A DNA stretch of 64,000 nucleotides from Pseudomonas sp. Tri1 (GTDB lineage: Bacteria; Pseudomonadota; Gammaproteobacteria; Pseudomonadales; Pseudomonadaceae), in NCBI RefSeq assembly GCF_017968885.1, contig NZ_CP072913.1:6302501-6366500 (forward strand). Reading direction: 5' to 3'. Position numbers and translations under genes: made by a program. The notes under the pieces were generated by a model. The model worked only from the letters and a program-made list of their open reading frames with translations, made no database searches and had not been told where the DNA came from. Of the stretch, positions 1 through 64,000 are shown in pieces (the first letter of the stretch is position 1; each line of letters begins with the position of its first letter).

Positions 1-1
1 G

Positions 2-589
2 CAGAAAGTCACCCCGCCGCCGGCCGCCAAGCCCGAAGTGCAGGAAACGGCGCCCAAGGCTGCCGTGACCACCGTGGCGCCAAAACCGAAAAAAGCCCCG
101 GCCAAGGAAGAGGTCAAGCCTGACCCCAAGCCCCAGGCCCCGGCACCGACTTTCGACAGTTCCCAGTTGTCCAGCGACATCGCCAGCCTGGAAGCCGAAC
201 TGGCCCAGGAACAGCAGCTGTACGCCAAACGCCCGCGCATCCACCGCCTGAGCGCCGCCTCGACCATGCGCGACAAGGGCGCCTGGTACAAGGACGAATG
301 GCGCAAGAAGGTCGAGCGCATCGGCAACCTCAACTACCCCGACGAAGCCCGGCGCAAACAGATCTATGGCAACCTGCGACTAATGGTCTCGATCAACCGC
401 GACGGCTCGTTGTATGAAGTGCTGGTGCTCGAATCCTCCGGCCAACCCCTGCTGGACCAGGCCGCCCAGCGGATCGTGCGCCTGGCCGCGCCGTTCGCAC
501 CGTTTACCGGCGATCTGTCGGACATCGACCGGCTGGAAATCATCCGCACCTGGAAATTCGCCCGGGGCGACCGCCTGTCCAGTAACTGA
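2..589 (+). CDS. tonB3: TonB-family energy transducer, C-terminal part
   Basis: The reading frame is open from base 2, so the N-terminus (the membrane anchor) lies outside the window. The visible part begins with a Pro/Lys/Ala-rich stretch rich in PKP and KPE motifs, as in the periplasm-spanning region of TonB, then a charged segment, then a TonB C-terminal domain around the NYPDEARRKQIYGNLRLMV motif, ending in LDIIRTWKF-like sequence (LEIIRTWKFARG). TonB proteins transmit proton-motive force from ExbB/ExbD to outer-membrane receptors. The symbol is given because of the position directly before algH and ruvX, which is where I recall tonB3 (twitching-motility linked) in P. aeruginosa. That assignment is inference from context; membership of the TonB family is clear. 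Confidence 0.85.
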   Translation, partial: QKVTPPPAAKPEVQETAPKAAVTTVAPKPKKAPAKEEVKPDPKPQAPAPTFDSSQLSSDIASLEAELAQEQQLYAKRPRIHRLSAASTMRDKGAWYKDEWRKKVERIGNLNYPDEARRKQIYGNLRLMVSINRDGSLYEVLVLESSGQPLLDQAAQRIVRLAAPFAPFTGDLSDIDRLEIIRTWKFARGDRLSSN

Positions 590-623
590 CACACCGCCAA
601 TCTTTTAGCCAGTATGAACATCC

Positions 624-710
624 TGTGGGAGCGAGCCTGCTCGCGAAGCCATTTGTCATTCAGCATGGAAGCGACTGATACACCGCATCGCGAGCAGGCT
701 CGCTCCCACA
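624..710. repeat. REP inverted pair (REPIN)
   Basis: Two copies of the GTGGGAGCGAGC-type REP sequence face each other: TGTGGGAGCGAGCCTGCTCG at 624-643 and its reverse-complement form ending GCTCGCTCCCACA at 710. About 40 bases separate them. It fills the gap between tonB and algH. Confidence 0.9.
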
Positions 711-788
711 AGGGATTTGTGTCCGCCAGACGATTTCCTGCACATCCCCAGCTTGTCAGTTCGGCCCTGCGCCGCCACACTAGCGCCT

Positions 789-1358
789 ATGAAAAACGTC
801 AGCCCCACCTACCTCAAGCATCACTTCCTGATCGCCATGCCGCACATGGCCGATCCGAATTTTGCCCATACCTTGACCTACATTGTCGAGCACACGGCCA
901 ATGGGGCCATGGGGCTGGTGATCAATCGCCCGCAGGAGTTGAATCTGGCGGACATTCTTGAGCAGTTGCGCCCCGACGTTGAACCGCCGCTCTTGTGCCA
1001 GCACGTGCCGATTTTCATCGGCGGCCCGGTGCAGACCGACCGCGGCTTCGTACTCCACCCGTCGGGCCCCAAATACCAGGCCACCGTGGACCTGGACGGC
1101 GTATCGCTGTCCACCTCCCAGGACGTGCTGTTCGCCATCGCCGACGGCGTCGGCCCGGAGAAAAGCCTGATCGCCCTCGGCTATGCCGGCTGGGAACCTG
1201 GGCAACTGGAAGCCGAACTGGCCGATAACGCCTGGCTGACCTGCCCGTTCGACGCCGACATCCTGTTCAACACCAGCAGCGAACTGCGCCTGGAAGCGGC
1301 GGCCAGCCGGTTGGGGGTCAACCTCAGCCTGCTGACCAGCCAGGCAGGACACGCCTGA
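789..1358 (+). CDS. algH: YqgE/AlgH family protein (UPF0301)
   Basis: A 189-residue protein starting MKNVSPTYLKHHFLIAMPHM, which is the usual N-terminus of the YqgE/AlgH family (about 185-190 residues). An in-frame ATG exists upstream at 717, but the added 24 residues are not family-like and run into REP-derived sequence, so 789 is preferred. The family is cytoplasmic and of uncertain biochemical function; in P. aeruginosa AlgH has been linked to alginate regulation. Its stop overlaps the ruvX start by one base (TGATG), so the two are translationally coupled. The pairing algH-ruvX upstream of pyr genes is conserved in gammaproteobacteria. Confidence 0.9.
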   Translation: MKNVSPTYLKHHFLIAMPHMADPNFAHTLTYIVEHTANGAMGLVINRPQELNLADILEQLRPDVEPPLLCQHVPIFIGGPVQTDRGFVLHPSGPKYQATVDLDGVSLSTSQDVLFAIADGVGPEKSLIALGYAGWEPGQLEAELADNAWLTCPFDADILFNTSSELRLEAAASRLGVNLSLLTSQAGHA

Positions 1359-1795
1359 TGGCGCTGCGCTTGTTGCTGGGCTTCGATTACGGCACCAAAC
1401 AGATCGGCGTGGCGGTCGGCCAGGTCATCACCGGCCAGGCCCGCGAGTTGTGCACCTTGAAGGCGCAGAATGGCGTTCCGGACTGGAACCAGGTCGAAGC
1501 GCTGATCAAGGAGTGGAAACCCGATGCCGTGGTGGTCGGCCTGCCGCTGAACATGGACGGCACGCCCAGCGATATGTGCCTGCGCGCCGAAAAGTTCGCC
1601 CGCCGGCTCAATGGCCGCTTCAACCTGCCCTTCTATACCCATGACGAGCGCCTGACCACCTTCGAGGCCAAGGGTGAACGCCTGGTGCGCGGCGGGCAGA
1701 AAGGCAGTTACCGCGACAACCCGGTGGACGCCATCGCTGCCGCCTTGCTGCTGCAAGGTTGGCTCGACGCCAACGCCGCCCTGTTTGAAACCTGA
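1358..1795 (+). CDS. ruvX: Putative pre-16S rRNA nuclease / Holliday junction resolvase RuvX (YqgF)
   Basis: A 145-residue protein of the YqgF family with an RNase H-like fold. The first acidic active-site strand is visible as [16 protein letters not shown] (residues 4-19), and the last as the C-terminal [14 protein letters not shown]. YqgF in E. coli acts in maturation of the 16S rRNA 5' end; the Holliday junction resolvase role is older and less certain. Length is typical. It overlaps the algH stop by one base and is followed by an intrinsic terminator at 1804-1830. Confidence 0.93.
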
Positions 1796-1803
1796 TTTTT
1801 TAC

Positions 1804-1830
1804 AAAGCGCCGCCAAGGCGCTTTCTTTTA
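1804..1830 (+). terminator. Intrinsic terminator after ruvX
   Basis: Perfect 8-base-pair stem AAAGCGCC/GGCGCTTT (1804-1811 with 1817-1824) with loop GCCAA, followed by CTTTTA. It separates algH-ruvX from pyrR. No alternative antiterminator pairing was obvious. Confidence 0.8.
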
Positions 1831-1880
1831 GCGATAAGCCGCGCCACTCACCACCGGCCCGGGAACCTGAAGGAGCCAGC

Positions 1881-2387
1881 ATGAGCCTGCCCAATCCTGC
1901 CGAACTGATCAGCCAGATGGCGATCCGTCTCACGGCACACCTGGAACAACGCGGCATCAGCGAACCGCGCTACATCGGCATTCGCACCGGTGGCGTCTGG
2001 GTCGCCCAGGCCTTGCTCGATGAACTGGGCAGCCAATCGCCGCTGGGCATCCTGGACGTGTCCTTCTATCGCGACGACTTCAGCCAGAGCGGCCTGCACC
2101 CCCAAGTACGTCCCTCGGCCCTGCCGTTCGAGATCGAAGGCCAGCACCTGGTCTTGATCGACGACGTACTGATGAGCGGCCGGACTATCCGCGCCGCCAT
2201 GAACGAACTGTTCGACTACGGCCGCCCGGCCAGCGTGACCCTGGTATGCCTGTTGGACCTGGACGCTGCCGAACTGCCGATCCGTCCGAACGTGGTCGGC
2301 GCGACGCTGACGCTGGCGGCCCACGAGCGAGTCAAGCTCTCCGGCCCCTCGCCGCTGCAACTCGAACTGCAAGACCTTGCCCTTTAA
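1881..2387 (+). CDS. pyrR: Bifunctional pyr operon regulator / uracil phosphoribosyltransferase PyrR
   Basis: A 168-residue type I phosphoribosyltransferase. The PRPP-binding loop is [18 protein letters not shown] at about residues 90-107. Upstream, AGGAG lies at 1871-1875 before the ATG at 1881; longer in-frame extensions overlap ruvX and are not family-like. PyrR family members convert uracil and PRPP to UMP and/or regulate pyrimidine genes. In pseudomonads pyrR heads the pyrR-pyrB-pyrC' operon, which is the arrangement here (24 bases to pyrB). The Bacillus-type mRNA-binding attenuation mechanism should not be assumed; no attenuator was visible in the short leader. Confidence 0.92.
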
Positions 2388-2411
2388 CTGCCCTTGTAAG
2401 AGTCCATCGCG

Positions 2412-3416
2412 ATGACGCCTCTCGAAACCAAGCGCCCGCTGCAGCTCAACGATCAGGGCCAGCTGCGGCACTTCCTGTCCCTCGACGGCCTGCGCCGCGA
2501 GCTGTTGACGGAAATCCTCGACACTGCCGACTCATTCCTCGAGGTCGGCGCCCGGGCGGTGAAGAAAGTCCCGTTGCTGCGCGGCAAGACCGTGTGCAAC
2601 GTGTTCTTCGAAAACTCCACCCGTACCCGCACCACCTTCGAACTGGCGGCCCAGCGGTTGTCGGCGGACGTGATCACCCTGAACGTTTCCACGTCCTCGG
2701 CGAGCAAGGGCGAAACCCTGCTCGACACCTTGCGCAACCTCGAAGCCATGGCCGCCGACATGTTCGTCGTGCGTCACGGTGATTCCGGCGCGGCGCACTT
2801 CATTGCCGAACACGTGTGCCCGCAAGTGGCGATCATCAACGGCGGCGACGGCCGTCATGCCCACCCAACCCAGGGCATGCTGGACATGCTGACCATCCGC
2901 CGGCACAAGGGCAGCTTCGAGAACCTCTCGGTGGCGATCGTCGGCGACATCCTGCACTCACGAGTGGCCCGCTCGAACATGCTGGCCCTCAAGACCCTCG
3001 GCTGCCCGGACATCCGCGTGATCGCGCCGAAAACCCTGCTGCCCATCGGCGTCGAGCAATACGGCGTGAAGGTTTACACCGACATGACCGAAGGCCTCAA
3101 GGATGTCGACGTGGTGATCATGCTGCGCCTGCAGCGTGAACGCATGACCGGCGGCCTGCTGCCCAGCGAAGGCGAGTTCTACCGCCTGTTCGGCCTGACC
3201 ACCGCCCGTTTGGCCGGGGCCAAGCCGGACGCCATCGTCATGCACCCGGGGCCGATCAACCGCGGCGTGGAAATCGAATCAGCGGTGGCTGACGGGCCAC
3301 ACTCAGTGATCCTCAACCAGGTGACCTACGGCATCGCCATCCGCATGGCCGTGCTGTCCATGGCCATGAGCGGGCAAACGGCCCAGCGCCAATTCGACCA
3401 GGAGAACGCCCAGTGA
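2412..3416 (+). CDS. pyrB: Aspartate carbamoyltransferase catalytic subunit
   Basis: A 334-residue ATCase. The carbamoyl phosphate-binding motif STRTR is at residues 69-73 within [13 protein letters not shown], and the [11 protein letters not shown] motif lies in the middle. ATCase condenses carbamoyl phosphate with aspartate in the second step of UMP synthesis. Pseudomonas PyrB is longer at the N-terminus than E. coli PyrB (about 311 residues) and carries the nucleotide effector site there; the extra residues [17 protein letters not shown] fit this. It works as a dodecamer with PyrC'. Its stop overlaps the GTG start of pyrC' (GTGA), which favours matched synthesis of the two subunits. Confidence 0.96.
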
Positions 3417-4684
3417 AGCTCAGCATTCTCGGCGCACGCGTGATCGATCCAGCCAGTGGCCTGGATCAAGTGACTGATATCCATATCGATGCCTGCAAGA
3501 TCGTCGCCCTGGGCGCCGCGCCAGCCGGTTTCGTCGCGGTCCAGACCCTCGACGCCCAAGGCCTGGTGGCCGCCCCTGGCCTGGTGGACCTGAACGTCGC
3601 CCTGCGCGAACCCGGTTACAGCCGCAAGGGCAGTATTGTCAGCGAAACCCGCGCCGCCGCCGCCGGTGGCGTGACCAGCCTGTGCTGCCCACCGCAGACC
3701 AAACCGGTGCTGGACACCTCGGCCGTGGCCGAACTGATCCTCGACCGCGCCCGCGAAGCCGGCAACACCAAGGTCTTCCCCATTGGCGCGTTGAGCAAGG
3801 GTCTGGATGGCGAGCAACTGGCCGAGCTCATTGCCCTGCGCGACGCTGGTTGCGTGGCGTTCGGCAACGGCCTGAACAGCTTCCGTAACACCCGCACCCT
3901 GTGCCGCGCCCTGGAATACGCGGCGACTTTCGGCCTGACGGTGATCTTCAACTCCCAGGATCACGACCTGGCCGAAGGCGGCCTGGCCCACGAAGGCCCG
4001 ACCGCCAGTTTCCTCGGCCTGCCGGGCATTCCGGAAACCGCCGAGACCGTGGCCCTGGCCCGGGACCTGCTGCTGGTGGAACAAAGCGGCGTGCGCGCGC
4101 ACTTCAGCCAACTGACCAGTGCCCGCGGCGCGGCGCTGATCGCCCAGGCCCAGGCCCGTGGCCTGCCGGTGACCGCCGATGTGGCGCTGTACCAACTGAT
4201 CCTGACCGACGAAGCGCTGATCGACTTCAACAGCGTTTATCACGTCCAGCCGCCGCTGCGCACCCGCGCCGACCGCGATGGCTTGCGCGAGGCGCTGAAG
4301 TCCGGGGTGATCTCGGCCATCTCCAGCCATCACCAACCCCACGAACGCGATGCCAAGCTGGCACCGTTCGGCGCCACCGAGCCGGGCATCAGCAGCGTCG
4401 AGTTGCTGCTGCCGCTGGCCCTGACCCTGGTGGAAGACGGCCTGCTCGACCTGCCGACCTTGCTGGCGCGCCTGAGTGCCGGCCCGGCCCAGGCGCTGCA
4501 ATTGCCGGCGGGAAAACTGGCGGTTGGCGCAGCGGCGGACCTGGTGCTGTTCGACCCCAGCGCGTCCACCGTGGCCGGCGAAGCCTGGCGCTCCAAGGGC
4601 GACAACTGCCCGTTCCTTGGCCACAGCCTGCCGGGTGTGGTGCGCTATACCCTGATGGATGGGCGGATCACCCACCAGGCCTGA
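3413..4684 (+). CDS. pyrC': Non-catalytic dihydroorotase homologue PyrC' (ATCase structural subunit)
   Basis: A 423-residue amidohydrolase-fold protein that starts at GTG 3413, overlapping the pyrB stop and preceded by AGGAGA. Type I dihydroorotases bind zinc through a D-x-H-x-H motif after the first strand; here the corresponding segment is D-L-N-V-A (residues 59-63, in [13 protein letters not shown]), so both histidines are gone. The downstream LREPG and the C-terminal amidohydrolase region are kept. In P. putida the equivalent PyrC' is inactive and is needed for assembly of active ATCase, while true dihydroorotases are encoded elsewhere. The motif loss is seen directly; the structural role is established for the homologue. 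Confidence 0.93.
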
Positions 4685-4699
4685 TACCGCGTCGTTCCT

Positions 4700-4793
4700 A
4701 TCGCAAGCGAGCTCGCTCCCACAGGGGGATCTTCGGTGAACACATGATCTGTGAACACCTCGATCCATGTGGGAGCGAGCTTGCTCGCGATAC
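4700..4793. repeat. REP inverted pair (REPIN)
   Basis: A REP in reverse orientation (GCTCGCTCCCACA near 4711-4722) faces a second copy, TGTGGGAGCGAGCTTGCTCG (4769-4788). The inner spacer contains TGTGAACACCTCG, which recurs in the element at 6124-6224. It lies between the convergent pyrC' and TM2 genes. Confidence 0.88.
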
Positions 4794-4806
4794 AGGCGAC
4801 TCGGTC

Positions 4807-5235
4807 TTACTGGAACGCCCCCCGCTTCTGCGCATTGCGAATCGAGATCTGATCGTTCAGCGTCCAGAAGTCATACAGCACCCCCAGGAAAAACACCCCG
4901 CCGGTCAGCAGGTAAACGATCCCGCTGAGCCATTTGCCCTGATACATGCGGTGTACGCCAAATACGCCGAGAAACGTCAGCAGGATCCACGCCACGGTGT
5001 ACTCGATGGGCCCCGGGGTGAACCGCAGGTCCGCTTCGCGATCCATGGCCGGGATCAGGAACAGGTCGATCAACCAGCCGATGCCCAGCAGGCCGAAGGT
5101 GAAAAACCAGATCGTGCCGGTGACCGGCCTGCCGTAATAGAAGCGGTGAGCCCCGGTAAAACCGAAAATCCACAGCAAGTAGCCGATGACTTTGCTGTGG
5201 GTATCGCCGGTTACGCCCTGCTGATAGCTGTTCAT
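4807..5235 (-). CDS. TM2 domain-containing membrane protein
   Basis: A 142-residue protein starting MNSYQQGVTGDTHSKVIGYL. It contains two copies of a TM2-like unit: KVIGYLLWIFGFTGAHRFYYG with a following FFTFGLLGIGWLIDLFLI, and a second VAWILLTFLGVFGVHRMYQG with a following GGVFFLGVLYDFW. Each has the G-x-H-R-x-Y motif between hydrophobic helices. The start at 5235 follows AGAGG on the minus strand; longer versions add a basic non-family extension. TM2 proteins are inner-membrane proteins of unknown function. It is single, convergent with pyrC' and divergent from the NlpC/P60 gene. Confidence 0.88.
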   Translation of the reverse strand: MNSYQQGVTGDTHSKVIGYLLWIFGFTGAHRFYYGRPVTGTIWFFTFGLLGIGWLIDLFLIPAMDREADLRFTPGPIEYTVAWILLTFLGVFGVHRMYQGKWLSGIVYLLTGGVFFLGVLYDFWTLNDQISIRNAQKRGAFQ

Positions 5236-5485
5236 GAATGGCCTCTTTTGCCTCGATAGATAAATTTGTTCGGATTTTTTGTGACTTTTTTGTGTCTCGC
5301 CGACAGGCGGTCCTGAGCGACTTTGAACCAAGGAAACCCCCGTGGTGTCGGGGTTCTGTCGGACAATCGGGTCAATTTGTCGCAATCATGCGGGGTTCGC
5401 GCCAGGTTTCGAATCGACAAACGGCCTCGGAACAGCGAAAAAAGCTGTTATAAAGTTGCGCGCTAACCTTTAAGAGCCCTGCCTA

Positions 5486-6097
5486 ATGCGTCCATTTTTC
5501 AAGACATGGCTGACCATTTGCCTATTATTGCCCCTGGCCGCCCACGCCACCAACCGTGAGCAACGTCTTCCCAACGTCAACGGCTACACCCCGAAATCCC
5601 ATGTTTCTGCTTCTTTAAGCAAGAACAAGCCAAGCGCCGAGCGCCTGGGTTCCGCCAACAGCAAGCTGGTCCCACCGATGGCGACCAAAGCGAGCAGCAA
5701 CGTGCTGAGCCGTGCCGTGAATGTACTGGGCACACCTTATCGTTGGGGCGGCAGCAGCCCAAGTAAAGGTTTCGATTGCAGCGGTTTGGTGAAATACGCC
5801 TTCAATGACGCCACCTTCGACCTGCCGCGCACCTCCAATGCGATGGCTGCCGGTCATGGCGAGAAAGTCGATCGCAAGGATCTCAAGCCCGGTGACCTGA
5901 TTTTCTTCAAGCTCAAGAGCCGCCGGGTCAATCACGTGGCCATTTACCTGGGCAACGACCGCTTCATCCACGCCCCACGCCGTGGCAAGTCGGTGAGCAT
6001 CGATACCTTGAACAAACCGTACTGGGACACCCACTATGTGGTGGCCAAGCGGGTTCTGCCGAAAGAGCCGGGTGGTTTGCGGGTGGTTCAGCGCTGA
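5486..6097 (+). CDS. NlpC/P60-family peptidoglycan hydrolase
   Basis: A 203-residue secreted protein. Residues 1-22 form a signal peptide (basic MRPFFKTW, hydrophobic core, then AAHATN). The C-terminal NlpC/P60 domain starts near residue 73, with the catalytic Cys98 in GFDCSGLVKYAF, His150 in RVNHVAIYLG and a third polar position at His162 in FIHAPRRGK. Such enzymes cleave gamma-D-Glu-diaminopimelate bonds in cell-wall peptides. No cell-wall binding domain is visible; residues 23-72 are a low-complexity linker. The 250 bases upstream hold a TATAAA at 5449-5454 within a small hairpin, which could be a promoter but has no good -35. Confidence 0.9.
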   Translation: MRPFFKTWLTICLLLPLAAHATNREQRLPNVNGYTPKSHVSASLSKNKPSAERLGSANSKLVPPMATKASSNVLSRAVNVLGTPYRWGGSSPSKGFDCSGLVKYAFNDATFDLPRTSNAMAAGHGEKVDRKDLKPGDLIFFKLKSRRVNHVAIYLGNDRFIHAPRRGKSVSIDTLNKPYWDTHYVVAKRVLPKEPGGLRVVQR

Positions 6098-6123
6098 TCC
6101 GGCATTTGTGTCGCGGCTGACTG

Positions 6124-6224
6124 CCCCATCGCGAGCAAGCTCGCTCCCACACTTGATCTTCAGTGGCCACATAATTTGTGAACACCTCGGACCAAATGTG
6201 GGAGCGAGCTTGCTCGCGATGGGG
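6124..6224. repeat. REP inverted pair (REPIN)
   Basis: Outer arms CCCCATCGCGAGCAAGCTCG (6124-6143) and their mirror ending GCTCGCGATGGGG (6224) are perfect inverted copies. The spacer carries TGTGAACACCTCGG, shared with the element at 4700-4793. It lies between the convergent NlpC/P60 gene and pilT. Confidence 0.92.
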
Positions 6225-6247
6225 CCTGCAAAAACGCTGCAAGCTCC

Positions 6248-7282
6248 CTAGAAGTTATCCGGCGTACGCGCCCGCTCCCGGGCATGTTCGCGGCTGATCA
6301 AGCCCTTGCTCACCAAATCCTTCAAGCACATGTCCAGCGTCTGCATCCCCAGCGAACCGCCGGTCTGGATCGACGAGTACATCTGCGCCACTTTGTCTTC
6401 GCGGATCAGGTTCCGGATCGCCGAGGTCCCCAGCATGATTTCATGAGCGGCGATCCGGCCACCGCCGATTTTCTTGACCAGCGTCTGGGAAATCACCGCC
6501 TGCAACGATTCCGACAACATCGAGCGAACCATGGACTTCTCGTCCCCCGGGAACACGTCCACCACCCGGTCGATGGTCTTGGCCGCCGACGTGGTGTGCA
6601 AGGTGCCGAACACCAGGTGCCCGGTTTCAGCGGCGGTCAGGGCCAGGCGGATGGTCTCCAGGTCGCGCATCTCCCCCACCAGGATCACGTCCGGGTCTTC
6701 CCGCAGAGCCGAGCGCAGGGCCGTGGAAAAGCTTTGGGTGTCGCGGTGTACTTCGCGCTGGTTGATCAGGCATTTGCGCGGTTCGTGGACGAATTCGATG
6801 GGGTCTTCGATGGTGAGGATGTGATGGTGCTTGTGGTTGTTCAAGTGGTCGATCATCGCCGCCAGGGTGGTGGACTTGCCTGAACCGGTCGGCCCGGTCA
6901 CCAACACCAGCCCGCGCGGCGCTTCGGTCACTTTGCGAAACACTTCGCCCATCCCCAGGTCTTCCATGGTCAGGACTTTCGACGGGATGGTGCGAAACAC
7001 CGCCCCCGCACCGCGATTCTGATTGAAGGCGTTGACCCGAAACCGCGCCACACCTGGAACATCAAAGGAAAAATCGGTTTCCAGAAACTTCTCGTAATCC
7101 ACCCGTTGCCGGTCGTTCATGATGTCGTAGATCAGCTCATGAACCTGCTTGTGGTCCAGCGCCGGCAGGTTGATACGTCGCACATCGCCATCGACGCGGA
7201 TCATCGGCGGCAGCCCGGCGGACAGGTGCAGGTCCGACGCGCCCTGCTTGGCGCTGAACGCCAGTAACTCAGTGATATCCAT
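6248..7282 (-). CDS. pilT: Type IV pilus retraction ATPase PilT
   Basis: A 344-residue secretion ATPase, the standard PilT length. Walker A is GPTGSGKST at about residues 130-138, Walker B is in RSALREDPDVILVGEMRDLET, and the C-terminal AIRNLIREDK motif needed for retraction in PilT is present. It powers pilus disassembly at the inner-membrane base and thus twitching motility. The start MDITELLAFSAKQ at 7282 follows GAGGAG on the minus strand; an in-frame ATG four codons earlier overlaps that site. No pilU follows it here; the downstream space is a REP pair. Confidence 0.95.
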   Translation of the reverse strand: MDITELLAFSAKQGASDLHLSAGLPPMIRVDGDVRRINLPALDHKQVHELIYDIMNDRQRVDYEKFLETDFSFDVPGVARFRVNAFNQNRGAGAVFRTIPSKVLTMEDLGMGEVFRKVTEAPRGLVLVTGPTGSGKSTTLAAMIDHLNNHKHHHILTIEDPIEFVHEPRKCLINQREVHRDTQSFSTALRSALREDPDVILVGEMRDLETIRLALTAAETGHLVFGTLHTTSAAKTIDRVVDVFPGDEKSMVRSMLSESLQAVISQTLVKKIGGGRIAAHEIMLGTSAIRNLIREDKVAQMYSSIQTGGSLGMQTLDMCLKDLVSKGLISREHARERARTPDNF

Positions 7283-7335
7283 AGCGCTCCTCAATTCCAG
7301 TAGAATGCCGCGAACCTCACCGCTGGCGCTTCTTT

Positions 7336-8016
7336 ATGTCCACGATAGCAGACAACATCGCTCAGGTTAGATCGCGTATCCGCGCTGCGGAGCAGGCCGC
7401 CCAGCGCGCCGAACACAGCGTCCAGCTGCTGGCCGTGAGCAAGACCAAGCCCGCCCAAGCCCTGCGCGAAGCCTATGCCGCCGGCCTGCGGGACTTCGGC
7501 GAGAACTACCTGCAAGAGGCACTGGGCAAACAGGCCGAACTGACCGACCTGCCCTTGATCTGGCACTTCATCGGCCCCATTCAATCGAACAAGACGCGCG
7601 CTATTGCCGAACATTTCGACTGGGTGCATTCCGTGGATCGCTTGAAAGTTGCACAACGCCTGTCCGAGCAACGCCCCGCCGAACTGCCGCCGTTGAACAT
7701 CTGCATCCAGGTCAATGTCAGCGGCGAAGCCAGCAAGTCCGGTTGCACGCCCACGGACCTGCCTGCGCTGGCGAATGCCATCAGCGCCCTGCCCCGCCTG
7801 AAACTGCGCGGGTTGATGGCGATTCCCGAGCCGACCGACGATCGTGCGGCCCAGGACGCGGCCTTCGCCGCCGTTCAACAGCTGCAGGCCAGCCTGGAGC
7901 TGCCATTGGACACACTGTCCATGGGCATGAGCCATGACCTCGAATCAGCTATTGCCCAGGGTGCCACTTGGGTGCGCATCGGTACTGCCCTGTTTGGCGC
8001 GCGCGACTATAGCTAA
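7336..8016 (+). CDS. yggS: PLP-binding homeostasis protein YggS (PLPBP)
   Basis: A 226-residue alanine-racemase-fold single-domain protein. The PLP Schiff-base lysine is Lys36 in LLAVSKTKPA, and the phosphate-binding SMGMSHDLESAI segment is near the C-terminus. YggS/PROSC carries PLP and keeps vitamin B6 and amino-acid pools balanced. It is divergent from pilT (53 bases) and heads the conserved yggS-proC-yggT-yggU run. Confidence 0.93.
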   Translation: MSTIADNIAQVRSRIRAAEQAAQRAEHSVQLLAVSKTKPAQALREAYAAGLRDFGENYLQEALGKQAELTDLPLIWHFIGPIQSNKTRAIAEHFDWVHSVDRLKVAQRLSEQRPAELPPLNICIQVNVSGEASKSGCTPTDLPALANAISALPRLKLRGLMAIPEPTDDRAAQDAAFAAVQQLQASLELPLDTLSMGMSHDLESAIAQGATWVRIGTALFGARDYS

Positions 8017-8052
8017 GCCATGCCGACCCCACTCTCTAATCAAGGACCTGTC

Positions 8053-8871
8053 ATGAGCAACACGCGTATTGCCTTCATTGGCGCCGGCAACATGGCCGCC
8101 AGCCTGATCGGCGGCCTGCGGGCCAAGGGCCTGGACGCTTCGCAGATTCGCGCCAGCGATCCGGGTGAAGAGACCCGCACCCGGGTAAGCGCCGAGCACG
8201 GCATCGAAACCTTCGCCGACAACGCCCAGGCCATCGACGGCGTGGACGTCATCGTGCTGGCGGTCAAGCCGCAAGCGATGAAAACCGTGTGCCAAGCCCT
8301 TCGCCCCAGCCTCAAGCCCCATCAATTGGTGGTGTCGATTGCCGCCGGCATTACTTGCGCCAGCATGAACAACTGGCTCGGCGAGCAACCGATCGTACGC
8401 TGCATGCCCAACACCCCGGCGCTGCTGCGCCAGGGCGTCAGCGGGCTGTTCGCCACCGCACAGGTAAGCGCCGCACAACGCCAGCAGGCCGAAGAGCTGT
8501 TGTCGGCGGTGGGCCTCGCGCTGTGGCTGGAAACCGAGCAACAACTGGACGCCGTCACCGCCGTCTCCGGCTCCGGGCCGGCGTATTTCTTCCTGCTGAT
8601 CGAAGCCATGACCGCCGCTGGCGAAAAACTCGGCCTGCCGCGGGACATCGCCGCCAAGCTGACGTTGCAGACTGCCCTGGGCGCCGCGCACATGGCAGTG
8701 TCCAGCGACGTCGACGCCGCCGAGTTGCGGCGCCGCGTGACCTCACCGGCCGGCACCACCGAAGCGGCCATCAAATCGTTCCAGACCGGGGGCTTCGAAG
8801 CCCTGGTGGAAAAAGCACTCGGCGCCGCCGCGCACCGCTCGGCCGAAATGGCCGAACAACTGGGCCAATAA
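8053..8871 (+). CDS. proC: Pyrroline-5-carboxylate reductase
   Basis: A 272-residue protein with the NAD(P)-binding Rossmann motif IAFIGAGNMAASLIGG at residues 6-21 and the family signature near the C-terminus (ELRRRVTSPAGTTEAAI). It makes proline from pyrroline-5-carboxylate with NADPH. The start at 8053 (MSNTRIAF) is chosen over an in-frame ATG at 8020 because AAGGA precedes it and the family begins there. It lies 36 bases after yggS. Confidence 0.95.
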   Translation: MSNTRIAFIGAGNMAASLIGGLRAKGLDASQIRASDPGEETRTRVSAEHGIETFADNAQAIDGVDVIVLAVKPQAMKTVCQALRPSLKPHQLVVSIAAGITCASMNNWLGEQPIVRCMPNTPALLRQGVSGLFATAQVSAAQRQQAEELLSAVGLALWLETEQQLDAVTAVSGSGPAYFFLLIEAMTAAGEKLGLPRDIAAKLTLQTALGAAHMAVSSDVDAAELRRRVTSPAGTTEAAIKSFQTGGFEALVEKALGAAAHRSAEMAEQLGQ

Positions 8872-8881
8872 GGAGCCATTC

Positions 8882-9472
8882 ATGATTGGATTGAACACTG
8901 CAGCGGTCTACGTGCTGCAAACCCTCGGCAGCCTGTACTTGCTGATCGTGCTGCTGCGCTTCGTGCTGCAACTGGTACGCGCCAACTTCTACAACCCGCT
9001 CTGCCAGTTCATCGTCAAGGCCACCCAGCCGCTGCTCAAGCCCCTGCGCCGGATCATCCCAAGCCTGTTCGGCCTGGACATGTCGTCGCTGGTCCTGGCG
9101 ATCCTCGTGCAACTGGCGCTGATGGCCCTGACCCTGCTGCTGACCTACGGCACCACCGGCAACCCGCTGCAATTGCTGATCTGGTCGATCATCGGCGTGA
9201 CTGCGCTGTTCCTGAAGATATTTTTCTTCGCCCTGATCATCAGCGTGATCCTCTCGTGGGTCGCTCCGGGCAGCCACAACCCGGGCGCCGAACTGGTCAA
9301 CCAGATCTGCGAACCGGCCCTGGCGCCGTTCCGTCGTATCGTGCCGAACCTTGGCGGCCTGGATATCTCGCCGATCCTGGCATTCATGGTGCTCAAGCTG
9401 ATCGACATGCTGGTGATCAACAATCTGGCGGCAATGACCATGATGCCGGAAATCCTGCGCCTGCTGATCTGA
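8882..9472 (+). CDS. yggT: YggT family membrane protein
   Basis: A 196-residue integral membrane protein made of two tandem YGGT units: residues about 10-95 and 105-190. Each has two hydrophobic helices and a short basic PLL(K/A)P(L/F)RRI(I/V)P motif between them. YggT proteins have been linked to osmotic tolerance and membrane organisation, but the mechanism is unclear. It begins 10 bases after proC with AAGGAG before the ATG. Confidence 0.92.
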   Translation: MIGLNTAAVYVLQTLGSLYLLIVLLRFVLQLVRANFYNPLCQFIVKATQPLLKPLRRIIPSLFGLDMSSLVLAILVQLALMALTLLLTYGTTGNPLQLLIWSIIGVTALFLKIFFFALIISVILSWVAPGSHNPGAELVNQICEPALAPFRRIVPNLGGLDISPILAFMVLKLIDMLVINNLAAMTMMPEILRLLI

Positions 9473-9477
9473 GCCCG

Positions 9478-9771
9478 GTGAGCTACTTTCGCTGGGACGG
9501 CGACGACCTGATCCTGGAATGTCACCTGCAACCGGCAGCCCGCAGCGATGATTTCGCCGGGCTGCACGGTGACCGCCTCAAGATCCGTCTCACCGCCCCG
9601 CCGGTCGAGGGCAAGGCCAATGCCTACCTGATGGCGTTCCTGGCCAAGGCGTTTGGCGTGTCCAAGAGCCAGGTCAGCCTGGTCAGCGGCGAATTGAACC
9701 GGCAAAAGCGGGTGCGGATTCATTCGCCAAAGAAGCTGCCGGATTTGCCTGACCTCGTCCCCCGCCAATGA
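9478..9771 (+). CDS. yggU: DUF167 family protein YggU
   Basis: A 97-residue protein starting at GTG 9478 (VSYFRWDGDDLILECHLQP), five bases after yggT. The DUF167 signature GDRLKIRLTAPPVEGKANAYL is present at about residues 30-50. Function is unknown. The GTG start is chosen because the longer frame overlaps the yggT coding region and its extra residues are not family-like. Confidence 0.88.
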   Translation: MSYFRWDGDDLILECHLQPAARSDDFAGLHGDRLKIRLTAPPVEGKANAYLMAFLAKAFGVSKSQVSLVSGELNRQKRVRIHSPKKLPDLPDLVPRQ

Positions 9772-9772
9772 T

Positions 9773-9877
9773 CGCTCCCGCGCTCCGCGTGGAAATGCAT
9801 CCCGTGACGCTCTGCGTCACACCCTGAGCGGAACGCGATGCGTCCCTGGCAGCATTCCCACGCAAAGCGTGGGAACG
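9773..9877. repeat. Second-family palindromic intergenic repeat
   Basis: A nested palindrome unlike the GAGCGAGC REPs. It contains GTGACGC-TCT-GCGTCAC (9804-9820) and TTCCCACGC-AAA-GCGTGGGAA (9855-9875), with a decayed copy of the latter near 9776-9795. It resembles a repeat (GCATTCCCACGC...GCGTGGGAACG) I have seen between genes of P. fluorescens-group genomes. It lies between yggU and metX. Confidence 0.75.
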
Positions 9878-9962
9878 CTCGGAAAAACCGTGCCGCGCCT
9901 TTGCTTGCCGCCTGCCACAGCGGTCTTTAGACTTACGCCTCATTTCAACGCGAGCAGGGTCG

Positions 9963-11102
9963 ATGCCAACTGCCTTTCCCCCCGATTCCGTTGGTCTGGT
10001 GACGCCGCAAATGGCGCATTTCAGCGAGCCCCTGGCCCTGGCCTGCGGTCGTTCGTTGCCAGCCTATGACCTGATTTTCGAAACCTACGGCACCCTCAAT
10101 GCCACGGCCAGCAACGCCGTGCTGATTTGCCATGCCTTGTCGGGGCATCACCATGCCGCCGGCTACCACAGCGTCGACGACCGCAAACCCGGCTGGTGGG
10201 ACAGTTGCATCGGCCCCGGCAAGCCCATCGACACCAACAAGTTCTTCGTGGTCAGCCTGAACAACCTCGGCGGCTGCAACGGCTCCACCGGCCCCAGCAG
10301 CCTCAACCCGGACACCGGCAAGCCCTTCGGCGCCGATTTCCCGGTGTTGACCGTCGAAGACTGGGTCCACAGCCAGGCGCGTCTGGCTGACCGCCTCGGC
10401 ATCGCCCAGTGGGCAGCGGTGATCGGCGGCAGCCTGGGCGGCATGCAGGCCCTGCAATGGACCATCACCTACCCGGACCGCGTGCGCCATTGCCTGGCAA
10501 TCGCCTCGGCCCCCAAGCTATCGGCGCAGAACATCGCCTTCAACGAAGTGGCGCGCCAGGCGATCCTCACCGATCCGGAATTCCACGGCGGTTCGTTCCA
10601 GGAACACGGCGTCATCCCCAAGCGCGGGCTGATGCTGGCGCGGATGGTCGGGCACATCACCTACCTGTCCGACGACTCCATGGGCGAGAAATTCGGCCGA
10701 GGCCTCAAGAGCGAAAAGCTCAACTACGACTTCCACAGCGTCGAGTTCCAGGTCGAGAGTTACCTGCGCTATCAGGGTGAGGAGTTTTCCGGGCGCTTCG
10801 ACGCCAACACCTACCTGTTGATGACCAAGGCACTGGACTACTTCGATCCGGCAGCGAACTTCGACGATAACCTGGCGAAAACCTTCGCCAATGCCAGCGC
10901 CAAGTTCTGCGTGATGTCGTTCACCACCGACTGGCGCTTCTCCCCGGCACGCTCACGGGAACTGGTGGACGCGCTGATGGCCGCGCGCAAGGACGTCTGC
11001 TACCTGGAAATCGACGCACCCCAGGGCCACGACGCCTTTTTGATCCCGATCCCGCGCTACCTGCAGGCGTTCGGCAACTACATGAACCGTATAACCCTGT
11101 GA
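9963..11102 (+). CDS. metX: Homoserine O-acyltransferase MetX
   Basis: A 379-residue alpha/beta-hydrolase-fold enzyme. The nucleophile elbow is [12 protein letters not shown] with Ser157, and the catalytic His lies in [10 protein letters not shown] near the C-terminus. It acylates L-homoserine to start methionine synthesis; Pseudomonas MetX enzymes are reported to use succinyl-CoA although the family is named for acetyl-CoA. It is followed after 7 bases by metW, the conserved Pseudomonas arrangement. The acyl donor is an inference from the genus. Confidence 0.95.
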
Positions 11103-11109
11103 GGACGCC

Positions 11110-11730
11110 ATGAGAGCCGATCTGGAAATCATCCAGGAATGGATCCCCGCCGGCAGCCGCGTGCTCGACCTGGGCTGCGGCAACGGCGAGCTGCTGACCT
11201 GGCTGCGGGACAACAAGCAAGTCACCGGCTACGGCCTGGAAAACGACCCGGACAACATCGCCGAGTGCGTGGCCAAGGGCATCAACGTGATCGAGCAGGA
11301 CCTGGACAAGGGCCTGGGCAACTTCGCCAGCAACAGTTTCGACGTCGTGGTCATGACCCAGGCGCTGCAAGCGGTGCACTACCCGGACAAGATCCTCGAC
11401 GAAATGCTGCGGGTCGGGCGCCAGTGCATCATCACCTTCCCCAACTTCGGGCATTGGCGCTGCCGCTGGTACCTGGCGAGCAAGGGCCGCATGCCGGTGT
11501 CGGAGTTCCTGCCCTACACCTGGTACAACACGCCAAACATTCACTTCTGCACCTTCGCCGACTTCGAGGCGCTGTGTCGCGAACGCGAAGCCAAGGTCAT
11601 CGATCGCCTGGCGGTGGACCAGCAGCACCGGCACGGGTGGGCGAGCAAGCTATGGCCTAATCTGTTAGGTGAGATAGGCATCTATCGGGTCAGCAGCCCA
11701 GGCCTTGCCGATTACCAGGTCGCGGTGTGA
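11110..11730 (+). CDS. metW: Methionine biosynthesis protein MetW
   Basis: A 206-residue SAM-methyltransferase-fold protein with motif I VLDLGCGNGELLTWL at about residues 15-29. MetW is found next to metX in proteobacteria and is needed for, or increases the activity of, MetX. RBS GAGGA precedes the ATG. The stop overlaps the upstream leader region of the DUF4426 gene, suggesting one transcript. Confidence 0.93.
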   Translation: MRADLEIIQEWIPAGSRVLDLGCGNGELLTWLRDNKQVTGYGLENDPDNIAECVAKGINVIEQDLDKGLGNFASNSFDVVVMTQALQAVHYPDKILDEMLRVGRQCIITFPNFGHWRCRWYLASKGRMPVSEFLPYTWYNTPNIHFCTFADFEALCREREAKVIDRLAVDQQHRHGWASKLWPNLLGEIGIYRVSSPGLADYQVAV

Positions 11731-11756
11731 ACCCCGGCCTTACCCAGGAGCACGAC

Positions 11757-12191
11757 ATGAAACGTCTAGCGTTGTTTCTCATCACCGCCTGCCTGAGCGT
11801 TGGCGCCATGGCCGCCGATGTCATCAAGGGCGAGCGCAAGGAAGTGTTCGGTGACGTCACCGTGCACTACAACACGTTCAATTCCACCTTCCTGACGCCG
11901 GACATTGCCAAGGCCGCAGAGCTGATCCGCAGCAAGGGACAGGGCGTGATCAACGTCTCGGTCCTCAAGGATGGCAAGCCGTTGATGGCCCAGGTCAGCG
12001 GCACGGTGAAAGACCTCACCAGCCAGAGTGTCCCGCTGAAGTTCAAGGAAGTCACCGAGACAGGCGCGATCTACTACATCGCCCAGTACCCGGTGGACCA
12101 ACAGGAAGTCCGGACCTTCGAAATCAAGGTGAAAACCGGCGACAAGATCAACACCATCAACTTCAACCAGGAACTGTTCCCCGGCGAATGA
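11757..12191 (+). CDS. DUF4426 periplasmic protein
   Basis: A 144-residue protein starting [21 protein letters not shown], a clear signal peptide with cleavage after AMA. The rest is a beta-rich DUF4426 domain ([20 protein letters not shown]...). Function is unknown. The start at 11757 follows CAGGAG; an upstream in-frame ATG at 11727 would spoil the signal peptide. Its stop overlaps the rdgB start (ATGATGA), so it is in the metX-metW-rdgB-hemW operon. Confidence 0.85.
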
Positions 12192-12784
12192 TGAACCTTA
12201 CCCAACTCGTATTGGCCAGCCACAACGCCGGCAAACTCAAGGAACTGCAGGCCATGCTCGGCGGGTCGGTGCAGTTGCACTCGATTAGCGAGTTCAGCCA
12301 GGTGGAACCGGAAGAAACCGGCCTGTCGTTCGTCGAGAACGCCATCCTCAAGGCCCGTAATGCCGCGCGCATCTGCGGCCTGCCGGCGCTGGCCGACGAT
12401 TCCGGGCTGGCAGTGGACTTTCTCGGCGGCGCGCCAGGCATTTACTCGGCCCGCTACGCGGACGGCAAAGGGGACGCGGCCAACAACGCCAAGCTGCTCG
12501 AAGCCCTCAAGGACGTACCTGAGGCCGAGCGCGGCGCGCAGTTCGTGTGTGTGCTGGCCCTGGTCCGCCATGCCGACGATCCGTTGCCGATCCTCTGCGA
12601 AGGCTTGTGGCACGGGCGAATCCTCACCCAAGCCAGTGGCGAACACGGTTTCGGCTACGACCCGCTGTTCTGGGTGCCGGAGCGTAACTGCTCCAGCGCC
12701 GAGCTGGGCCCGGTGGAGAAAAACCAACTGAGCCACCGCGCCCGCGCCATGGCCCTGCTGCGGCAACGCTTGGGCTTGCAATGA
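12188..12784 (+). CDS. rdgB: dITP/XTP pyrophosphatase RdgB
   Basis: A 198-residue Ham1/RdgB enzyme with the substrate motif [13 protein letters not shown] near the N-terminus, the [23 protein letters not shown] signature in the middle, and the SHRARAM tail. It hydrolyses non-canonical purine triphosphates such as dITP and XTP to keep them out of DNA. It overlaps the previous gene and the hemW start by four bases each. Confidence 0.95.
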
Positions 12785-13980
12785 CCATCGATTCTCCCGC
12801 GCCGCTGATTCACGGCGGTGCACAAACACCTCGGGCGCCGCTGCCAATGCTGCCGCCCCTGGCGTTGTACATCCACATCCCGTGGTGCGTACGCAAATGC
12901 CCGTATTGCGACTTCAACTCCCACACTGCCAGCCCGCAGTTGCCGGAAGAAGAGTATGTCGACGCCCTGCTGGCCGACCTCGATCAGGATCTGCATGCAG
13001 CCTATGGTCGCCCGTTGAGCTCGATCTTTTTCGGCGGCGGCACCCCGAGCCTGTTCAGCGCCCAGGCCCTGGGCCGGCTGCTCAAGGGTGTCGAGGCGCG
13101 CATACCCTTCGCCCATGACATCGAAATCACCCTGGAAGCCAACCCCGGCACCTTCGAGCAAGAGAAGTTCGTTGCTTACCGGGCCTTGGGCATCAATCGC
13201 CTGTCCATCGGCATCCAAAGCTTCCAGCAGGCCAAGCTCGAAGCCTTGGGCCGAATCCATAATGGTGACGAGGCGGTACGCGCCGCCGGTATGGCCCGCC
13301 AGGCCGGGTTCGATAACTTCAACCTCGACCTGATGCATGGTTTGCCCGACCAGTCCCTCGATGATGCCCTGAGCGATCTGCGCCAGGCCATCGCGCTGAA
13401 GCCGACTCACCTGTCCTGGTACCAGCTGACGCTGGAGCCGAACACGGTGTTCTGGAACCAGCCACCGACATTGCCGGAAGACGACACGCTGTGGGACATC
13501 CAGGAAGCCGGGCAAGCCTTGCTGGCCGAGCACGGCTACGCCCAGTACGAAGTCTCGGCCTACGCCCAACCCGGTCGGGCAGCGCGGCATAATCTCAACT
13601 ACTGGAGCTTCGGCGACTTCATCGGCATCGGCGCCGGCGCCCACGGCAAGCTCAGCCATCCGGACGGGCGCATCGTGCGCACCTGGAAGACGCGCCTGCC
13701 CAAGGACTACCTCAACCCGGCCAAACGCTTCCTGGCCGGCGAAAAAGCCCTGGCCAACGAAGAGCTGCCGTTCGAGTTCTTGATGAACGCCCTGCGCCTG
13801 ACCGAAGGTGTGGAAGCGCGGCTGTATCCGGAGCGCACCGGCCTGCCCCTGCACAGCCTGGCCGAAGGCCGGCGCGAGGCCGAACAAAGTGGCTTGTTGC
13901 AGGTCGAACCGTCACGTCTGGCGGCCACCGAGCGCGGCCAGCTGTTCCTCAACGACTTGCTGCAGAAATTTTTGAGCTAA
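12781..13980 (+). CDS. hemW: Radical SAM heme chaperone HemW
   Basis: A 399-residue radical SAM protein. The cluster motif C-x3-C-x2-C is Cys36, Cys40 and Cys43 in [14 protein letters not shown], followed by [10 protein letters not shown] (glycine-rich SAM contact) and the C-terminal HemW winged domain. HemW binds heme and is proposed to deliver it to respiratory enzymes; it lacks the extra Cys of true coproporphyrinogen oxidase HemN. The ATG overlaps the rdgB stop by four bases. Confidence 0.93.
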
Positions 13981-14001
13981 TTACCCAAACAAGGAAATCG
14001 A

Positions 14002-14325
14002 ATGGATCTGGTACTCGACCTGCTCGCCACCGTGTCCCGCTGGAGCCGCAGCAACCTGTCGGAAATCTCCCTGGCATTGGTCGGCTGCCTGCTGGTGCTG
14101 TTTGGCGCCGACATCAAGGGCTGGGTCGAACAACGCCTGGGCAGCATCGCTGGCGCCTTGCGCGTGCCACTGATCGCCCTGCTGTGCATGATCGGCAGCG
14201 GCGCAGCGCTGATCTACGCCACGCCGTGGGTCGTCCGAGGCTTGAGCCAGTTCAACAACTACAGCCTGGCGCCGGTGTTGTTGGTGGTGCTGGTATTGAT
14301 TGGCGTGGTCGCTGACCGTCGCTGA
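14002..14325 (+). CDS. DUF3392 small membrane protein
   Basis: A 107-residue protein with about three hydrophobic helices (residues about 25-40, 55-75 and 85-105) and a basic C-terminus. It matches the DUF3392 type in length and layout. It follows hemW by 21 bases with AAGGAAATCG before the ATG. No function is known. Confidence 0.8.
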   Translation: MDLVLDLLATVSRWSRSNLSEISLALVGCLLVLFGADIKGWVEQRLGSIAGALRVPLIALLCMIGSGAALIYATPWVVRGLSQFNNYSLAPVLLVVLVLIGVVADRR

Positions 14326-14349
14326 TTTTCGATGTAGCACAGAACGAAA

Positions 14350-14440
14350 TGTGGGAGCGAGCTTGCTCGCGATGGCGGCCTGACAGTCAACATTGATATT
14401 GAATGTCATGGCCTCATCGCGAGCAAGCTCGCTCCCACAG
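14350..14440. repeat. REP inverted pair (REPIN)
   Basis: TGTGGGAGCGAGCTTGCTCG (14350-14369) faces its inverted copy ending GCTCGCTCCCACA at 14439. It lies between the convergent DUF3392 gene and trmB. Confidence 0.92.
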
Positions 14441-14471
14441 GGGATCCCATTTCAGCAGGATCTTCTGGTGT

Positions 14472-15200
14472 TTAAGCCACCTTCTCGAACTTCAAATCCC
14501 AAACCCCATGCCCCAAGCGTTCGCCACGGCGCTCGAACTTGGTGATCGGCCGTTCGGCCGGGCGTGGGACGCATTTACCGTCTTCGGCCAGGTTGCGGTA
14601 GCCCGGGGCGACGTTCATCACTTCCAGCATGTACTCGGCGTAGGGTTCCCAGTCGGTGGCCATGTGCAGCACACCGCCGACCTTCAACTTGCTGCGCACC
14701 AGTTCAGCGAACGAAGCCTGGACGATACGGCGCTTGTGGTGACGGCTCTTGTGCCATGGGTCCGGAAAGAACAGCATCAACCGGTCGAGGCTGTTGTCGG
14801 CCACGCAGCGGTTGAGCACTTCAATGGCGTCGCAATCGTAGACCCGCAGGTTGGTCAACCCCTGGGTCAGCACGCCATTGAGCAGCGCACCGACGCCGGG
14901 ACGGTGGACTTCCACGCCGATGAAATCCTGCTCCGGCGCCGCGGCGGCCATTTCCAGCAGCGAGTGGCCCATGCCGAAGCCGATTTCCAGCGAGCGCGCA
15001 GCCGAGCGGCCGAACACCTGGTCAAAATCCACCGGCGCATCGGCCAGGGGCAGTACAAACAGGGGCGCGCCCTGCTCCAGGCCGCGTTGCTGGCCTTCGG
15101 TCATACGCCCGGCGCGCATCACGAAACTCTTGATGCGGCGGTGTTGGCGCTCTTCGCCTTCTTCCGGCAGGACAGGCGTGTCGTTCGATTCAGTCATCAA
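14472..15200 (-). CDS. trmB: tRNA (guanine-N7-)-methyltransferase TrmB
   Basis: A 242-residue methyltransferase with SAM motif [15 protein letters not shown], the acidic [13 protein letters not shown] segment and the tRNA-binding [15 protein letters not shown] signature. It makes m7G46 in tRNA variable loops. It begins 6 bases after thiG on the minus strand. Confidence 0.95.
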
Positions 15201-15206
15201 TGGCTC

Positions 15207-16001
15207 TTACTTGATCAGACCATCCAGCGGCGAGGAGGCGCTGGCGTAGAGTTTTTTCGGCATGCGGCCGGCGAGGTACGCCAGCCGACCGGCCACGATG
15301 GCGTGCTTCATGGCTTCGGCCATCAGGATCGGTTGCTGAGCGTGGGCAATGGCGGAGTTCATCAGCACCGCTTCGCAACCCAGTTCCATGGCGATGGTGG
15401 CGTCGGAGGCGGTGCCGACACCGGCATCCACCAGCACCGGGATCTTGGCTTCTTCGAGGATGATCTGCAGGTTGTATGGGTTGCAGATCCCCAGGCCCGT
15501 GCCGATCAGGCCGGCCAGCGGCATGACCGCGATGCAGCCGATTTCCGCCAGTTGACGGGCGATGATCGGGTCATCGCTGGTATAGACCATCACGTCGAAA
15601 CCTTCCTTGACCAGGGTTTCGGCGGCCTTGAGGGTTTCGATCACGTTGGGGAACAGGGTTTTCTGATCCGCCAGCACTTCCAGCTTCACCAGGTTGTGGC
15701 CATCAAGCAGCTCACGGGCCAGACGGCAGGTGCGCACGGCCTCGATGGCGTCGAAGCAGCCAGCGGTGTTTGGCAGGATGGTGTAGCGATCCGGCGGCAA
15801 GATATCGAGCAGGTTCGGTTCGCCCGGGTTCTGGCCGATATTGGTGCGGCGTACCGCGACGGTCACGATTTCGGCACCCGAGGCCTCGATGGCCAGGCGG
15901 GTTTCTTCCATGTCACGGTATTTGCCGGTGCCTACCAGCAAGCGCGACTGGTAGGTACGACCGGCCAGGACGAAGGGCTTGTCGCTACGAACGATGCTCA
16001 T
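15207..16001 (-). CDS. thiG: Thiazole synthase ThiG
   Basis: A 264-residue TIM-barrel enzyme. The phosphate-binding [19 protein letters not shown] segment and the lysine in [10 protein letters not shown], the likely Schiff-base residue for deoxyxylulose phosphate, are present. It forms the thiazole ring of thiamine from DXP, dehydroglycine and ThiS-thiocarboxylate. It follows thiS by 53 bases in the same direction, the usual pair. Confidence 0.95.
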
Positions 16002-16054
16002 GGGAAATCCTCTGTTGGGGTGAGGTTCTTGCGAAATGCTGTGAAGCCTGAGTA

Positions 16055-16255
16055 TCAGCCGCCGCCGATGGCGTGGACCACTTCGACACTGTCGCCGTCG
16101 TTCAACGTGGTTTCGGCATGCTGGCTGCGCGGGACGATATCCAGATTGAGCTCCACCGCGACGCGGCGTCCGGTGAGTTCCAGACGGGTCAGCAGGGCCG
16201 CGACGGTTTCACCATCGGGCAGATCAAGGGGTTCGCCGTTCAACTGAATGCGCAT
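16055..16255 (-). CDS. thiS: Sulfur carrier protein ThiS
   Basis: A 66-residue ubiquitin-like protein starting [18 protein letters not shown] and ending in the diglycine tail VVHAIGGG needed for adenylation and thiocarboxylation. A 72-residue version from 16273 is possible, but the MRIQLNG start is family-typical. It supplies sulfur to ThiG. Confidence 0.9.
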
Positions 16256-16345
16256 GCCGGATGCCGCCATCATTTTTAGGGGCTGGCATTCTAGCCCGAT
16301 CAGTCTGGACGACCCAAGCCATTCGTCATGAAATGGACTGCCCGG

Positions 16346-16717
16346 TCAGCCCAGCCGCCAGGCGGCAAGCCCCAGGCACAGCCAGCCGATCAGGAACGCC
16401 ACGCCGCCAAACGGCGTGATGATGCCCAGCTTGCTGATACCTGTGAGGGTCAGCAGGTACAGACTGCCGGAGAACAACAGGATGCCCACCACAAAGGAAA
16501 CCCCGGCCCAGGTGACGATGCGTCCGGGAATGTGCGTGGCCAGCAGCGCGACGCCCAGCAGCGCCAGGGTGTGCACCAATTGATAGGTGACGCCGGTGTG
16601 GAAAATCGCCAGGTACTCGGCGCTCAGGCGATTTTTCAGGGCGTGGGCGGCAAACGCCCCCAGGGCCACGCCTGTGAAGCCGAAAAAAGCAGCCAGCATC
16701 AGAAAGCTACGCAGCAT
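16346..16717 (-). CDS. DUF423 membrane protein (YgdD-like)
   Basis: A 123-residue protein with four hydrophobic helices. It has the DUF423 features GAFAAHALKNRL at about residues 20-31 and FHTGVTYQLVHTLALL following. The family is of unknown function. The start at 16717 is chosen over a much longer frame because the upstream part runs through the divergent mtgA coding region. Confidence 0.9.
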   Translation of the reverse strand: MLRSFLMLAAFFGFTGVALGAFAAHALKNRLSAEYLAIFHTGVTYQLVHTLALLGVALLATHIPGRIVTWAGVSFVVGILLFSGSLYLLTLTGISKLGIITPFGGVAFLIGWLCLGLAAWRLG

Positions 16718-16751
16718 GAGAACTCCAATCAGACTCGGGGGACAGGGTCTG

Positions 16752-16757
16752 TATAAT
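16752..16757 (+). promoter_or_regulatory. Candidate -10 of the mtgA promoter
   Basis: A perfect TATAAT preceded directly by TG lies 33 bases before the mtgA start. The -35 region at the right distance (TCAGAC, 16729-16734) is poor, so strength is uncertain. Confidence 0.45.
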
Positions 16758-16790
16758 GGCCCGCTCGACGGGTTCGGCCAAGCCATCTCT

Positions 16791-17513
16791 ATGCTGCGTT
16801 TACTGTTTCGACGATTCCTTAAAGCCCTGCTCTGGTTCGCCGTCGGCAGCGTTGTGCTCGTGCTGTTGTTTCGCGTGGTGCCGCCACCCTTCACGGCACT
16901 GATGATCGAACGCAAGGTTGAATCCTGGTTCGGCGGCGAACCGATTGACCTGCAACGCACCTGGCAGCCCTGGGAGCAGATTTCCGACAACCTCAAGGTC
17001 GCGGTGATCGCTGGCGAAGACCAGAAATTCCCTGAGCACTGGGGCTTCGACATCGGCGCGATCCAGGCCGCCCTCGCCCACAACGGGCGCGGTGGTTCGA
17101 TTCGCGGCGCCAGCACCCTCAGCCAACAAGTGTCCAAGAACCTGTTCCTGTGGTCGGGTCGCAGTTGGCTGCGCAAAGGGCTGGAGGCCTGGTTCACTGC
17201 GCTGATCGAAGTGTTCTGGCCCAAGCAACGGATCCTCGAGGTGTACCTCAACAGCGTCGAGTGGGATGACGGAGTGTTCGGTGCCGAAGCCGCAGCGCGC
17301 CATCATTTTCGCGTCAGCGCCGACGCCTTGTCCCGGCAACAGGCGAGCCTGCTGGCGGCAGTACTGCCCAACCCGCGGGTATGGAGCGCCGGTCGGCCTA
17401 GCCCTTACGTGCTACGGCGGGCGAACTGGATTCGCCAGCAGATGAGCCAGTTGGGGGGCGACAGTTATCTGCTGGAGCTTAATAACTCACGACGGGCGCC
17501 TTGGGCGCAATAA
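16791..17513 (+). CDS. mtgA: Monofunctional peptidoglycan glycosyltransferase MtgA
   Basis: A 240-residue GT51 enzyme with one N-terminal membrane helix (residues about 10-30). Motif 1 with the catalytic Glu is in VIAGEDQKFPEHWGFD, motif 2 is GASTLSQQVSKNLFL, and motif 3 is QRILEVYLNSVEWDDGVFG. There is no transpeptidase domain, as expected. It polymerises lipid II glycan chains at the inner membrane. The ATG at 16791 gives the family N-terminus; a longer frame extends into the divergent DUF423 gene. Confidence 0.95.
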   Translation: MLRLLFRRFLKALLWFAVGSVVLVLLFRVVPPPFTALMIERKVESWFGGEPIDLQRTWQPWEQISDNLKVAVIAGEDQKFPEHWGFDIGAIQAALAHNGRGGSIRGASTLSQQVSKNLFLWSGRSWLRKGLEAWFTALIEVFWPKQRILEVYLNSVEWDDGVFGAEAAARHHFRVSADALSRQQASLLAAVLPNPRVWSAGRPSPYVLRRANWIRQQMSQLGGDSYLLELNNSRRAPWAQ

Positions 17514-17530
17514 CCAAGACCTTGAAGACC

Positions 17531-17626
17531 CCTTGTGGGAGCGAGCTTGCTCGCGATGGCGGTGTATCAGTCAAACCTCAAGGTGGCTGACCCACCGCCA
17601 TCGCGAGCAAGCTCGCTCCCACAGGG
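17531..17626. repeat. REP inverted pair (REPIN)
   Basis: TTGTGGGAGCGAGCTTGCTC (17533-17552) faces an inverted copy ending GCTCGCTCCCACAG at 17624. The order of arms is like that at 14350-14440. It sits between mtgA and the shared terminator. Confidence 0.92.
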
Positions 17627-17642
17627 GCGCACCGCACGAACA

Positions 17643-17678
17643 AAAACGCCCCGATCATCACTGATCGGGGCGTTTTTT
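17643..17678. terminator. Bidirectional intrinsic terminator between mtgA and rpoH
   Basis: A 15-base-pair perfect stem AAAACGCCCCGATCA (17643-17657) with TGATCGGGGCGTTTT (17662-17676), loop TCAC. It has T runs on both strands, so it can stop transcription of mtgA from the left and rpoH from the right. Confidence 0.9.
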
Positions 17679-17695
17679 ATTGTCGCTACCGCAGG

Positions 17696-18550
17696 TCAAG
17701 CCGCGATCGACACCTTGAGCTTGTTCATCGCGCTTTTCTCAAGCTGGCGAATCCGCTCGGCCGACACGTTGTACTTCTGTGCCAGGTCGTGCAGCGTGGC
17801 TTTTTCCTCGGCCAGCCAGCGCTGGTAGAGGATGTCACGGCTGCGTTCGTCCAGTACTTCCAGGGCTTCGTGCAGGTTGGTGTTGGAGTTGTCGCTCCAG
17901 TCGGCGTCTTCCAGTTGACGCGCCGGGTCGTACCGGTGGTCTTCCAGGTAGTTGGCCGGCGATTGGAAAGCGCTGTCGTCGTCCGCCTCGGCGGCCGGGT
18001 CGAAGGCCATGTCATGGCCGGTCAGGCGACTTTCCATCTCGCGCACTTCCCGAGGCTCTACGCCCAGGCTCTCGGCCACGCGATGGACTTCTTCGTTGTT
18101 CAACCAGGCCAGACGCTTCTTCTGGCTGCGCAGGTTGAAGAACAGCTTGCGCTGGGCCTTGGTGGTCGCCACTTTCACGATGCGCCAGTTGCGCAGAATG
18201 AACTCGTGGATTTCCGCCTTGATCCAGTGCACGGCAAACGACACCAGGCGCACACCCATTTCCGGGTTGAAACGCTTGACTGCCTTCATCAGGCCAACGT
18301 TGCCTTCCTGGATCAGGTCGGCCTGGGCCAGCCCGTAGCCGGAATAGCTGCGGGCGATATGTACGACAAAACGCAGGTGGGCGAGCACCATCTGCCGAGC
18401 CGCCTCAAGATCCTGCTCATAATAGAGACTCTCGGCCAGTTCACGCTCCTGCTCGGGCGTCAGCAATGGAATGCTGTTAACCGTGTGCACATAAGCCTCC
18501 AGGTTCGCACCCGGGACCAGAGCATAAGCAGGTTGCAAAGAAGTGGTCAT
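17696..18550 (-). CDS. rpoH: RNA polymerase heat-shock sigma factor RpoH (sigma-32)
   Basis: A 284-residue sigma factor. Region 2 is seen in [22 protein letters not shown] with the [15 protein letters not shown]-melting part, the RpoH box QRKLFFNLR follows, and region 4 ends the protein ([26 protein letters not shown]). It directs transcription of chaperone and protease genes after heat or envelope stress. The start at 18550 follows GGAGG; a longer frame is not family-like. It lies downstream of ftsX in the same direction, with a separate candidate promoter at 18600-18627. Confidence 0.96.
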
Positions 18551-18599
18551 ACGAAAAAACCTCCGACTCACATAACTCGTGCAGTTCAGCACTGCGAAA

Positions 18600-18627
18600 A
18601 TTGACCGGGAACCGTAAGACAAGTTCC
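18600..18627 (-). promoter_or_regulatory. Candidate AlgU (sigma-22/sigma-E type) promoter of rpoH
   Basis: Read on the minus strand: GGAACTT (18627-18621), then 16 bases, then TCAAT (18604-18600), 49 bases before the rpoH ATG. The AlgU consensus is GAACTT-N16/17-TCtgA. P. aeruginosa rpoH is known to have an AlgU-dependent promoter, so the match is plausible. The same stretch forms an inverted repeat GGGAAC/GTTCCC. Confidence 0.55.
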
Positions 18628-18662
18628 CACAAGAACTGAAAGGTCAATACGCGCAAAAAACC

Positions 18663-19685
18663 CTATTTTGGCGCAAGCTCACGCAAGTGGCGTGCTACCG
18701 CAATCCATGCACCGATATAACCCAACAGCACCGCGCCAAGCAAGAGCGACAGACCGTCGGCAACTGGCACTCCGGCCAGGGAAAAATCACTGCCGTACAA
18801 ACCGGCCAGCCCCACTACCGCGTCATTCAGCCAATCCAGGCCAAACGCCAACACACCCCAGGACAGAATCCCGGCTCCGAAGCCATACAGCGCCCCCATA
18901 TAAAGGAAGGGCCTGCGTACATAACTGTCCGTACCGCCGACGAGTTTAATCACTTCTATCTCGGTGCGGCGGTTTTCAATATGAAGACGAATGGTATTGC
19001 CTATCACCAAAAGTAATGCAGAAACCAGAAGCACCGTCAGACCGAAGACAAACCGGTCGCCGAGCTTGAGTATCGCCGCCAGACGCTCGACCCAGACTAG
19101 ATCAAGTTGTGCCTGTTGTACCTTCGGCAGCTCGGAAAGTCTTTGTCTTAATGCTTCAAGGGCCGACTTGTCGACTTCATTCGGCGTCACCAGCACCACG
19201 CCTGGCAGCGGGTTCTCCGGCAGTTCCTTGAGGGCTTCGCCCAGGCCGGACTGCTGCTGGAACTCTTCGAGTGCTTGCTCGCGGCTGATGTATTCGGCAT
19301 CGGCTACACCCGGCATGGCTTTGATCTGCTCGCGCAGAGCCTGACCTTCCCCCTGGGTCGCCTCCAGTTGCAGGTACAGGGAAATCTGCGCTGCGCGCTG
19401 CCAGGAACCACCCAGGCGCTCGACATTACTTAGCAATAATGACAGGCCCATGGGCAAACTCAGGGCCACCGCCATCACCATGCAGGTAAAGAAGCTGCCG
19501 ATGGGCTGCTTGCCCAGGCGCCGCAGGCTGTCCAGCAAACTGGCACGGTGGCTTTCGATCCAGGCGCGCAACAGCGTGGCGAAATCCGGGCCGTCGTCAT
19601 CGTCGCGTTTTTTCTTCTGCGGCTGCGGATCGGAGGCTTTCGGGGCCACGCGTTCGGCCACTTTCGGGCTGCGGGTAGCACTCAT
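18663..19685 (-). CDS. ftsX: Cell division protein FtsX
   Basis: A 340-residue ABC-type permease with a cytoplasmic Lys/Asp-rich N-terminus, a first membrane helix near residues 65-90, a periplasmic domain, and three further helices in the C-terminal half. With FtsE it controls peptidoglycan hydrolases at the septum through amidase activators such as EnvC. Its start overlaps the ftsE stop by four bases. Confidence 0.94.
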   Translation of the reverse strand: MSATRSPKVAERVAPKASDPQPQKKKRDDDDGPDFATLLRAWIESHRASLLDSLRRLGKQPIGSFFTCMVMAVALSLPMGLSLLLSNVERLGGSWQRAAQISLYLQLEATQGEGQALREQIKAMPGVADAEYISREQALEEFQQQSGLGEALKELPENPLPGVVLVTPNEVDKSALEALRQRLSELPKVQQAQLDLVWVERLAAILKLGDRFVFGLTVLLVSALLLVIGNTIRLHIENRRTEIEVIKLVGGTDSYVRRPFLYMGALYGFGAGILSWGVLAFGLDWLNDAVVGLAGLYGSDFSLAGVPVADGLSLLLGAVLLGYIGAWIAVARHLRELAPK

Positions 19686-20353
19686 ACGCCAGCCTCCCCG
19701 TCACCGATCAAACGACCGCGCTGCAAGGTGAGCATGCGATGACGCATACGCGCGATCAATGCCAGGTCGTGACTGGCGATCAGCACACTGGTGCCTAAAC
19801 GGTTGATGTCTTCGAATACGCCCATGATTTCCGCCGCCAGACGCGGGTCGAGGTTACCCGTGGGTTCGTCCGCCAGCAGCAAGGCCGGGCGATGGACGAT
19901 GGCGCGGGCGATGCCGACGCGCTGTTGCTGGCCGGTGGACAGGTCGCCCGGGTACAGGTCGGTCTTGTCCGACAGGGCCACACGCTCCAGGGCCGAATCC
20001 ACGCGCTTGTTGATCTCGGCCTTGGACAGTCCAAGGATCTGCAACGGCAACGCCACGTTATTGAACACGGTGCGATCGAACAGCAACTGGTGGTTCTGGA
20101 ACACCACGCCGATCTGCCGCCGCAGGTAGGGGATCTGCGCATTGCTGATGGTGCTCAGGTCCTGGCCGGCCAATAGCAGTTTGCCGGTGGTGGGCCGTTC
20201 CATCGCCAGCAGCAGGCGCAGCAAGGTGCTTTTGCCGGCACCGGAATGGCCTGTGACAAACAGAAACTCGCCCCGACGGACCCGAAAGCTCAGCTCATGC
20301 AAGCCGACGTGACCGTTCGGATAGCGTTTACCGACCTGTTCGAAACGAATCAT
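19682..20353 (-). CDS. ftsE: Cell division ATP-binding protein FtsE
   Basis: A 223-residue ABC ATPase with Walker [11 protein letters not shown] at about residues 34-43, signature [14 protein letters not shown], Walker [14 protein letters not shown] and the switch His in LIASHDLAL. It forms the FtsEX complex. It overlaps ftsX and ftsY by four bases on each side. Confidence 0.96.
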
Positions 20354-21783
20354 GAATGCTCCCGCTCGGCAAACAGTGCCTGGACAAAGGGCTCGGCTTC
20401 AAAGGTGCGCAAATCGTCAATGCCTTCACCCACGCCGATGTAGCGAATCGGCAGGCCAAACTGCTTGGCCAAGGCGAAAATCACCCCGCCCTTGGCGGTG
20501 CCGTCGAGCTTGGTCAGGGCCAGCCCGGTCAGTGCGACGGTCTGGTTGAACTGCTTGGCCTGGTTGATGGCGTTCTGGCCGGTGCCGGCATCCAGCACCA
20601 GCAGCACTTCGTGGGGCGCGTCGGCGTCAAGCTTGCCGATCACCCGGCGAACCTTCTTCAATTCTTCCATCAGGTTGTCTTTGGTGTGCAGGCGGCCGGC
20701 CGTGTCGGCGATCAGCACATCGATGCCACGGGCCTTCGCCGCCTGCACCGCGTCGAAGATCACCGAAGCGGAGTCGGCGCCAGTGTGCTGGGCGATCACC
20801 GGGATCTTGTTGCGCTCGCCCCACACTTGCAGCTGTTCGACCGCGGCGGCGCGGAAGGTATCGCCGGCGGCCAGCATGACTTTCTTGCCCTCGAGCTGCA
20901 GCTTCTTCGCCAGCTTGCCGATGGTGGTGGTCTTGCCGGCGCCGTTGACGCCGACGACCAGGATCACGAACGGCTTGTTTTGCGAGGCGATTACCAGCGG
21001 TTTTTCCACAGGCTTGAGCAGGTTGGTCAGCTCGCCTTGCAGGGACTTGTACAGCGCGTCGGCATCGGTCAGTTGCTTGCGCGCGACCTTCTGGGTCAGG
21101 CTCTGGATGATCACCGAGGTGGCCTCGACGCCGACATCGGCGGTCAGCAGGCGGGTTTCGATGTCTTCGAGCAATTCGTCATCGATGACTTTCTTGCCCA
21201 GAAACAGGCTGGCCATGCCTTCGCCGATGCTGGCGCTGGTCTTGGACAGGCCTTGCTTGAGGCGGGCGAAGAAACCTACCTTGTTTTCCTCGGCGCTGCG
21301 TACGGGCTCGGTGGGAGCCATCGCATCCGGCAGGGCTGGTTCTGGCTGGGGTGCAGATTGCGCAACCACGGGGGGCATGATGGCGGCCGGCTGCTCAATG
21401 ACCGGTTCGACGACTGGCGCCTCGACAGCATGGGTCGGCGCCGGAATCGGCGGGGTGATATGCGGTGCGGTGTCCTCGACCAGCGCGACCGGCTCTTCCG
21501 CCACCGGCAAGGTCAGCCAGGGGGTTTGTTCGACGGACGGGGTCAGCGGCTGTTCGGCCACCGGTTCGGCAGCGACCTCAAGCTCGACCGGTTGCAGCAC
21601 CGGCTCGGCCATCGGCAGGATAATGGGCGCAGCTTCTTGGGCCACTGCCTCGGCATCGGGCTCAGGCAGCGGTTGTGGCTGTTCGACGACGGTTTCCTGC
21701 GGCTTTTTGCGCAGCCATCCGAACAGGCCTTTTTTCTCGCCAGCCGCAGCTGGGGTCTTCTTGTCGTCGTTGGAACCAAACAT
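20350..21783 (-). CDS. ftsY: Signal recognition particle receptor FtsY
   Basis: A 477-residue protein. Residues 1-about 165 are an acidic Pro/Glu/Val-rich A domain after MFGSNDDKKTP, and the NG GTPase domain follows from about residue 175. G1 is GVNGAGKTTTIGKLA, G3 is DTAGRLHTKD, and G4 is TKLDGTAKGG. It docks SRP-ribosome complexes at the membrane. The acidic region differs freely between species. It heads the ftsY-ftsE-ftsX transcript. Confidence 0.96.
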   Translation of the reverse strand: MFGSNDDKKTPAAAGEKKGLFGWLRKKPQETVVEQPQPLPEPDAEAVAQEAAPIILPMAEPVLQPVELEVAAEPVAEQPLTPSVEQTPWLTLPVAEEPVALVEDTAPHITPPIPAPTHAVEAPVVEPVIEQPAAIMPPVVAQSAPQPEPALPDAMAPTEPVRSAEENKVGFFARLKQGLSKTSASIGEGMASLFLGKKVIDDELLEDIETRLLTADVGVEATSVIIQSLTQKVARKQLTDADALYKSLQGELTNLLKPVEKPLVIASQNKPFVILVVGVNGAGKTTTIGKLAKKLQLEGKKVMLAAGDTFRAAAVEQLQVWGERNKIPVIAQHTGADSASVIFDAVQAAKARGIDVLIADTAGRLHTKDNLMEELKKVRRVIGKLDADAPHEVLLVLDAGTGQNAINQAKQFNQTVALTGLALTKLDGTAKGGVIFALAKQFGLPIRYIGVGEGIDDLRTFEAEPFVQALFAEREHS

Positions 21784-22126
21784 GGAGGACGGCTATCTCA
21801 CGGTAGCGACGCGCCAAGGAGGCGCCTCGGTGATAAATATTCGATGCTGAACAGACTGCGTTTCATCCAGCTTGTTCACGCGCAACATTTTGTCGAGGTG
21901 TCCCAGGACATCTCAAGGTCGATTTTTTCGAAGGACTGGTACGGCATCGTCGGCGAAAACGCCGGGATCGACAGACAATCCCAAGGCTTCTCCGAGGAAC
22001 CCAAACAGCCAGGGGTCGATAAAAGACCCGATAGGCGTGGCCGCCAGTAAAACGGATCAGTATCCTAGCACCTCCTCGCCTGCTGAGGCTAAGGCCAAGC
22101 GGGCAACCCAACAGGTTTAAACACGA
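21784..22126. other. Divergent intergenic region between ftsY and the M16 peptidase pair
   Basis: A 343-base gap. It holds a short inverted repeat GGCGCC-type hairpin near 21813-21826 (GCGCCAAGGAGGCGCC) close to the ftsY start. I found no convincing -35/-10 pair, no repeat element and no credible gene. Promoters for both flanking genes must lie here or be non-consensus. Confidence 0.5.
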
Positions 22127-23482
22127 ATGAATGCTCTTGCCCGCCGCGCTGCAGGCCTGCTGCTCAGCACAGTTTGTCTGCCCTTTTCAGTCTTGGCTGC
22201 CGATCCACAACCCACCCACGAATTCACCCTCGACAACGGTCTGAAGGTCGTGGTGCGCGAAGACCATCGTGCGCCGGTGGTGGTGTCGCAGGTCTGGTAC
22301 AAGGTTGGCTCCAGTTACGAAACGCCGGGCCAGACCGGTTTGTCTCACGCCTTGGAACACATGATGTTCAAGGGCAGCGAGAAAGTCGGCCCTGGCGAAG
22401 CGTCATTGATCCTGCGCGACCTGGGCGCCGAAGAGAACGCCTTCACCAGCGATGACTTCACCGCTTACTACCAGGTACTGGCCCGGGACCGCCTGGGCGT
22501 GGCCTTCGAACTCGAAGCCGACCGCATGGCCAGCTTGCGCCTGCCGCCGCAAGAGTTCAGCCGCGAAATAGAGGTGATCAAGGAAGAGCGCCGCATGCGC
22601 ACCGACGACAAGCCAATGTCCAAGGCCTACGAGCGCTTCAAGGCCATGGCTTATCCGGCCAGCGGTTACCACACGCCGACCATCGGCTGGATGGCCGACC
22701 TGGACCGGATGACCGTCGAAGAGCTGCGTCACTGGTACGAATCCTGGTACACCCCGAACAACGCCACCCTCGTGGTGGTCGGCGACGTGACGCCTGACGA
22801 GGTCAAGACCCTGGCCCAGCGCTACTTCGGCCCGATTGCCCGGCGCAACGTGCCGGTGGCGAAAATCCCCCTGGAGCTGGCCGAACCGGGCGAGCGCCAG
22901 ATCACCTTGCATGTGCAGACCCAACTGCCAAGCCTGATGCTGGCCTTCAATGTGCCCAGCATCGCGACCGCCACGGACAAGACTTCGGTCAACGCCCTGC
23001 GGCTGATCTCGGCCCTGCTGGACGGTGGCTACAGCGGCCGTATCCCGACCCAACTGGAGCGCGGCGAAGAGCTGGTGTCCGGCGGTTCGTCGAGCTACGA
23101 CGCCTACACCCGTGGCGATACGCTGTTCACTTTGTCGGCGACGCCCAACACGCAGAAAAACAAAACCATCGCCCAGGCTGAAGCCGGTCTGTGGCGCCTG
23201 CTTGAACAGTTGAAAAACACCCCTCCGACGGCCGAAGAACTGGAACGCGTGCGCGCCCAGGTCATCGCCGGCCTGGTGTATGAGCGCGATTCGATCACCA
23301 GCCAGGCCACCGCCATCGGCCAGCTGGAAACCGTCGGTTTGTCCTGGAAGCTGATGGACACCGAGCTCGCCGAACTGCAAAGCGTGACCCCGCAAGATAT
23401 CCAGAAGGCAGCCCAGCTGTATTTCACCCGCTCACGCCTGAGCGTTGCGCATGTACTGCCCGAGGAGAAAGCTCATGAGTGA
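22127..23482 (+). CDS. M16-family zinc metallopeptidase (active subunit)
   Basis: A 451-residue secreted protein with a signal peptide ending near ...SVLAAD (residues 1-25). The inverted zinc motif H-x-x-E-H is His74-Ala-Leu-Glu77-His78 in GLSHALEHMMFKG, and the distal Glu ligand lies in EVIKEERR (about residues 153-154). The C-terminal M16 half lacks a second motif. Such enzymes degrade or process peptides in the periplasm. It overlaps the next gene by 8 bases; the two probably form a heterodimer like other M16B pairs. Natural substrate unknown. Confidence 0.92.
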   Translation: MNALARRAAGLLLSTVCLPFSVLAADPQPTHEFTLDNGLKVVVREDHRAPVVVSQVWYKVGSSYETPGQTGLSHALEHMMFKGSEKVGPGEASLILRDLGAEENAFTSDDFTAYYQVLARDRLGVAFELEADRMASLRLPPQEFSREIEVIKEERRMRTDDKPMSKAYERFKAMAYPASGYHTPTIGWMADLDRMTVEELRHWYESWYTPNNATLVVVGDVTPDEVKTLAQRYFGPIARRNVPVAKIPLELAEPGERQITLHVQTQLPSLMLAFNVPSIATATDKTSVNALRLISALLDGGYSGRIPTQLERGEELVSGGSSSYDAYTRGDTLFTLSATPNTQKNKTIAQAEAGLWRLLEQLKNTPPTAEELERVRAQVIAGLVYERDSITSQATAIGQLETVGLSWKLMDTELAELQSVTPQDIQKAAQLYFTRSRLSVAHVLPEEKAHE

Positions 23483-24965
23483 GCGCAAAACACCGCGTCG
23501 GGTGCTGATTGGCCTGGTGTTCATCGCCCTGGCCGGCTCCCTGGCGTTCTATCTGTCCCCCACCACCGGCGTCACTGCCAGCCAGGCCTTGGATAACGCC
23601 AAGTCCGGCAACAAGCTGCAATCGCTGGCGGAACTGGACGGCAAAGCCCCCAGCCACCGCAAGCTCGACGTACAGACCTGGAAAACCGCTGACGACGCCA
23701 AGGTATTGTTCGTCGAAGCCCGGGAATTGCCCATGTTCGACCTGCGCCTGACCTTCGCCGCCGGCAGCAGCCAGGACGGCAACGCCCCCGGCCTCGCGCA
23801 GTTGACCAACGCCATGCTTAACGAAGGCGTGGCCGGCAAGGATGTCAGTGCCATTGCCCAAGGGTTCGAAAGCCTCGGCGCGGACTTCGGCAACGGTGCG
23901 TACCGGGACATGGCCGTGGCCTCGCTGCGCAGCCTCAGTGCAGTGGACAAGCGCGAACCGGCGCTGAAGCTGTTTGCCGAGGTCGTCGGTAAACCGACCT
24001 TCCCTGCCGATTCTTTTGCACGCATCAAGAACCAGTTGCTGGCCGGTTTCGAGTACCAGAAACAGAATCCCGGCAAACTGGCGGGCCTGGAGCTGATGAA
24101 GCGCCTGTACGGTGACCACCCTTACGCCCACTCCAGTGACGGCACCGCAGAAAGTATTCCGCCAATCACCCTGGCTCAGGCTCGCGCCTTCCATGCCAAG
24201 GCTTATGCCGCCGGCAACGCGGTGATTGCGCTGGTCGGCGATCTGTCCCGGGCCGAAGCCGAGGCGATTGCCAGCCAGGTGTCTGCGGCATTGCCAAAGG
24301 GCCCGGCCCTGGCGAAGACCCCGGCGCCGGTGGAACCGAAGGCGAGCGTTACCCATATCGAATTTCCGTCCAAGCAGACCAACCTGATGCTCGCGCAACT
24401 GGGCATCGACCGGGACGATCCGGACTATGCCGCAGTGTCCCTGGGCAACCAGATCCTCGGTGGCAGTGGTTTTGGCACACGACTGATGACCGAAGTGCGG
24501 GAAAAGCGCGGCCTGACCTACGGCGTGTATTCCGGCTTCACGCCGATGCAAGGTCGCGGCCCGTTCATGATCAACCTGCAAACCCGTGCCGAGATGAGCG
24601 AAGGCACGTTGAAACTGGTGCAGGACGTGTTCGCCGACTACCTCAAGAACGGCCCGACCCAGAAAGAACTCGATGACGCCAAACGTGAGCTGGCCGGCAG
24701 TTTCCCCCTGTCCACCGCCAGCAACGCCGACATTGTCGGCCAGCTTGGTGCAATGGGCTTCTATGACTTGCCACTGAGCTACCTGGAAGACTTCATGCGT
24801 CAATCCCAGGCCCTGACAGTCGAACAGGTCCGGGCCGCGCTGAACAAACACCTGAGCACGGACAAAATGATCATCGTCACCGCCGGCCCGACCGTGGCGC
24901 AAAAGCCATTACCGGCCCCCACTGACAAACCTGCCGAGCAGCCGCTCGGGGTTCCGGAGCACTAA
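23475..24965 (+). CDS. M16-family peptidase-like protein without zinc site
   Basis: A 496-residue protein starting MSERKTPRRVLIGLVF with an N-terminal membrane or signal segment (residues 9-28). The M16 core is visible, but the position matching the zinc motif reads AGLAQLTNAMLNEG rather than H-x-x-E-H, so it cannot bind zinc in the usual way. The R-Y motif region (GFGTRLMTEVREKRGLTYGVYSG) that holds substrate carbonyls is kept. This is the pattern of the non-catalytic partner in M16 heterodimers. Start at 23475 overlaps the active subunit gene by 8 bases. Confidence 0.9.
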   Translation: MSERKTPRRVLIGLVFIALAGSLAFYLSPTTGVTASQALDNAKSGNKLQSLAELDGKAPSHRKLDVQTWKTADDAKVLFVEARELPMFDLRLTFAAGSSQDGNAPGLAQLTNAMLNEGVAGKDVSAIAQGFESLGADFGNGAYRDMAVASLRSLSAVDKREPALKLFAEVVGKPTFPADSFARIKNQLLAGFEYQKQNPGKLAGLELMKRLYGDHPYAHSSDGTAESIPPITLAQARAFHAKAYAAGNAVIALVGDLSRAEAEAIASQVSAALPKGPALAKTPAPVEPKASVTHIEFPSKQTNLMLAQLGIDRDDPDYAAVSLGNQILGGSGFGTRLMTEVREKRGLTYGVYSGFTPMQGRGPFMINLQTRAEMSEGTLKLVQDVFADYLKNGPTQKELDDAKRELAGSFPLSTASNADIVGQLGAMGFYDLPLSYLEDFMRQSQALTVEQVRAALNKHLSTDKMIIVTAGPTVAQKPLPAPTDKPAEQPLGVPEH

Positions 24966-25576
24966 TGGCCCGCCCATCGAATTCCAGCAAAAAACCCGTG
25001 CACAACGGTGTGAATCAATTGCGCATCATCGGCGGCGAATGGCGCAGCCGGCGCCTGAGTTTCCCCGACGCCCCGGGCCTGCGTCCGACCCCGGACCGGG
25101 TGCGTGAAACCCTGTTCAACTGGCTCGCACCCTACGTGGCGGGCGCCCGGGTACTCGACCCGTTCGCAGGCAGCGGCGCGCTGTTTCTCGAAGCCCTGTC
25201 CCGTGGCGCCGCCATGGGCCAGGCGCTGGATGCCAGCAGCCTGGCAGTCTCCAGCCTGAAAGAACACCTGGGCACCCTGCGCTGCACCGTCGGCCAGGTG
25301 CAGACGGCCGACGCGCTACGATACCTGGACAGTCAACCGGCGACCCCCTTCGACCTGGTGTTCCTCGACCCGCCTTTCAACCAGAACCTGCTGCCAGCGG
25401 TGTGTGCCTTGCTTGAGCAACGCCAGTGGCTGGCCGAGGATGCCTGGGTCTACACTGAAAGCGAGACTGCCCCGTCCACCCTGGGCTTGCCTGGCAATTG
25501 GCGTTTGCATCGCGAGCAGAAATCCGGACGGGTGTATTACGCGTTGTGGCAGCGTTTGGCAGAGGACGTTGGCTGA
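24965..25576 (+). CDS. rsmD: 16S rRNA (guanine(966)-N2)-methyltransferase RsmD
   Basis: A 203-residue methyltransferase with GGEWRSRRLSFPDAPGLRPTPDRVRETLFNWL (split signature at residues 23-54), SAM motif DPFAGSGALFLEALSRGA, and the catalytic LDPPFNQ. It methylates G966 of 16S rRNA during 30S assembly. The ATG overlaps the previous stop by one base (TAATG). Confidence 0.94.
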   Translation: MARPSNSSKKPVHNGVNQLRIIGGEWRSRRLSFPDAPGLRPTPDRVRETLFNWLAPYVAGARVLDPFAGSGALFLEALSRGAAMGQALDASSLAVSSLKEHLGTLRCTVGQVQTADALRYLDSQPATPFDLVFLDPPFNQNLLPAVCALLEQRQWLAEDAWVYTESETAPSTLGLPGNWRLHREQKSGRVYYALWQRLAEDVG

Positions 25577-25608
25577 ACGGCTGGCCAGTGCATTCGAGAA
25601 TAATAAAA

Positions 25609-26607
25609 GTGTCCGCGGCATCTGAACGTTTCGTCCCCGCCTTGGGGCTTGGCAACCCGCACTTGCAAACCTTGTGGGGGCCCCTGTGGCGCAAGACCAA
25701 CCACATCGATCGCAAACGTGAACGGCTATGGCTGGACGACGGCGATTTCCTCGACCTCGACTGGCATGGCCCCCACAGTGCCGAGGCACCCTTGGTGCTG
25801 GTGCTGCACGGGCTGACCGGCTCTTCCAACTCGCCTTACGTGGCCGGCCTGCAGCAGGCCCTCGGTCGCCAGGGTTGGGCCAGTGTGGCGCTGAACTGGC
25901 GTGGCTGCTCGGGCGAGCCGAACCTGTTGCCCCGCAGTTATCACTCCGGCGTCAGCGAAGACCTGGCCGCCACTATCGTTCACCTGCGGGCGTGTCGCCC
26001 CCTGGCGCCGCTGTTTGCTGTGGGTTATTCACTGGGCGGCAACGTACTGCTCAAGCATTTGGGGGAAACGGGCAGCGATAGCCAGTTGCAGGGGGCAGTG
26101 GCGGTCTCGGTGCCATTTCGGCTCGACCAGTGTGCCGACCGCATCGACCAAGGGTTTTCCAAGTTCTACCAGGCGCATTTCATGCGTGAAATGGTCGCCT
26201 ACGTGCGCAACAAGCAACGCCAGTTCCAGCACGACGGACGCCACGAAGGGCTGGCGACCCTGACGGCGCTGGGCCCGCTGGAAAACATGCGTACTTTCTG
26301 GGACTTCGATGGCCGGATAACTGCGCCGCTGCACGGTTTCTCGGATGCGGCGGACTATTATCGCCGCGCCTCCAGTCGTTATTTCATGGGCGGGATCAAG
26401 ACACCGACCCTGGTCATCCAGGCCGCCGACGATCCTTTCGTGTTTCCCCACAGTCTGCCCGAACCCGCTGAATTGTCCGCCTCGACCCGACTTGAGTTGC
26501 ACGCTCGGGGCGGGCATGTGGGATTTGTCGACGGATCCTTGCGGTGCCCGGGGTATTATCTGGAGCGGCGGATTCCGACATGGCTGGCCAACCTGGGCCG
26601 GGGATGA
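25609..26607 (+). CDS. yheT: YheT-family alpha/beta hydrolase
   Basis: A 332-residue hydrolase. The oxyanion strand is LVLVLHGLTGSSNSPY, the nucleophile elbow is VGYSLGGNVLLKH with Ser141, an acidic residue lies in LVIQAADDPF, and the catalytic His is in RGGHVGFVDG. The start GTG at 25609 (VSAASERFVPALGLGNPHLQT) matches the usual N-terminus; a longer frame overlaps rsmD. Members resemble medium-chain esterases; the physiological substrate is unknown. Confidence 0.88.
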   Translation: MSAASERFVPALGLGNPHLQTLWGPLWRKTNHIDRKRERLWLDDGDFLDLDWHGPHSAEAPLVLVLHGLTGSSNSPYVAGLQQALGRQGWASVALNWRGCSGEPNLLPRSYHSGVSEDLAATIVHLRACRPLAPLFAVGYSLGGNVLLKHLGETGSDSQLQGAVAVSVPFRLDQCADRIDQGFSKFYQAHFMREMVAYVRNKQRQFQHDGRHEGLATLTALGPLENMRTFWDFDGRITAPLHGFSDAADYYRRASSRYFMGGIKTPTLVIQAADDPFVFPHSLPEPAELSASTRLELHARGGHVGFVDGSLRCPGYYLERRIPTWLANLGRG

Positions 26608-26642
26608 ACCGTGGCGAGGTGGCGATTCATGACCACCACCAT

Positions 26643-26733
26643 CCCTGTGGGAGCGAACTTGCTCGCGATTGCGGTATGTCAGTCAATGCACGTGCTGCTG
26701 ATCCGACGCCATCGCGAGCAAGCTCGCTTCCAT
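26643..26733. repeat. REP inverted pair (REPIN)
   Basis: CCTGTGGGAGCGAACTTGCT (26644-26663, one substitution from the common form) faces an inverted copy around 26709-26732 (GAGCAAGCTCGCTTCCA), also degenerate. Between the convergent yheT and sulfurtransferase genes. Confidence 0.88.
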
Positions 26734-26751
26734 TGTTTTAGAGCCTGAGCG

Positions 26752-27606
26752 TCATTCGCCCTTTGCCACCCCGCGCTGTGGATCATTGATCCATTCACTC
26801 CACGAACCGGCATACAGCCTGCCCAACGGATACCCCGCCAGGCACAAGGCAAACAGGTTGTGACACGCCGTCACGCCGGAGCCGCAGTAGGCCACCAGTT
26901 CAGTCGGCGAACGATCTCCGAGCTTTTCGGCAAAGCGCTGCTTGAGTTGATCCGGCGGCAAAAAACGCCCATCGGCGCCCAGGTTGTCGGTAAACGCTGC
27001 GCATTGGGCGCCAGGAATGTGCCCGGCCACCGGGTCGATCGGCTCGACTTCGCCCTTGAACCGCGGCAACGCCCGGGCATCGAGCAGGGTCATGTCCAAC
27101 TGGCCAAGGCGCTGTTGCAGTGCTTGTGCACTGAGCAGCAAGGCGCTGTCTGGCGCACCGCTGAAGGTCCCGCGACGGCTCTGCGGTGGGTCGAGACTCA
27201 GGGGCAGGCCGGCGGCATGCCAGGCCTTGAGCCCGCCGTCGAGGATGAACACGCCATCGCGCTTACCCAACCAGGCCAGCAACCACCAGGCCCGAGCCGC
27301 ATAGGCACCGGGGCCGTCGTCATACAGCACGATGTCGCTGTCGTTGCTGATGCCCCAGGCCTGCAGGCGTTCGACCAAGGCATCAGGCTCCGGGAGCGGA
27401 TGACGCCCAGTCACGCCCTTGATCACCGGTCCACTCAGGTCGCGCTCAAGATCCGCGAACGAGGCACCGGCGATATGGCCCTCGGCGTAACTGCGCTGAC
27501 CATAGTCCGGGTCCTCCAGGGCAAAACGACAATCGAGGATCACCAGCCCGGGCTGTGATCTTTGCTGCTCGAGGGCTTGGGGGCTGATGAGTTGCGCGAT
27601 GGACAT
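26752..27606 (-). CDS. sseA: 3-mercaptopyruvate sulfurtransferase-type rhodanese
   Basis: A 284-residue protein with two rhodanese domains: an inactive N-terminal one (residues about 10-130) and a catalytic one (about 155-280). The active-site loop is CGSGVTA with Cys241, the form typical of mercaptopyruvate sulfurtransferases; thiosulfate sulfurtransferases usually have a more basic loop. It moves sulfur from 3-mercaptopyruvate to thiophilic acceptors. Start MSIAQLIS at 27606 follows an AGGAGCT on the minus strand. Confidence 0.88.
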   Translation of the reverse strand: MSIAQLISPQALEQQRSQPGLVILDCRFALEDPDYGQRSYAEGHIAGASFADLERDLSGPVIKGVTGRHPLPEPDALVERLQAWGISNDSDIVLYDDGPGAYAARAWWLLAWLGKRDGVFILDGGLKAWHAAGLPLSLDPPQSRRGTFSGAPDSALLLSAQALQQRLGQLDMTLLDARALPRFKGEVEPIDPVAGHIPGAQCAAFTDNLGADGRFLPPDQLKQRFAEKLGDRSPTELVAYCGSGVTACHNLFALCLAGYPLGRLYAGSWSEWINDPQRGVAKGE

Positions 27607-27640
27607 GCTGAGCTCCTGTGGCTGAATCAAGGGTCCTATC

Positions 27641-28311
27641 CTACGGCCTTTCCTCCAGGGTCTGGGCCAGGGGGACGTAATACTCTTTGAACAGTGCATC
27701 CACCGCTTCGCGAGCCTGATCGGTCACGAAGCCGGCCTCCAGCACCAGCACCTGATAGACGCCACGCTTGATGGCCTGTTCACTCAGATGGCTGGAGTTT
27801 TCTCGCGTAGTGCACAGGAATCGTACCCAGGATGTGAGGATGATCCAGGCGTTAAGCGTCAGGGACTCGATCTGCACCCGGTCCATCTTCAGGATACCGG
27901 CCGCCACGAAACCCTCGTAGATGGCGGTGCCGTGGATCAGGCAGCGCTGGGAAAACCGACGATAACGGGCAGCAAGGTCCGGGTCACTGTCCAGAAGATG
28001 TTCCAGGTCCCGGTGCAAGAACCGGTAGCGCCACATCGCCGACAGCAGTTCCTGCAAGTAGAAGCGCTTGTCGTCTACCGTGGACGCCCGGCCTTGGGGG
28101 GCCGCAGGAAACTGTCCACCAGGTTTTCGTATTCACTGAACAGCACGGCGATGATCGCCTGCTTGTTGGGGAAGTGGTAATAGAGGTTGCCCGGGGACAT
28201 GTCCATGTGGGCGGCGATGTGATTGGTGCTCACACTGCGCTCGCCCTGCTGATTGAACAGTTCGAGGCTGTTTTGCACGATGCGCTCGCTGGTTTTCATT
28301 CGTGGGGCCAT
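27641..28311 (-). pseudogene. laoR: TetR-family regulator LaoR, split by a one-base frameshift
   Basis: The first frame runs from 28311 to a TAG at 28077-28075 and encodes 78 residues: MAPRMKTSERIVQNSLELF, the helix-turn-helix (STNHIAAHMDMSPGNLYYHFPNKQAI) and then RPPKAGRPR. The rest of a TetR protein (residues from QGRASTVDDKRFYLQEL through the ligand and dimerisation domain to AQTLEERP) continues in the next frame down to 27641. The two join if the run of six C (minus strand; G at 28096-28101) has a seventh, giving about 223 residues, normal for the family. LaoR is the repressor-type regulator of the lao alcohol oxidation genes, which are divergent here. As read, the protein keeps DNA-binding helices but lacks its dimerisation part. 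Sequencing error in the homopolymer cannot be excluded. Confidence 0.85.
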
Positions 28312-28403
28312 GGTTTGGGCTTTAATTCGACGAAGGCATTGATCGGCATCTTACGACCTATCGGTCACAGGAAAAACCCAAAGCCGTTGCGGATGTCATT
28401 GAC

Positions 28404-28427
28404 TTTCTAGAGTACAAGCTCTAGAAA
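28404..28427. promoter_or_regulatory. Candidate operator between laoR and laoC
   Basis: A perfect inverted repeat with 9-base arms, TTTCTAGAG and CTCTAGAAA, around spacer TACAAG, lying 33 bases before the laoC start in the divergent laoR-laoC promoter region. Size and symmetry fit a TetR-dimer site. Binding by LaoR is inference. Confidence 0.55.
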
Positions 28428-28459
28428 ACACCCATTCCAATAATATCCGGTGCCCGACA

Positions 28460-29890
28460 ATGCCTGCCGACGTTGCTTACTTGCACGAGTCTCAACAGCA
28501 ACCAGGCCAACTGCGGGCGCTCTTCGATGCCCAGCGCCAGGCCTACGCCGCCCATCCCATGCCACCGGCCGAACAGCGCCGGCAATGGCTCAAGGCATTG
28601 CGGGAACTGTTAAGCAACGAACGACAAGCGTTGATCGATGCTATCAGCCAGGATTTCAGCCACCGCAGCGCGGACGAGACGCTGTTGGCCGAGTTGATGC
28701 CGAGCCTGCATGGCATTCATTACGCCAGCCGGCACCTCAAGGGCTGGATGAAACCCTCCCGGCGCAAGGTCGGCATGGCCTTCCAACCGGCGTCGGCCAA
28801 AGTGGTGTATCAGCCGCTGGGAGTGGTCGGGGTCATCGTGCCGTGGAACTACCCGTTGTTCTTGGCCATTGGGCCGTTGGTGGGGGCGTTGGCGGCGGGC
28901 AACCGGGTCATGCTCAAGCTCAGCGAAGCGACCCCCGCGACCGGGTTGCTGCTCAAGCAATTGCTGGCCCAGATTTTCCCCCAGGACCTGGTTTGCGTGG
29001 TGCTCGGCGAGGCCGAGGTCGGCATGGCGTTTTCCAAACTACCGTTCGATCACCTGCTGTTCACCGGTGCCACCAGCATTGGCAAGCACGTGATGCGTGC
29101 CGCCGCCGAAAACCTGACCCCGGTCACCCTCGAACTGGGTGGAAAATCGCCGGCCATCGTGTCCATCGACGTTCCCCTCAAGGACGCCGCCGAGCGCATT
29201 GCTTTCGGCAAAACCCTGAACGCCGGACAAACCTGTGTCGCACCGGATTACGTGCTGGTACCGCAGAGCCGCGTCGGTGAATTCGTTGAAGCGTATCGCC
29301 AGGCGGTTCGCGGGTTTTATCCGACTTTGGCTGACAATCCGGACTACACCGCGATCATCAACGAACGACAACTGGCACGGCTCAACGGCTACATCAGCGA
29401 CGCCACCAGCAAGGGCGCACTGCTGATCGAGCTGTTCGACCAAAGCCAGGGGCGGCGCATGGCCCACAGCCTGTTGCTCAATGTCAGCGACGACATGACC
29501 GTGATGCAGGATGAAATCTTCGGTCCGCTGCTGCCCATCGTGCCGTATGAGCGTCTGGACCAGGCCTTTGCCTACATCAATCAGCGGCCTCGCCCGCTGG
29601 CGCTCTACTACTTTGGCTACAACAAGGCCGAACAGAATCGCGTGCTCCACGAAACCCATTCCGGTGGTGTCTGTTTGAACGACACGCTGTTGCACGTTGC
29701 CCAGGATGACATGCCGTTCGGCGGCATCGGCGCCTCGGGGATGGGGCACTACCACGGGCACGAGGGTTTCCTGACCTTCAGCAAGGCCAAGGGCGTGCTG
29801 ACCAAACAGCGCTTCAACGCCGCGAAACTGATTTATCCACCTTACGGCAAGCCTCTGCAGAAGCTGATCCAGAAGCTGTTCGTCCGTTAA
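28460..29890 (+). CDS. laoC: Aldehyde dehydrogenase LaoC (coniferyl aldehyde dehydrogenase family)
   Basis: A 476-residue NAD(P)-dependent aldehyde dehydrogenase. Key positions are visible: VGVIVPWNYPLF (residues 122-133), general-base Glu225 in LELGGKSPAIV, and nucleophile Cys259 in NAGQTCVAPDYV. The class is often annotated as coniferyl aldehyde dehydrogenase (calB). The order with a Tat-signal protein, a GMC oxidoreductase and a divergent TetR gene matches laoC-laoB-laoA/laoR of P. aeruginosa, where the system oxidises long-chain alcohols and aldehydes from alkylsulfate or alkane breakdown. Gene names rest on this synteny. Confidence 0.88.
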   Translation: MPADVAYLHESQQQPGQLRALFDAQRQAYAAHPMPPAEQRRQWLKALRELLSNERQALIDAISQDFSHRSADETLLAELMPSLHGIHYASRHLKGWMKPSRRKVGMAFQPASAKVVYQPLGVVGVIVPWNYPLFLAIGPLVGALAAGNRVMLKLSEATPATGLLLKQLLAQIFPQDLVCVVLGEAEVGMAFSKLPFDHLLFTGATSIGKHVMRAAAENLTPVTLELGGKSPAIVSIDVPLKDAAERIAFGKTLNAGQTCVAPDYVLVPQSRVGEFVEAYRQAVRGFYPTLADNPDYTAIINERQLARLNGYISDATSKGALLIELFDQSQGRRMAHSLLLNVSDDMTVMQDEIFGPLLPIVPYERLDQAFAYINQRPRPLALYYFGYNKAEQNRVLHETHSGGVCLNDTLLHVAQDDMPFGGIGASGMGHYHGHEGFLTFSKAKGVLTKQRFNAAKLIYPPYGKPLQKLIQKLFVR

Positions 29891-29917
29891 CACGCATCTT
29901 CCCGGGCAATAACAATA

Positions 29918-30463
29918 ATGAACCCAAGCCTGACCGATACACCCACACTGTCACGGCGCGACCTGCTGAAATTCAGCCTCGGCGCCAGCGCGTTCCTGGC
30001 CAGCGTCGGGTTGGCAGCCAGCCTGGGCGGGTGCTCGCCCAGCCAACCGGCCAGCGGGCTGGCAGCCCTGCGCGACAGCGACCTGCCGTTCCTGCGCGCT
30101 GTCATCCCCGTGATGCTGGACGGCGCCGTGGCCGTCGAAAAGATCGCCACGGCCACCGGCGCCACCCTGCAAAGCCTGGATACCGGCCTGGCTCATCTGT
30201 CGCCGTCCATGCTCAAGCTCACTCGCCAACTGTTCGACGTCCTCACCCTGGGCATTACCCGTGGGCCGCTGACCGGGGTCTGGGGCGCGTGGGAAAACGC
30301 CAGCGCCGATGACATCCGTCAATTCCTCGATCGCTGGGAAAACAGCTCACTGGACCTTCTGCGACAAGGCCATAGCTCGTTGCTGCAGATGGTGATGATG
30401 GCGTGGTACAGCCGGGCCGAGGCCTGGGCACATTGCGGGTATCCGGGACCACCAACAGTCTGA
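29918..30463 (+). CDS. laoB: Twin-arginine signal protein LaoB
   Basis: A 181-residue protein with a Tat-like leader: TLSRRDLLKFSLGASAFLASVGLAASLGG shows the twin Arg13-Arg14 motif and a hydrophobic core, followed by a Cys in GGCSP that could be a lipobox or just the cleavage area. The rest is helical with no recognised catalytic motif and resembles the small gamma-like subunits that accompany membrane-bound GMC dehydrogenases. It sits 27 bases after laoC and 80 before laoA. Likely escorts or anchors LaoA; this is inference from such complexes. Confidence 0.8.
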   Translation: MNPSLTDTPTLSRRDLLKFSLGASAFLASVGLAASLGGCSPSQPASGLAALRDSDLPFLRAVIPVMLDGAVAVEKIATATGATLQSLDTGLAHLSPSMLKLTRQLFDVLTLGITRGPLTGVWGAWENASADDIRQFLDRWENSSLDLLRQGHSSLLQMVMMAWYSRAEAWAHCGYPGPPTV

Positions 30464-30475
30464 AAGCCAGGTGGT

Positions 30476-30507
30476 CCTGTGGGAGCGAGCAAGCTCGCTC
30501 CCACAGG
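30476..30507. repeat. Collapsed REP palindrome between laoB and laoA
   Basis: Perfect inverted repeat: arms CCTGTGGGAGCGAGC (30476-30490) and GCTCGCTCCCACAGG (30493-30507) with only AA between. It looks like a REP pair that lost its spacer. As RNA it would be a 15-base-pair hairpin inside the lao transcript. Confidence 0.88.
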
Positions 30508-30543
30508 GACATCGTAAACTTTAAATAATAAGAGACCCCCAGA

Positions 30544-32139
30544 ATGCCCGTACCCGATCCCTTCCGCGAAGGCCTCGCCCGTGGCTGGACCACCCACAAC
30601 GGCGCGCAGTTGACCCAGGACCTGAGCCTGGAAGCGGATGTGGCGATCATCGGCAGCGGCGCCGGTGGCGGCACCACGGCCGAAATTCTCAGCGCTGCCG
30701 GCTACCGCGTGCTGCTGATCGAGGAAGGCCCGCTCAAGACCAGCAACGACTTTAAGATGCTTGAGGACCAGGCCTACACCAGCCTGTACCAGGAAGGGCT
30801 CGGGCGCATGAGCAAGGACGGCGCCATCACCATTCTTCAAGGCCGGGCGGTGGGTGGCACGACGCTGATCAACTGGACCTCCAGCTTTCGCACCCCCGCT
30901 CAAACCCTTGACCACTGGGCCACCGAGCACAACGTCAAGGGCCACAGCCCCGCCGAGATGGCGCCCTGGTTCGAACAGATGGAGCAACGCCTGGGTGTGG
31001 CGCCGTGGCTGATTCCACCCAATGCCAACAACGACGTGATCCGCAAGGGCTGTGAACGATTGGGCTACAGCTGGCACGTTATCCCGCGCAACGTACGCGG
31101 CTGCTGGAACCTGGGCTATTGCGGCATGGGCTGCCCGACCAACGCCAAGCAGTCGATGCTGGTCACCACCATCCCGGCCACGCTGGACAAGGGTGGCGTG
31201 CTGCTTTACCTGGCGCGGGCCGAGCGCCTGATCATCAAGAACGATGGAATTGCCGGCCTGGAGTGCCTGGCCATGGACGAGCGTTGCGTGACACCGACCG
31301 GGCGACGCATCACCGTCAAGGCTCGACACTATGTACTGGCCGGCGGCGGCATCAACAGCCCAGCCCTACTGCTACGCTCCGATGCGCCGGATCCGCACGA
31401 ACGCCTGGGCAAGCGCACTTTCCTGCATCTGGTGAACATGTCCGCCGGGCAATTCGACGAGGTCATCAACCCGTTCTACGGCGCCCCGCAATCGATTTAT
31501 TCCGATCATTTCCAATGGCTGGACGGTGCTGCTGGCAAAATGTCCTACAAGCTTGAGGTGCCGCCCTTGCACCCAGCCCTCGCCGCCACGTTGCTCGGCG
31601 GCTTGGGGCGCGAGAACGCCCTGCACATGGCGCAACTGCCCCACACCCACGCCATGCTGGCGTTGTTGCGCGATGGTTTTCATCCAGACAGCCCCGGCGG
31701 CAGCGTCGAGTTGCGCAGCGACGGCACACCCGTGCTCGACTATCACGTTTCGCCGTACGCCTGGGACGGTTTGCGCCGGGCCTTCCACAGCATGGCCGAG
31801 ATTCAGTTCGCCGGTGGCGCCAGGGCGGTCATGCCCATGCACAGCGATGCCCGCTATGTGAAAACCCTGGCCGAAGCCCGCACGCAGATCGACGGCCTTG
31901 ACCTTGCCTTGTACCGCACGCGCCTGGGCAGCGCTCACGTGATGGGGGGCTGCGCCATGGGTGAAGATCCCAAAACTGCCGTCACCGACAGCCTTGGTCG
32001 TCATCACCAACTGCACAATCTCTCAATCCATGACGGTTCACTGTTCCCCACCAGCATCGGCGCCAACCCACAATTATCGGTGTACGGCCTGACGGCCCAA
32101 CTGGCGACTTCCCTGGCCGAACGTCTGAAGAAATCATGA
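30544..32139 (+). CDS. laoA: GMC-family alcohol dehydrogenase LaoA
   Basis: A 531-residue FAD-dependent GMC oxidoreductase. The dinucleotide motif is VAIIGSGAGGGTTAE (residues 33-47), GRAVGGTTLINW follows as the GMC signature 1 region, and the C-terminal catalytic segment has the His-containing SAHVMGGCAMG and the GANPQLSVYGLTAQLA end. It oxidises long-chain alcohols in the LaoABC system of P. aeruginosa. The Cys-rich NLGYCGMGCPTNAKQS stretch is typical of the long-chain-alcohol/gluconate-type subgroup. RBS is weak (AGACCCCCAGA). Confidence 0.88.
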   Translation: MPVPDPFREGLARGWTTHNGAQLTQDLSLEADVAIIGSGAGGGTTAEILSAAGYRVLLIEEGPLKTSNDFKMLEDQAYTSLYQEGLGRMSKDGAITILQGRAVGGTTLINWTSSFRTPAQTLDHWATEHNVKGHSPAEMAPWFEQMEQRLGVAPWLIPPNANNDVIRKGCERLGYSWHVIPRNVRGCWNLGYCGMGCPTNAKQSMLVTTIPATLDKGGVLLYLARAERLIIKNDGIAGLECLAMDERCVTPTGRRITVKARHYVLAGGGINSPALLLRSDAPDPHERLGKRTFLHLVNMSAGQFDEVINPFYGAPQSIYSDHFQWLDGAAGKMSYKLEVPPLHPALAATLLGGLGRENALHMAQLPHTHAMLALLRDGFHPDSPGGSVELRSDGTPVLDYHVSPYAWDGLRRAFHSMAEIQFAGGARAVMPMHSDARYVKTLAEARTQIDGLDLALYRTRLGSAHVMGGCAMGEDPKTAVTDSLGRHHQLHNLSIHDGSLFPTSIGANPQLSVYGLTAQLATSLAERLKKS

Positions 32140-32167
32140 ATATGCGGGTTATTCGCAGCGTCTATAG

Positions 32168-33122
<955 letters not shown>

Positions 33123-33152
33123 GCCAGATCATTTTGTAGCGCCGATGCGGGC

Positions 33153-33250
33153 CCTATCGCGAGCAAGCTCGCTCCCACAAGTGATTGGCTTCAGACACAA
33201 ATGGTGTAAATCCAGCAGATCCCTGTGGGAGCGAGCTTGCTCGCGATGAG
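33153..33250. repeat. REP inverted pair (REPIN)
   Basis: An inverted copy GAGCAAGCTCGCTCCCACA (33161-33179) faces CCTGTGGGAGCGAGCTTGCT (33222-33241). Between the convergent ferredoxin gene and the small membrane protein gene. Confidence 0.92.
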
Positions 33251-33272
33251 GCCATCCGCCGCACCGAACGCT

Positions 33273-33593
33273 TCACTCCTGCCGCTCAAACCCCTCCCCC
33301 ACACACCCCAGGCACCGCACGAACGTGGCCTTCGCCGGGTCCACCACCAGCGCCTTCCCCGCATCGCCAACCCCACCGCCCAGCGCGGTAAACGGCAGGG
33401 ACACCACAAATGCGCCGGCACCAATCACGGTGGCGGCCAGTAACAGCGGGCGAGCAATCAGCAGGTCGCCGATCATGGCAAAGGCAGGCGGATTCTGGAT
33501 GGTGTAGCGCGGGTCGCCGCTGCCATCGTTTGCCCAGACAGGCAAACCGACACTCAGCAACAGCGCAAGAACGACAGGTCGAAACAGCTTCAT
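33273..33593 (-). CDS. Small exported or membrane protein, unrecognised
   Basis: A 106-residue protein. Residues 1-22 look like a signal peptide ([22 protein letters not shown]). A second hydrophobic stretch (about residues 45-75, [25 protein letters not shown]) suggests one or two membrane helices, and there is a C-terminal CLGC. I do not recognise a family with a known function. The start at 33593 gives the signal peptide; a 6-codon longer start is possible. Confidence 0.7.
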
Positions 33594-33650
33594 GTGGCGA
33601 TCCTTCGGCAAAGTAGCAGTATGACTACTGACTATAGACCGTAGGCCGAA

Positions 33651-34463
33651 TCAGCTCTGGCAGCGCGGACACCAGACACTGGCGCGCTGGCCCAGGCGAA
33701 TTTCCCGCAGCCCTGTGCCACAGACCTTACACGGCTCCCCGCCCCGACCGTAGACGAACAATTCCTGCTGAAAATAACCGGGCTGGCCATCGCCGCCGAT
33801 AAAGTCCCGCAGCGTGGTACCGCCACGCTCGATGGCATGGGTGAGGATGCGTTTGATCTCGACCGCCAGCTTCAAGTAACGCGCCCTGGAAATACCTCCC
33901 GCTTCCCGACGCGGATCGATGCCGGCGGCAAACAACGCTTCGGTCGCATAGATATTGCCCACACCCACCACCACCGCGTTGTCCATGATGAACGGCTTGA
34001 CCGCCATGGAGCGCCCACGGGAGAGCTGGAACAGTCGCTCGCCATCGAACAGCTCGGTCAACGGCTCGGGACCGAGACGAATCAGCAGTTCATGGTTGAG
34101 TGGGTCGAGGCTCCAGAGCATCGCGCCAAAGCGCCGGGGGTCGGTGTAGCGCAAGGCCAGGCCGGATTCCAGCTCGATGTCCACGTGCTCGTGCTTGGCG
34201 GCGGGCATGCCGACTTCTACCAACCGCAGGTTGCCGGACATGCCCAAATGGCTGATCAAGGTGCCGACTTCGGCGTTGATCAGCAGGTATTTGGCCCGCC
34301 GCTCCACCTGCACGATGCGCTGGCCCGAGAGCCGCACATCGAGGTCTTCCGGAATCGGCCAGCGCAGGCGGCGGTCGCGTACCACCACGCGGCTGACCCG
34401 CTGCCCTTCTAGATGTGGCGCGATTCCGCGGCGGGTAGTTTCGACTTCCGGCAGTTCTGGCAT
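33651..34463 (-). CDS. mutM: Formamidopyrimidine-DNA glycosylase MutM (Fpg)
   Basis: A 270-residue base-excision enzyme starting [13 protein letters not shown], where the N-terminal Pro2 becomes the Schiff-base nucleophile and Glu3 is catalytic. The helix-two-turn-helix lies in the middle and the C-terminal zinc finger has C-x2-C and C-x2-C pairs (CKVCGTG...VWCPRC). It removes 8-oxoguanine. It is 29 bases downstream of the HDOD gene in the same direction. Confidence 0.96.
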
Positions 34464-34492
34464 GGGATTCTCGAGTCAGGCAAGCCCGGCAC

Positions 34493-35362
34493 TCAACGAG
34501 TGGCGAGGTCGCGAATTTCCTGTTTCTGGGTCTGGAAGTCGTATTCCGACAAACCGATGTAATCGAGCACCAGGCTGCCGACACTATCCCACTCATGATC
34601 TTCGGCCTGATTGCCGAGCACCCGGTGGGAAGCACAGATGTTCTCGGACATTTTCAGGATCGCCAGCAGGTTTTTCAGCTGGCTGTTGTTGCGCGAAGAC
34701 TCGTCGCTGAAAATCGCCAGGGCGTTGTGGTGGTTGGCGATGGCCTGGCTGACGTGATCTGGCAGGCGCCAGGACTTGGAGGTGTAGTAACCGACCACCG
34801 CATGGTTGGTGTTGAACACGCGGTTCTCGGTGTCCACCACCCGACACTCGGCATTGGCATTGGCGTAGGCCTCCTCCAGCACGCCCATGTAATCGGGAAA
34901 CTGCTTGAGCATCAACGGCACGCCGCAATCGTGGAACAACCCCAACGCGTAGGCTTCGTCGCCATTTTCCAGGCCGACGCGCTTGGCCAGGGTCAGGCAG
35001 GTCATCGCCACGTCCTGGGCGGTATCCCAGAAACGGTTCAGGGTGACGATGGCGTCATCGTGCAACTCGCCCTTGATCGACTGCGCATTGATCAGGTTGA
35101 TGATCGAACGACTGCCCAGCAGGTTCACCGCGCGCTGGATCGAGGTAATCTTGTTGCGCAGGCCGTAATACGGCGAGTTGACGATCTTGAGCAAGGCACC
35201 GGAAAGGCCGGGATCGTGGGAGATCAGCTTGGCGATGGTCTCCAGGTCCGGGTCGGGCATGTACTGTTCCATCTGCAGATCCACCATGATCTGCGGCTGG
35301 GGCGGCACACTGATCCCTTGCAGGGACTGTTGGATCTGTTCGGCGGAAAGTTCTTTGGACAT
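34493..35362 (-). CDS. HDOD-domain protein
   Basis: A 289-residue protein with an HDOD domain across about residues 18-215 (ISHDPGLSGALLKIVNSPYYGLRNKITSIQRAVNLLG split over the early part, then GLFHDCGVPLM and the TNHAVVGYYTSKSWRLPDHV segment). HDOD proteins resemble HD phosphohydrolases but usually lack full metal sites and take part in signalling. No GGDEF or EAL domain is attached. It probably shares a transcript with mutM; no functional link is implied. Confidence 0.88.
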   Translation of the reverse strand: MSKELSAEQIQQSLQGISVPPQPQIMVDLQMEQYMPDPDLETIAKLISHDPGLSGALLKIVNSPYYGLRNKITSIQRAVNLLGSRSIINLINAQSIKGELHDDAIVTLNRFWDTAQDVAMTCLTLAKRVGLENGDEAYALGLFHDCGVPLMLKQFPDYMGVLEEAYANANAECRVVDTENRVFNTNHAVVGYYTSKSWRLPDHVSQAIANHHNALAIFSDESSRNNSQLKNLLAILKMSENICASHRVLGNQAEDHEWDSVGSLVLDYIGLSEYDFQTQKQEIRDLATR

Positions 35363-35498
35363 GAGTACACACTCCGGGTCAGGCGGGGATTCTAACCCTT
35401 AAAGATGGATCCGATACACCGCCGCCCACCTATCGTCCTTCAAGCCCGCCATCCCCTGCAACACGGTATACTCCCGCTCTTTTTTCCGGAGCGACGTC

Positions 35499-36695
35499 AT
35501 GTCCCTGCCTAGCCTGCGCCTCAAAGCCAACGCCGACCGTCGCCTGCGCGCCGGCCACCTGTGGGTCTACAGTAACGAAATCGATGTGGCGGCCACTCCG
35601 CTGCACAGCTTCAAGGCCGGCGACCAGGCCATCCTCGAAGCCGCCGGTGGCAAGCCGTTGGGCATCGTCGCGATGAGCCCCAACAACCTGATCTGTGCTC
35701 GTCTGTTGTCCCGTGACGTGAAGCTGCCGCTGGACAAATCCCTGCTGGTGCATCGCCTCAACGTCGCGCTGTCGTTGCGCGAGCGACTATTCGACAAGCC
35801 GTTCTATCGCCTGGTCTATGGCGATTCCGACTTGTTACCGGGCCTGGTGGTCGACCGTTTCGGCGATATCCTGGTGGTGCAGATCGCCTCTGCCACCATG
35901 GAAGCCCACAAGGACGACGTGATCGCCGCCCTGACCCAGGTGCTCAAGCCCAGCGGCATCCTGTTCAAGAACGACTCGGCCGCCCGCGATGCCGAGGGCC
36001 TGAACCGCTACGTCGAAACCGTGTTCGGCCTGGTGCCGGAATGGGTCGCCCTGGAAGAGAACGGCGTGAAGTTCGAGGCTCCGGTCATGGAAGGCCAGAA
36101 AACCGGCTGGTTCTACGACCACCGCATGAACCGCGCACGCCTGGCGCCATATGCCAAGGGCAAGCGCGTCCTGGACCTGTTCAGCTACATCGGCGGCTGG
36201 GGGGTGCAAGCGGCGGCGTTCGGTGCCAGTGAAGTGTTCTGCGTCGACGCCTCGGCCTTCGCCCTTGACGGTGTCGAGCGCAACGCGGCGCTCAATGGCT
36301 TCGCCGAGAAACTGACCTGCATCGAAGGCGACGTGTTCGAAGCCTTGAAGGAGCTCAAGGCCAGCGAAGAACGTTTCGACGTGATCGTTGCTGACCCACC
36401 CGCTTTCATCAAGCGCAAGAAAGACCTGAAAAATGGTGAAGGCGCCTATCGCCGTCTCAACGAACAAGCCATGCGCCTGCTCAGCAAGGACGGCATCCTG
36501 GTCAGTGCTTCATGCTCGATGCACCTGCCCGAAGACGACCTGCAGAACATCCTGCTGACCAGTGCCCGCCACCTGGACCGCAATATCCAATTGCTCGAAC
36601 GCGGCGGCCAGGGGCCGGATCATCCAGTGCACCCGGCAATTGCCGAAACCCGCTACATCAAGAGCATTACCTGCCGGCTGTTGCCCAACAGTTGA
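35499..36695 (+). CDS. rlmI: 23S rRNA (cytosine(1962)-C5)-methyltransferase RlmI-type
   Basis: A 398-residue protein with an N-terminal PUA domain (residues about 1-75, KANADRRLRAGHLWVYSNEI), a linker, and a C-terminal Rossmann methyltransferase. SAM motif is VLDLFSYIGGWGVQAAAFGA, and the VADPPAFIKRKKDLKNGEGAYRRL catalytic motif and SCSMHLPED follow. It modifies 23S rRNA at C1962 in E. coli. Terminated at 36754-36779. Confidence 0.9.
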   Translation: MSLPSLRLKANADRRLRAGHLWVYSNEIDVAATPLHSFKAGDQAILEAAGGKPLGIVAMSPNNLICARLLSRDVKLPLDKSLLVHRLNVALSLRERLFDKPFYRLVYGDSDLLPGLVVDRFGDILVVQIASATMEAHKDDVIAALTQVLKPSGILFKNDSAARDAEGLNRYVETVFGLVPEWVALEENGVKFEAPVMEGQKTGWFYDHRMNRARLAPYAKGKRVLDLFSYIGGWGVQAAAFGASEVFCVDASAFALDGVERNAALNGFAEKLTCIEGDVFEALKELKASEERFDVIVADPPAFIKRKKDLKNGEGAYRRLNEQAMRLLSKDGILVSASCSMHLPEDDLQNILLTSARHLDRNIQLLERGGQGPDHPVHPAIAETRYIKSITCRLLPNS

Positions 36696-36753
36696 GTCCC
36701 TGGCGGGGCCGGAGCGACCGCTCTGTGCCCCGTACATAGACATACGATGTGAT

Positions 36754-36779
36754 TCGCAGCCTTGGCTGCGATTTTTTTT
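36754..36779 (+). terminator. Intrinsic terminator after rlmI
   Basis: Stem TCGCAGCC (36754-36761) with GGCTGCGA (36764-36771), two-base loop, then eight T. It insulates the following peptide operon from rlmI readthrough. Confidence 0.9.
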
Positions 36780-36882
36780 GCGCGTATGAAAAGTTACCGA
36801 GCACCGAAGTTAATACCGACTTTGGCGAATCTTGTATGAACTCTCCCACATTATTACTGGAGCTTTCCTACTCAATACTCAC

Positions 36883-36910
36883 TTGCCAAGCCCCCATTAC
36901 AAACTATGAT
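36883..36910 (+). promoter_or_regulatory. Candidate sigma-70 promoter of the peptide operon
   Basis: TTGCCA (36883-36888), 16-base spacer, TATGAT (36905-36910): each hexamer is one base from consensus. The start of transcription would be near 36917, leaving about 60 bases of leader before the small peptide gene. An inverted repeat GTCAC-ATGGCA-GTGAC (36917-36932) lies right at that point and could be an operator. Confidence 0.6.
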
Positions 36911-36977
36911 TGAGCTGTCACATGGCAGTGACGACCATTAGAAGCACAACACTTGTTTCAAACAAAGGAGCTGCATC

Positions 36978-37052
36978 ATGAAAGCAATCAATCTGGAAGC
37001 TGACAAAATCGCTAATCTGGCGGGCCTGATTGTTCCCAAAGCCGCTAAGTAA
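36978..37052 (+). CDS. 24-residue putative precursor peptide
   Basis: A 24-codon gene starting MKAINLEADKI and ending LIVPKAAK at TAA 37050-37052. A strong AAAGGAG (36964-36970) lies 7 bases before the ATG. It has four Lys, two Asn, one Glu, one Asp and one Pro, the rest Ala/Ile/Leu/Val/Gly, and no Cys, Ser, Thr, His or aromatic residue. It is too short for most gene callers. Placed 72 bases before a SagB-type dehydrogenase and a diiron oxygenase, it is best read as the precursor of a ribosomally made, modified peptide. Alternatives are a regulatory leader peptide or a small membrane-active peptide; it is not PqqA (no Glu-x3-Tyr). No peptidase gene is nearby. Confidence 0.72.
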   Translation: MKAINLEADKIANLAGLIVPKAAK

Positions 37053-37059
37053 GTAACCG

Positions 37060-37093
37060 ATGGGGCCGAGGAGTGCCGGCGCTTCGACCCCAT
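37060..37093 (+). promoter_or_regulatory. Stem-loop between peptide gene and dehydrogenase gene
   Basis: ATGGGG (37060-37065) pairs with CCCCAT (37088-37093), enclosing a GC-rich segment that can pair further (GCCG/CGGC). There is no T run. In peptide operons such a structure often protects the upstream message so that precursor is made in excess of the enzymes; that role here is inference. Confidence 0.4.
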
Positions 37094-37124
37094 CCAGACT
37101 CTTCGCCCAGCGGAATCAATTTTC

Positions 37125-38204
37125 ATGCATATAAATCCGTACCTTTTCATACTTGCGCGCCCGCCACACCAGATCGTATGGAACTATGAAAACCATACTC
37201 AATTCGAACTTAACCTCAACTATTCGCTACGTCTGGCACAACTTATAAACGACCCTGCACAATTCGACACCAGCAACACCATTGATATTGAACTTGCAAA
37301 CGCCGACATACTGATTAAAACACCCATCAAACCCCTTACCTGGAACTGGGATGAGTTGTCGAAAATATTTCATATCGGCACAAAAAATATACCGTGTGAA
37401 TGTGTTCCCCAAGATGTGAATCAATGGGCAGCCTCGTACCTGCAACATTGCAGCGAAATACTTTCCTCACCCACGCCTCCCACCCGGGTACAGCCGTGCC
37501 CGGTCGAGCGGATTGCCCTTGCCCCCTGCGCCTTGGTTAATCTGCAGGACGTTTCGCTGACGCAGACACTATTGAGTCGGAGCACTTCTCGCTCATTCAG
37601 TGGGCACGCCATTTCAATCGAGCAAGCCAGCACCCTCCTGTACCTGACCCTGGGCTACCTGAACGAACGCTCGGTCATTCCCGCCAGCCTTCCCGACGCA
37701 CTGGACGCGCGTCGCAGCAGCCCCTCGGGCGGCGGCCTGAACGCCTGCGAGGGCTATCTCTACGTGCGCAACGTCGTCGGCCTGGAACCGGGCATCTATG
37801 CCTATCATCCTGACGAACATGCCTTGAGCCTGATACGGCCGCTACCGGATGAACCCCTGGGCCAATTGCTATGCGGCCAGCACTTCATCGATCCATTACC
37901 GTTCGGCCTGTTCATCACCTCGCGCTTCGACAAACTCTGGTGGAAGTACGAACACTCCCGCGCCTACCGGATGGCTTTTGTCGAAACAGGTCACGTGTCC
38001 CAGACCTTCCTGATGGTGGCAACCGCACTGGGCCTCAAGACCTGGCTGACCGGGGCACTGTCCGACCGCCAAGTGGAACGCCTGCTTGGCCTTGAAGGCG
38101 CACCCGAGCAACCGCTGTTTTTTGTTGGCTGTGGTCATGGCGACGGACAGGTGCACTGCAAGGAATTGATGGCTCTGGTCAATGGCCAGGACAACACACC
38201 ATGA
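37125..38204 (+). CDS. SagB-type nitroreductase-fold dehydrogenase
   Basis: A 359-residue protein. Residues 1-about 120 are an AT-rich-coded N-terminal domain (MHINPYLFILARPPHQIVWNY...) like the front part of SagB-type proteins. Residues about 145-350 are a flavin nitroreductase domain with SRSTSRSFSG (151-160), SPSGGGLNACEGYLY (199-213) and the C-terminal FFVGCGHGDG. SagB/McbC proteins use FMN to oxidise azolines to azoles in modified peptides; others desaturate or oxidise elsewhere. No cyclodehydratase (YcaO) gene is present here. It overlaps the next gene by four bases. Its ribosome binding site is weak, so it may depend on readthrough from the peptide gene. Confidence 0.82.
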   Translation: MHINPYLFILARPPHQIVWNYENHTQFELNLNYSLRLAQLINDPAQFDTSNTIDIELANADILIKTPIKPLTWNWDELSKIFHIGTKNIPCECVPQDVNQWAASYLQHCSEILSSPTPPTRVQPCPVERIALAPCALVNLQDVSLTQTLLSRSTSRSFSGHAISIEQASTLLYLTLGYLNERSVIPASLPDALDARRSSPSGGGLNACEGYLYVRNVVGLEPGIYAYHPDEHALSLIRPLPDEPLGQLLCGQHFIDPLPFGLFITSRFDKLWWKYEHSRAYRMAFVETGHVSQTFLMVATALGLKTWLTGALSDRQVERLLGLEGAPEQPLFFVGCGHGDGQVHCKELMALVNGQDNTP

Positions 38205-39154
38205 CGGGCCCAGCCTCTACGCAAACGCCTCGTTACACCTTGGGTGATTGGGATAACAAGGCAGCAGTACGCGTGAAAAAAAACGACTACCGCCTGCCCG
38301 ACGACCTGGAGCGACAACTGGCGACTCGGGACTGGTTTCCGCCAGCCTTCATTCCCTATATCGCGCATCCACTGATCGACAAGGCGGGACGCGCCGTTGC
38401 CCTGCGCCTGGCGGCTAATCACCTGGTGTATTTCCTCGACTACACCACCATGCTCGAACATCAGGTCGTCAATCGCGCGGTGGAAATCATCGTTCACGGC
38501 GAACTGGCCGCAGCGATCCCCAGGCCGATGAAAACCGCGGCTCTGCAGCTCTACACGGACGAGGGTTATCACGCTCTTTTTTCCAATGAAGTGGCCGAAC
38601 AGATCGCCGCCCTGTATGACATTCGCGACCGCCCACGCCCCAGGCGCATCGATCGGCTGCTGGGTGTGATCGAAGCCGCGAGCCCCGCCGATCGCCCCCT
38701 GGCGTGGTTCCTGTTGGGGTTCGTCTCCGAAACGATCATCGCCAAAGAACTGTTGGCCATCACCCGTGAACGCCTGGTTTCCACGGTGTACCAGATGCTC
38801 AGGAATCATCTCGAGGATGAAGCACGCCACAGTCGCTACTTCTGCGAGGTGTTCCAGTTTCTGTGGGCCGCCCTGCCCCCGACCCAACGCGATCGGGCCG
38901 CAAGGATGCTGCTGGAGATCATCGGCCTTTACTTCGAGCCAGACCTGCCTTGGCTGATGCGCAGCCTCTCCAGCGGCGGCTTCGACGAGCAGTCATCGCT
39001 GCAGATCATTGCCGAACTCCGGCAACCGGATGCCCATGCCCGACGGGTTCGCTGCGGCGCGGTATCGACATTCGCGGCCATGACGAAAGCGAGTTTTTTC
39101 GACAACGAGAACAACCGGCAGCTTTTCTCTCAAGCGGGGTTTATCGATGGCTGA
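38201..39154 (+). CDS. AurF-type diiron oxygenase
   Basis: A 317-residue protein of the p-aminobenzoate N-oxygenase (AurF) family. The full metal set can be placed: Glu86, Glu121-x2-His124 (YTDEGYH), Glu177 (VSETIIAKE), and His203-x3-Glu207-x2-His210 (RNHLEDEARH). The spacings (35, 3, 53, 26, 4, 3) are nearly those of AurF (Glu101, Glu136, His139, Glu196, His223, Glu227, His230). Known members oxidise amines to hydroxylamines or nitro groups, or hydroxylate C-H bonds. In this operon the likely substrate is the peptide or a product of it; a Lys amine is an obvious candidate. It overlaps the dehydrogenase gene by 4 bases and the transporter gene by 8. Confidence 0.85.
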   Translation: MTGPASTQTPRYTLGDWDNKAAVRVKKNDYRLPDDLERQLATRDWFPPAFIPYIAHPLIDKAGRAVALRLAANHLVYFLDYTTMLEHQVVNRAVEIIVHGELAAAIPRPMKTAALQLYTDEGYHALFSNEVAEQIAALYDIRDRPRPRRIDRLLGVIEAASPADRPLAWFLLGFVSETIIAKELLAITRERLVSTVYQMLRNHLEDEARHSRYFCEVFQFLWAALPPTQRDRAARMLLEIIGLYFEPDLPWLMRSLSSGGFDEQSSLQIIAELRQPDAHARRVRCGAVSTFAAMTKASFFDNENNRQLFSQAGFIDG

Positions 39155-40352
39155 CACCAAGGACCTTTTGCACACCCGAAAACCCGCCGTCGTCGGTTTG
39201 CTGCTGACGCTGACCTTGCTCGGTGTATTTCCGATCGATGTGGTGCTGCCCTCGTTCCCTGCACTGTCCGAACACTTCCAGCGCCCATCGTCCGATATCG
39301 CCCTGTCTGTCAGCCTGTTCGCGGTGGGTATCGCCCTTTCGCAGCTGCTGATCGGCCCACTCTCCGACGTCATGGGGCGAAAAAACCTGCTCTTGATCGG
39401 GATTACCGTTTCGGCCCTCGGCGCAACAGGCTGCGTGCTCGCCGACGGCTACGGGGCCTTTCTGTTCTTTCGTGTCGTCCAGGCCTTGGGCTGCGGTTGT
39501 TTCGTACTGTCCCAGGCGTTGATCCAAGACCTGTTCACCGGCCGCGAGCAGCAGCGACTGCGCATCTTCCTGGTCACTTGCGGCGGTATTTTCATTTCCG
39601 TTTCCCCCCTGGCCGGCACCGGGCTACAGAGCTGGATTGGCTGGCGTGGCAGCTTCCTGGTGTTCATCGTCCTGGCCGTCGGCGTGTTCATGAGCGCACG
39701 CCTTTTACTCAAGCCTTGCGCGACGGGCCACCAACGCAAGCACCTGGATTTCATCGCAGCCTATCGAAAGGTTTGCAGTGACTTCAGCTTCATGGCCTAT
39801 TGGTTGACGTCGGCCCTGGCCTTTTCCTGCCACTTCTCGTTTATCGTCATTTCGCCATTGGTGCTCATCGACCAGTTGCAACTCTCGCCCGAGGCCTTTT
39901 CGTGGACGCTGCTGGGCTACGGACTGGCTTATATCGGCGGGGGAGCGGTGGCGACCGTACTGAGCACGCGGATCGACCCACAGACGCAAATCATCACAGG
40001 CCTGGGCCTGATCCTGGCGGCGGGAGCCTTGATGCTCGGGCTGTCCAGTCACTTTGGCTTGTCGGTCACCACCCTGTTGCTGCCCATGATTGTATGCACC
40101 ACCGGAACGACCATTGCCCGGGCGGCGGCCCACACCCGGGCCATGAACCTATTCCCGGAACAAGCCGGTACGTCCGCCTCGGCCGGCAGTGTGCTGATCT
40201 TCGTCGTCGGTGGCCTGACCAGTGCCGCGATCAGCCTTACACCACTGGACCTGCAAGTGACCCTGGCCCTGTGCCTGATGCTGCTCAGCCTCCTGGGGCT
40301 GGGACTCAATACCCTGGTGCGGCATCGTCACAGGGGCCTGTTGCCCGGCTGA
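39147..40352 (+). CDS. MFS exporter, Bcr/CflA drug-resistance type
   Basis: A 401-residue transporter with about 12 hydrophobic helices. MFS motif A is seen in LIGPLSDVMGRKNLLLIG between helices 2 and 3, and the Bcr/CflA-type DVVLPSFPALSEHF segment follows helix 1. Members export drugs and small metabolites with proton antiport. Its start overlaps the diiron oxygenase stop by 8 bases (ATGGCTGA), so it is translationally coupled and most likely exports the operon's product and gives self-protection. Confidence 0.87.
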   Translation: MADTKDLLHTRKPAVVGLLLTLTLLGVFPIDVVLPSFPALSEHFQRPSSDIALSVSLFAVGIALSQLLIGPLSDVMGRKNLLLIGITVSALGATGCVLADGYGAFLFFRVVQALGCGCFVLSQALIQDLFTGREQQRLRIFLVTCGGIFISVSPLAGTGLQSWIGWRGSFLVFIVLAVGVFMSARLLLKPCATGHQRKHLDFIAAYRKVCSDFSFMAYWLTSALAFSCHFSFIVISPLVLIDQLQLSPEAFSWTLLGYGLAYIGGGAVATVLSTRIDPQTQIITGLGLILAAGALMLGLSSHFGLSVTTLLLPMIVCTTGTTIARAAAHTRAMNLFPEQAGTSASAGSVLIFVVGGLTSAAISLTPLDLQVTLALCLMLLSLLGLGLNTLVRHRHRGLLPG

Positions 40353-40620
40353 ACGCTGCCAGTCGTCATCCCAAGCGCGACATTGGCGTCCGATCGGCGC
40401 TTTGCGTCATTTCATCCTGGCGCCAGCGGTGTAGAATCGCGACATTCATCGCCATTCATCCCCGGCGGGTTTATGAGCTCATGCTGAGGCGCGCAGCGAT
40501 CCTGCAAAGTCATCGGCAACGTCCGGACACACCGCCAAACCCGGGTGTTCCAGACGTCGACAGAAGCTCACTTCCCCATTGATACCTGATAAGTACCTGA
40601 TTAGCCGCCCGGAGTGCTCC

Positions 40621-42462
40621 ATGCCTGATTACCGCTCGAAAACATCCACCCATGGCCGCAACATGGCCGGCGCCCGTGCCTTGTGGCGCGCCACGGGGAT
40701 GAAGGATGACGACTTCAAGAAGCCGATCATCGCCATTGCCAACTCCTTCACCCAGTTCGTACCGGGCCACGTTCACCTCAAGGACCTCGGCCAACTGGTC
40801 GCGCGGGAAATCGAACGCGTCGGCGGCGTAGCGAAAGAATTCAACACCATCGCCGTGGATGACGGCATCGCCATGGGCCACGACGGCATGCTCTATTCGC
40901 TGCCGAGCCGCGAGATCATCGCCGACTCCGTCGAATACATGGTCAACGCCCACTGCGCCGACGCCATCGTGTGCATTTCCAACTGCGACAAGATCACCCC
41001 TGGCATGCTCATGGCTGCCCTGCGCCTGAACATCCCGGTGATCTTCGTTTCCGGCGGCCCGATGGAAGCCGGCAAGACCAAGCTCGCCAGCCATGGCCTG
41101 GACCTGGTGGACGCCATGGTCATCGCCGCCGACTCCAGCGCCTCTGACGAGAAGGTTGCCGAGTACGAACGCAGTGCCTGCCCGACCTGCGGTTCGTGCT
41201 CCGGCATGTTCACCGCCAACTCGATGAATTGCCTGACCGAAGCCCTGGGCCTGGCGTTGCCGGGTAACGGTTCGACCCTCGCTACCCACAGCGACCGCGA
41301 ACAGCTGTTCCTGGAGGCCGGCCGGACCATCGTCGAACTGTGCAAGCGCTACTATGGTGAGAACGACGAGTCGGTGTTGCCGCGCAACATCGCCAACTTC
41401 AAGGCGTTCGAAAACGCCATGACCCTGGACATCGCCATGGGCGGTTCCACCAACACCATCCTGCACCTGCTGGCGGCGGCCCAGGAAGCCGAGATCGATT
41501 TCGACCTGCGCGACATCGACCGCCTGTCCCGTCACGTGCCGCAACTGTGCAAGGTCGCGCCGAACATCCAGAAGTACCACATGGAAGACGTGCACCGTGC
41601 CGGCGGGATCTTCAGCATCCTCGGTTCCCTGGCCCGTGGCGGCCTGCTGCACACCGACCTGCCGACCGTGCACAGCAAGACCATGGCCGAAGGCATCGCC
41701 AAGTGGGACATCACCCAGACCACCGACGAGGCCGTGCATCACTTCTTCAAGGCCGGTCCGGCGGGCATCCCGACGCAAACCGCGTTCAGTCAGTCGACCC
41801 GTTGGGAAACCCTGGATGACGACCGCGAAAACGGCTGTATCCGCAGCGTCGAGCACGCCTACTCCAAGGAAGGCGGCCTGGCCGTGCTGTACGGCAACAT
41901 CGCCCTGGACGGTTGCGTGGTGAAAACCGCCGGCGTCGACGAGTCGATCCACGTGTTTGAAGGCAACGCCAAGATTTTCGAAAGCCAGGACAGCGCCGTG
42001 CGCGGGATCCTCGCCGACGAAGTTAAAGCTGGCGATATCGTGATCATTCGCTACGAAGGCCCGAAAGGCGGCCCGGGCATGCAGGAAATGCTCTACCCCA
42101 CGTCCTACCTGAAGTCCAAGGGCCTGGGTAAAGCCTGCGCCCTGCTTACCGACGGTCGTTTCTCCGGCGGTACCTCAGGCCTGTCCATCGGCCACGCCTC
42201 GCCCGAAGCGGCGGCTGGCGGTGCCATCGGCCTGGTGCGCGATGGCGACAAGGTGCTGATCGACATTCCGAACCGCTCGATCAACCTGTTGATCAGCGAT
42301 GAAGAACTGGCCGCGCGCCGCGTCGAGCAGGACAAGAAAGGCTGGAAACCGGTGGAAGTGCGTCCGCGTAAAGTCACCACGGCCCTCAAGGCCTATGCCC
42401 TGCTCGCCACCAGCGCCGACAAGGGCGCGGTGCGGAACAAGGCGATGCTCGACGGCCTGTAA
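40621..42462 (+). CDS. ilvD: Dihydroxy-acid dehydratase IlvD
   Basis: A 613-residue IlvD/Edd enzyme starting [22 protein letters not shown]. Fe-S ligand cysteines are seen in [11 protein letters not shown] and [18 protein letters not shown]; the C-terminal [14 protein letters not shown] is conserved. It makes branched-chain 2-keto acids from dihydroxy acids. An in-frame ATG 14 codons upstream (40579) lacks family similarity. The 268-base space before it has a TAGAAT (40432-40437) as possible -10, but no good -35. Confidence 0.96.
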
Positions 42463-42479
42463 GCGTCGTTAGCCGCAAT

Positions 42480-42510
42480 AAAAATGCCCCGCCAAGTGCG
42501 GGGCATTTTT
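42480..42510. terminator. Intrinsic terminator after ilvD
   Basis: 13-base-pair perfect stem AAAAATGCCCCGC (42480-42492) and GCGGGGCATTTTT (42498-42510), loop CAAGT. It can act on both strands, serving ilvD and also readthrough from the convergent phosphatase gene. Confidence 0.92.
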
Positions 42511-42549
42511 ATTGGGGTGAACGCAGATCCCGAGAACACCGAAATCAAA

Positions 42550-42569
42550 TGTGGGAGCGAGCTCCCACA
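42550..42569. repeat. Collapsed REP palindrome
   Basis: TGTGGGAGC (42550-42558) and GCTCCCACA (42561-42569) with GA between. This is the core of a REP pair with almost the whole interior lost. Confidence 0.8.
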
Positions 42570-42582
42570 GGGGTCGTGGGTC

Positions 42583-43638
42583 TTATTGAATGTCTTCCGG
42601 CTTGACGATCACCCAGTTCTTATCCGCCGTCACCGGCAACCCTTCCTTGGCCTGGGCGGCGGCGTGCTTGGCCATCATGCCGTTAATCTGGGTCATGTAT
42701 TTGTCCTTGCGGTTGACCCACAGGTGAATGCCGCCCTTGGCTACGTCCACATCATGGAACAGCATGTAGCCGTCACTGCTGGGTGTGTCGCCGCCCACGA
42801 GCACCGGTTTTTTCCATTCGTCGATGTAGGTCAGGATTGCCGCATGTTTGCCAGCCATCCAGGTCGCCGGGGTCCACAGATAAGGCGTGTACTCCAGACC
42901 GAGGTTGGCCTTCTCATCATATTTGCCAGCGCTGATCTGCTTGCGTGCGGTGGTCAGTTCGCCAGTCTTGCGATCCTTGAGCAGCGTGGTCACGCCGATG
43001 ACGTTTTGCGGCTTGAGGTTGTAGCCGTACTTCGGATCGGCGGCGACCATGCGCACCAGCTCTTCCGACGCCGCGGTCATGACATAGACCTCGATGCCGT
43101 TTTCCATCAGCTTGTTGTACAGCTCAGCCTGGCCGGTGAAGACCTTGGGTGGGTTGACGTTGTAGTTGACCACCTTGTCGCCATCGTAATACGTGGTCGG
43201 CACTGGCTTGCCAGAAGCCATCAGCTCGTCGACGTAGCCCTTGAGCTCCTTGAGGGTAAAGCCAGAAAACACCTGGGCAACCCACGGGTAGCAAACCATG
43301 TCATCCACTTCGCACAGGCGGTAGTAATAGCTGAACAGGCTTTCCTTGTGATCGGCGGTGTCCTTGAACGGCATCAGCTTCAAGGAAGGGTCCAGGGTTT
43401 CACGGGTGATGAGGCCCTTGTTCTCCATGAACGGCAGCAACGACTCTTCAAGATCGTAGCGGTAACTGGTGTTGTCCATGTCGAACACCGCGTAGTTACC
43501 TTTGTTGGCGTTGGCCGCGATCATCGCTTCAAGGGCCTTGGCCTGTTCCGCCGGCCAGTGCTTGAGATCGGTGGCAAGGGCTTGGCCAGCAAGGCCAAGG
43601 CTCAAGGCGACAGCGAGAAAACGAGGTACGAGCTTCAT
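42583..43638 (-). CDS. pchP: Phosphorylcholine phosphatase PchP-like HAD enzyme
   Basis: A 351-residue exported HAD-family phosphatase. The signal peptide is MKLVPRFLAVALSLGLAGQALAT. HAD motif I is FDMDNTSYRY (Asp53, Asp55), motif II is in VYVMTAAS, and the C-terminal acidic motif is VGGDTPSSDGYM. These correspond to the known motifs of P. aeruginosa PchP, which releases choline from phosphorylcholine in the periplasm. Start at 43638; a two-codon-longer ATG (43644) is possible. Single gene, convergent with ilvD and divergent from tcyP. Confidence 0.88.
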   Translation of the reverse strand: MKLVPRFLAVALSLGLAGQALATDLKHWPAEQAKALEAMIAANANKGNYAVFDMDNTSYRYDLEESLLPFMENKGLITRETLDPSLKLMPFKDTADHKESLFSYYYRLCEVDDMVCYPWVAQVFSGFTLKELKGYVDELMASGKPVPTTYYDGDKVVNYNVNPPKVFTGQAELYNKLMENGIEVYVMTAASEELVRMVAADPKYGYNLKPQNVIGVTTLLKDRKTGELTTARKQISAGKYDEKANLGLEYTPYLWTPATWMAGKHAAILTYIDEWKKPVLVGGDTPSSDGYMLFHDVDVAKGGIHLWVNRKDKYMTQINGMMAKHAAAQAKEGLPVTADKNWVIVKPEDIQ

Positions 43639-43881
43639 CGGCATTTCTCCCAGGTTCAAAGAACCCGACGCTAACAAATGCGTGTGACAGTCCTCGCCTG
43701 CCCGCGACCGCTTGCGTCTTGATAGCGCCAGCGGCATATCCGTAAACGCCACACCCTTATTCCATAAACGACAATCTACATGCTCTTTTAGTATTAATTC
43801 ATTAGTTATCAGGCTGTTAGGCTTCTCGCCTCGCAGTCGCGGCTTCGGGCGACTGGCACGTCTTATCGGAGTCTTTTTTTA

Positions 43882-45273
43882 ATGAATCTGCCGCTGATCC
43901 TCAATCTGTTGGTGTTCCTCGCCTTGCTGTTCGGCCTGGCGCAAACCCGTCACCGCACCTGGAGCCTGGCCAAGAAGGTGCTGCTGGCACTGGTGCTGGG
44001 CGTGGTGTTCGGTCTTGCCCTGCACACGATTTATGGCACCGGCAACCCGGTGCTCAAAGCCTCGATCGGTTGGTTCGACCTGGTGGGCAACGGTTACGTG
44101 CAGTTGCTGCAAATGATCGTCATCCCGCTGGTTTTCGCCTCGATCCTCAGCGCCGTGGCCCGCCTGCATAACGCCTCGTCCCTGGGCAAGATCAGCTTCC
44201 TGACCATCGGCACGCTGTTATTCACCACCGCCATCGCCGCCTTGATCGGCATCGGCCTGACCAACCTGTTCGGCCTCACCGCCGAAGGCCTGGTGGCCGG
44301 TACCCAGGAGTTGGCGCGCCTGCAGGTGATCCAGAGCGACTACGCCGGCAAGGTCGCCGACCTGAATATCCCGCAATTGCTGCTGTCGTTCATTCCGCAG
44401 AACCCCTTTGCCGATCTGGCCCGGGCCAAGCCGACCTCGATCATCAGTGTGGTGATTTTCGCAGCGTTCCTCGGTGTTGCGGCGTTGCAGCTACTCAAGG
44501 ATGACGTAGAGAAAGGTCAGAAAGTGATCAACGCCATCGATACCCTGCAAAGCTGGGTGACGCGCCTGGTACGCCTGGTGATGAAACTCACCCCGTACGG
44601 CGTGCTGGCCCTGATGACCAAGGTCGTGGCTGGCTCCAACCTGCAGGACATCATCAAGCTCGGCAGCTTCGTGGTGGTGTCGTACCTGGGGCTGGGCCTG
44701 ATGTTCGTGGTCCACGGCCTGCTGGTATCCGCCGCCGGGATCAACCCGCTGCGTTTTTTCCGCAAGATCTGGCCGGTGCTGACTTTCGCCTTTACCAGCC
44801 GCTCCAGCGCCGCGACCATCCCGCTGAGCATCGAAGCCCAGACCAGCCGTCTCGGTATCCCGCGGGCAATTGCCAGCTTCAGTGCCTCATTCGGCGCCAC
44901 CATCGGCCAGAATGGTTGCGCCGGCCTCTACCCGGCCATGCTCGCGGTAATGGTTGCGCCAACGGTGGGCATCAACCCGCTGGATCCGCTATGGATCGCG
45001 ACGCTGGTGGCGATCGTGACGTTGAGTTCGGCCGGGGTGGCCGGTGTCGGTGGCGGCGCGACGTTTGCCGCCTTGATCGTGCTGCCGGCCATGGGCTTGC
45101 CGGTCGCGCTGGTGGCGCTGCTGATTTCCGTCGAGCCGCTGATCGACATGGGGCGTACGGCGTTGAACGTCAGCGGCTCGATCACCGCCGGGGCGATCAC
45201 CAGCCAGGTGATGCAACAGACTGACAAGGCGTTGTTGGATGCCGAGGAGCATGGGGAGTTGGTGCACGCTTGA
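43882..45273 (+). CDS. tcyP: L-cystine:cation symporter TcyP (YdjN-type)
   Basis: A 463-residue dicarboxylate/amino acid:cation symporter (DAACS) family protein. The N-terminus ([26 protein letters not shown]) and the [28 protein letters not shown] segment are strongly like E. coli YdjN/TcyP from memory, and the hairpin [18 protein letters not shown] and [14 protein letters not shown] regions match the transport core. It takes up cystine at the inner membrane. The 243 bases upstream are AT-rich and hold the divergent promoters with pchP; no clear elements could be fixed. Confidence 0.9.
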
Positions 45274-45283
45274 TGGCCTCATA

Positions 45284-45375
45284 CCTGTGGGAGCGAAGCT
45301 TGTTCGCGAAGAACGGTGACGCGGTTGGACTGAAGCACTGCGTCGTCTGAATCTCGAGCAAGCTTTGCTCCCACA
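45284..45375. repeat. Degenerate REP inverted pair
   Basis: CCTGTGGGAGCGAAGCTTGT (45284-45303) faces GAGCAAGCTTTGCTCCCACA (45356-45375). Both arms carry matching insertions relative to the common form (GCGAAGC and GCTTTGC), so the pair has drifted but kept symmetry. Between convergent tcyP and folA. Confidence 0.82.
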
Positions 45376-45379
45376 TGGC

Positions 45380-45892
45380 TTAGCGCTTTTCCCACACCTC
45401 AAAGCTGTAGGCCGGTTTGTCCCCTTCGGCCGGGTTAGGCTGGTTCGACACCAATGTCCACTGGTTCGAATCGAACGCTGGAAACCACGCATCCCCTTCC
45501 GGGCTCAGGGCCACGCGGGTCAGGTACAACCGATCCGCTTGCTCCAAGGCCTGGGCGTACAGTTGGGCGCCGCCGATCAACATCAGCTCATCGACGCCTT
45601 GTTCCAGCGCCCACGCCTCGGCTCGCGCCACCGCAGCCTGCAGCGTGGAAAAGATTTCCGCGCCCTCCAGCACCAGGCCAGGCTGTCGGCTGACCACGAT
45701 ATTCAGACGCCCCGGCAAGGGGCGACCGAGGGAATCCCAGGTCTTGCGCCCCATGATGATCGGCTTGCCCAGGGTAGTGGCCTTGAAGTATTTGAAATCC
45801 CCCGGCAAGTGCCAGGGCATGCTGTTGTCGACGCCGATCACACGGTTTTCACCGAGGGCTGCGATCAGGCTTAGGGGGAGAGTTCTGTTCAT
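45380..45892 (-). CDS. folA: Dihydrofolate reductase (type I)
   Basis: A 170-residue DHFR with LIAALGENRVIGVDNSMPWHLPGDFKYFK at the front (catalytic Asp in the LPGD segment), IIMGRKTWDSLGRPLPGRLNIVVSR for NADPH, and a C-terminal YSFEVWEKR. It reduces dihydrofolate for thymidylate and purine synthesis. The start MNRTLPLS at 45892 is chosen over a 16-codon longer frame without family similarity. Confidence 0.95.
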   Translation of the reverse strand: MNRTLPLSLIAALGENRVIGVDNSMPWHLPGDFKYFKATTLGKPIIMGRKTWDSLGRPLPGRLNIVVSRQPGLVLEGAEIFSTLQAAVARAEAWALEQGVDELMLIGGAQLYAQALEQADRLYLTRVALSPEGDAWFPAFDSNQWTLVSNQPNPAEGDKPAYSFEVWEKR

Positions 45893-45988
45893 GGCGGCGA
45901 GGATACCAGAGGCTCGACGCCTGGCAACGTACCCCGACAAGCGCCACAGCGGTTATGCTCAACCCTCATTCGAGCAACGGAAGCGCCC

Positions 45989-47356
45989 GTGACAGAACTG
46001 CAGAACCTCTGGTTGACCGAGACGGTACGCCTGCGTGAAGAGCACGCCGGCCCGCTCGAGGACCAGGAAGCCAATCGCCTGGCCCGTGCGGCAGGGGGCG
46101 ACTTATCCACCCGCATCCGCCACCGCGCCCACTGGCTGGCCGAACGCGATGGCCTTACCCAAGCCCTGCGCCACTGGCTGCAAGGGGCGCGCCTGGCACT
46201 GTTGGTATTGGCGGTGCTCGCTATTATCAGCGGCGCCGGCCTGGGCTTTGCCGCCCTCGGCGACGGGCAAACGCCGGTCAATGTGTTCTGGGCCTTGGGC
46301 AGTCTTTTGGGGCTGAACCTGATTCTGCTCATTTCTTGGACCCTGGGTCTGATCTTCGCCGGTGAGCAAGGTGCCGCACTGGGGCGCCTGTGGCTGTGGC
46401 TCAGCGAAAAACTCGCCCGCGATGCCAAGGCCGCCCAGCTGGCACCGGCCCTGCTGCTGTTGCTGCAACGGCACAAGCTCAATCGCTGGGTCCTCGGCGC
46501 GCTGGTCAACGGCTTGTGGCTGCTGGCGATGCTCAGCGCCCTTGTCATCGTATTGATGCTGATGGCGACCCGGCGCTATGGCTTCGTCTGGGAAACCACG
46601 ATTCTCGGCGGCCAGACCTTCGTCGCCATGACCCAGGCGCTAGGCGCGCTGCCCGCACTGCTGGGGTTCAGCGTACCGACCGCGGAGATGATTCGCGCCA
46701 GCGGCGACGGCGCCCTGAACATCGAAAGCGCCCGGCAGGCCTGGGCCGCCTGGCTGGTGGGCGTGCTGCTGGTCTATGGTGTGGTGCCACGCCTGGGCCT
46801 GGCGCTGCTGTGCCTGTGGCGCTGGCGGCGTGGCCGGGCCACGCTGCGCCTGGACTTGAACCTGCCGGGCTACGCACAACTGCGCGAACGGCTGATGCCC
46901 AGCAGCGAACGCCTGGGCGTCAACGACGCCGCGCCTGCGCAGTTGCATCACACCGAAAGCGCGGTCGGCGCAATGCAAAGCGATGGCGCATTGCTGGTGG
47001 CCATCGAACTGGACAATCGACCCTGGCCACCGAAACTGCCAGACACCGTGAAGAACGCTGGCATCCTCGACAGCCGCGAGTCGCGCCACAAACTCCTTGA
47101 ACAACTGTCACGCTTTCCCCCGGCACGACTGGCGATTGCCTGCGACCCACGCCGCTCCCCTGACCGTGGCAGCCTCACGTTGATCGCCGAGCTGGCCCGC
47201 AGCGCCAGCGCCACCCGTGTCTGGCTGTTGCAAGCACCGCCCGGCGAAGCGCTGGACGCCGAGCGCCTGGGCGACTGGCACGACGCGTTGCAGCAGTTGC
47301 AATTGCCCTTCGCCGACTGTGCACCCCTGAACTGGCTGGAGACCGGCCATGACTGA
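45989..47356 (+). CDS. DUF2868 membrane protein
   Basis: A 455-residue protein with a polar front (residues about 1-65), two hydrophobic helices near 70-130, two more near 170-210 and a further one near 255-275, then a soluble C-terminal part. It is always seen next to a DUF3482 GTPase, which here begins inside it (8-base overlap). Function unknown. Coupled translation suggests the pair makes a membrane GTPase complex. Confidence 0.82.
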   Translation: MTELQNLWLTETVRLREEHAGPLEDQEANRLARAAGGDLSTRIRHRAHWLAERDGLTQALRHWLQGARLALLVLAVLAIISGAGLGFAALGDGQTPVNVFWALGSLLGLNLILLISWTLGLIFAGEQGAALGRLWLWLSEKLARDAKAAQLAPALLLLLQRHKLNRWVLGALVNGLWLLAMLSALVIVLMLMATRRYGFVWETTILGGQTFVAMTQALGALPALLGFSVPTAEMIRASGDGALNIESARQAWAAWLVGVLLVYGVVPRLGLALLCLWRWRRGRATLRLDLNLPGYAQLRERLMPSSERLGVNDAAPAQLHHTESAVGAMQSDGALLVAIELDNRPWPPKLPDTVKNAGILDSRESRHKLLEQLSRFPPARLAIACDPRRSPDRGSLTLIAELARSASATRVWLLQAPPGEALDAERLGDWHDALQQLQLPFADCAPLNWLETGHD

Positions 47357-48722
47357 GCCCCTGAAGCCGCTGAAACTGGCCGTGGTCGGCCACACCAACG
47401 TGGGCAAGACGTCGCTGCTGCGTACCTTGACCCGGGATGTCGGCTTCGGCGAAGTGTCCCACCGTCCGAGCACTACTCGACATGTCGAGGGCGCGCGTCT
47501 GTCGGTGGACGGCGAAGCGCTGCTGGAGCTGTACGACACGCCGGGCCTGGAAGACGCCATCGCCCTGCTCGACTACCTCGATCGCCTCGAACGCCCTGGA
47601 GAACGCCTGGACGGCCCGGCGCGACTGGCCCGCTTCCTTGAGGGCAGCGAGGCGCGGCAACGCTTCGAGCAGGAGGCCAAAGTGCTGCGGCAACTGCTTG
47701 CCAGCGATGCCGGGCTCTATGTGATCGATGCTCGGGAACCGGTGCTGGCCAAGTATCGCGATGAGTTGCAAGTGCTCGCCAGTTGCGGCAAGCCGCTGCT
47801 GCCGGTGCTGAATTTCGTCAGCAGCGCCAATCACCGCGAGCCCGACTGGCGCGAAGCCCTGGCACGGTTGGGGCTGCACGCCCTGGTGCGCTTTGACAGC
47901 GTCGCCCCGCCCGAGGACGGTGAACGACGTCTGTATGAAAGCCTTGCATTGTTGCTGGAAAGCGCCCGGGGGCAACTGGAACGACTGGTCGCCGATCAAC
48001 AGGCCCAACGCCAGGCTCGCCAACAGAGTGCGGTGCGCTTGATCGCCGAGTTACTGATCGACTGCGCCGCCTGCCGTCGCAGTGTGGCCAGCGATGCTGA
48101 ACTGGAACGCCAAGCCATCAGCGAGCTACGCAACGCGGTACGTCAGCGTGAACAGCGCTGCGTCGAAGCGCTGCTCAAGCTCTACGCGTTCCGGCCGCAG
48201 GATGCGGCGGCCAGCGACCTGCCGCTGCTCGACGGCCGCTGGGGCGATGACCTGTTCAACCCTGCAACCCTCAAGCAACTGGGCGTGCGGGTCGGTGGCG
48301 GGATCGCGGCGGGCGCGGCGGCCGGTGCCGGTGTGGATTTGCTGGTGGGTGGCCTGACCCTCGGTGCCGCCGCCTTGGCCGGGGCCATTGCCGGCGGTGC
48401 TCTGCAAACCGCACGCGGCTACGGCAACCGGCTGATGGGCAAGCTCAAGGGGCAGCGGGAACTGACGGTGGACGACAACGTGCTGCGCCTGCTGGCCCTA
48501 CGCCAACGCCAACTGCTGCAAGCCCTCAACCAGCGTGGCCACGCGGCGGTGGACAGCATCCGCATCGCCATGCCCCAGGACAAGACCTGGCGCGAAGGCA
48601 AACTGCCCGACGCCTTGGGCAAGGCGCGGGCGTATCCGCAATGGTCGTCGTTGAATCCTCAGGCGCGGTTGAGCCAGGCGGAGCGGCAGGAGCAGATCGA
48701 GCAGTTGGCCGAGCAGCTCTAG
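47349..48722 (+). CDS. DUF3482 GTPase
   Basis: A 457-residue protein with a TRAFAC-type GTPase domain: G1 GHTNVGKTSLL (residues 14-24), T in HRPSTTRHVEG as G2 region, and DTPGLEDA as G3. The canonical NKxD G4 is not obvious; LNFVSSANH may take its place. The C-terminal half has a very Gly/Ala-rich hydrophobic segment (about residues 315-355, VGGGIAAGAAAGAGVDLL) that may insert in membrane, then a helical tail. Function unknown. Confidence 0.82.
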   Translation: MTEPLKPLKLAVVGHTNVGKTSLLRTLTRDVGFGEVSHRPSTTRHVEGARLSVDGEALLELYDTPGLEDAIALLDYLDRLERPGERLDGPARLARFLEGSEARQRFEQEAKVLRQLLASDAGLYVIDAREPVLAKYRDELQVLASCGKPLLPVLNFVSSANHREPDWREALARLGLHALVRFDSVAPPEDGERRLYESLALLLESARGQLERLVADQQAQRQARQQSAVRLIAELLIDCAACRRSVASDAELERQAISELRNAVRQREQRCVEALLKLYAFRPQDAAASDLPLLDGRWGDDLFNPATLKQLGVRVGGGIAAGAAAGAGVDLLVGGLTLGAAALAGAIAGGALQTARGYGNRLMGKLKGQRELTVDDNVLRLLALRQRQLLQALNQRGHAAVDSIRIAMPQDKTWREGKLPDALGKARAYPQWSSLNPQARLSQAERQEQIEQLAEQL

Positions 48723-48755
48723 ATGACACAATTCCTGCTTGGGCACATGGTGCCC

Positions 48756-48789
48756 CCTGTGGCGAGGGGATTTATTCCCTCGCCACAGG
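48756..48789. repeat. Palindromic repeat of the TGTGGCGAGGG family
   Basis: CCTGTGGCGAGGG (48756-48768) and CCCTCGCCACAGG (48777-48789) around GATTTATT. This is a REP family different from the GAGCGAGC type and common in P. fluorescens-group genomes. It also forms a strong RNA hairpin between two convergent genes. Confidence 0.8.
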
Positions 48790-48809
48790 AAAGCAGCGCT
48801 ACCCCGTAG

Positions 48810-49301
48810 TTACTCGTCGATCAAAGCCCTGAGCGCCGCAGCGGCCTCCGGCAACTCCAACTCACTGAACACCTGCACCCCATGGCGCTTGAGCAACGCT
48901 GCCGTCACGCCTTCGCCACTGACTTTCACGCCACTGAACGTCCCGTCATAGGTCAGCAGGTTGCCGCACGACGGGCTGTTGGCCTTGAGCACAGCGATCC
49001 GGATGCCGTGCTCACGCACCAACGCCAGCGCTTGATACGCACCTGATAAAAACTGCGCGCTGACATCTTCGCCGTCCGAGGTGATTACCGCTGCGCGACC
49101 ATCGAGCACTTGCCCGCCCTGCCCACCGGGAATCTCTGCCGCCGCGCGTGGCGTGGGCAGGCCGCCGGCGACTTCCGGGCACAACGGCACGACCCGGCCT
49201 TCGTCGAGCCATTGCTGCAACTGATCGAACGGCCCGCTGGCGCCACCGTCGTAGCGCACGCGGTGCCCAAGCAGGCAGCGACTGACCAGGATCTTTTCCA
49301 T
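48810..49301 (-). CDS. DUF523 protein
   Basis: A 163-residue protein with the DUF523 pattern: ILVSRCLLGHRVRYDGG at the N-terminus, VVPLCPEVAGGLPTPR, and LKANSPSCGNLLTYDG with conserved cysteines. Members are small cytosolic proteins of unknown function. Start MEKILVS at 49301 follows a purine-rich stretch. It is 2 bases downstream of the oxygenase gene. Confidence 0.87.
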   Translation of the reverse strand: MEKILVSRCLLGHRVRYDGGASGPFDQLQQWLDEGRVVPLCPEVAGGLPTPRAAAEIPGGQGGQVLDGRAAVITSDGEDVSAQFLSGAYQALALVREHGIRIAVLKANSPSCGNLLTYDGTFSGVKVSGEGVTAALLKRHGVQVFSELELPEAAAALRALIDE

Positions 49302-49303
49302 GC

Positions 49304-49927
49304 TCAGAACAACTCGTTGCCACGGCGCCGGAACCATCCCGTCAAGGACAGGCGATCGCGCGTGGCAGGCAGGACTTCATGGGGTATTTCCCCCGACAGG
49401 AACACCACCAGGCAGCCACCAGAGGGCACCACGTCATGTTCCACGCCGTCGTCCAGGTACATGCGCAACTGACCGCCATGTTCCGGCAGCCAAGCGTCGT
49501 TGAGATAGAGCACCGCCGACACCATGCGCCGGTCGTCGTCGCGAAAGCGGTCGACGTGCTTGAGGTAGAACGCGCCGGGCGGGTACAGGGCGAAATGGCT
49601 TTCGAAATCTTCCAGGCCCAGGAACAACCCCCGATTCATCGCCTCGCGCAGACTGTCCATCAGCCCCAGGTAACGGTCGCAGGCCTGCGCCTGGCCGGGT
49701 TCGATCCACTGGATACGATCACCGCGAATGCCTTCACGAATTTCCGAAAACGGCCCGCGCCCGACCGCGGCCGGCGCCAGCTCGCCCTCGGCGGCACGCT
49801 GGCGACATTCAGCCGCCAGGGCACGGGTCAGCGCATCCGGCAGGAAAATGTTCTGCTGCGACCAGCCGCGCTCGGCCAGGTCGTCGACGATACGTAACAA
49901 CAGGGGGTGATCAGAAGGTATTTGCAT
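49304..49927 (-). CDS. 2OG-Fe(II) dioxygenase family protein
   Basis: A 207-residue protein starting MQIPSDHPLLLRIVDDL. The iron triad is visible as His and Asp in YLKHVDRFRDDDRR and a His in GEIPHEVLPATRDRLSLTGWFRR, with the following Arg placed to bind 2-oxoglutarate. It resembles prolyl-hydroxylase-like (SM-20/PhD type) proteins, and the substrate is unknown. Longer frames upstream have no family match. The pair with the DUF523 gene is close (2 bases). Confidence 0.85.
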   Translation of the reverse strand: MQIPSDHPLLLRIVDDLAERGWSQQNIFLPDALTRALAAECRQRAAEGELAPAAVGRGPFSEIREGIRGDRIQWIEPGQAQACDRYLGLMDSLREAMNRGLFLGLEDFESHFALYPPGAFYLKHVDRFRDDDRRMVSAVLYLNDAWLPEHGGQLRMYLDDGVEHDVVPSGGCLVVFLSGEIPHEVLPATRDRLSLTGWFRRRGNELF

Positions 49928-50077
49928 GGCGCGCATAGTATTCCTGTGCCCGTAAAACCGACAGCGACGCTCAGCAGGTTTTTTGCTGCCAGATAGCACC
50001 GCCGTACGAACTTGATACGAATTCTCGACAAGACCCCACACCCCACGGAGAATAGTCGGCTGCTGACAGGAGTCCCT

Positions 50078-50821
50078 ATGCGCCGTTTGCTTTTCTCACT
50101 GTTGATGTTCTGCGTATTGCCTGCCTGGGCAGACAGCTATGACCAGTTGTACAAGGTCGCCGGCTGGCCGGAACAGCGGGCGCATTTCAATGACGCCCTG
50201 AGCGCCGCGCAGCAGCGTTACCAGGACAGCCTGCCGCCAGCGGTGTTCCAGGCACTGGTGAACAACAGCAATCAACGTTTCGCCCCCCAGGCCATGGACC
50301 AGCGGGCCGAAGCGCAAATGCGCAAGAATCTTCGCGACCCTCAGCCGGCCCTGAGCTTTTTCCAATCGCCTTTGGGCCGCAAAGTCGTGGCCGCCGAGCT
50401 ACTGGCGACCCGTCGCGATCAACTGGCGAAAAACGCCAAGGGCCTGCCGAAGATGCAAGCCAGCGACAACCGCCTGTTGATCATCGGCCACCTGGCCAAG
50501 GCCCTGCCGGCCCGCGAGGCTGGCGCTGAAGTCAGCCTGGCGATCGCCGGCGTGGCGGCCGATAGCCTGAGTTCGATGATCCCCGGCCTGCTGGGCGGCG
50601 GCCAGGCCCAGGGCATGCTCAATGGTCAGCGCCAGCGCCTGATGGAACAGATCGGCACCGACCTGAACAACACGTTGTTGTACGTCTACCGCGACCTGAC
50701 GGATACCGAGCTGGAAGAGTTTTCCACCTTCGCCGAGTCGACCGAGGGCCAGGCTTATTATCAAGCGGCCTTGGCGGCGATTCGGGCGGGGTTGGCGGTG
50801 GGGCAGAATCTCGGGCAGTAG
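50078..50821 (+). CDS. DUF2059 exported protein
   Basis: A 247-residue protein with a signal peptide (MRRLLFSLLMFCVLPAWAD). The mature part is helical, with a DUF2059-like segment near the C-terminus (LYVYRDLTDTELEEFSTFAESTEGQAYY). The function is unknown; it is periplasmic by prediction. ACAGGAG precedes the ATG. Confidence 0.82.
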   Translation: MRRLLFSLLMFCVLPAWADSYDQLYKVAGWPEQRAHFNDALSAAQQRYQDSLPPAVFQALVNNSNQRFAPQAMDQRAEAQMRKNLRDPQPALSFFQSPLGRKVVAAELLATRRDQLAKNAKGLPKMQASDNRLLIIGHLAKALPAREAGAEVSLAIAGVAADSLSSMIPGLLGGGQAQGMLNGQRQRLMEQIGTDLNNTLLYVYRDLTDTELEEFSTFAESTEGQAYYQAALAAIRAGLAVGQNLGQ

Positions 50822-50841
50822 ATCTTCAGCGTCCATGGCAC

Positions 50842-50941
50842 CGCTATCGCGAGCAAGCTCGCTCCCACATTGGACCTTTGGCGCTCGTCAAACCTGAGTT
50901 CACTCAAGCCTCTGCGGGAGCGAGCCTGCTCGCGATAGCAA
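50842..50941. repeat. REP inverted pair (REPIN)
   Basis: An inverted copy GAGCAAGCTCGCTCCCACA (50851-50869) faces TGCGGGAGCGAGCCTGCTCG (50913-50932). Between convergent genes. Confidence 0.9.
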
Positions 50942-50949
50942 TCGCCCAG

Positions 50950-51897
50950 TCACCGCCGCGCCCGGCTCATCCGCTTGGTCAGAAACCCAAACATCTCCTG
51001 CCGTATCGCCAGCGTCTCGTTCGCCAGGTGATGCCGGCCTTCAGACAACATCAATACCTGCGGCCGGTCGAACTTGCTGCGCAGCACCTGCAGGTTATGC
51101 CCCCAGTCCACCGTCATGTCCGCCTGCCCCTGTACGATCAATGGCTGGCGCGGGCTGCTCGGGGCGGCTTCGATGCGTTTGATCCACTGCCCCAACGCCC
51201 CCACCCACGCGGTGGGCAGGCGCAGCGGTTGCAGCGGATCGGCTTGCAGGAAGGACAGGAACTGCGGGTCGTTGGAGTTTTCGCTGAAACGCCGGGCGAT
51301 GCCGGTCACAAAGGGTTTGAGCAGGTAATAACTCAGGCGCGACCAGCCCCAGGCCCGCGGCCGTACCAGGGGCGACAGCAGAATGACCTGGCCCTGGGCC
51401 GGGCTGTTGGCACCCTGGTTGAGCACGTGATCGACCACGATGGCCCCGCCGGTGCTCTGTCCGCATAGATGCCAGGGTTGCGGCAGGTCCAGCTTTCCGG
51501 CCTCGCTCAGCAGGCCCTGCAACGTGGCCTGGTACTCGGCGAAATCGCCAATGCTGGCGCGTTCGCCGCTGGACAGGCCATGCCCCGGCAAGTCGCAGGC
51601 GATCACCGCGAATTTCTGCTCCAGGGCCCACTCGATCAAGTGTCGGTACAGTCCCATGTGATCGTAGTAACCGTGGAACACAAACATCGTCGCTACGGCT
51701 TTGTCCGGCCACCAGACCTGAGCGACCACCTCATACCCGTCTATCTCGAAACGCCCCAGTCCCTTGCGCAACGGGCGCTGGGGGAAATCCAGCCCATAGA
51801 ACCGCTGATAGGCCTGCGCTTGCTCCGAGAGAGGCTGCCACTGCGCCAAGGGTTGCAGGCTGGCACGCAGGTGATCGGGGTCGAAAGTGGCAGGCAT
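50950..51897 (-). CDS. Alpha/beta hydrolase (monoacylglycerol lipase-like)
   Basis: A 315-residue hydrolase. The HG oxyanion motif is FVFHGYYDHMGLY, the nucleophile Ser148 is in CGQSTGGAIV, an acid lies in VQGQADMTVDW, and the catalytic His in EGRHHLANE. The layout is that of serine aminopeptidase S33/monoacylglycerol lipase-like proteins. Substrate unknown. Start MPATFDPDHL at 51897 fits; upstream frame adds 25 non-family residues. Confidence 0.85.
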   Translation of the reverse strand: MPATFDPDHLRASLQPLAQWQPLSEQAQAYQRFYGLDFPQRPLRKGLGRFEIDGYEVVAQVWWPDKAVATMFVFHGYYDHMGLYRHLIEWALEQKFAVIACDLPGHGLSSGERASIGDFAEYQATLQGLLSEAGKLDLPQPWHLCGQSTGGAIVVDHVLNQGANSPAQGQVILLSPLVRPRAWGWSRLSYYLLKPFVTGIARRFSENSNDPQFLSFLQADPLQPLRLPTAWVGALGQWIKRIEAAPSSPRQPLIVQGQADMTVDWGHNLQVLRSKFDRPQVLMLSEGRHHLANETLAIRQEMFGFLTKRMSRARR

Positions 51898-52004
51898 CAC
51901 TATTTCCAGGCAAGGCGCAGCGCGCGAAACGGACTTTATAGGCCTGCGATATTCATCTGTCGCGGCAGGCATGGCAAGCTACGCGGTCTCAGAGGATCGA
52001 CTCC

Positions 52005-52592
52005 ATGCGTTCGCCCCACCGCACGACCTTGCTTGCCAGCCTGCTTGCCCTCGGGTGTGCCGCCGTGTTGTGGGTCGCCTACGACTGGTTCCAGGGACGT
52101 TTTCTGCGCACGTTCAGCCAGCACACGGCGGTGTTTTCCGGCGACCCTTTGCGCCTGCCGACCGAACTGGCCGGCCCCGGCGCGATCCGCCTGGTGCATT
52201 TCTGGGATCCGGCGTGCCCCTGCAACGTCGGCAATCAGCAACACCTGGCTGAACTGATCGATAAATATGTGCCGCAAGGCGTCGAGTTTTACACGGTGCA
52301 AAAGGCCGGCAGCCAAGGTCGCCTGCCGACCACGCTGAGCAGCCTCAAGTCCCTTGCGGTACTCCCCGGCTCGAGCCAGATTCCAGCCAGCCCCGCCGTG
52401 GCGATCTGGGATCGCAGCGGCAAACTGGCGTATTTCGGCCCCTACAGTGAAGGGCTGACATGCAACTCGAGCAATAGCTTCATCGAGCCGATCCTCGAAG
52501 CATTGAGCGTCGGCCGGACGGTCGATGCCACCCACACGCTGGCGGTGGGGTGTTATTGCCCGTGGGGCCAGGACACATCAGCCAAAGAATAG
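52005..52592 (+). CDS. Membrane-anchored thioredoxin-fold protein (DUF6436-like)
   Basis: A 195-residue protein with an N-terminal membrane helix (residues about 9-28). A thioredoxin-like fold is suggested by LVHFWDPACPCNVGNQQHL, with Cys71-Pro-Cys73 in place of the usual C-x-x-C, and a later SPAVAIWDRSGKLAYFGPY strand. A C-terminal GCYCPW adds two more cysteines. It may be a periplasmic thiol protein; a redox role with a CPC motif is not established. Confidence 0.7.
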   Translation: MRSPHRTTLLASLLALGCAAVLWVAYDWFQGRFLRTFSQHTAVFSGDPLRLPTELAGPGAIRLVHFWDPACPCNVGNQQHLAELIDKYVPQGVEFYTVQKAGSQGRLPTTLSSLKSLAVLPGSSQIPASPAVAIWDRSGKLAYFGPYSEGLTCNSSNSFIEPILEALSVGRTVDATHTLAVGCYCPWGQDTSAKE

Positions 52593-52702
52593 CCAGCCGG
52601 GGGAAATCCCTCCGAGGAGCGATGCGCAGGGAAGCAGCGGCATGTTAAACAGGGAATAAACAGCGAGACCATGGGGTCGCTGTCACTCAATAAGGAATCT
52701 CC

Positions 52703-55111
52703 ATGAAACGCACCCTCATCGCCTTCCTGTCATTGGTCGTCACCGCCATCATCGTCGCGGGTGGCTACCTCTACAGCAAGCAGCCCACCCGCCAGGGCAC
52801 GGTGCAACTGCAAGGACTGCACGGTTCAGTGACCGTGCGCTACGACGAGCGCGGCGTGCCGCACATCCGCGCCGAGAACGAAACCGACCTGTACCGCGCC
52901 CTCGGCTATGTCCACGCCCAAGACCGGCTGTTCCAGATGGAAATCATGCGCCGCCTCGCCCGCGGCGAACTGGCCGAGGTGCTGGGGCCTAAGCTGCTCG
53001 ACACCGACAAGCTGATGCGCAGCCTGCGTATCCGCGAGCGCGCCGCGACCTATGTCACCGAACAAGACCCACAATCCCCGGCCTGGATGGCGATGCAGGC
53101 CTACCTGGACGGCATCAACGCCTACCAGGACAGCCACACCCGACCGGTGGAGTTCGATGTGCTGGGCATTCCCAAGCGCCCCTTCACCACCGAAGATACC
53201 GTGAGCATTACCGGTTACATGGCCTACAGTTTCGCCGCCGCGTTCCGTACCGAACCACTGCTGACCTACGTGCGCGACCAACTGGGCGCCAACTACCTGA
53301 ATATTTTCGACCTCGACTGGCAGCCTCAAGGCGTACTGGCCGCCAGTCGCAAGAGTGCCCTGCCATTGGCGGCCAGCGCCTGGAAGGACCTCAACGCCCT
53401 GGCTCGCCTGAGCGAGCAGGCCCTGGCCGACAATGGCCTGCCGCAGTTCGAGGGCAGCAACGCCTGGGCGGTCTCCGGCAACCGAACCCACAGTGGCAAG
53501 CCTTTGCTGGCGGGCGACCCGCATATTCGCTTTTCCGCGCCCTCGGTATGGTATGAAGCGCACCTGTCGGCGCCGGGTTTCGAGCTCTACGGGCATTACC
53601 AGGCGCTGATGCCCTTTGCGACGCTGGGCATGAACAAGGATTTCGGCTGGAGCGTCACCATGTTCCAGAACGACGACCTGGACCTGATCGCCGAGAAGGT
53701 CAACCCGGACAACCCTGAGCAGGTCTGGTATCGCGGCCAATGGATGGACATGACCCGCAGCGAACAGCAGATCGCGGTCAAGGGCCAGGCGCCGGTGACC
53801 CTGGTGCTGCGCCAGTCGCCCCACGGTCCGATCGTCAACGATGCCCTCGGCGCGAACGCCGGCGAGACGCCGATCGCCATGTGGTGGGGGTTCCTGGAAA
53901 GTCGCAATCCGATCCTCGACGCCTTCTACCAGCTCAACCGCGCCGACAGCCTTGCCAAGGCGCGCAGCGCGTCAGCCAAGATCCATGCACCTGGGCTGAA
54001 TGTCGTCTGGGCCAATGCCAAGGGCGATATCGGCTGGTGGGCGGCGGCGCAATTACCCAAGAGGCCGGCCGGCGTGAAGCCCGGATTCATACTCGATGGC
54101 AGCAGTCCGGAGGCGGAAAAAGAAGGCTTCTACCCTTTCAGCAGCAACCCCCAGGAAGAAAACCCGCCACGGGGCTACATCATCTCGGCCAACTTCCAGC
54201 CGGTGCCGGCCAGTGGCATCGAGATCCCGGGTTACTACAACCTCCCTGACCGTGGCCAGCAGCTCAACCTCCAGCTCAGCGACAAACAGGCGAAATGGGA
54301 CATCGAGACCACCCAGAAACTGCAACTGGGTACCACCACCGCCTACGGCCCGCGCTTGCTCGCACCTTTGCTGCCGGTGCTGCGTGAAGTGGTCAGCGAT
54401 CCGCAGGAGCGCAAATGGGTGGAGCAACTGGCCCAATGGCAAGGCGATTACCCGCTGGACTCCACCAGCGCCACGCTGTTCAACCAGTTCTTGTTCAACC
54501 TGGCCGACGCGGCCCTGCACGATGAGCTGGGCGACGGCTTCTTCGAGACCGCGCTGTCGACCCGGGTGATCGACGCGGCCCTTCCACGCCTGGCGGCTGC
54601 GGCAGACTCACCGTGGTGGGACGACCGCTCGACACTGGGTACGCAAACCCGGGCCGACACCGTGAAAAAAGCCTGGAGCAAGAGCCTGGCGCACCTGAAG
54701 ACCACCCTCGGCGAGGATGCCACGCAATGGCAGTGGGGCAAGGCCCACACCCTGACCCACGGCCATCCGCTGGGCATGCAAAAGCCGCTGGATCGGATCT
54801 TCAATGTCGGCCCGTTCGCTGCGCCGGGCACCCACGAAGTGCCTAACAACCTCTCGGCCAAAATCGGCCCGGCGCCCTGGCCAGTGACTTACGGCCCGTC
54901 CACCCGACGGATCATCGACTTCGCCGACCCGGCCCACAGCGTCACCATCAATCCGGTGGGCCAGAGCGGCGTGCCGTTCGACAAGCATTACGAAGACCAG
55001 GCCGAGGCCTACATCGAAGGGGTGTATCACCAGGCGCACCTGGCCGAGGAAGAAGTGGTGGCCAATACCCGCGCAACCCTGAAGCTGTTGCCGGCCAGGG
55101 CCGCGCCCTGA
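52703..55111 (+). CDS. Penicillin acylase-family Ntn hydrolase (HacB-like acylase)
   Basis: An 802-residue protein with an N-terminal signal anchor (MKRTLIAFLSLVVTAIIVAGG). The alpha part is followed by the autoproteolysis site EGSNAWAVSG, where Ser252 would be the N-terminal nucleophile of the beta chain. Conserved SGKPLLAGDPH and the Asn-containing beta-chain motifs follow. Members cleave amide bonds of penicillins and acyl-homoserine lactones; in P. aeruginosa the gene next to spuH encodes the acyl-HSL acylase HacB. Here three genes lie between it and spuH. Substrate unproven. Confidence 0.85.
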   Translation: MKRTLIAFLSLVVTAIIVAGGYLYSKQPTRQGTVQLQGLHGSVTVRYDERGVPHIRAENETDLYRALGYVHAQDRLFQMEIMRRLARGELAEVLGPKLLDTDKLMRSLRIRERAATYVTEQDPQSPAWMAMQAYLDGINAYQDSHTRPVEFDVLGIPKRPFTTEDTVSITGYMAYSFAAAFRTEPLLTYVRDQLGANYLNIFDLDWQPQGVLAASRKSALPLAASAWKDLNALARLSEQALADNGLPQFEGSNAWAVSGNRTHSGKPLLAGDPHIRFSAPSVWYEAHLSAPGFELYGHYQALMPFATLGMNKDFGWSVTMFQNDDLDLIAEKVNPDNPEQVWYRGQWMDMTRSEQQIAVKGQAPVTLVLRQSPHGPIVNDALGANAGETPIAMWWGFLESRNPILDAFYQLNRADSLAKARSASAKIHAPGLNVVWANAKGDIGWWAAAQLPKRPAGVKPGFILDGSSPEAEKEGFYPFSSNPQEENPPRGYIISANFQPVPASGIEIPGYYNLPDRGQQLNLQLSDKQAKWDIETTQKLQLGTTTAYGPRLLAPLLPVLREVVSDPQERKWVEQLAQWQGDYPLDSTSATLFNQFLFNLADAALHDELGDGFFETALSTRVIDAALPRLAAAADSPWWDDRSTLGTQTRADTVKKAWSKSLAHLKTTLGEDATQWQWGKAHTLTHGHPLGMQKPLDRIFNVGPFAAPGTHEVPNNLSAKIGPAPWPVTYGPSTRRIIDFADPAHSVTINPVGQSGVPFDKHYEDQAEAYIEGVYHQAHLAEEEVVANTRATLKLLPARAAP

Positions 55112-55211
55112 GTTTGTGGGGTATTTTTTCATCGCCAACAGGCTTGATCGTCATGGATGGTCAAGACTACTAGGGTTCAACACCCCGTCCCCCTTCATAG
55201 GAGTCAACGCA

Positions 55212-55553
55212 ATGTTCAACAACTGGTCCGAACTGCTGCCCACCATCAAGAGTGCCTTTGGCGCCTTGGGCAAGAGCAACCCGAAAATGGTCAAGGCCTA
55301 CATGGCCCTGGATGAAGCCGCTGCCGAAAACGACGTCCTCGATGCCAAGACCCGTGAGCTGATCTCCATCGCCGTGGCCATCACCACCCGCTGTGACGGC
55401 TGCATCGGCGTGCACACCGACGCCGCCATCAAGGCCGGCGCCACCCGCGAAGAAATCGCCGCCACCCTGGCCACCGCGGTGTCGCTGAACGCCGGCGCGG
55501 CGTACATCTACTCTCTGCGCGCACTGGAGGCCCATGACGCGTTGAAGAAGTGA
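55212..55553 (+). CDS. Carboxymuconolactone decarboxylase / AhpD-like protein
   Basis: A 113-residue protein of the CMD family. The redox-active motif is Cys61-x2-Cys64-x3-His68 in TTRCDGCIGVHTDAAIKAGAT, the AhpD-type arrangement. Such proteins act as alkylhydroperoxidases or thiol-disulfide partners. The start MFNNWSELLP at 55212 follows AGGAG; the longer frame has no family match. Confidence 0.88.
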   Translation: MFNNWSELLPTIKSAFGALGKSNPKMVKAYMALDEAAAENDVLDAKTRELISIAVAITTRCDGCIGVHTDAAIKAGATREEIAATLATAVSLNAGAAYIYSLRALEAHDALKK

Positions 55554-55564
55554 CCGGCTGACGC

Positions 55565-56530
55565 CTACGCCAGCGCGCCGAAATTCAGCCTGAATTGCTG
55601 CGGCGTTACGCCCAGCCTGCGATTGAATACGCTGCGCATGTGCTGGGCATCGCGAAAGCCGCATTGCCAAGCCACGGTCTTGAGCGGGGCGCGGGTGCTT
55701 TCGAGCATCACCCGCGCCGCGTCCACCCGGGCCTGCTCGACGAACTCCGCGGGCGTGATCTTCGCTTCCCGGGTGAACACCCGAGAGAAGTTACGCTGGC
55801 TCATGCTCGCGGCATTGGCCAGATCGGCGATGGTCAGGTCACCGTTCAGGTGCGCCAGTACATAGGCCTGGACCTGGGCCACGGTGGATGTCGGTTCAGC
55901 GTGGGGTGCAAGAAAAGGGCTGAATTGCGACTGCCCGCCCGCGCGCTGGGTGAACACCACCAGCCGCTTGGCAACACTCAGGGCAACGTCCGGGCCATGG
56001 TCCTGGGCCAGCAGGAACAACGACAGGTCGATGCCAGCGCTGACCCCGGCGGAGGTGTAGAGCTGGCGGTCCTGCACGTACAAACGATCCGCTTCGACCC
56101 GGGTCGAGGGACACAGCTGCGCCAGCGCCGCGGCGTCACCCCAATGGGTGGTAACAGTCCGCCCCTCCAGCAATCCAGCCCGGGCCAGCATGAAAGCGCC
56201 ATTGCAGATCGACCCAAAGCGCCGGGCCCGACCACAGGCCTCCCGCAGCCAAGCATCGAATTCTGCGCCAAGGTGTATGAACGGCAACTGCGGCCCACCC
56301 GCGACCAACAGCAGGTCGTAGGCCTGCCGAGCCTCGCTGAAATGCCGATGGGCATTCAGGGACAAACCGTTGGAACAGGACATCGCGCCTCGCTCGGCGC
56401 CGATCACTTCAAGTCGATAGTGATCCTCGGCGACCAGGAACCGATTGGCTTCGCTGAACACGTCCATGGGCCCGGTAACGTCCAGCGACTGGACACCAGG
56501 GAATACCACGACGGCGACGATTTTCTGCAT
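55565..56530 (-). CDS. GlxA-family AraC-type transcriptional regulator
   Basis: A 321-residue protein with an N-terminal DJ-1/PfpI-like domain (residues about 3-170; the nucleophile-elbow region reads GSICNGAFMLARAG, so Cys is kept) and a C-terminal AraC/XylS DNA-binding domain (about 220-315; TIADLANAASMSQRNFSRVFTREAKITP and FRDAQHMRSVFNRRLGVTP). It is divergent from the HD-domain gene (187 bases), a common layout for a regulator and its target. Ligand unknown. Confidence 0.88.
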   Translation of the reverse strand: MQKIVAVVVFPGVQSLDVTGPMDVFSEANRFLVAEDHYRLEVIGAERGAMSCSNGLSLNAHRHFSEARQAYDLLLVAGGPQLPFIHLGAEFDAWLREACGRARRFGSICNGAFMLARAGLLEGRTVTTHWGDAAALAQLCPSTRVEADRLYVQDRQLYTSAGVSAGIDLSLFLLAQDHGPDVALSVAKRLVVFTQRAGGQSQFSPFLAPHAEPTSTVAQVQAYVLAHLNGDLTIADLANAASMSQRNFSRVFTREAKITPAEFVEQARVDAARVMLESTRAPLKTVAWQCGFRDAQHMRSVFNRRLGVTPQQFRLNFGALA

Positions 56531-56717
56531 GGTGCTTGCTTGCCTTCGAGTCGAACGACTCCAGCACCCTAGCCAATTCGCGCCCCGGAAGCCATCTGGC
56601 ACGAAACCCAGGCTTATTGGCAAGGATCGCAGCCATGGGAACATTGTTCCGGGACCTTGCGGCGAACAGACTGACCCCCTCGGCGCCGCACTGGCCCATC
56701 GTCAAGAGGAGAACAGC

Positions 56718-57356
56718 ATGAACAGCATCGCCGGCATCAAGATCCCCGACAGCACCCTCGCCCGCGCCACCACCGAGTACATCCGCGATATCGAGTCCGA
56801 CCTGCTGTACCACCACTCTCGCCGGGTATTTCTGTTCGGCGCCTTGAGTGGCCAGCGTCGGCAGTTGGCCTATAACCCGGAGTTGCTGTATGTCGGTGCG
56901 ATGTTCCACGATCTGGGTCTGGTGGAGGGTTATCGCAGCGACAACGAGCGCTTCGAAGTAGACGGTGCAAACGCGGCCGCAGCGTTTCTCAAGCCCTACG
57001 GATTGAGCGATGACGACATTGAGCAGGTGTGGCTGTCGATTGCCCTGCACACTACGCCGGGCGTGCCCAAACATCTGCGTCCCACGGTGGCGCTGGTGAC
57101 GGCCGGAGTGGAGATGGACGTGCTGGGAATGGACTACGCCGCGTTCCCGGCAGCGCAACGCGACGCCGTGGTGCACGCTCACCCCCGCGGAGCAGGTTTC
57201 AAGGAGTGCATCATCTGCGCCTTCGCCGACGGCTTGCGGCATCGTCCGCAGACCACCTTTGGCAACGTGAAGACCGACGTGCTGGTGGATCAGGAACCCG
57301 GGTTCAAACCGATGAACTTCGTGGAGGTAATCCGCACTTCGCCTTGGCATTCGTAG
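56718..57356 (+). CDS. HD-domain protein (cyanamide hydratase-like)
   Basis: A 212-residue HD-fold protein. Metal-site residues are seen in YHHSRRVFLFG (His32-His33), MFHDLGLVEG (His64-Asp65), and later His in IALHTTPGV. The HHSxR-x-F-x-FG pattern and MFHDLG motif are like the cyanamide hydratase-type HD subgroup (DDI2/3), which hydrates cyanamide; relatives act on other substrates. The start follows AAGAGGAG. It is divergent from the GlxA regulator, so it may be its target. Substrate unknown. Confidence 0.8.
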   Translation: MNSIAGIKIPDSTLARATTEYIRDIESDLLYHHSRRVFLFGALSGQRRQLAYNPELLYVGAMFHDLGLVEGYRSDNERFEVDGANAAAAFLKPYGLSDDDIEQVWLSIALHTTPGVPKHLRPTVALVTAGVEMDVLGMDYAAFPAAQRDAVVHAHPRGAGFKECIICAFADGLRHRPQTTFGNVKTDVLVDQEPGFKPMNFVEVIRTSPWHS

Positions 57357-57371
57357 CCAGCACGCCCCACC

Positions 57372-57533
57372 GCTATCGCGAGCAAGCTCGCTCCCACAAG
57401 GGGATCTGCGTTCGGCCGCGAATTTGTAGGCGAACAAAAAACTGAGGGAGCGGGCTTGCTCGCGAAAGCGGTGCATCAGCCAACATGAAAGTTGGATGTA
57501 CCTCCGTCTTCGCGAGCAAGCCCGCTCCCACAT
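57372..57533. repeat. Cluster of three REP elements
   Basis: Copies at 57375-57398 (GAGCAAGCTCGCTCCCACA orientation), 57443-57469 (GGGAGCGGGCTTGCTCGCG) and 57510-57532 (GAGCAAGCCCGCTCCCACA). The last two share the GCGGGC/GCCCGC variant and face each other as a pair; the first is a lone half. Between the HD gene and spuH. Confidence 0.9.
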
Positions 57534-57549
57534 TTGCGCCAGTGTCAGG

Positions 57550-58437
57550 TTAGACCGGCGCGGTCACGGTCCGGCGTACTTCCGGTTGTTTCCAGGAGTC
57601 GGCGGCGCTTTCTTCGATAGCTTGCTGGATCGCCCGCTTACGGCTCTCTTCGGCGCGGCGGCTGAAGAACCAGACCAGGAATGTCACCAGCGACACGGCC
57701 AGCAGGATCAGGCTCGCCACGGCATTGATCTCCGGTTTCACCCCCAGGCGCACCGCCGAGAAGACTTCCATCGGCAATGTCGTCGAGCCTGGGCCCGAGA
57801 CAAAGCTCGCCAGCACCAGGTCATCCAGGGACAACGCGAACGACATCATGCCCCCCGCCGCCAGCGACGGCGCGATCATCGGGATGGTGATCAGGAAGAA
57901 CACCTTCCACGGCCGCGCACCGAGGTCCATGGCCGCCTCTTCGATGGACAGGTCCAGTTCACGCAAGCGCGCCGAGACCACCACTGCTACATAAGCCGCA
58001 CAGAATGTGGTGTGAGCGATCCAGATCGTGATAATGCCACGCTCCTGGGGCCAACCGATCATCTGTGCCATGGCCACGAACAGCAGCAACAGCGACAGAC
58101 CGGTGATCACTTCCGGCATCACCAATGGCGCGGTGACCAGGCCACCGAACAACGTGCGCCCCTTGAAGTGGGTGATGCGGGTCAGCACGAAAGCCGCCAA
58201 CGTGCCCAGGGCCACCGCAGCGACCGCCGTATAGCAGGCGATTTCCAGCGAACGCACCACCGACCCCATCAACTGAGTATTGTCCAGCAGGCCGACGTAC
58301 CACTTGATCGACCAGCCGCCCCACACCGTTACCAACTTCGAGGCGTTGAACGAGTAGATCACCAGGATCAGCATCGGCGCGTAGATGAACAGCAAACCCA
58401 GCACCAGCATCAGGCTTGAAAAACTGAAGCGCTTCAT
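57550..58437 (-). CDS. spuH: Polyamine ABC transporter permease SpuH (PotI-type)
   Basis: A 295-residue inner-membrane permease with six hydrophobic helices and the EAA loop seen in LSIEEAAMDLGARPWKVFFLITIPMIAPS. It forms the transport channel with SpuG. Its start overlaps the spuG stop by four bases. The C-terminus has an unusual Arg/Glu-rich tail (RRAEESRKRAIQQAIEESAAD). Confidence 0.95.
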   Translation of the reverse strand: MKRFSFSSLMLVLGLLFIYAPMLILVIYSFNASKLVTVWGGWSIKWYVGLLDNTQLMGSVVRSLEIACYTAVAAVALGTLAAFVLTRITHFKGRTLFGGLVTAPLVMPEVITGLSLLLLFVAMAQMIGWPQERGIITIWIAHTTFCAAYVAVVVSARLRELDLSIEEAAMDLGARPWKVFFLITIPMIAPSLAAGGMMSFALSLDDLVLASFVSGPGSTTLPMEVFSAVRLGVKPEINAVASLILLAVSLVTFLVWFFSRRAEESRKRAIQQAIEESAADSWKQPEVRRTVTAPV

Positions 58438-59354
58438 TCCTTGCCCTCCATTTCTTTGGCCTGACTGCGGTTGAACAGGATGATGGGCACAATCAGAATC
58501 GCCAGCATCACTACTGCCAGGGCGGATGCCACCGGCCAGTCACGGTTATTGAAGAATTCCTGCCACAGCACTTTACCGATCATCAGGGTTTCCGGGCCGC
58601 CCAGCAGTTCCGGGATCACGAACTCCCCCACCACCGGAATGAACACCAGCATTGCACCTGCGATGATGCCGTTCTTGGACAGCGGCACGGTGATTTTCCA
58701 GAAGCTGTTGAAGGTGCTCGAGCCCAGGTCGGACGCGGCTTCCAGCAGGCTTGGATCGTGTTTTACCAGGTTGGCGTACAGCGGCAGGATCATGAACGGC
58801 AGGTAGGAGTAAACGACCCCGATATACACCGCCAGGTTAGTGTTGAGGATCTGCAGCGGTTCGTCGATCCAGCCCATGCTCATCAAAAAGCCGTTGAGCA
58901 GGCCGTTGTTGCTGAGGATGCCCATCCACGCGTAGACGCGGATCAGGATCGCGGTCCAGGTCGGCATCATGATCAACAGCACCAGCACCGTCTGCAGCTC
59001 TTTGCGGGCGTTGGCGATGGCGTAGGCCATCGGGTAACCGATGATCAGGCACAGCACCGTGCTGATCAGGGCCATTTTCAGCGAGCCGAGGTAGGCGGCA
59101 ATGTACAACTCGTCGTCGCCCAGCATCGCGTAGTTGCTCAAGTTGAGCAGCAGCTGCAGCTTCTGGTCGACGTAGCTGTAGATCTCGGTATACGGCGGAA
59201 TGGCCACATCGGCTTCAGCGAAACTGATCTTCAGGACGATGAAGAACGGCAGCATGAAGAACAGGAACAGCCAGATGAAGGGCACCCCGATGACCAGTTG
59301 ACGGCCACCGGGCGTTATTCGGTCGAGTCGGCGTTTGAGTTTGCGCATGTTCAT
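58434..59354 (-). CDS. spuG: Polyamine ABC transporter permease SpuG (PotH-type)
   Basis: A 306-residue permease with six helices and the EAA loop LLEAASDLGSSTFNSFWKITVPLSKNG. It starts MNMRKLKRRLDRITPGGRQ, overlapping the spuF stop by four bases; a second ATG two codons later is also possible. Partner of SpuH. Confidence 0.95.
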   Translation of the reverse strand: MNMRKLKRRLDRITPGGRQLVIGVPFIWLFLFFMLPFFIVLKISFAEADVAIPPYTEIYSYVDQKLQLLLNLSNYAMLGDDELYIAAYLGSLKMALISTVLCLIIGYPMAYAIANARKELQTVLVLLIMMPTWTAILIRVYAWMGILSNNGLLNGFLMSMGWIDEPLQILNTNLAVYIGVVYSYLPFMILPLYANLVKHDPSLLEAASDLGSSTFNSFWKITVPLSKNGIIAGAMLVFIPVVGEFVIPELLGGPETLMIGKVLWQEFFNNRDWPVASALAVVMLAILIVPIILFNRSQAKEMEGKE

Positions 59355-60493
59355 GAGCGAAGCACCACGCCGCTGTCATCTTCCCACCAGACGTACACCT
59401 GGTCGCCCCAGGTCGGCCGCTGGCCACGACGTTCGGCGTTGGCGACGAAGGACTGGACCAGCTTGCCGCTCGGCAATTCGACGTAGAACACCGAATGGCC
59501 GCCCAAGTAAGCGATGTCATGGACCTTGCCGCTGGACCAGTTGTTTTCGCAGGTCGGCTGCTCGGCGGTGACCAGCAGTTTTTCCGGGCGAATGGCGTAG
59601 GTGACGGACTTGTCCTGTACCGACGTACTGATGCCGTGGCCCACATAAATGTTGCGGTCCAGGTCCTTGCAGGTCAGGACTGCGTGGCCTTCGGCATCGT
59701 CCACTACCTCGGTCTCGAAGATGTTGACGTTGCCGATGAACTCGCAGACCAGCCGGCTGGTCGGGGTTTCGTAGATGTCGATCGGGCTGCCGATCTGGGC
59801 GATCCAACCCAGGTGCATGATCGCGATGCGCTCGGCCATGGTCATGGCCTCTTCCTGATCGTGGGTCACCATGACGCAGGTCACGCCGACCCGCTCGATG
59901 ATCTCGACCAGCTCAAGCTGCATTTGCGAGCGCAGCTTCTTGTCCAGGGCCCCCATCGGTTCGTCGAGCAGCAACAGCTTTGGCCGCTTCGCCAGGGAAC
60001 GGGCCAGGGCCACGCGCTGACGCTGGCCGCCGGAGAGCTGGTGCGGCTTGCGCTTGGCGTACTGGCTCATCTGCACCAGCTTGAGCATTTCGGCGACACG
60101 GGCGTCGATCTCGGCTTTCGGGATCTTGTCCTGTTGCAAGCCAAAAGCGATGTTCTGCGCCACGGTCATGTGGGGAAACAAGGCGTAGGACTGGAACATC
60201 ATGTTGATCGGCCGCTCATAAGGCGGCATGTCGGTGATGTCCACACCGTCGAGGAAAATGCGCCCCTCCGTGGGCCGTTCGAAACCAGCCAGCATGCGCA
60301 GCAAGGTGGATTTGCCCGATCCCGAACCGCCGAGCAAGGCGAATATCTCGCCTTTCTTGATTTCCAGGGACACATCGTCCACGGCAATCGTCTCGTCGAA
60401 CTTCTTTGTGACCCGGTCGATTTTGACCAACACCTGCTTGGGTGTCTGGTCGCCCTCGAGGGCTTTCTTATAGGCGCCGGAGGCAACTGCCAT
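59351..60493 (-). CDS. spuF: Polyamine ABC transporter ATPase SpuF (PotG-type)
   Basis: A 380-residue ABC ATPase with Walker A LLGGSGSGKSTLLRML, signature LSGGQRQRVALARSL, Walker B LLLLDEPMGALD, switch VMVTHDQEEA and a C-terminal TOBE domain. It drives polyamine import with SpuG/SpuH and the binding proteins SpuD/SpuE. It lies 72 bases after spuE. Confidence 0.96.
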   Translation of the reverse strand: MAVASGAYKKALEGDQTPKQVLVKIDRVTKKFDETIAVDDVSLEIKKGEIFALLGGSGSGKSTLLRMLAGFERPTEGRIFLDGVDITDMPPYERPINMMFQSYALFPHMTVAQNIAFGLQQDKIPKAEIDARVAEMLKLVQMSQYAKRKPHQLSGGQRQRVALARSLAKRPKLLLLDEPMGALDKKLRSQMQLELVEIIERVGVTCVMVTHDQEEAMTMAERIAIMHLGWIAQIGSPIDIYETPTSRLVCEFIGNVNIFETEVVDDAEGHAVLTCKDLDRNIYVGHGISTSVQDKSVTYAIRPEKLLVTAEQPTCENNWSSGKVHDIAYLGGHSVFYVELPSGKLVQSFVANAERRGQRPTWGDQVYVWWEDDSGVVLRS

Positions 60494-60565
60494 TTACGAA
60501 ACTCCCACAGAATTTGCAGTTCGCCCCATGCGGGCGAACCTTGGATAGTTAGAGCGCGCTTAACG

Positions 60566-61675
<1,110 letters not shown>

Positions 61676-61793
61676 TTAAATAGTTGGGCCCAAGTTGCCC
61701 CCGTTACCTGACCGCAAAGGCCCTGCAACAAAACCGGCGCGCAACTTACCCTCGATAAACCGATCCAGCAAAACTTTTAGTCATTTAATTGCT

Positions 61794-61828
61794 CCTGTTG
61801 TCACCGTCGCGATGACGGCGACAACAGG
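61794..61828. other. Strong stem-loop between spuD and spuE
   Basis: Arms CCTGTTGTCACCGTC (61794-61808) and GACGGCGACAACAGG (61814-61828) pair with one A-C mismatch, loop GCGAT. No T run follows on the minus strand, so it is more likely an mRNA 3'-end stabiliser after spuD or a partial terminator than a full stop. Confidence 0.75.
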
Positions 61829-61846
61829 AAGATGCTTCAGGCCGGC

Positions 61847-62974
61847 TTATTTACCGGATTTGATCTTGGTCCAGCTGCGGGTCATGATCCGCTGGGTCGC
61901 GGCTGGCAGGTCGGCAATCGCGTAGAGCTTGGCTTGCACGTCCGCCGGAGGGTAGATGCCCGGGTCGCTGGTGATTTCCTTGCTGACCAGCGGCGTAGCG
62001 GCCGCGTTGCCGTTCGGGAAGCTCACGGTGTCCGTGATTTCAGCCATGATTTCCGGCTTTTGCAGGAAGGTCATGAACTTGTAGGCACCTTCGACGTTTT
62101 CGGCATCTTTAGGGATGGCGACCATATCGAAGAAGCTGCCAGCACCTTCTTTCGGAATGTTGTAGCTGACTTTTACCTTGCCACCGGCTTCGGCAGCACG
62201 GGACTTGGCCTGGTAGATATCGCCCGAGTAGCCGACCGCTACGCAGATGTTGCCGTTGGCCAGGTCAGAGATGTACTTGGACGAGTGGAAATAGCCGATC
62301 GAAGGACGGATCTTGAGGAACAGTGCCTCGGCTTCAGCCAGTTGTTTCTTGTCCTGGCTGTCGGTTGGGTAGCCCAGGTAGTGCAGCGCCACCGGGATCA
62401 TTTCGGTCGGCGAGTCGAGGAAGCTGATGCCGCAGGATTTCAGCTTGGCCGCGTTCTCCGGCTTGAACAGCAGGTCCCACGAGTTGGTCGGTGCATCGGC
62501 ACCCAGCGCGGCCTTGACCTTATCGGCGTTGAAACCGATGCCGATCGAGCCCCACATGTACGGGAAGGCGTGTTCGTTGCCCGGGTCGCTGACCGAAACG
62601 GCCTTGAGCAGGTCGGTATTGAGGTTTTTCCAGTTGGGCAACTTGGACTTGTCGAGTTTCTGGTAGACCCCGGCCTTGATCTGCTTGGCCAGGAAGTTGT
62701 TCGACGGCACCACGATGTCATAACCGGATTTGCCGGCCAGCAACTTGGCTTCCAGGGTTTCGTTGCTGTCGAATACGTCGTAGACCACTTTGATCCCCGA
62801 CTCTTTCTCGAACTTGGCGACGGTGTCCGGCGCAATGTAGTCGGACCAGTTATAGACGTGCAGCACTTTATCGTCCGCCTGAACGGCACCCGCCATCACG
62901 CCCATCAGGGACATGGCGAGGAGGGTCTTGCCAGCTATCTTCATACCTAATGTCTTCATGCCTAATGCCTTCAT
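61847..62974 (-). CDS. spuD: Polyamine-binding periplasmic protein SpuD (putrescine type)
   Basis: A 375-residue PotF-like protein, similar to SpuE over its full length ([33 protein letters not shown]). The N-terminus has a 15-base tandem repeat that gives [15 protein letters not shown] before the signal peptide core ([18 protein letters not shown]), so there are three in-frame start codons (62974, 62959, 62944). GGAG lies 9 bases before the first. It supplies putrescine to the SpuFGH transporter. Confidence 0.93.
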
Positions 62975-63073
62975 GAAAAAGTGCTCCAGTTATTCTTCTT
63001 AGCCACAGTTCAGTAGCCGACTCTCTGGCAACTTGAACAGGCGGTAGTCTGGCAAGTTACAGGGCAGGCTTTC

Positions 63074-63127
63074 AACAAAAGCCCAGCCTTTTGTTCACGC
63101 CGGGCGAGGCCCTTTCGGGCACCTCGC
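63074..63127 (-). terminator. Tandem hairpins between spuC and spuD
   Basis: Reading away from spuC: a hairpin GCGAGG/CCTCGC with inner CCC/GGG (63104-63127), then a second AACAAAAG/CTTTTGTT (63074-63095) whose distal arm supplies a T-rich end on the minus strand. Together they look like the intrinsic terminator of spuC, leaving spuD its own promoter. Confidence 0.6.
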
Positions 63128-63141
63128 TCAGAGCCTAGCAC

Positions 63142-64000
63142 TTAGCCTTGCAACGCACTGAGGGTCAGGTCCAGGCACTGCCGCGCCTTGGTCACCAGTT
63201 CATCGATCTCGGCCTTGCTGATCACCAGCGGCGGCGCAATGATCATGGTGTCGCCCACCGCACGCATGATCAGCCCGTTATCGAAACAGAACTGCCGGCA
63301 GATCATGCCTACACCCTTGCCTTCATAGCGCTTGCGCGTGGCCTTGTCCTGAACCAGCTCGATGGCCCCCAGCAAACCGACCCCGCGTACTTCACCCACC
63401 AGCGGATGATCATTCAGTTCCCGCAAACGCTTCTGCAAATAGGGTGCCGTTTCGGCATGGACACGCTCGATGATCTTTTCGTCGCGCAGGATACGGATGT
63501 TTTCCAGGGCCACCGCAGCGGCTACCGGGTGACCGGAATAGGTAAACCCGTGGTTGAAGTCGCCGCCTTCGTTGAGCACCGCGACCACATCATCGCGCAC
63601 GATCAGGCCACCCATGGGGATGTAGCCGGAGGTCAGGCCCTTGGCAATGGTCATCATGTGCGGTTTCAACCCGTAGTGGTCGGTACCGAACCACTCACCG
63701 GTACGGCCGAAACCGCAGATCACTTCGTCGGCCACGAACAGAATGTCGTACTTGGCGAGGATTTCCTTCATGCGCGGCCAGTAGCTGTCCGGCGGTACGA
63801 TCACGCCGCCCGCACCCTGGATCGGCTCGGCGATGAAGGCTCCGACGTTGTCCACGCCGAGCTCCAGGATCTTTTCTTCCAGTTGATTGGCCGCCCAGAC
63901 GCCGAACTCTTCGGGGCTCATGTCGCCGCCTTCGCCGAACCAGTACGGCTGGGCGATGTGGACAATGCCCGGGATCGGCAAGTCGCCTTGTTCGTGCATA
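63142..64000 (-). CDS. spuC: Putrescine/polyamine:pyruvate aminotransferase SpuC, C-terminal part
   Basis: The C-terminal 286 codons of a class III aminotransferase; the N-terminus lies beyond the window edge. EPIQGAGGVIVPPDSYW, the Asp in LFVADEVICGFGRTG and the PLP Lys in MMTIAKGLTSGYIPMGG are visible, followed by GFTYSGHPVAAAVALENI. SpuC removes an amino group from putrescine, cadaverine or spermidine to pyruvate in P. aeruginosa. Identified by motif and by its place before spuD. Confidence 0.9.
   Translation of the reverse strand, partial: MHEQGDLPIPGIVHIAQPYWFGEGGDMSPEEFGVWAANQLEEKILELGVDNVGAFIAEPIQGAGGVIVPPDSYWPRMKEILAKYDILFVADEVICGFGRTGEWFGTDHYGLKPHMMTIAKGLTSGYIPMGGLIVRDDVVAVLNEGGDFNHGFTYSGHPVAAAVALENIRILRDEKIIERVHAETAPYLQKRLRELNDHPLVGEVRGVGLLGAIELVQDKATRKRYEGKGVGMICRQFCFDNGLIMRAVGDTMIIAPPLVISKAEIDELVTKARQCLDLTLSALQG

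Follow-up and report, generated by a model that had tools for sequence, protein, structure and literature searches.

A candidate RiPP operon combining a predicted RRE-bearing SagB-type dehydrogenase with an AurF-type oxygenase in Pseudomonas sp. Tri1

The cyanobactin oxidase ThcOx is the partner of a YcaO-type heterocyclase and acts on azolines, and PEARL systems use a peptide as the scaffold for making an amino acid or another small molecule. According to the portions of the sources consulted, ThcOx bears RRE-like (peptide-clamp) domains (PMC5108345), and BmdC of the bacillamide pathway serves an NRPS and has an RRE that is thought to be a relic (PMC8795117).

Here, we describe a four-gene operon of Pseudomonas sp. 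Tri1 in which a 24-codon open reading frame (ORF) is followed by genes for a SagB-type dehydrogenase, an AurF-type diiron oxygenase and an MFS exporter, between rlmI (35499-36695) and ilvD (40621-42462). Coordinates refer to the window, that is, the whole 64 000-nucleotide stretch of DNA that was analyzed. The locus is best assigned to a RiPP family in which a self-sufficient RRE-SagB is the core enzyme, joined in this case by an AurF oxygenase, and we assign a probability of roughly 0.8 to the operon being a RiPP biosynthesis operon in which the peptide is the substrate of RRE-SagB and AurF. A sequence-only reading had not recognized this set as a described class; likewise, we found no description of the system in the open-licence literature, preprints aside, and a mention inside related papers (PMC10783134, PMC7794033) is possible.

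Operon layout and 5΄ elements

ORF analysis and family scans confirmed the gene order proposed in the sequence-only reading, and its ribosome-binding site before the short gene is present. The coordinates also agree with its overlaps, which amount to 4 bases between the SagB and AurF genes and 8 bases between the AurF and MFS genes. The features are as follows:

36754..36779, + strand: intrinsic terminator closing rlmI, 7-pair stem (36754-36771) and T-run
36854..36872, + strand: conserved upstream box TTACTGGAGCTTTCCTACT, a putative element; its 8-mers recur upstream in relatives
36883..36910, + strand: sigma-70-like promoter TTGCCA-16-TATGAT, from a pattern search and recurrence in relatives
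36917..36932, + strand: dyad GTCAC-N6-GTGAC directly after the –10, a putative 5΄-UTR hairpin or operator
36978..37052, + strand: candidate precursor peptide gene, 24 aa, MKAINLEADKIANLAGLIVPKAAK; conserved short ORF with RBS AAAGGAG at 36964-36970
37056..37097, + strand: intercistronic RNA hairpin, loop core AGTGCCGGC, stem 37064-37070 with 37083-37089; covariation
37125..38204, + strand: SagB-type FMN dehydrogenase, 359 aa, with an N-terminal RRE-like domain (predicted, about 37125-37343); TIGR03605, fold and RRE matches
38201..39154, + strand: AurF-type diiron oxygenase, 317 aa; PF11583; metal-site residues E86 E121 H124 E177 H203 E207 H210
39147..40352, + strand: MFS exporter, Bcr/CflA-like, 401 aa; PF07690; TIGR00710 below cut-off

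The promoter, as a single pattern, is not above chance (1 found versus 1.8 expected in shuffles), whereas many of the 22 upstream regions from relatives that were compared by eye carry the same –35 and –10 (CTTGCCAA and TATGAT). The stem and T-run of the terminator are present upstream, but five terminator patterns versus 3.1 in shuffles are not clearly above chance as a pattern. Low GC content marks only the 5΄ part of the operon (0.46–0.48 over 36750-37499), whereas the remainder has values of 0.56–0.64, as in the neighboring genes. Among 83 distinct upstream regions, the upstream-box 8-mers TTACTGGA and TTCCTACT occurred in 44 and 46, respectively, and the dyad stem varies by matched pairs among relatives (by eye).

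Between the peptide and SagB genes, a hairpin with the loop AGUGCCGGC is a feature of most AurF operons, whereas all 22 loci without AurF lack it; its stem covaries, as computed on 31 hairpins. The hairpin model R1 scores 33.8 bits at the window locus, and a search of 79 genomes yielded 19 strong matches, every one at the peptide/SagB intercistronic place. No Rfam match above the gathering score was obtained over 36600-37200; three sub-threshold snoRNA-type matches there were judged to be due to chance.

The short ORF and its partner enzymes

AurF-bearing places numbered 86, from 84 of 298 genus genomes, and SagB lay inside the fetched region at 84 of the 86. A short ORF stood upstream in 83 of these 84 rows, and all 83 share the motif M-[KTNQ]-x-[IV]-x-[LM]-[EQ]-x3-[ILM]-A-N; the check suggested in the sequence-only reading, conservation of the short gene upstream of the trio in other genomes, thus came out in its favor. 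The pN/pS ratio was 0.389 for 66 distinct 72-nt ORFs, with a thin frame control (2.04 for frame 2 on 15 ORFs, and frame 1 without a usable set). By these sequence measures, the short ORF is evidently under purifying selection, and both its recurrence and its low pN/pS ratio speak for more than chance. The same two figures answer to one RiPP criterion, a conserved ribosomal precursor gene beside modifying enzymes. The C-terminal end of the peptide is variable among relatives (residues compared by position), Cys, Ser and Thr are all absent from the window peptide, and two relatives (L152 and L197) contain two whole tandem precursor units. Residue N13 was dropped as diagnostic of AurF; carbamoyltransferase loci also carry Asn, in SN[DN]AY. 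A 24-codon gene is easily missed in annotation, and the family size is therefore probably underestimated.

The same peptide head and SagB occur in relatives with other partners, namely MFS only, a carbamoyltransferase with MFS (in some loci with an added methyltransferase) or LysE, and the peptide tail differs according to the partner enzyme. L152 has a LysE-type amino-acid exporter, and in L195, a distant relative, the partner is ATP-grasp/L-amino-acid-ligase-like. The alternative operon versions share one chromosomal site in the genus, which, together with the frequency of SagB relatives given below, suggests an ecological role. Fewer than 700 bases lie on each side of the trio in 66 of the 74 rows having both rlmI and ilvD, and there is therefore no room for an NRPS; none was apparent around 12 rows at other sites, where genes were read by eye. 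Association of the trio mostly with a non-peptide pathway, such as an NRPS, which the sequence-only reading had named as a refuting outcome, was accordingly not seen. We do not retain an interpretation of G189:C6 as a plasmid.

The SagB protein exceeds the cut-offs of the SagB family peptide dehydrogenase model TIGR03605 (119.6 versus 78.4 bits) and of Nitroreductase PF00881 (58.7 versus 23.5 bits), and falls below that of TIGR04511, putative peptide maturation dehydrogenase (147.6 versus 240 bits). The fold of the full model matches ThcOx (5lq4) best, then BmdC, and also McbC. Residues 1-73 match RRE domains, and the N-terminus is predicted to be a RiPP recognition element; a leader recognition domain on a modifying enzyme, a further RiPP criterion, is thus present in predicted form. 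A search of the complete genome for YcaO (E ≤ 0.001) gave no match; its control was positive in 5 of 14 genomes. A SagB relative is present in about 90 of the 298 sampled genus genomes (one per species).

The AurF protein scores 70.1 bits against PF11583 (cut-off 29.6) and 50 bits against the 4-aminobenzoate N-oxygenase model NF045603 (cut-off 620). Its seven metal-site residues, which we take to be the diiron ligands, are invariant across 17 aligned sequences and align with AurF 3chh. When the search was extended beyond the genus to 369 class genomes, the AurF marker was detected in two, namely the genome of the window and another with a weak match (L136); this match adjoins an adenylation-domain-like protein (by eye) and is not the trio. 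The genome of the window contains a further AurF-like stretch (L137), near which no strict-motif peptide was found. An aurF gene, which may or may not be the present one, is named in a deleted block of a genome-reduced P. chlororaphis in the consulted part of PMC5594592. The exporter matches MFS_1 (PF07690; 128.8 bits, cut-off 33.4) and lies narrowly below the curated cut-off of the Bcr/CflA model TIGR00710 (186.1 versus 200.9 bits), which limits the earlier assignment to Bcr/CflA transporters.

Proposed pathway and alternative explanations

The two redox enzymes probably oxidize the peptide, and the pump probably exports the result. The 24-residue peptide would be the substrate, with its head M-K-x-I-x-L-E bound as an extra β-strand by the RRE-like domain of SagB. 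SagB would then use FMN for a two-electron oxidation in the A12-N13-L14 region. As the genome gave no match to a YcaO cyclodehydratase, this step would act on the peptide itself rather than on an azoline. The AurF-type enzyme would next oxygenate at or near this segment, by N-oxygenation or hydroxylation. The operon contains no protease, and a housekeeping protease may free the modified fragment, which the MFS pump would export, shielding the producer. The hairpin behind the peptide gene might hold precursor output above enzyme output. The RRE-like domain, the tandem precursors and the partner-matched tails support the earlier proposal of a peptide modified by two redox enzymes and exported, the chemistry of which we infer. 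If true, this would be a minimal four-gene RiPP pathway, small enough for rebuilding in a laboratory strain, in which a SagB-type oxidase acts on a peptide without azoline formation and AurF-type diiron chemistry is placed on a ribosomal peptide.

The best-surviving alternative, which is nevertheless unlikely, is that the peptide serves as carrier or scaffold for a free amino acid or small molecule, as in PEARL systems, and is absent from the product. A very short and largely conserved peptide would suit this role, as would the LysE-type exporter in L152, the ligase-like partner in L195 and the gvg (FVG) cluster; in the consulted part of PMC8067088, a small, lysine-rich ORF is required in that cluster, next to a heme-oxygenase-like protein, LysE exporters and a carbamoyltransferase. 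However, the AurF-type (type-A) operon is without a ligase, and an attachment end should be fixed, whereas the C-terminal end of the peptide varies. Lant_dehydr_N (PF04738, the PEARL-type LanB-like ligase) had no match in the operon or genome in a search whose control also had no matches anywhere, and which thus gives no evidence either way.

We consider a role of the short ORF as a regulatory leader peptide, whose translation, together with the hairpin, would control three genes acting on a small molecule, quite improbable. Although this very short ORF opens the transcript, and a specific hairpin separates it from SagB, its amino-acid sequence is kept while synonymous change is free, its tail tracks the partner enzyme, whole precursor units occur in tandem in two relatives, and SagB bears an RRE-like domain. 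An unrelated small-molecule pathway (amine oxidation and export) lying behind a conserved short ORF by coincidence is very hard to credit, since, although SagB-type oxidases also serve NRPSs (e.g. BmdC, in the consulted part of PMC8795117) and the distant AurF-like gene in L136 has its adenylation-domain-like neighbor, the short ORF accompanies SagB in 83 of 84 rows, the peptide head is kept through partner swaps and 66 of 74 rows leave no room for an NRPS.

Nearly every relative examined has kept this tiny gene, an indication of a family of peptide natural products. More broadly, we lean slightly toward a RiPP class in which RRE-SagB desaturates peptides of about 21-58 residues without a cyclodehydratase and interchangeable tailoring enzymes follow, widespread in Pseudomonas and extending to Paraburkholderia, Cupriavidus, Pandoraea and, possibly, plasmids of Priestia and of alphaproteobacteria. 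The tailoring enzymes would be AurF in the present operon and, in others, a NodU-type carbamoyltransferase, in some cases joined by a methyltransferase; BmdC-type NRPS oxidases would be captured members of the class, and AurF-type enzymes would gain a ribosomal-peptide substrate.

Comparison with known systems

The cyanobactin oxidases resemble the present SagB most closely in fold, with the WKY motif aligned, but the present genome is without a YcaO match and the peptide is without a Cys/Ser/Thr-rich core; these are also the two features by which linear azol(in)e-containing peptides are recognized. SagBCD and McbBCD share the SagB/McbC-type FMN dehydrogenase family (TIGR03605), whereas the present operon and genome have no cyclodehydratase, and an AurF partner is found instead. 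BmdC, the next-best fold match, likewise combines an RRE-like and a SagB-type oxidase domain in about 335 aa, but here a ribosomal peptide gene adjoins SagB.

The OS3 cluster of Pseudomonas sp. Os17 (Os1348-Os1351) also combines a small precursor with a SagB-type dehydrogenase, without sagA, sagC or sagD homologues; it differs in its 85-aa precursor, acetyltransferase, HEXXH protein and 650-aa SagB protein, and an AurF enzyme is not named in the consulted part of PMC7726476. The gvg cluster has a required short ORF, a heme-oxygenase-like redox enzyme, a NodU-type carbamoyltransferase and amino-acid exporters, and at the level of gene content its logic resembles that of the present carbamoyltransferase variants; in contrast, its gene table, in the consulted part of PMC8067088, is without SagB, and its small ORF is lysine-rich. 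Finally, the p-aminobenzoate N-oxygenase AurF shares the seven aligned metal-site residues with the present protein, which differs in its low score on the 4-aminobenzoate model and in having a peptide gene as its neighbor.

The operon and its short gene

The sequence-only reading had proposed a peptide gene followed by genes for a SagB-type dehydrogenase, an AurF-type enzyme and an MFS exporter, and we confirmed these four genes on the window sequence at the positions it had assigned, flanked by rlmI and ilvD.

Features of the operon in the window
36854–36872: conserved box upstream of the promoter, seen in AurF-type relatives
36917–36932: matched-pair dyad directly after the –10, seen in AurF-type relatives
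36978–37052: peptide ORF, 24 aa
37125–38204: SagB-type dehydrogenase
38201–39154: AurF-type enzyme
39147–40352: MFS exporter

Matches to SagB, AurF (Pfam) and MFS_1 exceeded curated cut-offs, but the proposed Bcr/CflA subfamily was narrowly missed. The low GC content that had been noted holds for the 5΄ part of the operon and is confined to it. The promoter pattern by itself is not clearly above chance but recurs in relatives; a pattern search of the window found the terminator-like hairpin preceding the operon, although this pattern, too, is by itself not clearly above chance.

We searched for the AurF-like protein in 298 Pseudomonas genomes (E ≤ 1e-20), hereafter the genus genomes, and obtained matches in 84, at 86 places in total; 85 fetched regions and the window gave a set of 86 rows. 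MFS was matched in every row and SagB in 84, and rlmI and ilvD were both present in 74, with <700 bases flanking the SagB–AurF–MFS trio on either side in 66 of these. Extra DNA was observed from rlmI to the peptide gene in regions L231, L055, L086 and L102 (~1.7–2.4 kb), and from the MFS gene to ilvD in L096–L099 and L108 (0.9–2.1 kb).

The sequence-only reading had suggested looking for the short gene upstream of the trio in other genomes, and it was conserved there in 83 of the 84 rows with SagB; in the sole exception, L100, the SagB match covers the last quarter only. Regarding the two rows lacking SagB, the opposite contig end of L114 holds SagB and the peptide (L193), and L113 combines a broken AurF with the absence of any SagB match. 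The SagB frame crosses the ends of the contig in question, G189:C6, in a circle-like manner (50911 bases; L193 5917–6912 and L114 1–300). Because the genes after the operon read identically in this contig and in a partly broken copy on G189:C1 (L116), an assembly duplicate and a plasmid are equally likely.

All 83 peptides matched the motif M-[KTNQ]-x-[IV]-x-[LM]-[EQ]-x3-[ILM]-A-N-[LFMW], which was drawn up after viewing them; position 7 was E in 82 and Q in one. Codon 12 encoded Ala in 68/68 23-mers, with all four Ala codons in use, and pN/pS was 0.389 (pS 0.43) across 66 distinct 72-nt ORFs. The short ORF has the signature of a protein-coding gene subject to purifying selection.

Overall, a RiPP-like operon is well supported, with its chemistry putative. 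Counting against this reading, the peptides have no conserved classical modification residue, the operon contains no protease, the match to a RiPP recognition element on SagB has weak E-values, and more distant SagB loci showed no convincing motif peptide.

An RNA hairpin between the peptide and SagB genes

The sequence AGTGCCGGC occurs exactly in 64 of 83 AurF-type peptide–SagB spacers, within a stem that varies by matched pairs. For 31 of 56 hairpins, picked for spread, 87% of stem cells were paired, and 35 cells were altered on both sides, where shuffles gave 8.9 and slid controls no more than 15; six stem pairs carried a double change, a number attained in 29 of 500 shuffles. A covariance model gave 19 matches (E ≤ 4.3e-4) in 79 genus genomes, the next match having an E-value of 0.02. 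Judged from the coordinates of the SagB profile search, all 19 directly precede SagB and, among the 79 genomes, they covered 19 of the 22 that were AurF-positive; because many of these matches are close to training rows, the specificity of the model is more telling than its sensitivity. Across 30 sources of mixed subtypes, the hairpin was found in four of eight with AurF (the window, L231, L240 and L260; absent from L256, L109, L110 and L111) and in none of the 22 without AurF. The region had no Rfam match above threshold. The hairpin likely provides a step-down of the enzyme relative to the precursor.

The AurF-type enzyme and the exporter

Residues E86, E121, H124, E177, H203, E207 and H210 are invariant across 17 aligned AurF-type sequences and align with E101, E136, H139, E196, H223, E227 and H230 of AurF (3chh), which we take to be metal ligands; on this basis, the enzyme looks active.

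An MFS gene, 50–56% identical, lies directly after rlmI in three of 17 genus genomes without a SagB match (L292, L299 and L302), and ilvD lies within 1.4 kb in eight of the 17. No head-motif ORF (the head being the N-terminal M-K-x-I-x-L-E of the window peptide) was seen on the MFS strand within 1.5 kb at these three loci, and their genomes had no SagB or AurF match. In G031 (L194, the same place as L113), which likewise gave no SagB match, the MFS gene is full beside the broken AurF. The exporter thus appears to be retained after loss of the biosynthetic genes, consistent with a pump that confers protection from the product, although the cases are few.

Partner exchange around the peptide and SagB

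A SagB profile search of the 298 genus genomes (E ≤ 1e-50) matched 90, eight of them without an AurF match; these eight and a second SagB place in G236 gave nine loci. Four (L156, L185, L186 and L187) occupy the same rlmI–ilvD site and consist solely of peptide, SagB and MFS genes; their peptides keep the head but lack A-N (for example, MKTVILESKELAAFSLIGMPK). In the remaining five (L188–L192), the partners are an MFS gene and one for a NodU-type carbamoyltransferase, joined in L190 and L191 by a TPR-methyltransferase.

A second scan, covering named loci and limited to the best 80 of 139 relatives, found a head-motif short ORF upstream in 78 loci; this set overlaps the genus set, some loci being from the same genomes, and the counts are not additive. 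Of the two exceptions, L195 has MKKVVKEITESVLDTRCIAIIKK behind GGAG, and no short ORF was found upstream in L196. At L195 (4447–8163), SagB and a 23-codon ORF are accompanied by an unassigned protein of 447 aa and by an ATP-grasp protein whose C-terminal domain is of the L-amino-acid-ligase type. The 38-aa precursor of L152, a locus from the order level, consists of two tandem units, accompanied by a LysE exporter, and L153 has MKRVYIEDTAPYALGVAVAVYTTC. Distant SagB relatives were also observed on plasmids of Maritalea (L308), Roseateles (L309) and Priestia (L310), accompanied by an MFS gene in L308 and L310; unannotated 25–36-codon ORFs with possible ribosome-binding sites lie upstream and do not share the peptide motif.

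Outside the genus, the carbamoyltransferase and MFS pairing recurs in Paraburkholderia (L197), a MAG (L233), Cupriavidus (L252) and Pandoraea (L264). Identification of the carbamoyltransferase relied on Pfam for L188, L190, L191, L197 and L264, on tblastn for L233 and L252, and on reading the protein start for L189 and L192. The peptides of all nine carbamoyltransferase loci contain SN[DN]AY, and the whole head-plus-SNDAY unit occurs twice in the 54-aa precursor of L197. Because the Ser and Tyr of SNDAY are replaced by Ala and Phe in the ANLAF found beside AurF, their hydroxyls may be O-carbamoylation sites. Among known systems, the gene logic of gvg is resembled by this sister pathway of SagB, a NodU-type carbamoyltransferase and MFS with SN[DN]AY precursors.
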